DNA from: Reichenbachiella versicolor
GTDB taxonomy: Bacteria; Bacteroidota; Bacteroidia; Cytophagales; Cyclobacteriaceae
Assembly (NCBI RefSeq): GCF_003171675.1
Contig: NZ_QFZQ01000016.1
Coordinates: 1-42,452, forward strand
Direction of reading: 5' to 3'
DNA: 42,452 nt
This document shows, one piece after another, positions 1-42,452 of the stretch; within the stretch, counting starts at the first letter, position 1; every line of letters starts with the position of its first letter. The translations under genes and the position numbers were made by a program. The notes below the pieces were generated by a model, which searched no databases, was not told where the DNA came from, and saw only the letters and a list, made by a program, of their open reading frames with translations.

Positions 1-119
1 ATCATATCCTATGAAGAGTACCATCCTTTTGGTACAACATCGTACAGAGCTGGACGCAACGAAACCGAAACCTCACTCAAACGATATCGATATGTCGGTA
101 AAGAAAGGGATGAGGAAAC
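1..119 (+). repeat. RHS core, left copy of 119-base terminal inverted repeat
   Basis: These 119 bases are identical to the reverse complement of 42334-42452. Identity stops at base 120 (T here, A in the other copy). Beyond that point the two genes remain similar in protein but not in DNA. The sequence encodes the RHS core from ISYEEYHPFG to ERDEET. Confidence 0.95.
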
Positions 120-1164
120 TGGGCTTTACTATTACGGTGCTAGGTATTATGCGCCGTGGCTGCAGCGGTTTATAAGTACCGACCCACTCAAAGATGAGTA
201 TCCTCAGCTTAACCCGTACAATTATGCTGATAATAGTCCAGTCACTGATCTAGATATAGACGGGCAGCAAAATACAAGAACACCTAAGCGTTCTGTAAGA
301 GGACAAGTGCGACAGAGGGAATTAGCTAATAGAACCTCAAAAGCACCTCAAGGATCGAGTTTTGTTGAAGATGCAATTATTGGAGCGGTTGAAACATTAG
401 TTAAAGGTGCTGTTAATGTTTTAGAGTTTGGATTTGATAGGGCAATGCAAAACCCTCGTGTTAGAGGATATGAGATAGCGCGCTCTCAGCAACCATTAGA
501 ACAAACAGTAAGAGAGTTTGAAGAATATAATCAACAAGGCATAGATCTTGTGAATCCTGCTAAGATTGTTGGTCGAACAGGTGAAGCTTTAATTGAAGCG
601 GGTCAAAACGTAGTTGAAGGAATTCAGACTGGTGATGGGCGTCAGTTTGGTCAAGGAGCTGCGACAATTGGTGAAGCAGCTTTTGGAATGAAATTTCTAT
701 TTAAGAAACCAAAAGTCGGTGCTCCAACAAAGCTTGATGATTTACACGTTACGCAGTTGACTAATAAAAGAGCTTTAGCAGGACAATTTCTTAGAGAGGC
801 ACAATTAGAGTTTGTAGATTTTAATAAAGCTGTACTAGTTAAAACTTTAAAAGAAGGGGATGAGCTTATTCAGTTTAGAATGGAAGGTTTAGATGGTGGT
901 ATAAGCCAAAGGGGTACTGTAGGGAGTTTTTTTGCACCAAAGGGAACAACACCTGGACAAATTGGTTTAGACCCAGACTTAGTTGTTCAAACACTTCATG
1001 TAAAAGTTACTAGGGCAACCGAAGTATTGGAAACTACCCATAAGAGCAACGCACCATTTTATGCAGATCCTTCAAGAACAACAGAGGGCGGTGGTATACA
1101 GCTTTTTAGTAGAGAATTGAAGAAAAATGTTGAAGTAACTAACTACCCTCCTAATCAACAATAA
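1..1164 (+). CDS. RHS-repeat polymorphic toxin, C-terminal end (5' partial)
   Basis: The frame is open from base 1 and continues upstream, so only the last 387 residues are seen. Residues 1 to about 85 are the RHS-associated core, with YEEYHPFG, GKERDEETGLYYYGARYY and YNYADNSPVTDLDIDG, the conserved end of the RHS shell. A linker with NTRTPKR follows, then a variable tip of about 300 residues ending in NYPPNQQ. The last ~150 residues (KLDDLHVTQL onward, with a GSFFAPKGTTPGQIGLDP stretch and TTEGGGIQLFSREL) look like a compact toxin domain. A fold of the ADP-ribosyltransferase kind is possible but I cannot confirm it. A GTG at 307 is internal and not the true start. A small gene follows one base after the stop, as expected for an immunity gene. 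RHS proteins are exported toxins used against neighbouring cells; the target here is unknown. Confidence 0.9.
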   Translation: MISYEEYHPFGTTSYRAGRNETETSLKRYRYVGKERDEETGLYYYGARYYAPWLQRFISTDPLKDEYPQLNPYNYADNSPVTDLDIDGQQNTRTPKRSVRGQVRQRELANRTSKAPQGSSFVEDAIIGAVETLVKGAVNVLEFGFDRAMQNPRVRGYEIARSQQPLEQTVREFEEYNQQGIDLVNPAKIVGRTGEALIEAGQNVVEGIQTGDGRQFGQGAATIGEAAFGMKFLFKKPKVGAPTKLDDLHVTQLTNKRALAGQFLREAQLEFVDFNKAVLVKTLKEGDELIQFRMEGLDGGISQRGTVGSFFAPKGTTPGQIGLDPDLVVQTLHVKVTRATEVLETTHKSNAPFYADPSRTTEGGGIQLFSRELKKNVEVTNYPPNQQ

Positions 1165-1165
1165 T

Positions 1166-1459
1166 ATGGATTTAGAATTAGATAAAATAATTAATAATCT
1201 TCGAGATAGATTAACGGAATACAGAATTCATACAAAAAGTAAAAAAGCTAGTATACATGTTAATGCTGTTGAAATAGCATTGTGTCTTGCCGAATTTTCT
1301 GCTATAGATAATCGTCAAATTAAAGAATCAGAGAGAGCTTGGTTTACTGCCGGAGTATATTTGGAATATACTTTTGGAGGTACTGAATGGGAAGATATAA
1401 ATGACCTTTACTTTCAATTAAAAAAATCTTTAATAAAACAAGGCCATATGAAAAGATAA
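1166..1459 (+). CDS. Probable immunity protein of the left RHS toxin
   Basis: This is a 97-residue soluble protein with no signal peptide or membrane segment, starting with ATG one base after the RHS stop codon. It is rich in charged residues and probably mostly helical (MDLELDKIINNLRDRL near the start, YFQLKKSLIKQ near the end). I do not recognise a family. The call rests on position: in RHS and CDI loci the gene directly after the toxin tip normally encodes the protein that neutralises it. A soluble protein fits a toxin acting in the cytoplasm. The coding strand is AT-rich like the tip and less like the RHS core. Confidence 0.6.
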   Translation: MDLELDKIINNLRDRLTEYRIHTKSKKASIHVNAVEIALCLAEFSAIDNRQIKESERAWFTAGVYLEYTFGGTEWEDINDLYFQLKKSLIKQGHMKR

Positions 1460-1465
1460 TGGTCT

Positions 1466-1809
1466 CGTTAGTCCGAGCATGTATAAGAAGTAGGTGGCTA
1501 GTTCGAGTTTGCAACTCGGACTTTACGTGATGTAAGATGTGCGGTCAAGGAAGAAGTAAGACCAGTTTTCAGTCTGTGACTTGAATCCAACAACGATCAG
1601 TATTCTTTCTGACAAGACACTGATAACACGTACAACAAACACATATCAGTGAATCTCTCGTTGTTCACAAATGTGAAGAGGAGCCATAGAATATATGATA
1701 AGAAACATGTAAAAAGGGAGATTTGGCGATCAGAAAAAAGAAACATGATAGATTGTCTTATCGTTAGTTATTTCACAAAAAACCAGCCATATAAGACTTG
1801 ATTCTAACC
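1466..1809. repeat. ~345-bp non-coding repeat, left copy
   Basis: This stretch is about 95% identical by eye to the reverse complement of 38123-38469. It starts with CGTTAGTCC, contains the palindromic block GGCTAGTTCGAGTTTGCAAC followed by TCGGAC, then GATGTGCGGT, and runs to the GATTCTAAC end at 1808. It has several small palindromes (for example GTTGTTCACAAATGTGAA) and no convincing reading frame. The shared ends and the absence of coding suggest a mobile non-autonomous element or a structured RNA. It fills the gap between the immunity gene and the orphan tip. Confidence 0.75.
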
Positions 1810-2256
1810 CCCGCTGGTGCGAGCGGAGGTCTTCCTACATTAGCTCCAAATCCTTTTTTTGAAGCTGAAGCTATATTTATAGATGCTGGTGCCTCATTTT
1901 TTGGTTCCGAAAGTGATATCGGAGCTTTTTTTGTGCTATCAGGAGAAGACAAAGGAGCAATAATTCCTTTTGGTGAATTAGCAGTAGGACTTGCTACTGA
2001 TTCTGGAGGTGGGATAGAAATAGGACGGGTTGATATAGAAGGAAATCCAGATGATTTTAAGTCTGATTCCCTTTTTGGAGAAAGAACAAAAATTCGAGTT
2101 GCTGGAGGAGCTGGTATAGTTTCGGGTGGTGGAGCTATTACATTTGGTTCGTTTAATGGTAAAAAAGTAATAGGTTCGGCAGTTGAGATAGGTGTAGGAC
2201 CTAGTTCTGTAGGACCTTCAGGTGGTGCGAACTATGGAGTTGTAGGGAAACTTTAA
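1798..2256 (+). pseudogene. Orphan RHS-type toxin tip (displaced C-terminus)
   Basis: The open frame has a TAA at 1792 just upstream and no ATG; the only start is TTG at 1798, inside repeat sequence. The protein is glycine-rich (GGGIEIGRVDIEGNP, VAGGAGIVSGGGAITFGSFNG) and ends in GGANYGVVGKL, like the last segment of an RHS or similar secreted protein rather than a free-standing enzyme. The frame enters directly from the CCCCCGCTGGTGCGAGCGG repeat arm, so the original N-terminal part has been cut off at that repeat. A membrane protein gene follows 12 bases after its stop and is the likely cognate immunity gene. It is probably silent unless recombined back behind an RHS trunk. It could instead be a tip of another secreted toxin family. 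Confidence 0.6.
1808..1826. repeat. REP-like arm at the start of orphan tip
   Basis: CCCCCGCTGGTGCGAGCGG matches the end of the composite elements at 39383-39519 and 40682-40817. It sits exactly at the junction between the ~345-bp repeat and the orphan toxin tip. Confidence 0.8.
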
Positions 2257-2268
2257 TCCAAAAGAAGT

Positions 2269-2748
2269 ATGAAATTGAACCATAAAAAAAGGAAGAATAT
2301 CGTTCATATCTTTCTGATCATGGTGGTCGGTATGATTTTTATATATACTAAAGCAGAATTTGATCATATTAAACTTAATTTGACCGGGTTGTATAAAGTA
2401 GAATTAGTTAATTGTGAAGTTAACAAGGTAAAACATCTTAATCCTAGACCAGGAGACAGAGGTTATTACAGTGCCTTTAGCACTAATTGTTCCAGAGAGA
2501 TTTATCCAATACTTTCAAAAAATGACTATGATAAAAATAAATTTTGTAAAGGTGTTATCATAAATAAGGCTCCATACACAACTAAAGTTTTATTGACTAA
2601 AGGTTCCAAGACGCATCATTTACAATTATTGCATCCTGACGAAATAGATAATAGATATGAATTCATGCTCTACGTATTTCTATTTTTCAGCTTAGTATTA
2701 GTCGTGATAATATTTTTGCCAAATAATGTCTACGAAAGAGATGAATAA
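2269..2748 (+). CDS. Membrane protein, probable immunity to the orphan tip
   Basis: This 159-residue protein has a hydrophobic segment near the N-terminus (HIFLIMVVGMIFIYT, residues ~13-28) and a second at the C-terminus (FMLYVFLFFSLVLVVIIFLP, ~131-152). The domain of about 100 residues between them holds four cysteines and probably lies outside the cytoplasm. Its ATG lies 12 bases after the stop of the orphan tip, so the two were probably co-transcribed. Bacterial immunity proteins against membrane-active or periplasmic toxins often look like this, but I recognise no specific family. The function is inferred from position only. Confidence 0.55.
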   Translation: MKLNHKKRKNIVHIFLIMVVGMIFIYTKAEFDHIKLNLTGLYKVELVNCEVNKVKHLNPRPGDRGYYSAFSTNCSREIYPILSKNDYDKNKFCKGVIINKAPYTTKVLLTKGSKTHHLQLLHPDEIDNRYEFMLYVFLFFSLVLVVIIFLPNNVYERDE

Positions 2749-2752
2749 TTTT

Positions 2753-2767
2753 CCCCGCTGGTGCGAG
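2753..2767. repeat. REP-like arm, insertion point of group II intron
   Basis: CCCCGCTGGTGCGAG lies directly before the intron 5' end. The truncated intron copy on the other side of the window is preceded by the related CCCCCGCTAGTCCGAG (38737-38752 on the minus strand), so both copies sit at the same kind of site. Confidence 0.75.
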
Positions 2768-3298
2768 GTGTGCCGAGAAGTAAAAGCTCGAAATAATAAT
2801 AGTTCTTTCACATGCTGTAATTGAGATGGAGGTATGGCCCTCCGAAGGCGGTTTTCAGGAACAGCCTTCAAACCACCCTACGGTGCTTGGTGAGTAATTG
2901 TCAGGTATTGAGCGGAATAGGGAAAAGGTATCTATAAAATATCAGGTAGGTATAAAAGAGATGAACGCAAGTGAACCAACCGAAGACGTGTCGAGAAAGC
3001 GGAACTTATTGTCAAAACAAGACCCAGCTCGCGAGGGACTTGGATAGAATATAGCGGTTACCTGATTACTGGCTATATGGCGATCGTCATTGAGGTGGCA
3101 TGAATTTTATACAGGCTCAATTATGGAACTCGGGAGATCCATTAGAGAGAAAAAAAAGTGAAAGTACAAGTGAAGACCTCACAAGGCGAATAGCTAATCT
3201 CTAATGGAAGTCGGATGAAGTCATATTAGTGGTGAAACTTTTGTAATGAGAGTGGAGCGAAGGACTTCAGTTATACAGTTTAAATGCATTAACAACTC

Positions 3299-4185
3299 AT
3301 GAAGAGAAGGATTAGTGGATTAGAAACAAAATCATTACCCATCACTCAGCGGATGGTGAAGGATGCGTACCGTAATGTCAAGTCGAATAAAGGGAGTGCA
3401 GGTGTCGATCAAGTGAGTCTGGAGGAATACCAGCAAGACCTATCGAATAACCTGTACAAGCTTTGGAATCGATTGACATCGGGCAGCTATTTTCCACCAT
3501 CAGTACGAGCGGTGAGTATACCCAAATCAAATGGTAAACGGCGGAAGCTAGGCATTCCAACAGTAAGCGACAGGATAGCTCAACAAGTGTTGAAGAACTA
3601 TCTGGAACCACGGTTAGAATCAGCCTTTCATGAAAATTCCTATGGTTACCGACCTTTGAAAAGTGCCCATCAAGCAGTAGAGCAAGTACGTTTGAATGTA
3701 CGATCTCATGCTTGAATGAGTCTAAGACCAAGATTGTTTATTGTCAGGATTATAGACGAGAGAAGAAACACTATAAGAAGAAGTTTGACTTCTTAGGATT
3801 CAGTTTTCAACCAAGATCAACAGCCTCTGGGAAGGTAGGGATGTTCTTGGGGTTTGATTGTGGTATCAGCATTACTTCCAAGAAGCGCATCTCAACCAAA
3901 TGGAAAGAGATGAAGCTACATAAGTGGACAGGAGCTACGATAGCAGAGATAGCTCATATCATCAACCCTATTATGCGAGGTGTTTGCCAATATTACGGCA
4001 GCTACAAACGCTGGGAACTTGAGTCCGTGTTTCTCAATTTTCATTTTCGTCTAGTGAAATGGATAGTGAACAAGTACAAGCGCTTCAAAAGTAGTTACAA
4101 GCGAGGTTATGAATGGTTGAGGCAAGTGAGACAGAGCTTTCCTAACTTGTTTTACCATTGGACATTAGGATACAAGACGATGTGA
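3299..4185 (+). pseudogene. ltrA: Group II intron reverse transcriptase/maturase, core deleted
   Basis: Two frames together make the protein. The first (3299-3715) carries the N-terminal RT blocks, with GSAGVDQVSLEEY, AVSIPKSNGKRRKLGIPTVS and ENSYGYRPLKSAHQAVEQVR. It ends in a stop at 3713. The second frame begins at once (TTG 3712, NESKTKIVYCQDYRR) and carries the thumb and maturase region (KKFDFLGFSFQPR; INPIMRGVCQYYGSY) to the end at 4185. Everything between, about 150 codons in the usual family order, is gone, including the GGVISP block and the catalytic YADD motif. The protein cannot reverse transcribe. The lesion is an internal deletion with loss of frame, not a simple frameshift. No HNH domain is present at the C-terminus. 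Confidence 0.9.
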
Positions 4186-4196
4186 TTGTATAACAA

Positions 4197-4230
4197 GAGC
4201 CGTATGATGGGAGACTATCACGTACGGTTC
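4197..4230 (+). ncRNA. Group II intron domain V
   Basis: This is a 34-base hairpin starting GAGCCGTATGATGGGAGA and ending in CGTACGGTTC. Its arms pair as GAGCCGTAYG with CGTACGGTTC, with the usual internal bulge. This is the catalytic centre of the ribozyme and looks intact, so splicing could still occur if a maturase were supplied in trans. Confidence 0.9.
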
Positions 4231-4274
4231 TGTGAGAGGTTTGGGGTGAGATTCCCCTTACCTACTTGACCATG

Positions 4275-4336
4275 AATAAAAAGTAATGGCTAGTTCGAGC
4301 TTGTAACTCGGACTTTGCGTCATGGAAGATGTGCGG
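4275..4336. repeat. REP-like block after the intron
   Basis: ATAAAAAGTAATGGCTAGTT, then CGAGCTTGTAACTCGGAC, then GATGTGCGGT. It matches the start of the ~345-bp repeat at both of its copies and the GCTAGTTCGAGC palindrome of the 136-bp elements. It appears to be the part of the host REP-like element downstream of the intron. Confidence 0.7.
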
Positions 4337-4352
4337 TGATAAAGAAAAGAAA

Positions 4353-4376
4353 CCTCTGATTGATCAGGGGTTTTTA
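4353..4376 (+). terminator. Rho-independent terminator
   Basis: CCTCTGAT-TG-ATCAGGGG is an 8-bp stem with one wobble pair and a two-base loop, followed by TTTTTATTTT. It would end transcription leaving the intron region and lies back to back with the 3' end of the minus-strand membrane gene. Confidence 0.75.
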
Positions 4377-4378
4377 TT

Positions 4379-4819
4379 TTATATGATCTCAACAACCCAA
4401 TCAGTAAAAGCAATTGCTGAGATTATACAAGAGATAAAAAACATTACAATAGGTAGTCGATTGTCGAAATGAGTTGGCTCAAGGTTGGAAATACTTTTCA
4501 AGAAAAGCTTACCATCTTTGTGCATGCTTTTTTCTAATCGGATCAAGTCCTTAAACAAACCATCCTTTCTAGATACGATTTTTTGAACTGCATTTAATCT
4601 ATGATTTAAGTAGTTGTTCTTTCCGCGCCATATCAAACAAATTATACCTATAAAACCAGAAAGGACAATAACGATAATAGACATCGGATAATCTACGATC
4701 TTATCAAACTTTGAAGCCAACGTTGCGATAGCTGAGTAGCCAGCAAAAAACACTGGTATGAAAAAACGATTATCCCCGCTCGATCGCAATTGCATTGCGA
4801 TTGTATCTTTATATAGCAT
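4379..4819 (-). CDS. Membrane protein of unknown function
   Basis: The protein has about 146 residues from the ATG at 4819. A TTG at 4843 in the same frame would add eight residues, but I prefer the ATG. There are three likely membrane segments: FFIPVFFAGYSAIATLA (after ~20 residues), IIVIVLSGFIGIICLIW, and a C-terminal IVMFFISCIISAIAFTDWVV. A charged, probably helical cytoplasmic stretch (LNAVQKIVSRKDGLFKDLIRLEK) lies between the second and third. No family is recognised. It lies alone between a terminator and a broken RAYT gene in the toxin island, so it may be a stray immunity protein; this is a guess. Confidence 0.55.
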   Translation of the reverse strand: MLYKDTIAMQLRSSGDNRFFIPVFFAGYSAIATLASKFDKIVDYPMSIIVIVLSGFIGIICLIWRGKNNYLNHRLNAVQKIVSRKDGLFKDLIRLEKSMHKDGKLFLKSISNLEPTHFDNRLPIVMFFISCIISAIAFTDWVVEII

Positions 4820-4844
4820 CTTCGATGCGTTATCCCAAGTCAAC

Positions 4845-5117
4845 CTATTCCAAAATTTTTACTTTGATGACTCCATCAAGGCCTGCGTAATTTCTTGCAC
4901 TACTATATAGGTACTCTTGTGGGCTATTAACAAAACCTGCTTCTACAGGGTTTTGGTGAAGATATTCAAGCTTCTGATCCAAGAAATCATTAGTTTCTAT
5001 TTACTTGGTATGATAACCTTGTTTCCAAAGGATATACTCTTTACCACGCTGCACTCTAGCTACTTCATATGAAAACTTCTTCAACATCCATTCTCTTCTA
5101 CTTTCGGCTATTTCTTT
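4845..5117 (-). pseudogene. REP-associated tyrosine transposase (RAYT), C-terminal remnant
   Basis: On the minus strand an open stretch reads ESRREWMLKKFSYEVARVQR, then a WKQGYH segment, a stop, and DFLDQKLEYLHQNPVEAGFV followed by YLYSSARNYAG. The motifs YLHQNPVEAG and YLYSSARNYAG are hallmarks of the C-terminal half of Y1/IS200-like REP-associated transposases. The N-terminal half with the HUH motif is missing (TAA upstream at 5118-5120) and one in-frame stop interrupts the remainder, so the gene is dead. RAYTs act on palindromic REP sequences in the chromosome; several such palindromes lie in both islands of this window. Confidence 0.85.
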
Positions 5118-5238
5118 TTAAACATAATGGCTCAATTCTAGAAATTATTACAAAATATCAATCCTACATTTCAAACTAAAAATTTCCACTAGTTATATAT
5201 AATAATAACATGCTGATTTACGGAACATTTGCGACCGA

Positions 5239-5466
5239 GTGAGGAGTATGACAGCCTGTGCTAGGTTTGGTATTCCAGGACCAGTTTATGTAGGTGCTAG
5301 ATTGGGCTATTTATTTACTGATGACGATCAATCTGACAGTGAGTTGATTTTACTTCCAGAAGTTGGTGCTAGTTTAGGAAAAATAGATGTCAACCTAGAT
5401 TATCAAGTTTTGAACGATATCAATTACATGAACCTAAGAGTAGTTTATTACATTATAGGTGGTTAA
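5239..5466 (+). pseudogene. Outer-membrane beta-barrel protein, C-terminal fragment
   Basis: The frame is open from upstream without a convincing start (GTG 5239, ATG 5248). It encodes the alternating hydrophobic/polar pattern of closing beta-strands: GPVYVGARLGYLF, then LILLPEVGASLGKIDVNLDY, and a final strand YMNLRVVYYI. Full members of such outer-membrane beta-barrel families have about 170-220 residues and a signal peptide, neither of which is present. The fragment abuts the edge of the accessory island and is probably a remnant left by insertion or rearrangement. Confidence 0.55.
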
Positions 5467-5478
5467 AATATTGGCTAT

Positions 5479-5517
5479 AAAAAAACGCGTCAAAATACAT
5501 TTTGAAGCGTTTTTTTA
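5479..5517. terminator. Bidirectional terminator at island/core boundary
   Basis: AAAAAACGC-G-TCAAAAT-AC-ATTTTGA-A-GCGTTTTTTT is a nearly perfect stem with A and T runs on both sides. It ends both the plus-strand fragment and the minus-strand accD (stop at 5533). Confidence 0.8.
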
Positions 5518-5532
5518 TGATAGTATCAAATC

Positions 5533-6375
5533 TTAATTCGCCAAAAGTTTAAACAGAGTGGTTAATTTTTGTTTTAAACTTCTTCTGTCTACGATAAAGT
5601 CTAAAAATCCGTGATCCAATACGAATTCTGAGCTTTGGAAACCTTTAGGAAGATCCTTTCCTATAGTTTCACGTATGACTCTTGGTCCAGCAAACCCGAT
5701 AAGTGCTCCTGGTTCTGCAATATTAAAGTCTCCCAGCATCGCGTAAGATGCTGTTACTCCACCAGTAGTTGGATCTGTTAATAGTGAGATATATGGTATA
5801 CCTGCTTCGCCAAGTAGCGCTAATCTTGCAGAAGTCTTGGCCATTTGCATCAACGAAAATCCTGCCTCCATCATTCTCGCACCACCTGACTTAGAGATCA
5901 TTAAAAATGGAATTTTATTTTCCAATGCATGATTTACACCTCTCGCAATCTTTTCTCCAACTACAGATCCCATAGAGCCTCCTATGAAACCGAAATCCAT
6001 ACAGGATATAACAACAGATTGACCATTCATTTTCCCTACTGCTGTTCTACAGGCATCTTTCAAACCTGATTTTTTCTGAGTAGCTACGATTCTTTTTGGA
6101 TACTCTTTTGTATCAACGAATCCAAGTGGGTCACCAGAACTTAAATCAGCATCAAGCTCTTCAAATTTGTTACCATCGAAAAGTATTTCGAAATATTCCT
6201 TAGAACCAATTCGAACATGATAATCGTCTTCAGGGCTGACGTACGAGTTGTTTCTCAACTCTCTCATGTGTACAATCTTCCCTTTCGGTGTTTTGTACCA
6301 TAACCCATCGGGTGCTTCTTTCTTCGCTTCAGTTGGGGTCTGAATACCCTTGTCAGTTCTTTTAAACCAAGCCAT
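5533..6375 (-). CDS. accD: Acetyl-CoA carboxylase carboxyltransferase subunit beta
   Basis: This 280-residue protein joins AccA to transfer the carboxyl group from biotin to acetyl-CoA, the first step of fatty acid synthesis. The crotonase-like fold is intact: [41 protein letters not shown] and [13 protein letters not shown]. It starts [20 protein letters not shown] like typical AccD. The N-terminal zinc ribbon, usually CPxC...CPxC, has no cysteine: residues 29-32 are TPKG and 47-50 are SPED. Zinc cannot be bound there, although the surrounding sequence aligns without gaps. A clear promoter lies 23 bases upstream. The gene appears to be transcribed alone. Confidence 0.96.
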
Positions 6376-6397
6376 AACTTATATTTTGAAAGGTCTG

Positions 6398-6426
6398 CAA
6401 AGATAAGATTTTGAAGGAAGAATCAA
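6398..6426 (-). promoter_or_regulatory. accD promoter (Bacteroidota type)
   Basis: On the minus strand TTG (6424-6426), 18 bases, then TATCTTTG (6398-6405), matching TTG/TAnnTTTG. The accD start codon is 22 bases further on. Confidence 0.7.
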
Positions 6427-6436
6427 TGTTTTAGAC

Positions 6437-6622
6437 CTATTTTGACTGATTTCCTAAATCAAGATCCTCGCGATCTTTTAATTTCTTATCTTCAACGTTT
6501 TTATTAAGAAAGTCATTGATTTTATCTATGTCAATAGAAGTTTTGATCTCACCAAAACTATCTACATTAACGTCAAAGCCTTCTAACTCAGGATTTACTT
6601 TAGCTGTTTTTTTCTTAGTCAT
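6437..6622 (-). CDS. Small charged protein, unknown function
   Basis: This 61-residue acidic/basic protein (MTKKKTAKVNPELEGFDVNV at the start) has no cysteine, membrane segment or signal. Its ATG overlaps the last eight bases of gltX (GCAAATGACTAA), so it is almost certainly translated from the gltX message by coupling. Composition (many D, K, N) suggests a flexible or helical binding protein. I do not recognise a family. The tight overlap and the lack of stop codons argue that it is real. Confidence 0.65.
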   Translation of the reverse strand: MTKKKTAKVNPELEGFDVNVDSFGEIKTSIDIDKINDFLNKNVEDKKLKDREDLDLGNQSK

Positions 6623-8153
6623 TTGCGATTTGATTGAATGCCACTACTGCATTTTCAATACGCTGTTTTACCTCTTTAGTTCCCAATACCTCCACAATCT
6701 TCATTAAATCTGGGCCTCCAGCCTCTCCAGTCACCGCTACCCTAAAGACCTGCATCACAGCACCAGCATGTGTTTCATTACGTTCCAATACTTCATTGAA
6801 TAGAGTTTGAAAACCCTCTGCTTTAATCGACTCCATAGTGGCTAATTCACTCACTAAATCAGAGAAAGTACTTTTTGCAGGTTCTTTCCACTTTTTTCGA
6901 ACCACCTTTTCTACATATTGGGCAGGTGCCTCAAAGAAATACTTCGCATTATTTAATAATTGAGGAAGTACTTCTATTCGTTCTTTCATCAATTCACAAA
7001 TAATCTCAGCTTTTGCTTCATCACATTCAACACCTTGAGCAGTCGCCTCCTTTATAAGTGCTGAAACCAATTCTTCTGAAGGTGCTTCTTTTAAATACTG
7101 TTGGTTGAACCATATTGCTTTTTGATAATCAAATTTAGCACCGGATTTATTTATTCTTTCTACTGAGAATTCTTTGACTAAGTCTTGCAAAGTGAACAAT
7201 TCATTTTCTGTTCCTGGGTTCCAACCTAAGAAGGCCAAGAAGTTTACAAAACTTGCGCTCATGAACCCTTCTTCTTTGAAGCCCTTGAACTCTGCATCTT
7301 CACCTTGTCCCTGCCATTTCAATGGGAATATGGGAAAGCCATGTTTAGCAGCGTCTCTCTTACTTAATTTGCCATTTCCATCAGGTTTTAATAACAAAGG
7401 CAAATGTGCAAACTCTGGCATAGAATCTTCCCAGCCCAAAGCTCTGTAAAGCATAATATGAAGTGGGGCTGATGGTAACCACTCCTCTCCACGAATTACA
7501 TGTGTAATTTTCATGAGATGATCATCTACTACGTTAGCTAGATGATAAGTAGGCATTCCATCTGATTTCATCAGTACTTTATCATCTAATGTAGAAGTAT
7601 GAACGTTGATCCAATCTCTAACCATGTCTTTGAAGCGCACATCTTCTTTAGCAGGCATTTTGAAGCGAATCACATAAGACTCGCCTGAATCGATTCTTTG
7701 TTTAACCTCTTCCTCGGATAAGGTTAAAGAATTTTTCATTGTGTTTCGACTGATCGAATTGTAGTTGAGAGAATTAGCTTTAGCTTCTTTCAACCTCTCT
7801 CTCATAGCGTCAAGCTCTTCTGCAGTATCAAAGGCGTAATATGCAGTACCTTCTTCGACCATCTGCATCGCATACTGCTTGTAAATATCTTTTCTATCAG
7901 ACTGCCTGTAAGGTCCGTATTCACCTCCTACGTCGACACCTTCATCCCAAGTTACTCCGCACCATTTAAGCGAGTCCATGATGTATTCCTCGGCTCCTTC
8001 TACAAATCGTGTCTGATCAGTATCCTCGATTCTAAGGATGAACTTACCAGCATTTTGTCTAGCATACAGATAATTGTACAATGCCGTACGAACACCACCT
8101 ATGTGCAGTACTCCTGTAGGGCTAGGCGCAAATCTTACTCTTACTTCTTTCAT
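6615..8153 (-). CDS. gltX: Glutamyl-tRNA synthetase
   Basis: This 512-residue class I synthetase charges tRNA-Glu with glutamate. The HIGH signature is at RFAPSPTGVLHIGGVRTALY near the N-terminus, the KMSKS equivalent is KLSKRDAAKHGFPIFPL in the middle, and the C-terminal helical domain is the anticodon-binding part. Start: the frame extends six codons upstream (ATG 8171, MGNCKH), but the family begins at MKEVRVRFAPSP, so I choose the ATG at 8153. A 61-residue gene overlaps its 3' end. Upstream, a terminator separates it from ridA. No strong promoter was identified in the ~100 bases before it. Confidence 0.97.
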   Translation of the reverse strand: MKEVRVRFAPSPTGVLHIGGVRTALYNYLYARQNAGKFILRIEDTDQTRFVEGAEEYIMDSLKWCGVTWDEGVDVGGEYGPYRQSDRKDIYKQYAMQMVEEGTAYYAFDTAEELDAMRERLKEAKANSLNYNSISRNTMKNSLTLSEEEVKQRIDSGESYVIRFKMPAKEDVRFKDMVRDWINVHTSTLDDKVLMKSDGMPTYHLANVVDDHLMKITHVIRGEEWLPSAPLHIMLYRALGWEDSMPEFAHLPLLLKPDGNGKLSKRDAAKHGFPIFPLKWQGQGEDAEFKGFKEEGFMSASFVNFLAFLGWNPGTENELFTLQDLVKEFSVERINKSGAKFDYQKAIWFNQQYLKEAPSEELVSALIKEATAQGVECDEAKAEIICELMKERIEVLPQLLNNAKYFFEAPAQYVEKVVRKKWKEPAKSTFSDLVSELATMESIKAEGFQTLFNEVLERNETHAGAVMQVFRVAVTGEAGGPDLMKIVEVLGTKEVKQRIENAVVAFNQIAND

Positions 8154-8256
8154 GTGTTTACAATTTCCCATTCAGCGATCAAATGGAACTTACAAGAAAT
8201 TCAATCATCTTTCGAGCATAAAATAAGATTGAACTTACATGGTCGTTTCATGCTGC

Positions 8257-8283
8257 AAAAAAATATGCTCCGAATGGAGCATA
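8257..8283 (-). terminator. Terminator after ridA
   Basis: On the minus strand TATGCTCC-ATTC-GGAGCATA is a perfect 8-bp stem with a 4-base loop, followed by seven T. It closes the operon ending in ridA. Confidence 0.85.
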
Positions 8284-8312
8284 CAATTATTTATAAATAT
8301 TTTGTTTTGATT

Positions 8313-8690
8313 TTAGAAAACCGCGATGCACGATATTTCTACATTGACATCTTTCGGAAGTCTACTCACTTCTACTGTTTCTCTTGCTGGAGGGTTTTCA
8401 CTAAATGACTTTCCATATTCTTCATTGATCAAAGTGAAGTCATCCATATTTTTGATAAAAATTCCACACTTGACTACATTAGAAAAATCTCCGCCAGCCT
8501 CTTTTAAAATTGCCTCTAGGTTTTTCATGACCTGAGCTGTTTCTTCTTGGATCGATCCAGATAAAAGTTCTCCAGTATTAGGAACTATGGCAATTTGCCC
8601 TGATACATAAAGTGTATTCCCTGCTTTTACAGCTTGACTGTAAGGCCCTATAGGAGAAGGGGCTTGATCAGAATAGATTATTTCTTTCAT
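8313..8690 (-). CDS. ridA: RidA family reactive imine deaminase
   Basis: This 125-residue protein of the RidA/YjgF family hydrolyses enamine/imine intermediates released by PLP enzymes such as threonine dehydratase. Family marks are APSPIGPYSQAVKAGNTLYVSGQ at the start, the catalytic arginine region FIKNMDDFTLINEEYGK, and ENPPARETVEVSRLPKDVNVEI at the end. The arginine of PPARETVEV is the usual substrate-binding residue. The length is typical. Its ATG overlaps the glmS stop by one base (TAATG), so both are translated from one message. Confidence 0.95.
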   Translation of the reverse strand: MKEIIYSDQAPSPIGPYSQAVKAGNTLYVSGQIAIVPNTGELLSGSIQEETAQVMKNLEAILKEAGGDFSNVVKCGIFIKNMDDFTLINEEYGKSFSENPPARETVEVSRLPKDVNVEISCIAVF

Positions 8691-10525
8691 TATTCTACAG
8701 TTACAGATTTAGCTAAGTTACGGGGTTGATCAACATTACACCCTCTCATGATTGCAATATGATAAGACAAAAGTTGAAGTGGGATGACAGAGACTAAAGG
8801 CATCAACGCTTCATGACATTCAGGTACTTCGATCACATGGTCTGCCATGGCAGGAATCAATTGATCTCCTTTGGTTACAATAGCAATTACTACTCCTTTG
8901 CGAGCTTTGACTTCTTGAATATTAGATACTACTTTTTCGTACGAACTGTCTTTAGTAGCAATAAATACCACAGGCATTTTTTCATCTATTAAAGCAATAG
9001 GGCCATGTTTCATTTCCGCTGCCGGATATCCTTCAGCGTGAATGTATGATATCTCTTTGAGCTTTAAAGCACCTTCCAGAGCCACTGGGAAATTATACCC
9101 TCTTCCTAGGTAAAGGAAATTATGAGCATCTTTAAACAAATCTGAGATATACTCAATCTGTGCATTTGACTCTAATACTTCTTTGATTTTAACAGGAATA
9201 GTTGATAATTCCGTTAGAAGTTCCTTGAATTTACTTTCAGTGATTGTTCCTTTTATCCTAGCTACATTCAGTACTATTTGAATTAATACAGATAGCTGTC
9301 CTGTAAAAGCTTTAGTACTAGCAACTCCAATTTCAGGCCCTGTATGTAAATAAGCTCCTTCATGAGTTACGCGACTTATTGAAGAACCTACCACATTAAC
9401 TACTCCCAGAATGATTGCTCCTTTAGATTTAGCTAATTCAATAGCTGCCATAGTATCAGCAGTCTCACCAGACTGAGAGATAGCTATTACGATATCCCCT
9501 TCATTGATAACTGGATTTCTATATCTAAATTCTGAAGCGTATTCGACTTCGACTGGAATGCGACAATACTCCTCAAACATATACTCTGCAACCAATCCAG
9601 AGTGCCACGACGTACCACATGCAACTATGATAATTCGTTTAGAGTTAGCCAAAGCTTTAGAATATTCTCTAATACCTCCTAAAGTCAAATTACCATTTGC
9701 GGCATCTACTCTTCCACGCATGCTATCTGCTATAGAATTTGGTTGCTCAAATATTTCCTTAAGCATGAAATGGTCATATCCACCTTTCTCTAGAGCATCC
9801 AGCTCAAGTTCAACTTGTTGAATTACTGGAGTCTGTTCTTCATCCTCTATGTTTATAATCCTGAATTTATCACGATCAATTACAGCTATCTCTTGATCCT
9901 TAAGATAAACTACCTCATTTGTATGTTCTATTAGGGGAGTGGCATCAGATGCCACGAAATACTCCCCATCACCTACTCCCAATACCATTGGGCTACCCTT
10001 ACGCGCAGCTATCAGTTGATCAGGGTTGTTAGTATTCATGATAACAATGGCATAGGCACCATCTATAGATGTAAGTGCTTGTCTAACTGCCTCTTCTAGC
10101 GAACAATTTGCCTCCGACTTGATGTACTCGATAAATGTAATAAGTACCTCTGTATCGGTATCCGTTGAGAATTCGTAACCTTTATTTAATAACTCTTTTT
10201 TTAAGATATTATAATTCTCAATGATGCCATTATGAATAATAGATAGAGATTGATTGAATGAATAATGTGGGTGAGCATTTGTATCATTAGGCTCTCCATG
10301 TGTAGCCCATCTAGTATGCCCCATACCTATGGTACTAGTAAATTCCTTTGAGCCAATTAGGTTATCAAGTTCGACGACTTTCCCTGCCTTTTTATATACC
10401 TGGAGAGAGTTTTCAAATATTGATATACCAGTGCTATCATACCCTCTGTATTCCAAACGTTTTAGACCATTAATAATAATTGGTGCTGCAGGTTTATTCC
10501 CCAAATAGGCTACTATTCCACACAT
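8690..10525 (-). CDS. glmS: Glutamine-fructose-6-phosphate aminotransferase (isomerizing)
   Basis: This 611-residue enzyme makes glucosamine-6-phosphate from fructose-6-phosphate and glutamine, the entry step for peptidoglycan and lipid A sugars. The mature protein starts MCGIVAYLGNK, with the nucleophilic cysteine at residue 2. The glutaminase domain shows RLEYRGYDSTG, GHTRWATHGEP and DTDTE. Two SIS sugar-isomerase domains follow (IIIVACGTSWHSG; SQSGETADT; KLKEISYIHAEGY), and it ends in NLAKSVTVE. The open frame extends 11 codons upstream, overlapping the previous gene, but the Cys requirement fixes the start at 10525. It lies 11 bases after the DUF4270 gene and overlaps ridA. No glmS riboswitch is seen. 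Confidence 0.97.
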   Translation of the reverse strand: MCGIVAYLGNKPAAPIIINGLKRLEYRGYDSTGISIFENSLQVYKKAGKVVELDNLIGSKEFTSTIGMGHTRWATHGEPNDTNAHPHYSFNQSLSIIHNGIIENYNILKKELLNKGYEFSTDTDTEVLITFIEYIKSEANCSLEEAVRQALTSIDGAYAIVIMNTNNPDQLIAARKGSPMVLGVGDGEYFVASDATPLIEHTNEVVYLKDQEIAVIDRDKFRIINIEDEEQTPVIQQVELELDALEKGGYDHFMLKEIFEQPNSIADSMRGRVDAANGNLTLGGIREYSKALANSKRIIIVACGTSWHSGLVAEYMFEEYCRIPVEVEYASEFRYRNPVINEGDIVIAISQSGETADTMAAIELAKSKGAIILGVVNVVGSSISRVTHEGAYLHTGPEIGVASTKAFTGQLSVLIQIVLNVARIKGTITESKFKELLTELSTIPVKIKEVLESNAQIEYISDLFKDAHNFLYLGRGYNFPVALEGALKLKEISYIHAEGYPAAEMKHGPIALIDEKMPVVFIATKDSSYEKVVSNIQEVKARKGVVIAIVTKGDQLIPAMADHVIEVPECHEALMPLVSVIPLQLLSYHIAIMRGCNVDQPRNLAKSVTVE

Positions 10526-10536
10526 ACTTCTATTGG

Positions 10537-11958
10537 TTATCTGGTTATCGTATACCAAACCTTAAGTTTGATACTGTTTTTTAAAAAACGACCCTCATCG
10601 AAAGTAACTCTATTTGAAGGCATTAATACTAATTTACTATTTTCTAGTAATCCTCTCTCTTGCAAGTCTCCACTTTCTAATAGCTGAATAAAATTACTCA
10701 TAGGAGCGGTAAAGCTATTATCAGAATTAGAAATAGTGAGCGGTAATCCACTTCCAGATAAAAAACTAGCATCATCTAGGACTGCAGATTCAATATAATT
10801 AGCAGGACTTGAACGAATTTGTTGCCAAATATCTGAACCTTTGATTTTCAAATCTTTCCCTTGGTAATAAAACTGGATATCGCTAACCTCCTGTACATAT
10901 TGTGAATTATTATCAATCTCCAAGTACAACTCAGCTCTATTAATTAATATAAATTGTCCAGATTCAGCCTCTAACTCATCTAGTGTACTGGAAATATTAC
11001 TTAAATCTATGACTGGATAAATACCATCAGCAGAGCTCAAGTATACAATATCACTATCAATATCCTGTTCGTCAAGATTGCTAATACCTGCAAAAGAAGA
11101 AGATCCATGTTCAACTGAAACCTGATTATATCTATTGCCAGAAAAAGTCATTGTTAAAGTATCTTGAATTACTTGCTTTCCTTCATCATCCTGAACTTCA
11201 TAGAGTATCTCAATTTTAGATTCTGCGGAAACATTAGCTTCTGTCATTATAGTATTGGATTCTGCAGAAACGAATGCAATTCCTTTAAAGGCATCATTAA
11301 TTTTTCCAGATACTTCAGACTCTGAGTTGTTCAAGAATATCTGCCAAATTTCATCGCCAAACAAGTTAGAAGCTTCGAATTCAATTTGATAAGTAGAATC
11401 AGCTCCGTTAGATTCTCCAGTCTCTAGATAGGCTAAGTAATCCTTGTATTTGATAGAATCAATGGAAAATTTACTAGAAGGAGTGTAAGCTTCATTCATC
11501 CCTATTTGAAAATCGGATAAATAATAAACAGAATTTACATTCTCTAAGTCTTCGTTCAACTTATGAATGAATATTTCTTGTTCAGAAGCAATATCAGTCG
11601 TATTCAAGACATCAACATCTAGAACTACTCTACATTTCAAATAAGAGTATACCTGATCATCCGCCTTCTCAATAAGTGTATCAGAGGTAATAAAATTGAC
11701 AATTGCGTTAGCTCGTGAGTCTCCAAAAACTGGAGAGACCTTGCGACCTACCAGCATTCTGGAAGCATTGCTGGATAGCAAACTATCATATTTAATATTC
11801 GTGGAAGAAAGAGCTATCTCTGTATATTTTACATCTGCTGAGATAGCACCAGGATTCAGTTCCAATCCAATCTCTGATTGTTCGGAACAAGAAAAAAAAG
11901 CGAAAACCACTGACGAAATCACCAGTAGATTTCGCCATTTTTTAACCAACAAGTTCAT
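10537..11958 (-). CDS. DUF4270-type lipoprotein
   Basis: This 473-residue protein has a lipoprotein signal peptide (LLVISSVVFAFFSCSE, with Cys about residue 24 as the lipidation site). The rest is beta-rich, with long stretches of serine, asparagine and aspartate, and ends VWYTITR. The layout and the neighbourhood (between the short glycogen-synthase-like gene and glmS) match the DUF4270 family of Bacteroidota. These are surface or periplasmic lipoproteins of unknown role. The start codon overlaps the 3' end of the upstream gene by 17 bases in another frame, which points to translational coupling. Confidence 0.8.
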   Translation of the reverse strand: MNLLVKKWRNLLVISSVVFAFFSCSEQSEIGLELNPGAISADVKYTEIALSSTNIKYDSLLSSNASRMLVGRKVSPVFGDSRANAIVNFITSDTLIEKADDQVYSYLKCRVVLDVDVLNTTDIASEQEIFIHKLNEDLENVNSVYYLSDFQIGMNEAYTPSSKFSIDSIKYKDYLAYLETGESNGADSTYQIEFEASNLFGDEIWQIFLNNSESEVSGKINDAFKGIAFVSAESNTIMTEANVSAESKIEILYEVQDDEGKQVIQDTLTMTFSGNRYNQVSVEHGSSSFAGISNLDEQDIDSDIVYLSSADGIYPVIDLSNISSTLDELEAESGQFILINRAELYLEIDNNSQYVQEVSDIQFYYQGKDLKIKGSDIWQQIRSSPANYIESAVLDDASFLSGSGLPLTISNSDNSFTAPMSNFIQLLESGDLQERGLLENSKLVLMPSNRVTFDEGRFLKNSIKLKVWYTITR

Positions 11959-12754
11959 TATAAAGATTGTAGTACGAGTCTAAGAAGTTATCGTCTTTTT
12001 GTATCGTATCTACCTTTTTTGTATTTGAAGTTTCTGAAATTAAACCATCGACCACCGCACTAGTGTCTTCTTTAGTCTTAATGACTGCATCTGCATATTC
12101 GATGCCTAGCTTGACAAAACCTTCGATATCTCCTGAATTCAGATGCTGTAGCTGATCTTCATCGATATCCATCATTTTTGCCTTACTTATCAAATCGCCC
12201 TCGAATTTATGCTCGAAAGGATTGTCATACAAAGTGAAAACTGATTTTGATGATTTAAATATTGGATCGTTTTTGTAGGTCGTTTTTAGATAAAGAGGAA
12301 TAAAGCTAGTCATCCAGTCGTTACAATGAACAATATCTGGTGCCCATCCCAATTTTTTAACGGTTTCAAGTACACCTTTACAGAAAAAGATAGCTCTTTC
12401 ATCATTGTCATTATGGAAGTTTTCTTCTTTATCAAAGAAGACAGATTTTCTATGAAAATAATCTTCGTTATCAATAAAGTAAACTTGAAGTTTTGCTTGA
12501 GGAATAGAAGCTACCTTTATAATCAAAGGTTTCTCTTCATCACCTACTGCAATATTGATTCCTGACAATCTTACTACCTCATGAAGTCTATTTTTTCTTT
12601 CATTGATTAATCCGAATCTTGGAACTAAAATCCTGATCTCCATCCCTCTTTCCTGCATAGCTTGAGGAAGGGCTCTTACGAAATCAGCTACTTCGGTAGT
12701 CTGTAAAAATGGGTTTATTTCACTTGCTACATAAAGAATTTTGTACTTTGACAT
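11942..12754 (-). CDS. GT5 glycogen/starch synthase-like N-terminal domain protein
   Basis: This 270-residue protein resembles only the N-terminal Rossmann domain of GlgA: KILYVASEINPFLQTTEVADF, LPQAMQERGMEIRILVPRFG and PDIVHCNDWMTSFIPLYLKT. The ADP-glucose-binding K-T-G-G-L motif at residues ~15-22 reads QTTEVADF, so the key lysine and glycines are missing. The whole C-terminal catalytic domain (about 200 residues) is absent, so it is very unlikely to polymerise glucose. Such short proteins recur beside panC in Bacteroidota and may have been recruited to a binding or regulatory job. It is the first gene of an operon with DUF4270, glmS and ridA. Confidence 0.8.
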   Translation of the reverse strand: MSKYKILYVASEINPFLQTTEVADFVRALPQAMQERGMEIRILVPRFGLINERKNRLHEVVRLSGINIAVGDEEKPLIIKVASIPQAKLQVYFIDNEDYFHRKSVFFDKEENFHNDNDERAIFFCKGVLETVKKLGWAPDIVHCNDWMTSFIPLYLKTTYKNDPIFKSSKSVFTLYDNPFEHKFEGDLISKAKMMDIDEDQLQHLNSGDIEGFVKLGIEYADAVIKTKEDTSAVVDGLISETSNTKKVDTIQKDDNFLDSYYNLYNELVG

Positions 12755-12794
12755 AAACCTGAATTTTTCTAATGATGATTGTTAAAATTGAGCA

Positions 12795-12825
12795 CAAAAT
12801 TACATAATATTGACTGCATTTTCAA
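12795..12825 (-). promoter_or_regulatory. Promoter of the GT5-like/DUF4270/glmS/ridA operon
   Basis: On the minus strand TTG (12823-12825), 20 bases, TAATTTTG (12795-12802), 40 bases before the start codon at 12754. It matches the Bacteroidota consensus. Confidence 0.65.
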
Positions 12826-12874
12826 TACCATTGCCTTTTTTGTGAATTTAGGCAGTACTGTGTCTTAACATTTT

Positions 12875-13720
12875 ATGCATATTTTAAGTACCGTACAGGA
12901 ATTAGTAACTCTCCTAAAGAATCAAGTTTGGCAGCAAAAGAGACTAGGTTTTGTTCCGACAATGGGAGCAATTCACCAAGGCCATTTGTCTCTGGTAAAA
13001 GAATCCGTTAGACAGTGTGAATACACCATTGCAAGTATCTTTGTCAATCCGGCACAATTCAATAATCAAGAAGATCTAGAAAAATATCCTCGGCAAACAG
13101 ATTCTGATCTAGAAATGCTCAAATCCGCTGGGTGTAATGCTGTTTTCCTTCCGTCAGTAGAAGAAATGTATCCAAATGACGATTACTTAAAGATAGACTT
13201 TGGGTCTCTTGAAAGAATTATGGAAGGAAAATTTAGACCTGGGCATTTTTCAGGTGTTGGTATTATCGTGTCTAAATTTTTCAATTTGATAAGGCCTAAT
13301 GTAGCTTTCTTTGGACAAAAAGATCTTCAACAGGTGGCGGTAATTAAAAAACTGACAAAGGATTTAAATTTTCCTTTAGATATTTCTGTAGTGGAGACTA
13401 TGAGGGAGGAAAACGGGTTAGCTATGTCTTCTAGAAATCTACGACTGTCTGAGCGAGGACTGGCGATTGCTTCCGAAATATATAAGTTATTGACCGATTT
13501 AAAACAAATGATACTCAATGGTGAAGCTATTTCAACTTCAAGAGAAAAAATCATTAATAGTTTCAACAAAGTTTCTGCTATTGAATTAGAATACTTAGAA
13601 GTCGTAGACTCAGATACGCTAGAGAGTGTAGAAAATACAGCCAACCATGAAAAAGTGTCCATTTGCATAGCAGCTCATCTTGAAAAGGTGAGATTGATAG
13701 ACAATCTGTATATTAAGTAA
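12875..13720 (+). CDS. panC: Pantothenate synthetase
   Basis: This 281-residue enzyme condenses pantoate and beta-alanine with ATP to make pantothenate for coenzyme A. The nucleotidyltransferase HIGH motif is GAIHQGHLSLV, preceded by GFVPTMG. Further marks are SIFVNPAQFNNQEDLEKYPR, GHFSGVGIIVSKFFNLIRPN, FFGQKDLQQ and the KMSKS-like SSRNLRLSERG. The length is typical and the ATG at 12875 is the only sensible start. It is transcribed away from the GT5-like gene and followed after 3 bases by a flippase-like gene. The gene for aspartate decarboxylase (panD), often next to panC in relatives, is not here. Confidence 0.96.
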   Translation: MHILSTVQELVTLLKNQVWQQKRLGFVPTMGAIHQGHLSLVKESVRQCEYTIASIFVNPAQFNNQEDLEKYPRQTDSDLEMLKSAGCNAVFLPSVEEMYPNDDYLKIDFGSLERIMEGKFRPGHFSGVGIIVSKFFNLIRPNVAFFGQKDLQQVAVIKKLTKDLNFPLDISVVETMREENGLAMSSRNLRLSERGLAIASEIYKLLTDLKQMILNGEAISTSREKIINSFNKVSAIELEYLEVVDSDTLESVENTANHEKVSICIAAHLEKVRLIDNLYIK

Positions 13721-13723
13721 AGA

Positions 13724-14719
13724 ATGAAGTTGTCTACAGCCCTCAAATTCCTTTTATCGCTATCGCTAGCAGGAATTATTTTCTATTTCGTATTTAAGAA
13801 TGTTAAGTGGGCTGAATTTGTGGAACAATTGGAGCACGTTAATTATTGGTGGGTGCTTCTATCGATAATAATAGCCACGCTTAGTCATATACTCAGAGCT
13901 TTTCGTTGGAGATTAATGCTAAAACCTTTAGGACATAATGTCAGTCTTCGTAGACTTTTTTATGCACTAATGTCAGGATACTTAGCTAATCTAGTTTTTC
14001 CACGGCTCGGTGAAGTAACTAGATGTGGAGTACTAAAAAAAACTAATAATGTTCCGATCAGTATGTCTTTCGGTACAGTAGTAATTGAACGCCTATTGGA
14101 TTTGGTAATACTACTTTCAATGGTCATTCTGGATTTAATCCTTGAATTTGATAAGGTTTTTGAGTTTTTCAAAGAAGCTGTCAGATGGGAGCAGAGAGGC
14201 TTTGATATAATTCATGTTTTCATAGTTGTTGCTGCGGTTATAAGCCTTGGAATATTAAGTGTTTATAGTATCAGAAGATTACTTAAAAGGGAGTTTTCAA
14301 ACGCTCTAATGATCAAAATTAGTCTCAAAGTCAAAGATTTAATGAATGGACTTCTTTCTATAAGAACTGTTCAAAACCCTGGTCTATTCATATTAACATC
14401 CTTAGGGATATGGGTTTGCTACTTTCTTATGAGCTATGTTATATTCTTCTCTGTAAAAGAAACATCAGGGCTTAGTATTGGTGCAGGTTTATCCATATTG
14501 GCAGCAGCTGGCATAGCAATGGCTACACCTGTTCAAGGAGGCATTGGAGCATACCACTTTTTAGTAAGCCAAGTTTTGATCTTATATGGAATTGGAGTTG
14601 AAGTTTCAAAATTCTTTGCGTTTTTACTTCACACATCTCAGGTAGTGTTCATTCTGTCAGTAGGAGGAGTTTGCATGATTATTGCATCTTTCATTAGCAA
14701 GAAAAGGCCAATACAATAG
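13724..14719 (+). CDS. Flippase-like / LPG synthase transmembrane family protein
   Basis: This 331-residue integral membrane protein has seven to eight predicted helices (ALKFLLSLSLAGIIFYFVFK first; VFILSVGGVCMIIASFI last). The family marks are the early ILRAFRWRLMLKPLG, GYLANLVFPRLGEVTRCGVL and PVQGGIGAYHFLVSQVLILYG, typical of the UPF0104/AglD-like lysylphosphatidylglycerol synthetase TM family. Without the soluble synthetase domain these proteins are thought to move or protect lipids; no substrate can be read from sequence. It starts 3 bases after panC, so it shares that transcript. Confidence 0.85.
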   Translation: MKLSTALKFLLSLSLAGIIFYFVFKNVKWAEFVEQLEHVNYWWVLLSIIIATLSHILRAFRWRLMLKPLGHNVSLRRLFYALMSGYLANLVFPRLGEVTRCGVLKKTNNVPISMSFGTVVIERLLDLVILLSMVILDLILEFDKVFEFFKEAVRWEQRGFDIIHVFIVVAAVISLGILSVYSIRRLLKREFSNALMIKISLKVKDLMNGLLSIRTVQNPGLFILTSLGIWVCYFLMSYVIFFSVKETSGLSIGAGLSILAAAGIAMATPVQGGIGAYHFLVSQVLILYGIGVEVSKFFAFLLHTSQVVFILSVGGVCMIIASFISKKRPIQ

Positions 14720-14764
14720 GTCACCCATTGTTTTGGGTAATTGTTTAATGAAATACATAATGAT

Positions 14765-15454
14765 ATGATAATTATTCTTATAGCATTTATGATTATCGGA
14801 TTTATTGTGAGTAATAAGCTTAAAAATAAATTCAATAAATATTCTCAAATAAGTTTAAGATCAGGCTTATCTGGTAGAGAGATTGCTGAAATGATGCTCA
14901 GAGACAATGGCATATATGATGTTCAAGTATTGTCTGTACCTGGACACTTAACAGATCACTATAATCCTGCAAATAAAACAGTAAACTTAAGCCCAGAAGT
15001 CTATCAGGGAAGAAGTGCCGCAGCAGCAGCAGTAGCTGCTCACGAATGTGGTCACGCAGTACAACACGCTACCGCATATAGCTTCTTGGAGTTTAGATCC
15101 GCAATGGTTCCGATTCAAAACTTAAGTGCTAAGATTTTAAACTTTATGATGCTTGGATTGATGTTTTTGGGATTTGGTGCGCAAATGATGAATGTTGAAT
15201 CAATTTTATTAATTGTGGTAATAGCCCAGTTTGTAATCACTTTATTTTCAGTAGTAACACTACCAGTAGAGTTTGACGCTAGTAAACGTGCCTTAGCATG
15301 GATTGATCAAAGAGGAATCGTTACAAATCAAGAGCACACTATGGCTAAAGATGCTCTAAATTGGGCAGCAATGACATATGTAGTGGCTGCGATTTCAGCT
15401 ATTACGCAGTTGCTTTATTGGGTAATGATTTTGACTGGAGGCAGTAGGGATTAA
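14765..15454 (+). CDS. Neutral zinc metallopeptidase, YugP-like, membrane-bound
   Basis: The protein has 229 residues from the ATG at 14765; a TTG at 14741 in frame would add eight unconvincing residues. It begins with a membrane helix (IIILIAFMIIGFIVSNKL), followed by SGREIAEMMLRDNGI and VPGHLTDHYNP. The zinc-binding helix AAAVAAHECGHAVQHA carries the HExxH signature. Two or three more membrane segments follow, with LPVEFDASKRALAWI between them, all typical of the YugP/DUF zinc metallopeptidase family. The substrate is unknown; a role in membrane protein quality control is plausible. Confidence 0.88.
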   Translation: MIIILIAFMIIGFIVSNKLKNKFNKYSQISLRSGLSGREIAEMMLRDNGIYDVQVLSVPGHLTDHYNPANKTVNLSPEVYQGRSAAAAAVAAHECGHAVQHATAYSFLEFRSAMVPIQNLSAKILNFMMLGLMFLGFGAQMMNVESILLIVVIAQFVITLFSVVTLPVEFDASKRALAWIDQRGIVTNQEHTMAKDALNWAAMTYVVAAISAITQLLYWVMILTGGSRD

Positions 15455-15477
15455 ATATTGTAATCCAAAGACATTCA

Positions 15478-15509
15478 AAGGACTAGGTCGTTGGCTTAGT
15501 CCTTTTTTT
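15478..15509 (+). terminator. Terminator after the zinc peptidase
   Basis: AAGGACTA ... TAGTCCTTTTTTT: the arms AGGACTA/TAGTCCT pair perfectly around an 11-base loop and are followed by a T run. It closes the panC transcript. Confidence 0.8.
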
Positions 15510-15553
15510 GTGATTTTTCTATATATTATGCATGCATAATAAAATTACGAACT

Positions 15554-16693
15554 ATGATTTTTAGCTTGACAGAAGAGCAAATGGCTGTGCAGGAAGCCGC
15601 TCGAGATTTTGCCTTAAACGAATTACTACCAGGAGTCATCGAACGTGATGAAAAACAATCTTTTCCAACTGAACAAATCCGAAAAATGGGAGAGCTTGGT
15701 TTTATGGGGATGATGGTAGACCCCAAATACAATGGCGGAGGAATGGATACTATTTCATACGTATTAGCAATGGAAGAAATCGCTAAAATCGATGCCTCTA
15801 CAGCGGTGATCATGTCTGTCAATAACTCCTTGGTTTGTTGGGCAATAGATAAATATGGGACTGAAAAGCAGAAAAATAAATACTTAACTCGTTTAGCAAC
15901 AGGGGAAATTATTGGCTCATTTTGTTTATCAGAACCAGAAGCTGGGTCTGATGCCACTAGTCAAAAAACTACAGCCAAAGACGAAGGTGATTACTACCTT
16001 ATAAATGGCACTAAAAATTGGATTACTAACGGAGGAACCTCTTCTGTAAGTATCGTAATCGCTCAAACAGATATTGCCAAAGGTCATAAAGGAATAAACG
16101 CTATAATAGTAGAAAAAGAATCTGAAGGCTTCTCAGTAGGTCCTAAGGAAAATAAACTAGGTATACGCTCTTCTGACACGCATTCCTTAATGTTTACAGA
16201 TGTAAAAGCTCCTAAAGAAAATCGAATTGGTGAAGATGGCTTTGGATTCAAGTTAGCTATGGAAATATTGAATGGAGGTCGTATTGGTATTGCTTCGCAA
16301 GCATTAGGTATTGCCTCAGGATCAATGGAATTATCTATTAAATATGCTAAAGAAAGAAAGACTTTTGGTGAGCCAATCTCGAATCATCAAGCTATTCAGT
16401 TTAAGTTATCGAAAATGGCCACTGAAATAGAAGCTGCCAGACTTCTTTGCTTACAGGCCGCTTATAAAAAAGATAAAGGCGAAAACTTTATAAAGGAGGC
16501 AGCTATGGCCAAACTATTTGCATCTGAGGTAGCTATGCACGCATCTGTTGAAGCGGTACAAATTCATGGGGGCTACGGTTACGTTAAGGAGTTCCATGTA
16601 GAAAGACTAATGCGTGACGCTAAGATTACACAGATTTATGAAGGCACGTCTGAGATACAAAACATTGTGATAGCTAGACAATTATTAAAATAG
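15554..16693 (+). CDS. Acyl-CoA dehydrogenase (short-chain/butyryl type)
   Basis: This 379-residue flavoenzyme oxidises acyl-CoA to the trans-2-enoyl-CoA in fatty acid or branched amino acid breakdown, passing electrons to ETF. The three ACAD domains are present: LTEEQMAVQEAARDFA; the middle domain with SFCLSEPEAGSDATSQKTTA and NGTKNWITNGG; and the C-terminal helical domain with RKTFGEPISNHQAIQFKLS and GGYGYVKEFHVERLMRDAKI. The catalytic glutamate is in YEGTSEIQ near the end. The length is typical. The gene stands between two terminator/promoter regions and is probably monocistronic. Chain length preference cannot be fixed by eye. Confidence 0.95.
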   Translation: MIFSLTEEQMAVQEAARDFALNELLPGVIERDEKQSFPTEQIRKMGELGFMGMMVDPKYNGGGMDTISYVLAMEEIAKIDASTAVIMSVNNSLVCWAIDKYGTEKQKNKYLTRLATGEIIGSFCLSEPEAGSDATSQKTTAKDEGDYYLINGTKNWITNGGTSSVSIVIAQTDIAKGHKGINAIIVEKESEGFSVGPKENKLGIRSSDTHSLMFTDVKAPKENRIGEDGFGFKLAMEILNGGRIGIASQALGIASGSMELSIKYAKERKTFGEPISNHQAIQFKLSKMATEIEAARLLCLQAAYKKDKGENFIKEAAMAKLFASEVAMHASVEAVQIHGGYGYVKEFHVERLMRDAKITQIYEGTSEIQNIVIARQLLK

Positions 16694-16817
16694 TAATAAT
16701 ACTATCATAGTTCACGAAAATTGTAATCTTTGCGTTTAATCTGAATTATATTAGATTTATACAATATTACGAGGGTTGAAAGGTATTTAACCATACGCAG
16801 AGTACAGAAAAGTTCAA

Positions 16818-17738
16818 ATGGAAGATTATAATAAGATCATAGAATCTCTTGGAGTTCGATATATCAGCGCTAAGAATATTAATATTTTACAGCCTTTAAC
16901 GATAGAAAACTACTATGATGTAGAAAATGTTTTCATCTTCGTTCATAAAGGAGAAGTTAAATTTGGTAAGGATAAAGAAGTAGTTAAAGAGAATGAAATT
17001 CTGTTCGTACCTGGTGGGAAAATGGTTTCTCTAACATATGGTAGCGGCAACCCTATCAATCTTTCCAATGATGATTTCCTCAATAACAAAGAGAAATTTC
17101 TTCACAATAACGAAGATTTCAGTCCAAGACCAGAAGTTGATAATGTCACATTGATCAACTTCGAAGCTAAAGTATTTGAGACAGTTAATTTCTTTGCATC
17201 ACTTGATATTCCTGCATTCTCAATTAAAAACAACCATGTTTTAATTTCTCTTATCAAGCAGATTATACAAGAAACATATATTAGCTCACCTGGACAAAAT
17301 CGTGTCATTAAACTAGAAACCGAACATTTGGTCATTGAGCTAATAAGACACGTCTTAGACAAAGGGCTATTCGTAGAGCAGCTGGCTACTAATGTTACAT
17401 ATTTTAAGGATCCAAGATTGATTGATATATTCTCATATATCAAGGACAATTTAGGAAGTGATCTATCCAATAAATCACTTGCAGGGGTAGCTAATGTTTC
17501 AGAAGATTATGTAGGTCAGTACTTCAAAATGCTTACCGGTATTAACCCCCAAGACTACATTGAATACCAACGCATGGAAGCTGCAGTAGCTCTTCTCAGA
17601 ACTACTAAAAAGAGTATTCGAGATATAGGTAAAGAGGTTGGCTATAATGATACAGCATATTTTTGCCGTAGATTCAAAATGATGTTTGGCATACCTGCAG
17701 GAAAAATGAGAAGAAGAGAGACTTTAATTAACGTCTAA
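16818..17738 (+). CDS. AraC family transcriptional regulator
   Basis: This 306-residue protein has a C-terminal double helix-turn-helix (residues ~205-300): LAGVANVSEDYVGQYFKMLTG and IRDIGKEVGYNDTAYFCRRF, then FKMMFGIPAGKMRRR. The N-terminal ~120 residues resemble a cupin-like sensor domain (FIFVHKGEVKFGK, ENEILFVPGG). It is transcribed alone, convergently with the GGGP synthase gene, which it overlaps by 15 bases at the 3' end. The upstream region 16694-16817 is AT-rich and includes TAATCTTTG, close to but not an exact match of the usual -7 element. Targets are unknown. Confidence 0.92.
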   Translation: MEDYNKIIESLGVRYISAKNINILQPLTIENYYDVENVFIFVHKGEVKFGKDKEVVKENEILFVPGGKMVSLTYGSGNPINLSNDDFLNNKEKFLHNNEDFSPRPEVDNVTLINFEAKVFETVNFFASLDIPAFSIKNNHVLISLIKQIIQETYISSPGQNRVIKLETEHLVIELIRHVLDKGLFVEQLATNVTYFKDPRLIDIFSYIKDNLGSDLSNKSLAGVANVSEDYVGQYFKMLTGINPQDYIEYQRMEAAVALLRTTKKSIRDIGKEVGYNDTAYFCRRFKMMFGIPAGKMRRRETLINV

Positions 17739-18482
17739 TGTTTTATTAAGAGATTGGATTTTATCAGCTACTTGAGGAAGCAGATCATAGCTTTTCTCAA
17801 GAGCATTTCCAATAACTAACATATCAGCTCCCGCTTCGAGTGCCAGAGTAACTCTTTCGATTGAATTTAGTCCTCCTCCAACAATCACTGGAATGTCTAC
17901 AGATCGACTCACTTTTGTAATAATTTTTTGAGGTACAGGATGCTGTGCACCGCTTCCTGCCTCAAGATATAAAGCTTTCAGTCCAAGCATTTCACCAGCC
18001 ATAGCAGTACATGCGGCGATAGTAGGCTTATCAGATGGTATAGGAGTCGTGTTGCTCATGTAACTCGCTGATGTTTGTGGACCATTATTGATTAACATAT
18101 ATCCAACTGGAACAATTTCTAACTTACTTTTTTTAAGTACTGGGGCGGCATGAACATGCTGACCGATCAGGAATTCCGGGTTTCGACCAGATATTAAAGA
18201 AAGTAATAGGATACCATCCGCTTTTGTGTCAATCTGCAAGTGATAACCAGGGAAAATAATAACAGGGATATTACATATAGACTTGACTGTTGAAATCACA
18301 GTGGAAAAATTATCCGTTGTAATAAGACTTCCACCTACTAAAATGTAATCCACACAGTTTTCTATACAGGCATGAACCAATCTTGTAATGTCATGTATCT
18401 CATCCACTTTATCTGGATCAATAAGTACAGCCAGACTTTTTCTGTTAGCTTTCTTCTTTTCTATAAGTTCGTGTAGAATCAT
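17724..18482 (-). CDS. Geranylgeranylglyceryl/heptaprenylglyceryl phosphate synthase
   Basis: This 252-residue TIM-barrel protein attaches a prenyl chain to sn-glycerol-1-phosphate, the archaeal-type ether lipid step that some Bacteroidota carry. Marks are LAVLIDPDKVD, DYILVGGSLITTDNF, VIIFPGYHLQ, GILLLSLISGRNPEFLIGQH, ALYLEAGSGAQHPV and VIVGGGLNS with the phosphate-binding GADMLVIGNALEK near the C-terminus. It overlaps the preceding 113-residue gene by four bases (ATGA), so it is the last gene of a three-gene unit with the holin-like protein. The ultimate lipid product here is not known. Confidence 0.92.
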   Translation of the reverse strand: MILHELIEKKKANRKSLAVLIDPDKVDEIHDITRLVHACIENCVDYILVGGSLITTDNFSTVISTVKSICNIPVIIFPGYHLQIDTKADGILLLSLISGRNPEFLIGQHVHAAPVLKKSKLEIVPVGYMLINNGPQTSASYMSNTTPIPSDKPTIAACTAMAGEMLGLKALYLEAGSGAQHPVPQKIITKVSRSVDIPVIVGGGLNSIERVTLALEAGADMLVIGNALEKSYDLLPQVADKIQSLNKTLDVN

Positions 18483-18820
18483 TTCTCTTCTTTCTGAGCT
18501 TTTTCAGAATTGAATTTTTCAATAATTATAGGCAAAAGCCTATACAAGGCACTATATACGAACTTTGGTGTGGCCTTACTTTTTCTCGTCTTTTTGCCTT
18601 TATCAGTATCATTTTCCTTATTTGAAAAACCACCAGACACTGCCTTGAATAGTATAAATCCCGCCATAGCACTTCCTGCCACAATACCTGCTTTCTTCAA
18701 ATTGACCGTTAATTGTTTCTCAATCTGCTCAGAAGTATTATCAAGTTCTTTGAGTAATTCAGACTCTTTAGCCTTCAATATGGCACGTTTATCTAATAAT
18801 TTTTTACTCGTTTTTCTCAT
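18479..18820 (-). CDS. Hypothetical protein with one membrane segment
   Basis: This 113-residue basic protein has a helical coiled-coil-like start (LLDKRAILKAKESELLKELDN), one short hydrophobic stretch (AGIVAGSAMAGFILFKAV, ~47-64) and a lysine-rich tail. It starts inside the 3' end of the holin-like gene (17-base overlap) and overlaps the GGGP synthase gene by four bases, so all three are co-translated. The form resembles small envelope-stress proteins (YqjD/ElaB type) that pair with YqjE-like membrane proteins; that likeness is of layout only. Confidence 0.65.
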   Translation of the reverse strand: MRKTSKKLLDKRAILKAKESELLKELDNTSEQIEKQLTVNLKKAGIVAGSAMAGFILFKAVSGGFSNKENDTDKGKKTRKSKATPKFVYSALYRLLPIIIEKFNSEKAQKEEK

Positions 18821-19163
18821 CGGGTTCTTTTTGAGTCTCTAAAATCATTACTTCAAAAAAAGACTTGAGTTTTCCAGACCTAAGGAACAGAAGCACTATA
18901 ATCAAGCCTAATACATAAATGCCAGCGGTAATAAAGAACCCAATAAAATCGCTATCTAACAAATAATTTAGGTAGAATGAGAGTCCCATTGACACTAACG
19001 AAAGCACAAATGATAACAATAGAAGAATTACAATATATGCAATCACCTGTGCCAATATATTGGCTACATGTTCGGTAATCTCGAGCTTAAATAGTTCAAA
19101 CTTTATTTGAACGTAGTCGGATATGCTTTTCTTGATTTTTTCGAAATTGAATAAGTCAGCCAA
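18804..19163 (-). CDS. Phage holin family / YqjE-like membrane protein
   Basis: The protein has 119 residues: an amphipathic N-terminal helix (KIKKSISDYVQIKFELFKLE) followed by two long membrane helices (ILAQVIAYIVILLLLSFVLS and DFIGFFITAGIYVLGLIIVL) and a charged tail. This is the layout of the holin superfamily III / YqjE group, common as chromosomal genes in Bacteroidota. No phage genes lie nearby, so it is not evidence of a prophage. It is the first gene of a unit with the 113-residue protein and the GGGP synthase. Confidence 0.8.
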   Translation of the reverse strand: MADLFNFEKIKKSISDYVQIKFELFKLEITEHVANILAQVIAYIVILLLLSFVLSLVSMGLSFYLNYLLDSDFIGFFITAGIYVLGLIIVLLFLRSGKLKSFFEVMILETQKEPDEKNE

Positions 19164-19464
19164 TGTATTCTGCTTTGTGTTGAAGGTTTAAATATAGCAG
19201 TAGTCTTTTTCTATCTCAACATGTAATGTTTATTTAGACACGTCTACCAAGAATACATCTAGTGTCAGTTATGAAACCAACCTATGCTTAAAGCAAAAAA
19301 CACTCAATATTACACTTTCCAAAGAGACATATAATATTGAACCTCTTATCATGGAAATAAATTATTGATGGTTGGAATAATGTAATTCTAGATTAGCAGA
19401 AACAAGTTTATAGATATCGCAATGTTAAGGAAATGCCTTTTTTTAATATTAAAAGAATTACCTC
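19164..19464. other. Intergenic stretch, no feature seen
   Basis: These 301 AT-rich bases between the M20 amidohydrolase (ending at 19465) and the holin-like gene (starting at 19163), both on the minus strand, show no reading frame, tRNA, strong hairpin or exact promoter match. The promoter of the holin-like unit must lie here. Confidence 0.5.
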
Positions 19465-20658
19465 TTATTGGTTTGTAAGTTCATTGATAGCCAACCAAGC
19501 CATCAATCCTGGTGCATAACTCAATGCATCTTCATCGATATCAAAAGTGGGAGTGTGCACACCTGAAACAATGTTCCTTTCTTCATTCCTAGTACCCAGT
19601 CTGTAGAAGCATGCATCCGATACTTGTGAATAGTACGCAAAGTCCTCTGCCGCCATCCATACATCTAGGTCAATAACATTTTCTTTGCCTAAAAATTCTT
19701 CTGCAGCTTGAATGGCTCTACTGGTTACCTCCGGATTATTTTCTAAATATGGATAACCTACATGAATATCAAAATCACATGACCCTCCCATGGATTCTGC
19801 AAGACCTTCTGCAAGTCTTTTCATTTTCTTGTGAGCTTCAAACCTCCAGTCTTCATTCAAAGTTCGAAATGTTCCTTTAATTTTTACCTCGTTTGGAATG
19901 ACATTAGTAGCTCCTTTTGCTTCAACAAATCCAAAAGAAACGACAGACGGTATTTTAGGGTCATTTCTACGGCTTACGATCTGCTGAAGTGCGACGATTA
20001 TATGTGATGCAATTAATACAGGATCTATGACTTGGTCTGGTAATGCAGCATGGCCCCCTTTTCCTTTTACAGTGACATGAAGTTCATCTGCACTAGCCAT
20101 ATACATTCCTTTTCTAAACCCTACTTTACCCGCAGGTATCCATGGCATTACATGTTGGCCAAATATACTTTCAGGCTTAGGGTTTTCAAGAATGCCTTCT
20201 TTGATCATTAAAGACGCCCCCCCTGGTAGTAACTCCTCTCCAGGCTGAAAGATAAGTTTAATTGTACCTTCAAATTCATCTTTGATTTCATGTAGAATAA
20301 CCGCACTAGTCAGAAGTGATGATGTGTGAACATCGTGACCACACGCATGCATTACACCATGATTCTTTGATTTATATCGGACATTATTTTCTTCCACGAT
20401 GGGAAGTGCATCCATATCTGCACGAAGCGCTACAGTTTTTTTTGATGGGTTTTTTCCTTGTATCAGTACTTCAAGTCCATTACCAGCAATTCCTGACCTA
20501 ACTTTCAAGCCTTTACTTTCAAGGAAGTTTTTTACATACTTAGCCGTTTCTACTTCTTTGAAAGAAAGCTCCGGATTAGCATGCAAGTGATGTCTATTGT
20601 TCACGGTCTCAGCATGAAGTTCTGCTGAACGCATTTTTATTTTTTCTAACAAACCCAT
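19465..20658 (-). CDS. M20 family amidohydrolase (N-acyl amino acid / hippurate type)
   Basis: This 397-residue metallopeptidase-fold amidohydrolase would release an acyl group from an N-acyl amino acid or similar amide. The metal-binding sites are MHACGHDVHTSSLL (His-Cys-Gly-His, typical of the M20D branch), FQPGEELLPGGASLMI and the downstream GQHVMPWIPAG. The C-terminal metal ligand region is AAEDFAYYSQ and GVHTPTFDIDEDAL. The lid domain contains GKGGHAALPDQVIDPVLIA. No signal peptide is present. It starts 21 bases after the SPOR protein gene, probably in the secA transcript. The substrate is not determined. Confidence 0.93.
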   Translation of the reverse strand: MGLLEKIKMRSAELHAETVNNRHHLHANPELSFKEVETAKYVKNFLESKGLKVRSGIAGNGLEVLIQGKNPSKKTVALRADMDALPIVEENNVRYKSKNHGVMHACGHDVHTSSLLTSAVILHEIKDEFEGTIKLIFQPGEELLPGGASLMIKEGILENPKPESIFGQHVMPWIPAGKVGFRKGMYMASADELHVTVKGKGGHAALPDQVIDPVLIASHIIVALQQIVSRRNDPKIPSVVSFGFVEAKGATNVIPNEVKIKGTFRTLNEDWRFEAHKKMKRLAEGLAESMGGSCDFDIHVGYPYLENNPEVTSRAIQAAEEFLGKENVIDLDVWMAAEDFAYYSQVSDACFYRLGTRNEERNIVSGVHTPTFDIDEDALSYAPGLMAWLAINELTNQ

Positions 20659-20679
20659 TCTAGCTTTTTTTGAGACAGG

Positions 20680-21234
20680 TTAATTATCTAAAGTCTCTAG
20701 ATAATCTTCAATATTTATTTTGAAAGGCACCAATACCGCTCTTCCGAAGTTAGATTTTACAAGTGTGTAATCCGCATTCGCTTCCAACCTATCGAAGTAT
20801 TGACCCATTCTCACTTTGTAATTAGGCTGTTCATAAGATACCCTAGGTCGTACTCCTTCCACCAATTCATAAGCCCTGCGTTTATATTCATTGGCCTTGT
20901 CTCTATTGTTTCCTGAATAAAGCTGAATAGTCCAACCCTCCACATATCTAGTGTCCTTACTCTGGGCAATAATAATCTGTCTAATACTATCCAATTCTTC
21001 GCGAATATGATTGGTCGGCTCGATGTCAGGTTTTACAAATTCTTCTTCCTGCTTTACAGGTTTTGTATTTGAATTGTCATCTTTTACAGCATATTCCTTA
21101 CGATATATTGACAGGTCCTCTTCATAACTAGCTGTAGCTACAGTATTACTTGCTTTTGGAGCGCAAAACTGTAACAATGCAGCTATTGTAATGATTGGAT
21201 ACATCGGAGCAATATTGATTCTAAGCTTTTTCAA
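20680..21234 (-). CDS. SPOR-domain-like lipoprotein
   Basis: This 184-residue protein has an N-terminal signal with a lipobox-like LLQFC (Cys about 24). A low-complexity acidic linker follows, then a C-terminal domain of about 75 residues that looks like SPOR: VEGWTIQLYSGNNRDKANEY, the YKVRMGQYFDRLEANADY segment and a closing FGRAVLVPF strand. SPOR domains bind denuded peptidoglycan at the division site. It lies 25 bases after secA and 21 bases before the amidohydrolase, so it is probably co-transcribed with both. Confidence 0.78.
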   Translation of the reverse strand: MKKLRINIAPMYPIITIAALLQFCAPKASNTVATASYEEDLSIYRKEYAVKDDNSNTKPVKQEEEFVKPDIEPTNHIREELDSIRQIIIAQSKDTRYVEGWTIQLYSGNNRDKANEYKRRAYELVEGVRPRVSYEQPNYKVRMGQYFDRLEANADYTLVKSNFGRAVLVPFKINIEDYLETLDN

Positions 21235-21259
21235 TTGTATGCATTTAGGGATTCAAGAG

Positions 21260-24200
21260 TTATTTTTCTATCACCACACACTTTCCTTCCTTGACATCAT
21301 TTTCAACACTTTTGAATTTGACATCTTCTTTCACAGATCCGTCAGTGTACTGTACTGTCACTCTATCGTTCCTTCCATAAACTTTATCTGATTTAATCGG
21401 AGCTGTTTTTTCTACTGGAGCTGTTCTATTTGAATTCGCTGACAATACAGAACCAGATTCTTCCTTCGATTCTTCATAGTTCTGTTTAGCCTTCTGTGCT
21501 CTAGCTTCTTGTACCTGATCAGGATCCTGACTAGCAATCTCAGCCTTAGTCAAAAAGCTAACCGTTTCTTCATTGACCTTGTTAACAAAACCTTTGAACA
21601 TATTGAAAGATTCAAACTTATAGATCAATAATGGATCTTTCTGTTCGTGGACTGCCATTCTTACCGACTGTTTCAAATCGTCCATTTCGCGCAAATGTTC
21701 TTTCCAGTTTTGGTCAATCGTAGATAGAGCTATTATTTTCTCCATCTCCTTGATCATCTCACGTCCTTCTGTTTCTATAGTCTTCTCAAGGTTAGCTACT
21801 ACTCCGACTCCTTTTTGACCATCTGTAAAAGGTACTTGCACATTTGTAAAAGTAGCTCCACGCTCCCTATGGATATTTTTCAGTACAGGTAATGATCGAT
21901 CTCTCACCATATCATTTTTGGCTTGATAATTTTTCAAAGTTTCCTCATACAGGGAATATCCAAGATCCTCATTCGACATTGAATTGAAATTATCTTCTGA
22001 AATCTTAGTATCCAACCCTAATGCACTTAATGCACTAAGTTTGAAACCTTGGAAATCCATCGAGTCCTTAGAATTATTAGCAATATTCTCAGCCGTATCG
22101 TAAAGCATGTTTAGGATATCTAAATCCAAACGCTCTCCGAATAACGCATTTCTTCTTCGTTTGTAAATCACCTCACGCTGAGAATTCATCACATCATCAT
22201 ATTCTAATAGATGTTTACGAGTAGCAAAGTTGTTCTCTTCTACCTTTTTCTGAGCTCTTTCAATAGACTTTGTGATCATACTATGCTGTATCACTTCTCC
22301 CTCTTCTAGACCAAGTCTGTCCATTACTTTAGCGATTCTATCCGAACCAAATAGACGCATTAAATTGTCTTCTAGAGAAACAAAGAATTGAGAGGAACCC
22401 ACATCACCTTGACGACCTGATCTACCTCTTAGCTGTCTGTCAACTCGACGAGATTCATGACGTTCAGTTCCGATAATCGCCAAACCACCGGCAGCCCTAG
22501 ACTCTTCAGTCAATTTAATATCCGTACCACGACCAGCCATGTTAGTAGCTATCGTTACAGTACCTGGTTTACCAGCTTCAGCTACAATATCTGCCTCTTT
22601 AGCATGTTGTTTTGCATTTAAAACTTGGTGATTTATACCTTTCATCTTCAGCATTCTACTGACTACCTCAGAAATTTCTACGGAAGTGGTACCCACCAAT
22701 ACAGGTCTACCGGCTTGTGTCAACTCGACAATCTCATCCGCCACAGCATTGAATTTTTCACGCATGGTTTTGTAGACCTTATCTTCCATGTCCTGTCGTT
22801 GGATTGACCTATTAGTCGGAATAACAATTACGTCAAGTTCGTAGATTTCCCAAAGTTCACCAGCTTCTGTTTCTGCAGTACCCGTCATACCTGCCAACTT
22901 GTGATACATACGGAAATAGTTCTGTAAAGTGATCGTTGCATAGGTCTGCGTCGCATCCTCTACAGTAACATTTTCTTTCGCCTCTATCGCTTGATGAAGA
23001 CCATCAGAATAACGTCTACCATCCATTACACGACCTGTCTGTTCGTCTACTATCTTAACTTTACCATCTACGACAATATACTCTGTATCTTTTTCAAATA
23101 AAGCATAGGCCTTTAGTAGTTGGTTTACTGAGTGAATTCTTTGAGCTTTTACAGAATAGTCTCTGATCAATTCTTCTTTTTGGTGAAGCATCTCTGTGCT
23201 ATCTAAAGAAGTATTCGCTTCCAGTTTCGCTATCTCTGTTCCAATATCAGGCATGATAAAGAAGTTAGGGTCTTCACCCTCACCAGTAATCAAATCAATA
23301 CCCTTATCTGTAAGTTCAATAGAATTAGACTTTTCATCAATAGTGAAATAAAGCGGCTCATCCGCCTTAGGCATTTCTTTTTGATTGTCTTGAAGATAAA
23401 AATTCTCTGTCTTTTGAAGAACTTGACGAATACCCATTTCAGATAGATATTTGATCAAAGGTTTATTTTTAGGAAGACCTCTGAAAGCTCTAAAAAGTGC
23501 TAAACCTCCTTCATTTTCGTCACCAGCTGCAATTTTCTTCTTAGCTTCAGTTAGATAAGAGGTAACTAATTTTCGTTGCGCATCTACCAGCTTACCAATT
23601 CTTGGTTTCAGCTCATAAAATTCATGTTCATCTCCCTTGGGAATTGGTCCCGAAATAATGAGTGGTGTACGAGCGTCATCAATCAACACTGAATCAACCT
23701 CATCGACCATAGCGAAGTGGTGCTTTTTCTGTACCAACTCCTCTGGCTCACGCGCCATATTATCTCTCAAATAATCGAAACCAAATTCATTATTCGTTCC
23801 GTAAATAATATCACAAGCATATGCTTCTCTTCGCTCAGCCGAGTTTGGTCTATGTTTGTCGATACAGTCTACCTTTAAACCATGGAATTCGAAGATTGGA
23901 GCATTCCATTCACTATCTCTTTTCGCAAGGTAGTCGTTCACTGTAATAACATGAACACCTCTGCCAGATAGCCCATTCAAATAGGCAGGAAGTGTAGCTA
24001 CCAACGTTTTACCTTCACCAGTCATCATTTCAGCGATCTTTCCTTGATGAAGAACGACCCCTCCAATCAGCTGTACGTCATAATGAATCATCTTCCATTC
24101 TACCTCAACTCCAGAAGCTGTCCACTTGTTGTGCCAAATCGCTGTCTCTCCTTGAATCTCAACATTTGACTTCTTAGCTGCCAACATCTTGTCCATCATA

Positions 24201-24610
24201 GTGGCTTGAACTGTCAACTTCTCATTTTCTGTCAAGCGTCTAGCAGTTTCTTTGACTACAGCAAAAGCAACTGGAAGTATATCCAATAAAACCTCTTCTA
24301 GCTTTTCATCTCGATTCTTCTCCAATTGATCAATTTGCCCAAACACTTGCTCTTTTTCGGCAATATCAATATTTGGATTGTCCTCGATATATTGGTGATG
24401 CTTAGCCATTTCGTCATCTATTGACTTTAACCGCTCAGCAATAGTATCTTTTAATTCTTGAGTTTTTGCTCTCAATTGATCATCGGAAAGAGAAGATAAC
24501 TTTGCATATTCTGCATTGATCAAGCCTACATAAGGTGTCAACTCCTTCAAGTCTCTGTCTGCCTTCGTTCCGAACAATTTCGCGGCACCCTTGGCTATGA
24601 AATCTAACAT
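21260..24610 (-). CDS. secA: Protein translocase ATPase SecA
   Basis: This 1116-residue motor pushes preproteins through SecYEG. The DEAD motor shows Walker A in EMMTGEGKTLVATLPAYLNG, VHVITVNDYLAKRDSEW, Walker B in FAMVDEVDSVLIDDARTPLI, and helicase motifs VLVGTTSVEISE and TNMAGRGTDIKL with GRSGRQGD. The usual scaffold and wing regions follow. The C-terminus ends in an 'RNDRVTVQYTDGSVKEDVKF' segment and lacks the CxCxSGKKYKxCHG zinc tail, as in other Bacteroidota SecA proteins known to me. The extra length versus E. coli (~901) lies mainly in insertions in the motor. Confidence 0.97.
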   Translation of the reverse strand: MLDFIAKGAAKLFGTKADRDLKELTPYVGLINAEYAKLSSLSDDQLRAKTQELKDTIAERLKSIDDEMAKHHQYIEDNPNIDIAEKEQVFGQIDQLEKNRDEKLEEVLLDILPVAFAVVKETARRLTENEKLTVQATMMDKMLAAKKSNVEIQGETAIWHNKWTASGVEVEWKMIHYDVQLIGGVVLHQGKIAEMMTGEGKTLVATLPAYLNGLSGRGVHVITVNDYLAKRDSEWNAPIFEFHGLKVDCIDKHRPNSAERREAYACDIIYGTNNEFGFDYLRDNMAREPEELVQKKHHFAMVDEVDSVLIDDARTPLIISGPIPKGDEHEFYELKPRIGKLVDAQRKLVTSYLTEAKKKIAAGDENEGGLALFRAFRGLPKNKPLIKYLSEMGIRQVLQKTENFYLQDNQKEMPKADEPLYFTIDEKSNSIELTDKGIDLITGEGEDPNFFIMPDIGTEIAKLEANTSLDSTEMLHQKEELIRDYSVKAQRIHSVNQLLKAYALFEKDTEYIVVDGKVKIVDEQTGRVMDGRRYSDGLHQAIEAKENVTVEDATQTYATITLQNYFRMYHKLAGMTGTAETEAGELWEIYELDVIVIPTNRSIQRQDMEDKVYKTMREKFNAVADEIVELTQAGRPVLVGTTSVEISEVVSRMLKMKGINHQVLNAKQHAKEADIVAEAGKPGTVTIATNMAGRGTDIKLTEESRAAGGLAIIGTERHESRRVDRQLRGRSGRQGDVGSSQFFVSLEDNLMRLFGSDRIAKVMDRLGLEEGEVIQHSMITKSIERAQKKVEENNFATRKHLLEYDDVMNSQREVIYKRRRNALFGERLDLDILNMLYDTAENIANNSKDSMDFQGFKLSALSALGLDTKISEDNFNSMSNEDLGYSLYEETLKNYQAKNDMVRDRSLPVLKNIHRERGATFTNVQVPFTDGQKGVGVVANLEKTIETEGREMIKEMEKIIALSTIDQNWKEHLREMDDLKQSVRMAVHEQKDPLLIYKFESFNMFKGFVNKVNEETVSFLTKAEIASQDPDQVQEARAQKAKQNYEESKEESGSVLSANSNRTAPVEKTAPIKSDKVYGRNDRVTVQYTDGSVKEDVKFKSVENDVKEGKCVVIEK

Positions 24611-24821
24611 ATTCGTCTATGATTATTTCCGATCTCGCATGTGCGGTCGGAATGCTACTGGTATATCTAAAACTATAATAACTTAAAAATAAGTCCGAAA
24701 CATACTACGCATGCCCCGCCAAAATGGACGGTAAATTTAGTGGCTTTTTGGTATTAGGCTAGATTATAGAAAGGATTATGATTTGAAGGCTTGTAGAAAG
24801 TTATTTCGATTCTATTACTAT

Positions 24822-25268
24822 TCATCTAAGAACCGCTTTCACTAGTTCTGATACGCGATGAAACTTTTCGGCGTCTGAGATTTCCCCTTGAGTAAGCAAT
24901 ACTATCTCTTTATTGGTATCAAATCCATGTGATACTTCTTCACAGGACAAAACATCAAAATCTATATTGTTCTTTTTTAATGCTGCAGAAATTGTAACCT
25001 TGGAGCTTCTAACCGAAGCAAAAGAGGCAAGGAAAATAGGTTTGCCTGGAAATTGTTCAATAGAGTTTTGTAATACTTCCCAGTACTTGTTTTTTACTGG
25101 AGATGATAAAGCCGTAGAAATAACAATTCCAGCAATACTCTCCGTTTCAAATTCAGATAATTGATTTATTGAGCTTAAAGGAATTGGATCACAATTTGCA
25201 CTGGATATGAGTTTCTTCATATCAGAAATAATCAAATGGCTAGGGCGAGCGAGTAGCACTTTCCTCAT
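24822..25268 (-). CDS. Hypothetical protein
   Basis: This 148-residue soluble protein has alternating hydrophobic strands and helices (KVLLARPSHLIISDMKKLI, IAGIVISTALSSP, KPIFLASFASVRSS, KEIVLLTQGEIS). This suggests a small Rossmann- or flavodoxin-like alpha/beta fold. No catalytic motif is seen and I recognise no family. It follows dapF on the same strand after 76 bases that contain a perfect 9-bp inverted repeat, so it may be in the dapF transcript or have its own control. The ~210 bases after it, before secA, hold only a weak hairpin. Confidence 0.6.
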   Translation of the reverse strand: MRKVLLARPSHLIISDMKKLISSANCDPIPLSSINQLSEFETESIAGIVISTALSSPVKNKYWEVLQNSIEQFPGKPIFLASFASVRSSKVTISAALKKNNIDFDVLSCEEVSHGFDTNKEIVLLTQGEISDAEKFHRVSELVKAVLR

Positions 25269-25287
25269 GACGGGGGTGGATTATGTC

Positions 25288-25316
25288 TTAATTGGCTCTT
25301 CTTTTCCGCCAATTAA
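25288..25316. repeat. Perfect 9-bp inverted repeat
   Basis: TTAATTGGC at 25288-25296 and its reverse complement GCCAATTAA at 25308-25316, with an 11-base gap. It sits 20 bases before the start codon of the 148-residue gene. There is no T run, so it is more likely an operator or a leader hairpin than a terminator. Confidence 0.5.
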
Positions 25317-25344
25317 TCGGTAAGATACGTTTTTTCAGTCTGAC

Positions 25345-26115
25345 TTATAGTACTACTCTACCTTCAAAAACCTGTAGTGCTGGTCCAATCAACCAAATAT
25401 CAGTGAATGAACCATTCTGTGTATTTTTAAATTTTACCTCTAAATCACCTCCAGGAGCAGTCACTTTGATGGGACTCATTAGCCCTTTGTCCGCTGCTGC
25501 AAGACAAGAAGCCGTAATTCCTGTGCCACAGGATAATGTTTCGTCTTCAACTCCTCTTTCATAAGTACGAACATACACAGAATGTTGATCCTTTACTTCA
25601 ACAAAATTGACATTCGTGCCTTCTGGGCTATACTTAACTGAATTACGAATTGTCCTTCCTTGTTTTACGACAGGAGCCTCTTCTGCTCTTTCAACAAAAA
25701 TGATGTGATGTGGTGAACCATTGTTTAGAAAATAATGGTCTTCATTTTTTACAGGGTATTCTTGATCATTAAGTTTCAATTCTACTATATCTCCATTAAT
25801 CTTGGCTTCTAGTGGCCCATCTATAGTTTGGAATCTCGTTTCTGAATCAATAATTCCTAGGAACTTACTGAAACTAACTGCACATCGGCTACCATTTCCA
25901 CAAAGGCTTTGACTACCGTCAGCGTTGAAATAAACCATTTCAAAATCTACACCATCGAAGTTTTGAATTAAAATCAAACCATCACCTCCAATTCCATATC
26001 TACGATCACAGAGTTTTTGTACAAGCTTCTCGTCATGAGGAAAGGCTTCGCTTCGGTTATCAATCATTACGAAGTCGTTCCCAGTACCTTGATATTTGTA
26101 AAATTCAATAGTCAT
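25345..26115 (-). CDS. dapF: Diaminopimelate epimerase
   Basis: This 256-residue racemase converts LL- to meso-diaminopimelate for lysine and peptidoglycan synthesis. The catalytic cysteine pair is at residues 72 (SLCGNGSRCAV) and 197 (TLSCGTGITAS). YKYQGTGNDFVMIDN at the start and GIGGDGLILI are family marks. The PLP-free double-fold length is normal. Upstream are a -7 promoter element and an 11-bp inverted repeat, separated from rplS by a terminator, so the gene has its own control. Confidence 0.96.
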   Translation of the reverse strand: MTIEFYKYQGTGNDFVMIDNRSEAFPHDEKLVQKLCDRRYGIGGDGLILIQNFDGVDFEMVYFNADGSQSLCGNGSRCAVSFSKFLGIIDSETRFQTIDGPLEAKINGDIVELKLNDQEYPVKNEDHYFLNNGSPHHIIFVERAEEAPVVKQGRTIRNSVKYSPEGTNVNFVEVKDQHSVYVRTYERGVEDETLSCGTGITASCLAAADKGLMSPIKVTAPGGDLEVKFKNTQNGSFTDIWLIGPALQVFEGRVVL

Positions 26116-26138
26116 ATTAATATATTAGGTGGCTACGG

Positions 26139-26187
26139 TGTATCAATTCTGATGCCAAAAAGGATTGAAGAATTGTGAATTGATACA
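26139..26187. promoter_or_regulatory. 11-bp inverted repeat in the dapF leader
   Basis: TGTATCAATTC (26139-26149) and GAATTGATACA (26177-26187) are perfect reverse complements 27 bases apart. They lie between the dapF -7 element and its start codon, so they could form a leader hairpin or a two-site operator. Confidence 0.5.
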
Positions 26188-26190
26188 AGG

Positions 26191-26198
26191 CAAATATA
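26191..26198 (-). promoter_or_regulatory. dapF -7 element
   Basis: The minus strand reads TATATTTG, a full match to TAnnTTTG, 75 bases before the start codon. No TTG at the right distance was found, so the -33 part is weak. Confidence 0.45.
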
Positions 26199-26208
26199 TG
26201 AATGGGCG

Positions 26209-26250
26209 AAAAAAAAGCCACTCGCAATAGCGAAGTGGCTTAAATTTTTT
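26209..26250. terminator. Bidirectional terminator after rplS
   Basis: AGCCACTCGC-AATA-GCGAAGTGGCT forms a 10- to 11-bp stem with one bulge, with an A tract before and a T tract after it. It closes the rpsP-rplS direction on the minus strand. Confidence 0.8.
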
Positions 26251-26263
26251 CAAAAGCTTAATA

Positions 26264-26617
26264 TTAAAGTTTCTCTTTAATTCTAGCCGCTTTACCTTTT
26301 CTACCTCTCAAGTAATAAAGTCTTGCTCTTCTCACTTTACCTTTTCTCAATACTTCGATTTTCTCGATGTTTGGAGAAAGTAGAGGGAAAATTCTCTCAA
26401 CAGCGATACCACTTGAAATCTTTCTTACAGTGAAAGTTTCACCGTTTGAGTTAGGGTTTTTTATTTGCATAACAGTTCCTTGGAACTGCTGGATTCTCTC
26501 CTTGTTACCCTCTTTGATCTTAACGTGGATGTTAACTGTATCGCCAGCTGCGAAAGAAGGAAGCTCTGCTCTTCTCTCTTTGCTTTCGTCTTCTATTAAT
26601 TTTATTAGCTCGCTCAT
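26264..26617 (-). CDS. rplS: 50S ribosomal protein L19
   Basis: This 117-residue ribosomal protein sits at the 30S-50S interface. It shows the usual order: [52 protein letters not shown], then [20 protein letters not shown] and [17 protein letters not shown] at the end. The length is normal. It lies in the usual rpsP-rimM-trmD-rplS neighbourhood, but the tsaC/sua5 gene is inserted between trmD and rplS, and rplS has its own -7 element. Confidence 0.97.
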
Positions 26618-26655
26618 CTTATTAGCTTTTATGCCCTCTTCTGAAAATTGGAGTG

Positions 26656-26663
26656 CAAATATA
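26656..26663 (-). promoter_or_regulatory. rplS -7 element
   Basis: The minus strand reads TATATTTG, matching TAnnTTTG, 38 bases before the rplS start. No clear -33 TTG. Confidence 0.5.
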
Positions 26664-26766
26664 GAGGATTAATTGTTTTAAACTAATGATTATTACAAAT
26701 ATCAAATATTTTTCTTGCCGATAAATACATTGTAAGTCACAGACTTAGCTTTCTCTATTATTAGTA

Positions 26767-27726
26767 TCAAGCATCTTTTGTTGCTCTCCTAAGTCTATCA
26801 TTAATAGAAAGCCCTAAACCTTCATTGGGAAATTCTTCTGCTACTATAGCATCTAATTCTAACGTATCTAAATAATGCATAGTATTGTAGAGTTTTGAAG
26901 CGGCTTCTTTCAAATTTCCATTCGGAGAAAGAATAATAACCTTATCTGCATTTATATTAGAAACTCTTTTGAATAAAATGACACCTACCTTTTTGTCAGA
27001 AAACTCTTCAAGAGCCTTTGAAACGTCTCGTACTAAATAAGTTTTTGTCCTTGGAGCATAATGTCTTGAAAGCATACCTGGAGCCTCAGGTGCCTTGTCA
27101 TCTTTATTTTTCAACTGAATGGACCCAACAACATTTTCTATTTCCTCTCGCGAAATGGCACCTAATCTATATAAGATCGGTTCACCTTGTTCAAAACCTA
27201 TAATAGTTGATTCGATTCCATTTTGACAATCTCCTCCTTCAAGTACCATTTCAATGCTGTCTTTGAAATAACCATCCACATGTGAAGCTGAAGTAGGGCT
27301 AATACACCCAAATGGATTTGCACTTGGTGCTGCTAAAGGAAAGTCCAATCTCTTTAATAATTGAATGGTCACCGGATGATTAGGCATTCGAACTGCTACT
27401 GTATCTTTTCCTGCACTAATCAAGTCCGGTATGATGGCTTTCTTTTTAAGAATCAATGTCAAAGAGCCGGGCCAAAAATGATCCGCAAGCTGTTTGGCTT
27501 TGTCAGGCAATTCCTCTGTTAAACCCAGCAGTTGATCTAAGGAATGAACGTGAACGATGAGTGGATTAAAAAGAGGTCGCTGTTTGGTTTCAAATATTTT
27601 ATGAATGGCGCTTTCGCTAAAAATATTTCCAGCTAATCCATAAACAGTCTCTGTGGGAATGCCTACTAATTCGTTTCTATTCAAAATGGAAACGGCCATA
27701 TCAATATCACTGGAAATGATGCTCAT
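26767..27726 (-). CDS. L-threonylcarbamoyladenylate synthase (Sua5 type)
   Basis: This 319-residue enzyme makes threonylcarbamoyl-AMP from threonine, bicarbonate and ATP for the t6A modification of tRNAs. The YrdC/TsaC domain (residues 1 to ~200) shows GIPTETVYGLAGN, ETKQRPLFNPLIVHV, HFWPGSLTLILKK, VAVRMPNHP and LAAPSANPFGCISPT. The C-terminal ~120 residues, starting near APGMLSRHYAPRTKTYLV, are the Sua5 extension that distinguishes it from short TsaC. It lies 9 bases after trmD and belongs to the same transcript. Confidence 0.93.
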   Translation of the reverse strand: MSIISSDIDMAVSILNRNELVGIPTETVYGLAGNIFSESAIHKIFETKQRPLFNPLIVHVHSLDQLLGLTEELPDKAKQLADHFWPGSLTLILKKKAIIPDLISAGKDTVAVRMPNHPVTIQLLKRLDFPLAAPSANPFGCISPTSASHVDGYFKDSIEMVLEGGDCQNGIESTIIGFEQGEPILYRLGAISREEIENVVGSIQLKNKDDKAPEAPGMLSRHYAPRTKTYLVRDVSKALEEFSDKKVGVILFKRVSNINADKVIILSPNGNLKEAASKLYNTMHYLDTLELDAIVAEEFPNEGLGLSINDRLRRATKDA

Positions 27727-27735
27727 TGCAGAATA

Positions 27736-28416
27736 TTATTCTTCTTTCAGCAGATCAGGTCGTTTTTGCTGAGTTCGTTTCACAGCTTGATCAAATCTCC
27801 ACTCTTCAATTTTAGCATTATGACCTGATAGTAGAATCTCTGGTGCTTTCCATCCTTTATATTCGGCTGGTCTTGTGTATACTGGCGGAGCTACTAAATC
27901 ATCCTGAAAAGAGTCTGTTAATGCTGATGTCTCATCAGACAACACTCCTGGAATCAATCTAATAATTGAATCCGAAACTACGGCCGCCGCTAATTCTCCC
28001 CCTGATAAAACATAGTCTCCAATGCTAATCTCACGAGTAATTAAATGCTCTCGTACCCGTTCATCAACACCTTTATAATGACCGCAAAGAATAATTATGT
28101 TTTCACAAAGACTAAGACCATTAGAAATAGTTTGACTTAAACGCTCCCCATCAGGACTCATATAAAGAACTTCGTCGTAACTTCTTTGAGATTTTAAATG
28201 TTCAATGCATCGATCTATTGGCTCTATCATCAGAACCATACCAGCGCCACCACCAAAAGCATAATCATCTACATTCTTTTGTTTACTGGTGGAATAATCT
28301 CGGAGATTATGAACATGAATTTCCGCGATGCCTTTATCATTGGCTCGTTTAAGAATGCTTTGGTCTATAAAACCATTGAACATTGTAGGCAAGCATGTGA
28401 CGATATCAATTCTCAT
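27736..28416 (-). CDS. trmD: tRNA (guanine-N1)-methyltransferase
   Basis: This 226-residue SPOUT enzyme puts m1G at position 37 of tRNAs, including tRNA-Pro, and so prevents +1 frameshifts. The start [13 protein letters not shown], the region [19 protein letters not shown], the trefoil-knot segment [20 protein letters not shown] and [10 protein letters not shown] are family marks. The gene overlaps rimM by 11 bases. The order rpsP-rimM-trmD is the ancestral one. This genome also encodes tRNA-Pro (see 36876), a direct substrate. Confidence 0.96.
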
Positions 28417-28939
28417 TGTCTTCCAAATACACCTCTAAGAGACCTTCCGGCAGTTGTGCCTCTATCTTTCCTTCTTTGATATCTACCCTTTTGATAATTT
28501 CATCATTGATTGGAATCATGACTTCGACACCATTATATATCAATGAAATCAAATTTTGTGGTGGAATTTCATACACTTGATCGACCTTACCTAAGAGTTG
28601 GTCGTCATTATATAAATCCAAACCTATTAATTGATGGTAGTAGTAATCACCAGCAGGCAACTCAGGTAATATTTCCAAAGGAAGAAACAATTCACAAGAA
28701 ACCATGGGTGATGCTTCTTCGATACTTTCGGTTTCCTCGAATTTAGCTAGTGCTTTCTTCCCACTGACCTGAATATACTCTAAAAAAAATGGAACCAGCG
28801 CTCCACCCTGAAGGATGAGTACTGATTCCAATTCTTGATATGCTGATGGGTCATCAACGTCCAACATTAGCTGAACCTCACCCTTCAAACCATGGGTTTT
28901 GATCACATAACCGAGTTGGTAGCAATCTTCAACCTTCAT
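28406..28939 (-). CDS. rimM: Ribosome maturation factor RimM
   Basis: This 177-residue factor helps assemble the 30S head and binds S19. The N-terminal beta-barrel domain shows [18 protein letters not shown]; the C-terminal PRC-barrel shows [20 protein letters not shown], then [21 protein letters not shown] with the usual final hydrophobic stretch. The ATG at 28939 follows the rpsP stop by seven bases. It overlaps trmD at its end. Length is normal. Confidence 0.93.
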
Positions 28940-28946
28940 AATCTAA

Positions 28947-29525
28947 TTATTCAGCAGCTTTTTCTTCTTCTGCTGGAGTTTCTTCACTTGCTTCCGCTGC
29001 AGGCTCTTCAGCACTTTCTGCTGTTGCTTCGGCTTCTGCCTTAGCTGCCTCTTCGGCTGCGATCAACTCATTTTGCTTTTTAGCTAACTCTTCAGCTCTA
29101 GCTGCATTCACTTTTGCTTCTGCATCTAGTTTAGCTTTCTTATCAGCTTCTTTAGCTGCATTTACAGAATCAACCTCCTTTTGGATCAATCCTTCTTTCT
29201 CAGCAATCCATGCTTCGTACTTCTTATCAGCATCTTCCTGAGTGATTGCTCCTTTATTCACACCTACTTGCAGGTGTTTCTTCAATAAAACTCCCTTAGT
29301 AGAAAGAAGTTTTTTTGCTGTCTCAGTTGGTTGTGCACCATCCATTACCCATTTGAAAGCTTTATCAACATCGATGTTGATGATCGCTGGATCATGGTTT
29401 GGATTGAACGAACCTAACTTCTCGATAAATTTACCATCACGTGGTGCTCGAGCGTCTGCTACGACTACATCGTAAATCGCTCTCTTTTTTCGGCCTCTAC
29501 GAGCCAATCTAATTTTAACTGCCAT
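28947..29525 (-). CDS. rpsP: 30S ribosomal protein S16 with long acidic tail
   Basis: The first ~90 residues are S16: MAVKIRLARRGRKKRAIYDV, VADARAPRDGKFIEKLGSFNP, and KAFKWVMDGAQPTETAKKLL. The remainder, to residue 192, is an alanine/glutamate/lysine-rich helical tail ending in EETPAEEEKAAE. E. coli S16 has 82 residues, so about 100 residues are extra; similar tails occur in other Bacteroidota. The gene begins the rpsP-rimM-trmD-tsaC operon. A -7 element and a small hairpin lie in its leader. Confidence 0.96.
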   Translation of the reverse strand: MAVKIRLARRGRKKRAIYDVVVADARAPRDGKFIEKLGSFNPNHDPAIINIDVDKAFKWVMDGAQPTETAKKLLSTKGVLLKKHLQVGVNKGAITQEDADKKYEAWIAEKEGLIQKEVDSVNAAKEADKKAKLDAEAKVNAARAEELAKKQNELIAAEEAAKAEAEATAESAEEPAAEASEETPAEEEKAAE

Positions 29526-29545
29526 TTAGCTTTTAAATTAAAGTC

Positions 29546-29587
29546 GCGGAACACGTCCGCAGTTTTAGTAAAATGAGCGCAAATGTA
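29546..29587 (-). promoter_or_regulatory. rpsP promoter element and leader hairpin
   Basis: The minus strand reads TACATTTG (29580-29587), a match to TAnnTTTG. It is followed in the leader by GCGGA-CGTGT-TCCGC (29546-29560), a 5-bp stem that could serve in ribosomal-protein feedback; that role is a guess. Confidence 0.45.
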
Positions 29588-29664
29588 AATAGAAAATTAT
29601 TGAAAGTGAAATGATTAGCTATGAGTCAATAAACATTGTTTTATTTGATTCACTGCAGATAACA

Positions 29665-31776
29665 TCACTTCAACAACTGATAAGAAATAAAGGCAAAGAC
29701 ATATGCTGCTCCAGACATATAGAACAGTTGTAATATTGGCCATTTCCAAGACTTGGTCTCTCGCTTGACCACTGCCAATGTACTCATACACTGCATCGCA
29801 AAAGCATAAAAGATCATAAGTGATACTCCAAGAGCCAATGAATACATCGGTTGACCTGTGTATGGATTGATTTCAGCTCTAAGTTTTTCCTTAATCGTAG
29901 CTTCATCCTCCGCATCCGCTCCTACACTATATATGGTAGCAATTGTTCCTACGAAAACTTCACGTGCTGCGAATGAAGTGATCAAGGCAATACCAATTTT
30001 CCAATCATAGCCTAAAGGCCTAATGGCTGGTTCGATAGCTTTTCCCATGACTCCTGCAAAAGAATGCTCCAATTTATAGGAGACTAATACGTCTTCATAC
30101 TCCTTAGACCCTACTACCAACTCTGGATTTTCTTGCTGTACGTATTTATCGGGATTGTTGAACTCATCGCCAACTCCATAAGAAGCCAAAAACCAAAGAA
30201 TAACGCTAATCCCAAGAATTACTTTACCAGCCTCAAAAACGAATGTCTTACTTTTTGAATAGATAGTAGTTCCTACATTATTCCACTTTGGCCATCGGTA
30301 GACAGGAAGCTCCATGATGAAGTAACTTCTTTCATTTACTTTCAAAATCTTTTGCATGGCTAATGCCGATAGTATAGCTCCTAAGAACCCAACCAAGTAT
30401 AGAGCCATGAGGGCTAGACCTTGAAGGTGCAAGAACCCAAACACATATTCATTTGGAACAACTAGGGCAATTAAAATAGCATAGACAGGTAGTCTTGCCG
30501 AGCAACTCATAAATGGTGTCACAAATATGGTTATGATTCGATCTTTCCAACTTTCAATGTTTCTGGTAGCCATCACGGCAGGTATAGCACAGGCGACTCC
30601 TGATATCAACGGAACTATGGACTTACCATTCAGGCCGAACTTGCGCATTATTTTGTCGGTCAGAAATACGGCACGAGCCATATATCCAGACTCTTCCAAA
30701 ATCGCGATAAAACAGAATAGCAAAGCGATCTGTGGGATAAAAATCACTACGCCTCCCAAACCAGGAATAATACCTTCGACAATAAGATTAGTTAAGATTC
30801 CTTCTGGTAAGAACTGACTCACGCCAGAGCTCAACTTAGCGAAAGTAGTATCAATCAAATCCATAAAAGGTTCTGCCCAGCTGAAGATGGCCTGAAACAG
30901 CAGAAACAAAACCAAAAGGAAAATAGCATAACCATAGACCTTATGAGTAAGTACTTTGTCCAGTTTATTAGCAAAACTCCTGCCTAGCTCCTCATCTGAT
31001 TTAGTGACAACTTTCGCTAATTTCTCTCTGATCAGATTGTATCTATCAACTGTCTCTTTGGTTTGATATTGTCTATCACAGAAGTTGTGCTCCACTTTAG
31101 CATCTGCTATGAACTGCATTTCTTCTACAGAAAGATATGATTTACTTTCTGTCTGCTGAGCATATTGGTAGGCTACGTAATCATTGTCAATATTGAACCT
31201 ATCCTTAATGATTGGAATCAGACCGGGACAAAAAGAGTTGATATCATAGAAGCACTCGGATTTTTGTTTTTTAACAGATACAATCTGTTTTTTTAATCGA
31301 TCTAAGCCTTCACCTGTACGTCCGTTGATGGTCACGACTTTAGTGTCAAATTCCTTTTCAAGGGCTGATATATCTATGTTTAAACCAGCCTTATTGGCGG
31401 CATCCAACATATTTAAGGCTAGAATAGTCGGGATTCCAAGGTCTTTGACTTGAGAGAAAAGCAAAAGGTTTCTTTCAAGGTTAGAAGCATCTAATATAGC
31501 CACTATCACATCTGGAAAATCAGAAGCTTCTGGATCACTTAAGACATCAAATACTACACGCTCATCCATCGTACGTGGATAAATACTGTAGGTACCTGGT
31601 AAATCAACGACATTGATTTCTTTGCCTTTGTAGGTAAATGCTCCTGAAACTTTGTCCATCGTGACACCAGGGAAGTTCCCTACCTTTTGGTTCAACCCAG
31701 TCAGTTGATTAAACATGGACGTTTTGCCGGCATTAGGATTACCGACTAGTGCTATATTGATGGTGTCTTGACTCAT
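29665..31776 (-). CDS. feoB: Ferrous iron transport protein B
   Basis: The protein has 703 residues from the ATG at 31776. An in-frame extension of 24 residues upstream overlaps feoA and is rejected. The G domain shows ALVGNPNAGKTSMFNQLTG, the G3 segment VVDLPGTYSIYP, and the G4 motif LNMLDAA. The membrane part has the Gate motifs with VACAIPAVMATRNIES and SCSARLPVYAILIAL, with about nine helices. It takes up Fe2+ with FeoA. feoA overlaps by four bases (ATGA). The final segment has the usual C-terminal helix but no FeoC. Confidence 0.96.
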   Translation of the reverse strand: MSQDTINIALVGNPNAGKTSMFNQLTGLNQKVGNFPGVTMDKVSGAFTYKGKEINVVDLPGTYSIYPRTMDERVVFDVLSDPEASDFPDVIVAILDASNLERNLLLFSQVKDLGIPTILALNMLDAANKAGLNIDISALEKEFDTKVVTINGRTGEGLDRLKKQIVSVKKQKSECFYDINSFCPGLIPIIKDRFNIDNDYVAYQYAQQTESKSYLSVEEMQFIADAKVEHNFCDRQYQTKETVDRYNLIREKLAKVVTKSDEELGRSFANKLDKVLTHKVYGYAIFLLVLFLLFQAIFSWAEPFMDLIDTTFAKLSSGVSQFLPEGILTNLIVEGIIPGLGGVVIFIPQIALLFCFIAILEESGYMARAVFLTDKIMRKFGLNGKSIVPLISGVACAIPAVMATRNIESWKDRIITIFVTPFMSCSARLPVYAILIALVVPNEYVFGFLHLQGLALMALYLVGFLGAILSALAMQKILKVNERSYFIMELPVYRWPKWNNVGTTIYSKSKTFVFEAGKVILGISVILWFLASYGVGDEFNNPDKYVQQENPELVVGSKEYEDVLVSYKLEHSFAGVMGKAIEPAIRPLGYDWKIGIALITSFAAREVFVGTIATIYSVGADAEDEATIKEKLRAEINPYTGQPMYSLALGVSLMIFYAFAMQCMSTLAVVKRETKSWKWPILQLFYMSGAAYVFAFISYQLLK

Positions 31777-31997
31777 GCTTCGGACAAACTGATGGTGCGT
31801 GCTTCTTCTAATCTCAAGGACAAATCGTATCCTGTCACTCGAATACAAATAGGATCACCGAGAGGAGCAGCAAACTTCATTTCGATTTCCGTTCCTGGAA
31901 GAACTCCCATCTCAAGAAGCTTGAGTGAGATGTATTCATCATTGAAATCCTTCACGATGCCTTTTTGACCAGGCTTGAGATCAGCTACAGAAACCAT
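31773..31997 (-). CDS. feoA: Ferrous iron transport protein A
   Basis: This 74-residue SH3-like protein associates with FeoB. It shows SVADLKPGQKGIVKDFNDEY, then LLEMGVLPGTEIEMKFAAPL and GDPICIRVTGYDLSLRLEEA, the usual FeoA pattern. The ATG at 31997 is preceded by an AT-rich region with a -7 element. Stop and feoB start overlap as ATGA, so the two are coupled. Confidence 0.93.
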   Translation of the reverse strand: MVSVADLKPGQKGIVKDFNDEYISLKLLEMGVLPGTEIEMKFAAPLGDPICIRVTGYDLSLRLEEARTISLSEA

Positions 31998-32022
31998 TAT
32001 TTAGATTTGATAAAAATAAGCG

Positions 32023-32052
32023 CAAACATAGGATATTCATTTAATAATGAAT
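32023..32052 (-). promoter_or_regulatory. feoAB promoter with palindrome
   Basis: The minus strand reads TATGTTTG (32023-32030), matching TAnnTTTG, 26 bases before feoA. Directly upstream lies ATTCAT-TTAATA-ATGAAT (32035-32052), a 6-bp palindrome in an AT-rich stretch. This is a possible site for a Fur/DtxR-type iron regulator; the regulator is inferred, not seen. Confidence 0.4.
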
Positions 32053-32168
32053 AGATAATAATGATCTAATGCATAATAGATGACATGATTACAGTCACTC
32101 ATTAAATATTGAGAAACTTTTCAGTATCCTTTTTTTCTATTCTTGGGATAGAATCATTCATTTTGGGC

Positions 32169-33548
32169 ATGGCAAAAGCAAAAACCATTTATATCTGTCA
32201 AAACTGTGGTGCTCAGTCTCCGAAGTGGACGGGTAAGTGTAGCTCATGTGGAGAGTGGAATACTTATGTGGAAGAGGTAGTTTCTAAGGAAGATAAGAAT
32301 ACTCGAATATGGAGTAGCGAAGAAAAGCCCTCTGGATTACCCAATAAACCTGTAAAACTAACAGAAGTCAAAGCAGAGGAAAGTGACCGAATGCTGACTG
32401 GTGACTTGGAACTTGACAGAGTGTTAGGTGGGGGAATTGTTGCTGGGTCTCTTGTCTTGATAGGCGGTGAACCGGGAATCGGTAAGTCTACCTTGTTTTT
32501 GCAATTGGCATTAAGCTTATCTTCAAGGAAAGTGCTCTATGTATCTGGAGAGGAAAGCTCTCAGCAAATAAAAATGCGAGCGGACAGGATGAACAAAGGC
32601 GAAAGGGAGCATTGCTACCTACTGACCGAGACTTCACTGACTAACATTTTCCAACAAATCAAACAGCTAGACCCTGACATTCTAATCATTGATTCTATCC
32701 AAACGATGCATTCTCCTAAAGTAGAAAGTAGCGCAGGTAGTGTCAGCCAAGTCAGAGAGTGTACTGCAGAACTTCTTCAGTTTGCCAAGACATCTAATAT
32801 CCCCGTTTTCTTGATCGGACACATAACGAAAGAAGGTACCATAGCCGGACCAAAGGTTTTAGAACATATGGTTGATACTGTTTTGCAGTTTGAGGGAGAC
32901 AGGCATCTGAGCTATCGTATTCTAAGAACAGTCAAAAACAGATTTGGAAGTACATCAGAGATCGGCATATATGAAATGCTCGGCGACGGTATGCGACAAG
33001 TTTCTAATCCATCAGAAATCTTGATATCAGATAAAGCGGATGAACTTAGTGGTGTAACAATCGGTGCTACTATTGAAGGCAATAGACCATTGTTGATCGA
33101 AACGCAAGCTTTGGTAAGTGCCTCTGCCTATGGTACCCCTCAGAGAAGTACTACGGGCTATGATGCCAAGCGCCTGAATATGATGCTTGCCGTTTTGGAA
33201 AAACGCGGTGGATTACGCCTTGGCAATCAAGATGTCTTTCTGAATATAGCTGGTGGATTGAAGATTGATGACCCAGCGTTGGACTTAAGTGTATGCGTGT
33301 CGATCGTCTCCTCATATGAGGATCGTGCCATATCTTCTAAAATCTGCTTTGTCGGAGAAGTTGGTCTTGGCGGAGAAGTAAGAGCAGTAAATAGGATAGA
33401 CAATAGAGTCCTAGAGGCAGAAAAACTCGGATTTGAAGAAATCTATGTTTCTTCATCAAGTCAAAAAGGTCTGGAGAAAATGGATCGTAATATCAAAGTG
33501 ACATTTGTCAGCAATATTGCTGAAGTGTTCAAAGAACTGGCTTCTTGA
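32169..33548 (+). CDS. radA: DNA repair protein RadA/Sms
   Basis: The protein has 459 residues from the ATG at 32169 (MAKAKTIYICQNCGAQSPKW). An in-frame ATT/TTG-type extension upstream to 32109 is rejected as the family begins at this methionine. The C4 zinc finger is CQNCGAQ...CSSCGEW. The RecA-like ATPase has Walker A GGEPGIGKST and the RadA-specific KNRFG (TVKNRFGSTSE). The C-terminal Lon-like domain runs from about residue 290. RadA is a branch-migration helicase in recombination. The strand is opposite to feoA with about 170 bases between. Confidence 0.96.
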   Translation: MAKAKTIYICQNCGAQSPKWTGKCSSCGEWNTYVEEVVSKEDKNTRIWSSEEKPSGLPNKPVKLTEVKAEESDRMLTGDLELDRVLGGGIVAGSLVLIGGEPGIGKSTLFLQLALSLSSRKVLYVSGEESSQQIKMRADRMNKGEREHCYLLTETSLTNIFQQIKQLDPDILIIDSIQTMHSPKVESSAGSVSQVRECTAELLQFAKTSNIPVFLIGHITKEGTIAGPKVLEHMVDTVLQFEGDRHLSYRILRTVKNRFGSTSEIGIYEMLGDGMRQVSNPSEILISDKADELSGVTIGATIEGNRPLLIETQALVSASAYGTPQRSTTGYDAKRLNMMLAVLEKRGGLRLGNQDVFLNIAGGLKIDDPALDLSVCVSIVSSYEDRAISSKICFVGEVGLGGEVRAVNRIDNRVLEAEKLGFEEIYVSSSSQKGLEKMDRNIKVTFVSNIAEVFKELAS

Positions 33549-33640
33549 TGAATCAAGAAGCTTTGCTTTGTACATTTTCAGTAGACATATATAGTCAACC
33601 GGAGTTCAATTATGAAAGCCTAGCTACACAACTATTGTTT

Positions 33641-33871
33641 CATAATTGATCACTATGATGCCATAATCTACTTCTCTATTGCCATAATTATCTCCCAGAT
33701 ATTCATAATATCCTTCTCAACTATCATAATGTATATCTTAATCTTAATAATAGACAGATTATATCCCATAACGTAGAACTACACTTCCATAACAGCCTGA
33801 TCAAATATCATAACATATAGATTGGATATCATAATCTACTTTTCTAATACCATAACTAGACTCTTATCATC
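33641..33871. repeat. 21-base periodic CATAA(T/C) array, 11 units
   Basis: The hexamer CATAAT or CATAAC occurs at 33641, 33662, 33683, 33704, 33725, 33767, 33788, 33809, 33830 and 33851; at 33746 it is AATAAT. Every step is exactly 21 bases. Weaker look-alikes follow in register at 33872 (CGCAAT) and 33893 (CACTAC). The remaining 15 bases of each unit mostly differ, but position 14 is T in 10 of 11 units and position 21 is a pyrimidine in 11 of 11. Units at 33662 and 33830 share 18 of 21 bases. There is no reading frame through it without stops. Type and function are unknown; 21 bases is two turns of the DNA helix. Confidence 0.9.
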
Positions 33872-34054
33872 CGCAATAGCTAATTCAAGTATCACTACTC
33901 AGTTTTTGCCTCCATTGAACCAGAGACTATAATATTAAGAAGCTTCATGATTATGAATCACTGCAATAGGTATTTAGTCTGGAATAGTCACACTATCATT
34001 TACCATATGACCTAGGTGTGCTCAATAAAATATGTCATCTATGGTGTAGCTTCT

Positions 34055-34062
34055 TATCTTTG
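34055..34062 (+). promoter_or_regulatory. Dipeptidase -7 element
   Basis: TATCTTTG matches TAnnTTTG exactly, 45 bases before the ATG at 34108. No clear TTG at -33. Confidence 0.5.
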
Positions 34063-34107
34063 CTGCCAATTGAGTTTTTCCGCCTGTCCAGTATAAAACA
34101 AAGAGAT

Positions 34108-35475
34108 ATGAACGCAAGTGTAGAATACATCAAAAATCATCAAGAGAAGTTTTTAGACGAACTATTTAAACTTCTTAGAATCCCATCAATCAGTGCTGAT
34201 TCACAATATAAGGATGAAGTAAGAGCGACGGCTGACTTTGTACAGGCCAAACTTAAGGAGGCGGGCTGTGACAAAGCCGAAATCTGTGAGACTCCTGGAC
34301 ACCCTATCGTCTATGGCGAAAAAATTATTGACGAAAGTCTACCTACCATTCTTGTCTACGGACACTATGATGTTCAGCCAGCAGATCCATTGGATCTATG
34401 GGATTCACCTCCATTCGAACCTGTAATCAAAGACGGAAGAATTTACGCAAGAGGAGCCTGTGATGATAAAGGTCAATTCTATATGCACGTAAAAGCCTTT
34501 GAAGCAATGGTCGCCAACGACGAATTGACTTGTAATGTAAAGTTCATGATCGAAGGTGAAGAGGAAGTCGGATCGGACAACCTGGGTGATTTTGTGAAGG
34601 CCAACAAGGAAAAACTAAAGTCTGATATCATCGTGATCTCGGATACCAGTATGATTAGCAATGACTGTCCCTCAATCACCGTAGGTCTTAAAGGGCTTAG
34701 CTATCTAGAAGTAGAGGTAACTGGCCCGAATCGTGACCTTCACTCTGGAGTGTATGGTGGTGGAGTAGCTAATCCAATCAACACCCTATGCGACATGATT
34801 TCATCCTTGATGGATGACAAAGGCCGTGTGACTATTCCTGGATTTTATGACAAAGTAGTAGAGCTCACTGCTCAAGAGAGAGCTGACTTAAACGCTGCTC
34901 CATTCGACGAAGAAGATTACAAAAAAGATCTTGACATCGCTGCGGTAAAAGGCGAAGATGGATATACCACTCTTGAAAGAGTTGGTATCAGACCTACTCT
35001 AGACGTCAATGGTATCTGGGGTGGCTACATCGGTGAGGGAGCCAAAACTGTACTCCCATCAAAAGCATACGCTAAGATTTCGACTAGACTCGTACCGAAC
35101 CAGTCTAGTGACGAAATCACGGAGCTATTGGTAAAGCATATAGAAAACATAGCTCCTGATTACGTGAAAGTAAAAGTCACTCCTCACCACGGTGGTGATC
35201 CTGCTGTCACACCTACTGATTCCAAAGGATACTTGGCAGCAGCCCAAGCGGTGGAAAAAGCATGGGGCAAAAAGCCAATCCCTACAAGAGATGGAGGAAG
35301 TATTCCTATCGTCGCACTGTTCAACGAAGAACTTAAAGTTGACTCCGTACTGCTTGGAATGGGACTAGACGAAGATGCTATTCACTCCCCAAACGAAAGC
35401 TATGGTGTAGAAAACTACATGAAGGGTATCGAAACGATATCTTGGTTTCACCAATATTTCGCAGAAACAAAATAA
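34108..35475 (+). CDS. M20 family dipeptidase
   Basis: The protein has 455 residues from the ATG at 34108 (MNASVEYIKNHQEKFLDELF); a 30-residue in-frame extension upstream crosses the promoter and is rejected. The di-zinc site shows TILVYGHYDVQPADPLDLWD, GACDDKGQFYMHVKAF and MIEGEEEVGSDNL; the lid has GPNRDLHSGVYGG and the C-terminal ligand region ends DEDAIHSPNESYGVENY. It belongs to the carnosinase/CNDP-like branch of M20 peptidases, which hydrolyse dipeptides. No signal peptide is clear, so it is probably cytoplasmic. Confidence 0.93.
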   Translation: MNASVEYIKNHQEKFLDELFKLLRIPSISADSQYKDEVRATADFVQAKLKEAGCDKAEICETPGHPIVYGEKIIDESLPTILVYGHYDVQPADPLDLWDSPPFEPVIKDGRIYARGACDDKGQFYMHVKAFEAMVANDELTCNVKFMIEGEEEVGSDNLGDFVKANKEKLKSDIIVISDTSMISNDCPSITVGLKGLSYLEVEVTGPNRDLHSGVYGGGVANPINTLCDMISSLMDDKGRVTIPGFYDKVVELTAQERADLNAAPFDEEDYKKDLDIAAVKGEDGYTTLERVGIRPTLDVNGIWGGYIGEGAKTVLPSKAYAKISTRLVPNQSSDEITELLVKHIENIAPDYVKVKVTPHHGGDPAVTPTDSKGYLAAAQAVEKAWGKKPIPTRDGGSIPIVALFNEELKVDSVLLGMGLDEDAIHSPNESYGVENYMKGIETISWFHQYFAETK

Positions 35476-35484
35476 GACGAAGCC

Positions 35485-35504
35485 CCCCGACTTAGCGGTC
35501 GGGG
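35485..35504 (+). terminator. GC-rich hairpin after the dipeptidase
   Basis: CCCCGAC-TTAGCG-GTCGGGG is a 7-bp stem with a 6-base loop, ten bases after the stop codon. It lacks a T run, so it could be a weak terminator or a message-stabilising hairpin. Confidence 0.55.
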
Positions 35505-35606
35505 AATTCAACCCAATGAGCTATCGCTCAGTCGATGAGACTCATTAGTAGATCAATCAATGCTTTATATTCTTTTTAGATTTTATAAAGCTTCAATGGA
35601 GACAAA

Positions 35607-36752
35607 ATGCGCAGAAGTAAATTAGTAGTCAATTGTCAACCCTTAATCATCCCTCACCTCCAAAAGGAAGTGGAAGATTTGGGTTACAGAATATTGAGAA
35701 AGGATAGAACAGGTCTCACTGTAGAGGGTGGCTGGAAGGAAGTCATGCACCTCAATATGAACCTTCGCTCTGCCTCAAAAGTACTTTGGCTGATCAAATC
35801 TTTTGAAGCAAATAGTCCAGATGCGCTCTACAAAGAAGCAAAGAAAATTCCTTGGCATAAGCTTATCCCAAAAGATGGATTTATCTCTATTCAATCTTTC
35901 GTAAAGAATGACCATATTCTGGATACGCGATTTGCTAATCTAAAATTGAAAGATGCGATTGTAGATAAGATGCAAGAAGAGAACGGTTTTCGTCCAGACT
36001 CTGGTAAGGAACGCGATCGCACGGTATTATATCTCTATTGGTATCTCAATAAAGTCTATGTCTATTTCGATACTTCTGGTGAAACTATTTCTAAGCACGG
36101 CTACCGAAAGATTCCTTTTAAAGCTCCGATGCTAGAGTCTCTAGCTTCAGCCTGTCTGACTGCCGCCGACTGGAATGATCAGAAAGGAACTTTCATCAAT
36201 CCTATGTGTGGTAGTGGGACTTTAGCGATCGAAGCCGCACTTATGGCAGCTGGTATTCCTCCAGGATGGAAGCGTAAAAACTTCGGTTTCATGCATATCA
36301 ATGGCTACGACCCATCGCTTTGGAAAGAAGAAGTGGCTAAAGTAGAACCGAATCTAAAGATTAAATCCACCATCATCGCTAGTGATTGGAATGGTGATGC
36401 ACTCAAAGCAGCAGAAGCAAATGCTAAGCTCGCTGGTGTAAATCATATCATCAACTTTGAACGATGCTCATTCGAAAAGACTTTTGTTCCCTCAGGTAAG
36501 GGAGTCGTGATGCTAAACCCTGAGTACGGTGAACGTCTTGGGGATGAAGGTCCCCTTCAGCAAGTATATTCTGAGATTGGTGACTTTTTCAAGCAGTCTT
36601 GCAAAGGGAAAGTGGGTTATATTTTCACTGGTAACTTATCTCTAGCTAAGAAAATAGGTTTACGTCCAAAGCGCAGAATTGAGTTTATGAATGCCAAGAT
36701 AGACTGTAGGCTACTGGAATACGAACTGTACGAAGGAAGCAGAAAAAAATAG
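35607..36752 (+). CDS. THUMP-domain class I RNA methyltransferase, RlmL-like
   Basis: This 381-residue protein has an N-terminal ferredoxin-like plus THUMP region (residues ~1-160, KLVVNCQPLIIPHLQKEVED at the start) and a Rossmann methyltransferase domain with FINPMCGSGTLAIEAALMA as SAM site. The catalytic motif reads NPEYGERLGDEG, a variant of the NPPYGERLG usual in 23S rRNA G2445 methyltransferases. It therefore corresponds to the N-terminal half of E. coli RlmL; the second (RlmK-like) half is absent, as is common outside gammaproteobacteria. The site of methylation is inferred. Confidence 0.9.
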   Translation: MRRSKLVVNCQPLIIPHLQKEVEDLGYRILRKDRTGLTVEGGWKEVMHLNMNLRSASKVLWLIKSFEANSPDALYKEAKKIPWHKLIPKDGFISIQSFVKNDHILDTRFANLKLKDAIVDKMQEENGFRPDSGKERDRTVLYLYWYLNKVYVYFDTSGETISKHGYRKIPFKAPMLESLASACLTAADWNDQKGTFINPMCGSGTLAIEAALMAAGIPPGWKRKNFGFMHINGYDPSLWKEEVAKVEPNLKIKSTIIASDWNGDALKAAEANAKLAGVNHIINFERCSFEKTFVPSGKGVVMLNPEYGERLGDEGPLQQVYSEIGDFFKQSCKGKVGYIFTGNLSLAKKIGLRPKRRIEFMNAKIDCRLLEYELYEGSRKK

Positions 36753-36828
36753 CCTTACCATAATCGTCTGAGCAAATAGTAAAGACCTTTTTCAAAGCAT
36801 ATAGATATTTGACAATTGTCAGTCAACC

Positions 36829-36859
36829 ATTGATAATTTCAACTGGTTTTCTACATTTG
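36829..36859 (+). promoter_or_regulatory. tRNA-Pro promoter
   Basis: TTG (36829-36831), 20 bases, TACATTTG (36852-36859): a full Bacteroidota promoter, 17 bases before the tRNA. Confidence 0.75.
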
Positions 36860-36875
36860 CAGACCTTCAAGGTTT

Positions 36876-36950
<75 letters not shown>

Positions 36951-36963
36951 CTCTGATAGAGAC

Positions 36964-36998
36964 AGAAAAGCTTAGCAGTTGCTAGGCTTTTCTTTTTT
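36964..36998 (+). terminator. Terminator after tRNA-Pro
   Basis: AGAAAAGCTTAGCA-GT-TGCTAGGCTTTTCT is a 14-bp stem with one wobble pair and a T run, 14 bases after the tRNA. Confidence 0.9.
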
Positions 36999-37079
36999 AT
37001 ATAAAGTTCGTTTGAGACCTTTTTCAAGGAAGCAATTTCCCTCATGGCAGTTTGAAACTGTTAGTAAAATAGAGACTCA

Positions 37080-37730
37080 TCAACTGAGTGTATCGATTAG
37101 TCTCTTGTAACGGTGAAGACCATATTGATTGACAAATAATCTCATCCCATAATAAAGGTCGAAATTATTCTCTTTCAAAGTCTGTTCGATTTCTTGCATA
37201 AAAGCCATCCGCTGTATCTTCTTGAGCTTATGTGGCAAGCATCGCTGCATATGCTGTAAGATTATTCCTTTGTCAACTGTCTTGATGATATCTATAGATC
37301 GATAGACATGCTTATCGATGTACTGATCATGACTATTTTCTATCAGTGTTTCGCAATACCTCTCCAGCGCGTCAATGATCAACTTAGGACCTACCGGTAT
37401 AAACTGAATATCTTCATTGCTTGAGCTTTTGGAAGATGGTTTAGAACTGATGCTGTAAAAATTCAGGTTGGTAAGTCCTTTGATACCTAGGCCAATACTG
37501 ATGGGACTCAGTACCGAAGCTACTTGTCCAGTAGGAAGAACATGATTGGTTTTCATGGCCCAATAAATAAGAGCGGCCAATGCACCGTGTAAGAATCCAA
37601 AAACGTGAAAGGGTATAGAAAAGCGGAAAAGGAGAAAGTAATTGTTTCGAAACTTCCTGTATCCATATTCAAGCATGGATATCAAATAGGCAAATGCCCA
37701 AGCTATTAATAAGGGGAAGTAATCCGCCAA
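37080..37730 (-). CDS. Hypothetical membrane protein
   Basis: This 216-residue protein has probably two to three membrane segments in the first 90 residues (LLIAWAFAYLISMLEYGY; FHVFGFLHGALAALIYWAM), then a short serine/lysine-rich link and a helical soluble domain of about 115 residues (LIIDALERYCETLIENSH onward) ending in GLHRYKRLIDTL. No family is recognised. It begins 37 bases after the small winged-helix gene and is probably in the same transcript. The helical part could bind a partner protein. Confidence 0.65.
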   Translation of the reverse strand: MADYFPLLIAWAFAYLISMLEYGYRKFRNNYFLLFRFSIPFHVFGFLHGALAALIYWAMKTNHVLPTGQVASVLSPISIGLGIKGLTNLNFYSISSKPSSKSSSNEDIQFIPVGPKLIIDALERYCETLIENSHDQYIDKHVYRSIDIIKTVDKGIILQHMQRCLPHKLKKIQRMAFMQEIEQTLKENNFDLYYGMRLFVNQYGLHRYKRLIDTLS

Positions 37731-37766
37731 AGTGATGTGGTCAAATCAATAGATAATTCAAATAAA

Positions 37767-37988
37767 CTAGGCTACTTCTGAAAGGCCTTCTTCAGTAATA
37801 AAAACCTGATCCTTGTCTATTCTGGCCATTCCAAGGTGAGACAATCTATATACTACTCTGCGTATGTCATCTGATGAAGCGTGTAATCTGCGACTGATCG
37901 TATCTATACTGATACTAGAAGTACTATTGTCTAGCATGTCTACCATAGCATTAGCTACTCTCAGTGATAATGGCTCTGTTTTTTTCAT
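37767..37988 (-). CDS. Small winged-helix-like protein
   Basis: This 73-residue protein looks like a single winged helix: a helix (LRVANAMVDMLDN), SISIDTISRRLHASSDDIRRVVYRLSHLG as helix-turn-helix, then a wing MARIDKDQVFITEEGL. It has no sensor domain, so it could be a repressor of its own transcript or an adaptor. It lies before the membrane protein at 37080-37730 and is the last core gene before the right island. Confidence 0.7.
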   Translation of the reverse strand: MKKTEPLSLRVANAMVDMLDNSTSSISIDTISRRLHASSDDIRRVVYRLSHLGMARIDKDQVFITEEGLSEVA

Positions 37989-38122
37989 TTAAATAGGTTT
38001 TGCCCTTTATCTCCCGCACAGAACCCCACATGATTAATACATTCATGCCATTGATAGCCCAATAATACTGTTAACCCTGTAAGTTTCATATGCCTAATTT
38101 GTTCAAAAGTACCAATTTCATA
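37989..38122. other. Junction between core and right island
   Basis: 134 bases without reading frame, tRNA or palindrome. The ~345-bp repeat begins at 38123. Confidence 0.5.
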
Positions 38123-38469
38123 GGTTAGAATCAAGTCTTATATGGCTGGTTTTTTGTGAAATAACTAACGATAAGACAATCTATCATGTTTCTTTTTTCT
38201 GATCGCTAAATCTCCCTTTTTACATGTTTCTTATCATATATTCTATGGCTCCTCTTCACATTTGTGAACAACGAGAGATTCACTGATATGTGTTTGTTGT
38301 AAGTATTAATAGTGTCTTGTCAGAAAGAATACTGATCGTTGTTGGATTCAAGTCTCAGACTGAAAACTGGTCTTATTTCTTCTTAACCGCACATCTTACA
38401 GCACGTAAAGTCCGAGTTGCAAACTCGAACTAGCCATTACTTTTTATCTACGTTTGGACTAGCGGGGGA
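38123..38469. repeat. ~345-bp non-coding repeat, right copy (inverted)
   Basis: The reverse complement of this stretch matches 1466-1809 at about 95% by eye. Read on the minus strand it runs from CCCCCGCTAGTCC through the GGCTAGTTCGAG palindrome to the GATTCTAAC end. Differences are scattered substitutions and a few small gaps, not at the ends. It carries no reading frame. Confidence 0.8.
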
Positions 38470-38736
38470 GCTGGGTCTTGTTTTGACGATAAGTTCCGCT
38501 TTCTCGACACGTCTTCGGTTGGTTCACTTGCGTTCATCTCTTTTATACCTACCTGATACTTTATAGATACTTTTTCCCTATTCCGCTCAATACCTGACAA
38601 TTACTCACCAAGCACCGTAGGGTGGTTTGAAGACTGTTCCTGAAAACCGCCTTCGGAGGGCCATACCTCCATCTCAATTACAGCATGTGAAAGAACTGTT
38701 ATTATTATTTTTTCGAGCTTTCACTTCTCGGCACAC
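38469..38736 (-). mobile_element. 5' fragment of the group II intron
   Basis: On the minus strand, GTGTGCCGAG at 38736 begins ~268 bases that match the first ~262 bases of the intron at 2768, with a small length difference in an AAT run. It breaks off at CCCAGCT and is followed at once by CCCCCGCTAGTCC of the ~345-bp repeat. The intron-encoded protein and domains V and VI are absent. The fragment is bracketed by related GCTAGTCC arms on both sides. Confidence 0.9.
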
Positions 38737-38752
38737 CTCGGACTAGCGGGGG
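38737..38752. repeat. REP-like arm next to the intron fragment
   Basis: The minus strand reads CCCCCGCTAGTCCGAG directly before the intron 5' end, related to CCCCGCTGGTGCGAG before the full intron. It lies next to the 3' end of the membrane protein gene at 38757. Confidence 0.7.
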
Positions 38753-38756
38753 TAGG

Positions 38757-39218
38757 CTACGGAAATAGGTCAAATAATGGGGCTTTTTTACCAAGCCAGC
38801 CAGTGACAAATGCAGAAATTAATGTTGATACTATTACAAAAATTACTAGCCCCAGCCTTTCGATAACTTCTCTGAAGCTTTTAGGGCCTGAGACATAATC
38901 TTTGTAGTGAAAATCGTCCATTATCTTCAAATACCGGTCGTTTTTTATAAGATAAAAATAGTTCAATACGGTAGTTGATCCGATTGTGATTGCCACTATG
39001 ATAATGTTTTTTGTAGTCGATTGTAAATCACCTAAAGCTTCGTTTACGCTAAATCCAGTAAAATATCTTATGTACCCAAATAGTAAAATTATATTACCAC
39101 CTATGAAGGCAGATAGATAAATATATACAGCTAAAACTGCTTCTTTTTTTGAATATCCCCCCGGAGCTGCATTTTTAGTTCCTAAAGCTTGCGCCCACAT
39201 TTTTGAATAAAGACTCAT
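38757..39218 (-). CDS. Membrane protein, probable immunity to the right orphan tip
   Basis: This 153-residue protein has three likely membrane segments: AVYIYLSAFIGGNIILLFGY, IIIVAITIGSTTVLNYFYLI and LVIFVIVSTLISAFVTGWLG, with a short charged loop (KNDRYLKIMDDFHYKDY) between the second and third. Its ATG follows the TAA of the orphan tip with no spacing (TAAATG), typical of a toxin-immunity pair. The tip itself is hydrophobic and glycine-rich, so a membrane-embedded immunity protein is plausible. No known family is recognised. Confidence 0.6.
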   Translation of the reverse strand: MSLYSKMWAQALGTKNAAPGGYSKKEAVLAVYIYLSAFIGGNIILLFGYIRYFTGFSVNEALGDLQSTTKNIIIVAITIGSTTVLNYFYLIKNDRYLKIMDDFHYKDYVSGPKSFREVIERLGLVIFVIVSTLISAFVTGWLGKKAPLFDLFP

Positions 39219-39413
39219 TTATTTAATATATGAGTCGTAAATATCATATCCCAATCTTGCTCCAAAATATACCCCAGAAGCAATACCTATGCCTATTGCA
39301 ACTGGTGCGGCTACTGTTATTCCCGCTAACCCTGCCAGTGTAACACCGATTGCTGCTGTTCCAACTGCTAAATCAGCAATATCCCCCTTGCTGGTGCGAG
39401 CTTTTAGCTCGTA
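39219..39413 (-). pseudogene. Orphan RHS-type toxin tip remnant
   Basis: On the minus strand a frame without a start codon runs from a TGA at 39414-39416, through the end of the REP-like element, to TAA at 39219. The encoded part DIADLAVGTAAIGVTLAGLA and GIGIASGVYFGARLGYDIYD is small, glycine/alanine-rich and hydrophobic, as in a membrane-inserting toxin tip. Only about 55 residues remain. The cut lies exactly at the edge of the 136-bp element (39383). The immunity candidate follows directly. Confidence 0.6.
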
Positions 39414-39519
39414 TCATAGTCATTCATGAAGTAAAGGATAGTCGGTTGTCTTGCAGATCGTAAAGTCCGAGCTACAAGCTCGAACTAGCGATTATCTTTT
39501 CCGCTCGCACCAACGGGGG
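39383..39519. repeat. REP-like composite element A
   Basis: About 137 bases with terminal inverted repeats: it starts CCCCCTTGCTGGTGCGAGC and ends GCTCGCACCAACGGGGG. Inside are two palindromes, GAGCTTTTAGCTC and GAGCTACAAGCTC, and a central CATTCATGAAG stretch. Element B (40682-40817) is nearly identical. It lies exactly between the orphan tip remnant and a regulator remnant. Its arms and the GCTAGTTCGAGC palindrome also occur in the ~345-bp repeat and beside the intron. Confidence 0.85.
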
Positions 39520-39669
39520 ACTGAAGATGATCAGTTATTTAAAGATCAGGGCATGCTACAGAGACTCAAAGAGCTGAGCCAGTTACCTGCAGCGGACAAA
39601 GAGCATATCCTTTATACGCTCGATGGTCTATTACAAAACGTGAAGGCTAAGCAGGCTTTCGCTTCATAA
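39520..39669 (+). pseudogene. C-terminal remnant of an XRE-type regulator
   Basis: An open frame from the end of element A encodes EDDQLFKDQGMLQRLKELSQ, then LPAADKEHILYTLDGLLQNV and KAKQAFAS. This resembles the C-terminal helical tail of Bacteroidota XRE-family helix-turn-helix regulators; the DNA-binding domain is missing. The longer frame that reads back through the repeat is not a real gene. It is opposite in strand to its neighbours and marks another gene cut at a REP-like boundary. Confidence 0.45.
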
Positions 39670-39673
39670 CATA

Positions 39674-40363
39674 TCACTTTTCTGCTAGGCATATCTCGAC
39701 CTCTTTTTTGAGCTTGAGAGCCAACGTATCGTCGGGGTAATTTTCTAGATGTTTATTGATGTCTGTGAGGGCTAGATTATACTTTTCTAAAATATGATAG
39801 GAATCTGCCCTTAGATACCAAGCATTTCCACATGAGCTTTCAGGAGTTGTACTTTGCTTACAGTCAGTTATCCATTTATTCAAGTATTCAATAGAAGCTG
39901 AGTAATCTTTTTGGGCTCGTTTAGTTATTGCGAGATTGGCAAAATGCTCATAATGCAGCTTACTTTTATCGGATTTTAATGCTTCGCTATAGTAATGTTC
40001 CGCACTGTCGTATTTCTCTAGTACCGAATAAATATGACCTAATTGCTCATGTGAAAATGGGTCGTCATAGTAACATGATAAAGCATTATTAAACCCCTTA
40101 ATTGCGGCATCAAATGATTTTAAACCTTTGAGTGATGCACTCTTTAATGAAATTACCTCACAATGGTCAGGATGATCTTTCAATAGACTATCAAATAAGG
40201 TTATGGCTTTCGAGTATTGCTTTTTGCTGTAAGTTCTATAAGCGTTTCTGTATAACCTGTTTTGATCTGGTGTAAATGAAGAAACGCCATATTTCTGCCC
40301 AAAACAAACATGAATATTCATTGTTAAAATACTCAACACCAATAAGGATAATTTAATTTCCAT
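39674..40363 (-). CDS. Secreted tetratricopeptide-repeat protein
   Basis: The protein has 229 residues from the ATG at 40363 (MEIKLSLLVLSILTMNIHVC), a signal peptide ending near CFGQK. A 12-residue in-frame extension upstream overlaps the previous gene and is rejected. Five TPR-like units follow: YRNAYRTYSKKQYSKAITLF, ISLKSASLKGLKSFDAAIKG, HEQLGHIYSVLEKYDSAEHY, HFANLAITKRAQKDYSASIE and WYLRADSYHILEKYNLALTD. It starts inside the last codons region of the 40353-40724 gene. The position after an orphan toxin tip makes it a possible immunity protein, but TPR proteins serve many roles. Confidence 0.7.
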   Translation of the reverse strand: MEIKLSLLVLSILTMNIHVCFGQKYGVSSFTPDQNRLYRNAYRTYSKKQYSKAITLFDSLLKDHPDHCEVISLKSASLKGLKSFDAAIKGFNNALSCYYDDPFSHEQLGHIYSVLEKYDSAEHYYSEALKSDKSKLHYEHFANLAITKRAQKDYSASIEYLNKWITDCKQSTTPESSCGNAWYLRADSYHILEKYNLALTDINKHLENYPDDTLALKLKKEVEICLAEK

Positions 40364-40724
40364 TGAAACTGTAATTTTTGGTAAACGTTCGGTCTTCATT
40401 TCGTGTTATAATATGAGCGTCTTCTAATTCTGGATTAAACGGATCGTTGATTTGACTAAGATTGTTAATATCTCCGCTATTGATCTTAGAAGTTTCATCA
40501 GCTGTGGTGAAAATGAGTTCCATGTTCAATTCAGGATGATCTAGTAAAAACTCTTCGGTAGCTAAAGGCCCTTGTTCTATTATACTTTGAAGTTCATTGA
40601 AGGCAGCATCAAACATGATTTCATTAGTTTGTGCCTCTTGATATTCAACAACTGGACCTAATGGAGACGCATTAACTACATCCCTTGTTGGTGCGAGCTT
40701 GTAGCTCGTATCATAGTCATTCAT
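40353..40724 (-). CDS. Orphan toxin tip or C-terminal fragment
   Basis: The 123-residue frame starts with an ATG inside element B, so residues 1-14 (MNDYDTSYKLAPTR) come from the repeat. The native part begins near DVVNASPLGPVVEYQEAQTN and is acidic and helical (FDAAFNELQSIIEQGPLATE, DHPELNMELIFTTADETSKI), ending in NYSFNGN. It looks like the truncated C-terminus of a larger protein, most likely another displaced RHS-type tip. The TPR protein gene overlaps its end. Whether the ATG in the repeat is used is unknown. Confidence 0.5.
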   Translation of the reverse strand: MNDYDTSYKLAPTRDVVNASPLGPVVEYQEAQTNEIMFDAAFNELQSIIEQGPLATEEFLLDHPELNMELIFTTADETSKINSGDINNLSQINDPFNPELEDAHIITRNEDRTFTKNYSFNGN

Positions 40725-40817
40725 GAAGTAAAGGATAGTCGGTTGTCTTGCAGATCGTAAAGTCCGAGCTACAAGCTCGAACTAGCGATTATCTTTTCCG
40801 CTCGCACCAGCAGGGGG
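40682..40817. repeat. REP-like composite element B
   Basis: About 136 bases, identical to element A over almost the whole length (differences at the ends and in the loop TTTTAGC/TTGTAGC). It starts CCCTTGTTGGTGCGAGC and ends GCTCGCACCAGCAGGGGG. The frame of the 40353-40724 gene starts inside it. Confidence 0.85.
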
Positions 40818-40953
40818 AAGAACCTATAATGAAATGCCTGAGATAGAACTTCAGCAATATGTATAGTTCCCACTTTTCATCTCCGATATTTTTTCTAGCC
40901 CACCATTGATAGCCCTGCATTACTATCATTAAGCTCCAAAGTATTCTAGAGAG

Positions 40954-41325
40954 TTATTCATTTTGTTGTAATCCAACTATATGGACAAAATAGTTTCTAA
41001 AGTTCACATAGAGAATGATACCCTTGTCTTCTTTTTTCGCAGGATTCAAGATTGAGGTTACTTTTTTATCGAACTCCTCAAATTCCATTTCCCAAACATC
41101 ATTGTTTAGGAAATCAAAAAATGGATAAGTGAAATATAGACTTGTAATCTTATCATCATTTACATCTATAGAATAAATTCTATCTCCTTTAACTTCGTAA
41201 TTTCCATCTCCAATATATTTAACAAGACCCAAGTCTATTGCCTCTTGGATATTCATTCCTAGACTAATCCCATCAATGGTTTCTTTTTCAGAATTCCATT
41301 TCCAATATTTAGTTATTTTTTTCAT
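40954..41325 (-). CDS. Probable immunity protein of the right RHS toxin
   Basis: This 123-residue soluble protein has no signal or membrane segment. Its pattern is a short helix, then strands (YEVKGDRIYSIDVNDDKITS, LYFTYPF), and a final ILYVNFRNYFVHIVGL strand pair. Its ATG overlaps the RHS stop (ATGA), so it is translationally coupled to the toxin tip. No family is recognised. The function is inferred from position, as for immunity genes behind RHS and CDI tips. Confidence 0.65.
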   Translation of the reverse strand: MKKITKYWKWNSEKETIDGISLGMNIQEAIDLGLVKYIGDGNYEVKGDRIYSIDVNDDKITSLYFTYPFFDFLNNDVWEMEFEEFDKKVTSILNPAKKEDKGIILYVNFRNYFVHIVGLQQNE

Positions 41326-42452
41326 CTTCTGTTAGCTTCCCTTATCTGGTAATCTACACTTGCTTTGTTAGCCTCTGGAGTATACAAGTTTTGTTCTTCA
41401 ACCCCTCTCTTATATTCAAAGCCATAATCTTCTAAAGATTGTATATGAGCTTGTCTATATGGCAAACCTTCTGACATCAATTCTAACTCTCTTAATTCAT
41501 GAGTATAAAAATTCAAATCTATATCAGTTGCCTCTATATCTCCGCTTAATATTTTTTCTAATCTAGCAATCATGACATCATTTCCAGCATCATAATCAAA
41601 TTCAGGTCGTGATAAATGTTTTTTTACTTGGGCAATCCCTCTCTCTGTTACTGTAACATCTTTGATAGAGAATACCGTTTTTGCAGTAACATTATCCTTG
41701 CCAATCTTAATGTCAGGATTCTTAATCTTAATACCATCATCAATTTTTGATAATTTTCTAACACTTTTAATCTTAGATAGCCCTTTGTCTCCTGCTATTG
41801 ATGAAGCGGCACCAACTGTTAATTTGGTAATAGCTTTTGTTCTTGATTGAGTATCTCCATTAATAATATCCTTATCTATAGTTTCATTTATAGAATCGGA
41901 AATAGCATTAAGAGTTGGCGTTTCTACAATGTCATTTCCAGGAAGAGCAAATACATTGACATTTGATATAAGGCCTTCATAAGCAACTTTACCAAGAGTC
42001 TTATACGTTTCGGCCTTGAAAATATCTTCAAAGAAAAACTGCTCAGTCTCTTGTCCAATTTCCCTCATTGCCTGATCAATCCCCTTTATTATAGGGTGAT
42101 TCAGTTTGTTTGGAGCACTTCCATTAAGATCTCTTTGTCTTGAAGCAAACCTCCTTTGATTTCGTTTAGGAGTCCTTGTATTCTGCCTTCCATCAATATC
42201 CAAATCACTAATCGGATTATTATCCGCATAATTGTACGAAGACAAATGAGGATAATCGTCTTTTAAGCTATCTACGGACGAGAATCTACCAAGCCAAGGT
42301 ATATACATCCTTGCGCCATAATAATAGAGTCCTGTTTCCTCATCCCTTTCTTTACCGACATATCGATATCGTTTGAGTGAGGTTTCGGTTTCGTTGCGTC
42401 CAGCTCTGTACGATGTTGTACCAAAAGGATGGTACTCTTCATAGGATATGAT
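41322..42452 (-). CDS. RHS-repeat polymorphic toxin, C-terminal end (5' partial)
   Basis: The frame is open to the window end, so only the last 376 residues are seen. The RHS core (GKERDEETGLYYYGARMYIP, then RFSSVDSLKDDYPHLSSYNY and ADNNPISDLDIDGRQN) is followed by a linker with NTRTPKR, as in the left gene. The tip is unrelated in sequence to the left tip. Its last ~110 residues run from VTERGIAQVKKHLSRPEFDY to the end and contain a DLNFYTHELRELELMSEGLP stretch. I have a sense of similar segments at the ends of other polymorphic toxins but cannot name the family. A small coupled gene overlaps the stop. Confidence 0.9.
   Translation of the reverse strand: MISYEEYHPFGTTSYRAGRNETETSLKRYRYVGKERDEETGLYYYGARMYIPWLGRFSSVDSLKDDYPHLSSYNYADNNPISDLDIDGRQNTRTPKRNQRRFASRQRDLNGSAPNKLNHPIIKGIDQAMREIGQETEQFFFEDIFKAETYKTLGKVAYEGLISNVNVFALPGNDIVETPTLNAISDSINETIDKDIINGDTQSRTKAITKLTVGAASSIAGDKGLSKIKSVRKLSKIDDGIKIKNPDIKIGKDNVTAKTVFSIKDVTVTERGIAQVKKHLSRPEFDYDAGNDVMIARLEKILSGDIEATDIDLNFYTHELRELELMSEGLPYRQAHIQSLEDYGFEYKRGVEEQNLYTPEANKASVDYQIREANRR
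42334..42452 (-). repeat. RHS core, right copy of 119-base terminal inverted repeat
   Basis: Reverse complement of bases 1-119 without mismatch. See the left copy. Confidence 0.95.

Follow-up and report, generated by a model that had tools for sequence, protein, structure and literature searches.

An orphan array of 21-base units in Reichenbachiella versicolor that is probably one part of a module with PQLLE-related genes

Why would a six-base motif recur at exactly 21-base intervals, eleven times in a row, between two genes of Reichenbachiella versicolor, while most of the sequence between the motifs has diverged? The window that we analyzed (the whole stretch of 42,452 nucleotides) is contig C9 of a 5.25-Mb genome in 22 contigs. 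The original prediction, made from the letters alone, was that selection maintains the spacing, and it offered three candidates: a cooperative protein-binding array, a phased bend, or an old tandem repeat. We think that the array is probably the orphan cis part of a two-part module, whose other part is a PQLLE-related gene, and that the duplex array is predicted to be read by a protein.

The window array and its relatives in the genome

The eleven hexamers start at 33641, 33662, 33683, 33704, 33725, 33746, 33767, 33788, 33809, 33830, and 33851. Ten of them are CATAAY and the exception, AATAAT at 33746, has A for C, so our recount agrees with the original description, as do the T at unit position 14 (10 of 11 units) and the pyrimidine at position 21 (11 of 11). 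Two weak units continue the register, as claimed, and the end that was given for them (33893) is the start of the last one, which ends at 33913. The features around the array are as follows.

32109..33548, + strand: radA-like gene, upstream of the array
33571..33640, + strand: tentative leader 5' of the array (..CGGAG..TTCAATTATGAAAGCC..), from a weak MAFFT alignment with the leaders of the genome's 4 other CATAAY arrays
33641..33871, + strand: orphan array, 11 units of 21 bases, five-array loose consensus YCATAAYnnAnnTCTnAAnTAY
33872..33913, + strand: two weak terminal units in register, CGCAAT (33872) and CACTAC (33893)
34018..35475, + strand: M20 peptidase gene, downstream of the array and in the same orientation; listed ORF start GTG at 34018

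The peptidase gene also has an ATG at 34108, which is 236 bases after the last base of the eleven units. In the window, CATAAY has 38 copies on the + strand, and at that density we would expect about 1.5e-25 registers with at least 10 of 11 hexamers. Among the 28 other copies, no neighbors are spaced by 21 bases. Tandem Repeats Finder did not report the array, probably because its units are too diverged. At the edges of the window, group II intron matches lie near both contig ends (2828-2947 and 4195-4270 on the + strand, 38551-38670 on the - strand), and the contig may be bounded by copies of the intron.

Looking for the motif genome-wide, as had been proposed, turned up four further CATAAY arrays. 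A pattern of three units had 16 occurrences across the genome, versus none for a reversed control; a two-unit pattern was noisier (29 versus 12), and 4 of its 29 occurrences are isolated pairs. The five arrays are on contig C9 (the window), on C19 at 46.2 kb and at 108.6 kb (hereafter C19a and C19b), on C2 at 281.5 kb, and on C18 at 452.9 kb; a sixth copy, at C19:40617, is truncated. The C19a, C19b, and C2 stretches, including their arrays, align over 605-815 bases with 73-80% identity. C18 and, weakly, C9 share the leader before the array, and BLAST matches of the window copy to the other arrays are confined to the array itself and do not include the leader. No Rfam family reached its gathering score at the five arrays (the window and loci L038-L041).

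The 53 units of the five arrays give a pooled consensus of CATAAYnnAnnTCTnAAnTAY, with information that peaks at positions 2-5 and has further peaks at 9, 14, 17, and 21. The claim that the remaining 15 bases of the unit are mostly different holds in that these bases are diverged, but they are not random, as the loose consensus extends through them. We found no PQLLE gene for the window array, hence "orphan," and we group it by motif with the C18 array, which is linked to such a gene. Of this genome's four orphans, three (C9, C19a, and C19b, but not C2) have a gene in the same orientation downstream, as does C18.

Some other features of these regions are worth recording. Type IX sorting domains are encoded near two of the arrays. 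There are cassette-like islands (L039 1105-4419 and L038 618-1985) with a ~200-base repeat between small ORFs (AHSA1, ArsR, and unknown genes), and ORFs for a HEPN/nucleotidyltransferase and for a KAP NTPase are close by. The 3' flanks of C19a, C19b, and C2 encode a 52-amino-acid peptide that we considered as a remnant of a PQLLE protein; a profile search gave no support for this. The peptide matches nothing in Pfam or PHROGs and, within the genome, is confined to those three flanks.

A gene family beside arrays of changing sequence

Searching other genomes with the DNA pattern was of limited use. The exact CATAAY pattern occurs in 15 of 146 genomes (including the source), and these are mostly 7-base satellites and other repeats. 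Long satellites of the form (CATAATT)n or (CATAAYT)n in the relatives G040, G102, G106, G121, and G138 are a trap for such searches. Similarly, a scan of GTDB genomes gave at least 119 stretches, which were mostly 7-base satellites, with no PQLLE gene among the matches listed. A model of the array sequence (R1) matched 2 of 295 family genomes, namely the source and G073, and in a wider draw it matched the source alone among 390 genomes. A second model (R2) found G073 and G014 among 293 relatives of G073. Misses are likely, because the filters of these model searches were strict and no more than 11-15 candidates were scored in each genome. A Treponema metagenome-assembled genome has a coding-looking 21-base repeat, HNQTLVV (L140 4420-4776), whose unit types differ synonymously; it is probably a different thing, despite having the same period.

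The array's relatives are more easily recognized by a gene. Genes of one family adjoin the arrays C18, G073-C4, G073-C27, and G014-C19, with the arrays upstream. The family is related to NCBIfam NF052641 ("PQLLE family protein"), and in the nearest group the proteins have about 230 amino acids. Three members score 27-39 bits against NF052641, versus a curated cut-off of 80, so we consider them to be relatives of the family that fall below its cut-off; 16 of 20 members match at E ≤ 0.01. With an alignment of the four seed proteins (A5), a search by protein only found 24 PQLLE matches, spread over 16 of 391 genomes, including one of the seven congeners (G007). Not all of the 24 genes are intact: G039-C33, G014-C17, and G288-C342 are partial or broken, and G073-C27 has an in-frame TAG. 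We left G288-C342 out of the protein alignments and comparisons.

At each locus we scored all tandem periods from 13 to 44, and we define a PQLLE-linked array as one whose strongest period is 21 or 42 within 1.5 kb of the PQLLE gene. By this definition, 23 of the 24 loci have an array (period 21 in 21 of them and 42 in two), and if the four seeds are excluded, 19 of 20 do. The score is at least 0.5 at 20 of the 24. The locus with no array is G288-C342, which has a partial gene on a short contig and where the "upstream" placement is unconvincing. As a control, we scored 284 tiles of 3.7 kb, skipping N-rich tiles. A score of 0.5 at period 21 or 42 is reached by 23 tiles: a PQLLE gene or its array is present in 20 of them, and the remaining 3 contain separate arrays from PQLLE-bearing genomes. 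For periods other than these, 11 tiles attain 0.5. In 17 of the 284 tiles, period 21 is the strongest but scores below 0.5, and because of this background, the weak loci G014-C20 (0.42), G241-C222 (0.44), and G007-C8 (cut by N) count for little. When about 0.78 Mb of sequence and two array loci were scanned, everything above 0.5 at period 21 was an array already known.

The original prediction had proposed asking whether the location between radA and the dipeptidase is conserved. We found no support for this: in all six congeners that were read, the 700 bases downstream of radA are other sequence, with no CATAAY array. None of seven radA loci reaches an array score of 0.5, and period 21 is on top at two of the seven (0.46 and 0.48). 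When part of C19a was used as a DNA query, the seven congeners gave no match.

Across the PQLLE loci, the arrays have 6 to 19 direct units. The array is upstream of the gene at 19 loci and downstream at four (G135 twice, G259, and G091); where it is upstream, it lies 67-331 bases from the gene match (19 of 24 loci). The consensus varies between loci, including loci of a single genome, and some loci share a motif. For example, R. versicolor has a second PQLLE gene (L341, contig C16, about 870-1226 in gene orientation), and its array alternates between two kinds of units, has a strongest period of 42 with a score of 0.94, and differs from the C18 array. A 42-base superperiod is visible in some arrays. 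We also saw further 21-base arrays without an adjacent intact PQLLE gene in PQLLE-bearing genomes (G014 at L355 850-1228 and L360 3300-3470, and G135:C5 at L370, ~19 kb).

Apart from PQLLE, no neighboring family is shared by more than 3 of the 29 loci that we compared. We found no known DNA-binding domain in the PQLLE proteins, with single weak matches at most in Pfam, PHROGs, PADLOC, and the PDB. Specifically, among 20 members, no Pfam family was matched by more than one; in the search for a ribbon-helix-helix, helix-turn-helix, or winged-helix fold, Pfam and the PDB gave only single weak matches; and PADLOC gave two single weak matches (JetC and Csx1). We found no relatives in collections of plasmid (three queries), phage (two), or viral (one) sequences. 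In the group nearest to the window, the PQLLE proteins are acidic (pI 4.6-5.1).

Constraint, geometry, and the candidate readers

The similar copies C19a, C19b, and C2 allow us to ask what is conserved. In the three pairs, hexamer positions 2-5 have 0/44, 3/36, and 3/36 substitutions, versus 34/154, 41/126, and 38/126 at unit positions 7-20 (p = 1.5e-4, 0.003, and 0.008; the comparisons that involve C2 cover nine units and skip those next to the one that it lost). Elsewhere in the unit, where identity is 66-78%, there has been no less change than in the flanks (75-84%). Within the arrays, the alignments have no gaps, gaps of 6+15 bases, and gaps of 9+12 bases; each gapped pair sums to 21, which is best read as the loss of one unit in C2. 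Indels in the flanks number 3, 9, and 4; one of these is of 26 bases and the others are of 1-3. With gaps that total whole units, and a hexamer that is kept while the rest of the unit diverges, the comparison supports the suggestion that selection acts on both the hexamer and the spacing.

If the spacing matters because 21 bases is two helical turns, then conservation within the unit should oscillate. For each of the 22 gene-linked arrays that had six or more usable units, we calculated the information column by column over the 21 positions. The second harmonic (k = 2, or 10.5 bases) is the only one raised (mean amplitude 2.69 versus 1.60), and none of 5000 permutations was as high (p < 1/5000). 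The signal holds with permutation of 3-column blocks, in a less redundant set of 15 arrays, and in the 18 arrays of at least 9 units. When five orphans are added (27 arrays), the first harmonic is raised too (p = 0.008); in the 15-array subset, shuffling single columns puts it at p = 0.04, whereas shuffling blocks does not. In single arrays, k = 2 is the largest harmonic in 9 of 23. The third-base harmonic is flat (p = 0.5), and we found no signal of palindromes or of similar unit halves in the units. In the 27 arrays the phase is kept except at ends and in isolated units, with a sustained one-base slip in one array (G116-C2). The 10.5-base pattern is the trace that would be expected of a protein that reads two turns of duplex per unit from one face, and, as an average over the 22 gene-linked arrays, it agrees with the idea that the hexamers share a face of the helix. 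A phased intrinsic bend, another of the original candidates, is unlikely to be the general cause, since the G+C content of sister arrays goes up to 67%: in 7 of 23 arrays, G+C is 55-67% and the consensus is not built on A-runs.

The association with PQLLE genes, the 10.5-base oscillation, and the constraint on the hexamer together suggest that a protein-binding array is the best class for the window array. We propose that the trans part of the module is the PQLLE-related gene and that the cis part is the run of about 6 to 19 direct 21-bp units beside it. A protein, most likely the PQLLE protein itself, would read one face of the duplex and touch two successive turns in each unit. It would occupy neighboring units cooperatively, in a row that is polar because the units are neither palindromic nor internally repeated. 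The binding, the cooperativity, and any regulation by PQLLE are what we infer from these patterns. It does count against PQLLE as the reader that the nearest group is acidic, which is unusual for a DNA-binding protein, and that our searches recognized no known DNA-binding domain.

Do arrays and proteins match? Arrays tend to be more alike where the proteins are more identical (19 proteins, Spearman 0.25, Mantel p = 0.003). This correlation is weak, and shared ancestry alone could explain it. A pair of proteins that are 87% identical also has the arrays that are most alike (0.68), and, as an exception, the C18 and G078-C5 proteins are 61% identical with an array similarity of 0.15 (the median is 0.25). 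Orphans resemble particular gene-linked arrays: the four in R. versicolor resemble the C18 array (0.70-0.81), and an orphan in G073 resembles G073-C27 (0.73). Because our orphans resemble the C18 array and the C16 array differs, the C18 protein, acting in trans, is the likeliest reader of the window array. This protein may act on all of the orphans with its motif, among them the array that precedes the window's peptidase gene, and the orphans might serve as operators or anchoring sites.

The likeliest of the alternatives is that the array acts as RNA, as a transcribed, G-poor, unstructured leader or spacer with evenly placed YC steps that is bound by Rho or another RNA-binding protein. The CATAAY arrays of R. 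versicolor have 4-8% G on the array strand versus 14-24% in the 200 bases on either side, and their YC steps gather at two phases of the unit. More broadly, GC skew is negative on the gene strand (which for the window copy is the array strand) in 19 of 23 arrays, and the usual placement, a short distance upstream of a gene, suits a leader. The array strand is G-poor at most loci; duplex binding does not require this, and an RNA reading explains it better. On the other hand, a single strand gives no reason for a period of exactly 21 or for the 10.5-base oscillation, and the array strand does not consistently fold more weakly than its shuffled versions. Rho recognizes far less than a hexamer. 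The orphan C2 has a divergent gene beside it and G073-C11 a convergent one, which speaks against a general role of this kind. Also, by eye, the gap between array and gene in three loci holds a similar AT-rich stretch; if this is a promoter, then the array is outside of the transcript. (The promoter motif TAnnTTTG is absent from the gene strand of 20 loci.) All told, we consider the RNA explanation unlikely. We are also skeptical that a general nucleoid factor or other host factor binds the arrays while PQLLE has another job, for example as a partner or regulator of that factor. The acidity of the PQLLE proteins would fit, as would the array being upstream in most subgroups and downstream in one, but a general factor should read similar sequences, and the consensus varies by locus even within one genome. 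We view this as quite improbable.

Nor do we expect that these are neutral tandem repeats, such as an old minisatellite near a gene whose period and pattern were left by its origin. It is true that the number of units varies, that C2 has lost a whole unit, and that 7-base CATAATT satellites are frequent among the matches in relatives. But a neutral origin fits poorly with position-specific conservation after duplication, with array gaps that total whole units, with the 10.5-base oscillation, and with one period in dissimilar sequences beside one protein family, and we give it little credence. Finally, because 21 bases is seven codons, the arrays could encode, or once have encoded, proteins with heptapeptide repeats. 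Frame 0 of the R. versicolor arrays reads HNxxLxY, some arrays have long ORFs on one strand, the Treponema repeat looks truly coding, and one array of 27 (G014-C19) has a codon-position pattern of variation at p = 0.043. Yet across the 27 arrays there is no such pattern overall (combined p = 0.84), open frames occur in 15 versus 15.0 expected from column shuffles, and stops total 758 versus 733. Between C19a and C19b, 6 codon differences are synonymous and 29 are not, and frame 0 of the R. versicolor arrays has 11 stops versus 6.8 expected, so coding does not explain the constraint on hexamer and phase. Given open frames and stops at chance level, flat variation by codon position, and mostly non-synonymous changes, we ruled out a coding repeat, and we see almost no chance that the heptapeptide explanation is right.

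Comparison to known arrays and implications

Returning to a module in which a protein would read duplex arrays, it resembles several known systems. Among these are partition centromeres (ParR/parC of type II, TubR/tubC of type III, type Ib, and ParB with iterons such as cisII of D. radiodurans), in which an array of direct repeats lies beside the gene of a binding protein; in our case the binding is what we propose. The known partition arrays work by wrapping or filament formation, with promoter repression in known cases, according to PMC5016525, and another paper describes 18-bp iterons upstream of parAB (PMC7671480). Unlike these, the PQLLE loci have no recurrent second gene that could be a motor NTPase (ParA, ParM, or TubZ), the PQLLE proteins share no Pfam family and for three queries have no match in the plasmid collection, and the arrays have a period of 21 bp with a consensus that changes by locus.

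Similarly, the origins of plasmid replication have phased direct repeats, or iterons, beside the gene of the protein that reads them, as we suggest for PQLLE, and the iteron period is about two helical turns. In contrast, none of the 20 PQLLE members matches a Rep family, there is no other recurrent neighbor, and one genome can have several PQLLE-type arrays on several contigs. The operator arrays of auto-regulated transcription factors also come to mind, given that the arrays usually lie upstream of the PQLLE gene and that orphans lie upstream of other genes. But ordinary operators have fewer units than the 6 to 19 seen here, and these units are directional and lack dyad symmetry. CRISPR and other guide arrays share the combination of a constant and a variable part at a fixed period. 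In PQLLE arrays, however, the unit comes to 21 bases in total, the variable part itself has a loose consensus, and there is no recurrent effector or cas-type neighbor; the PADLOC matches of PQLLE members to JetC and Csx1 are single and weak.

By analogy, the module most likely works like the direct-repeat arrays of partition or replication systems. By the features tested, it is not a member of those families: it has no recurrent partner gene and no recognizable DNA-binding domain. The original prediction knew of no described element of this form, and our literature searches, with most subscription journals outside of their coverage, likewise found no paper on a PQLLE-linked module of 21-bp arrays. 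The combination of PQLLE genes and 21-bp arrays is apparently undescribed.

We can also imagine a bolder reading, which we offer as speculation that has a real chance of being right, although we would not bet on it. PQLLE proteins and their arrays might form a self-contained, privately coded nucleoprotein system, in which each protein polymerizes, in register, along its own array with one subunit for every two helical turns, and also along chromosomal orphans. This would be a new class of anchoring, silencing, or segregation site that has neither a motor nor a replication gene. If the module is what we propose above, it would be a solution that is unrelated to the arrays known so far from plasmid replication and segregation, and it would provide a natural set of protein/DNA pairs in which one geometry is kept while the sequence changes. 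It also offers a purely geometric signature, the gapless 21-bp phase together with 10.5-bp conservation, for recognizing arrays such as the one in the window, which Tandem Repeats Finder missed. And because a protein family of unknown function would be tied to a defined DNA element, its function becomes testable.
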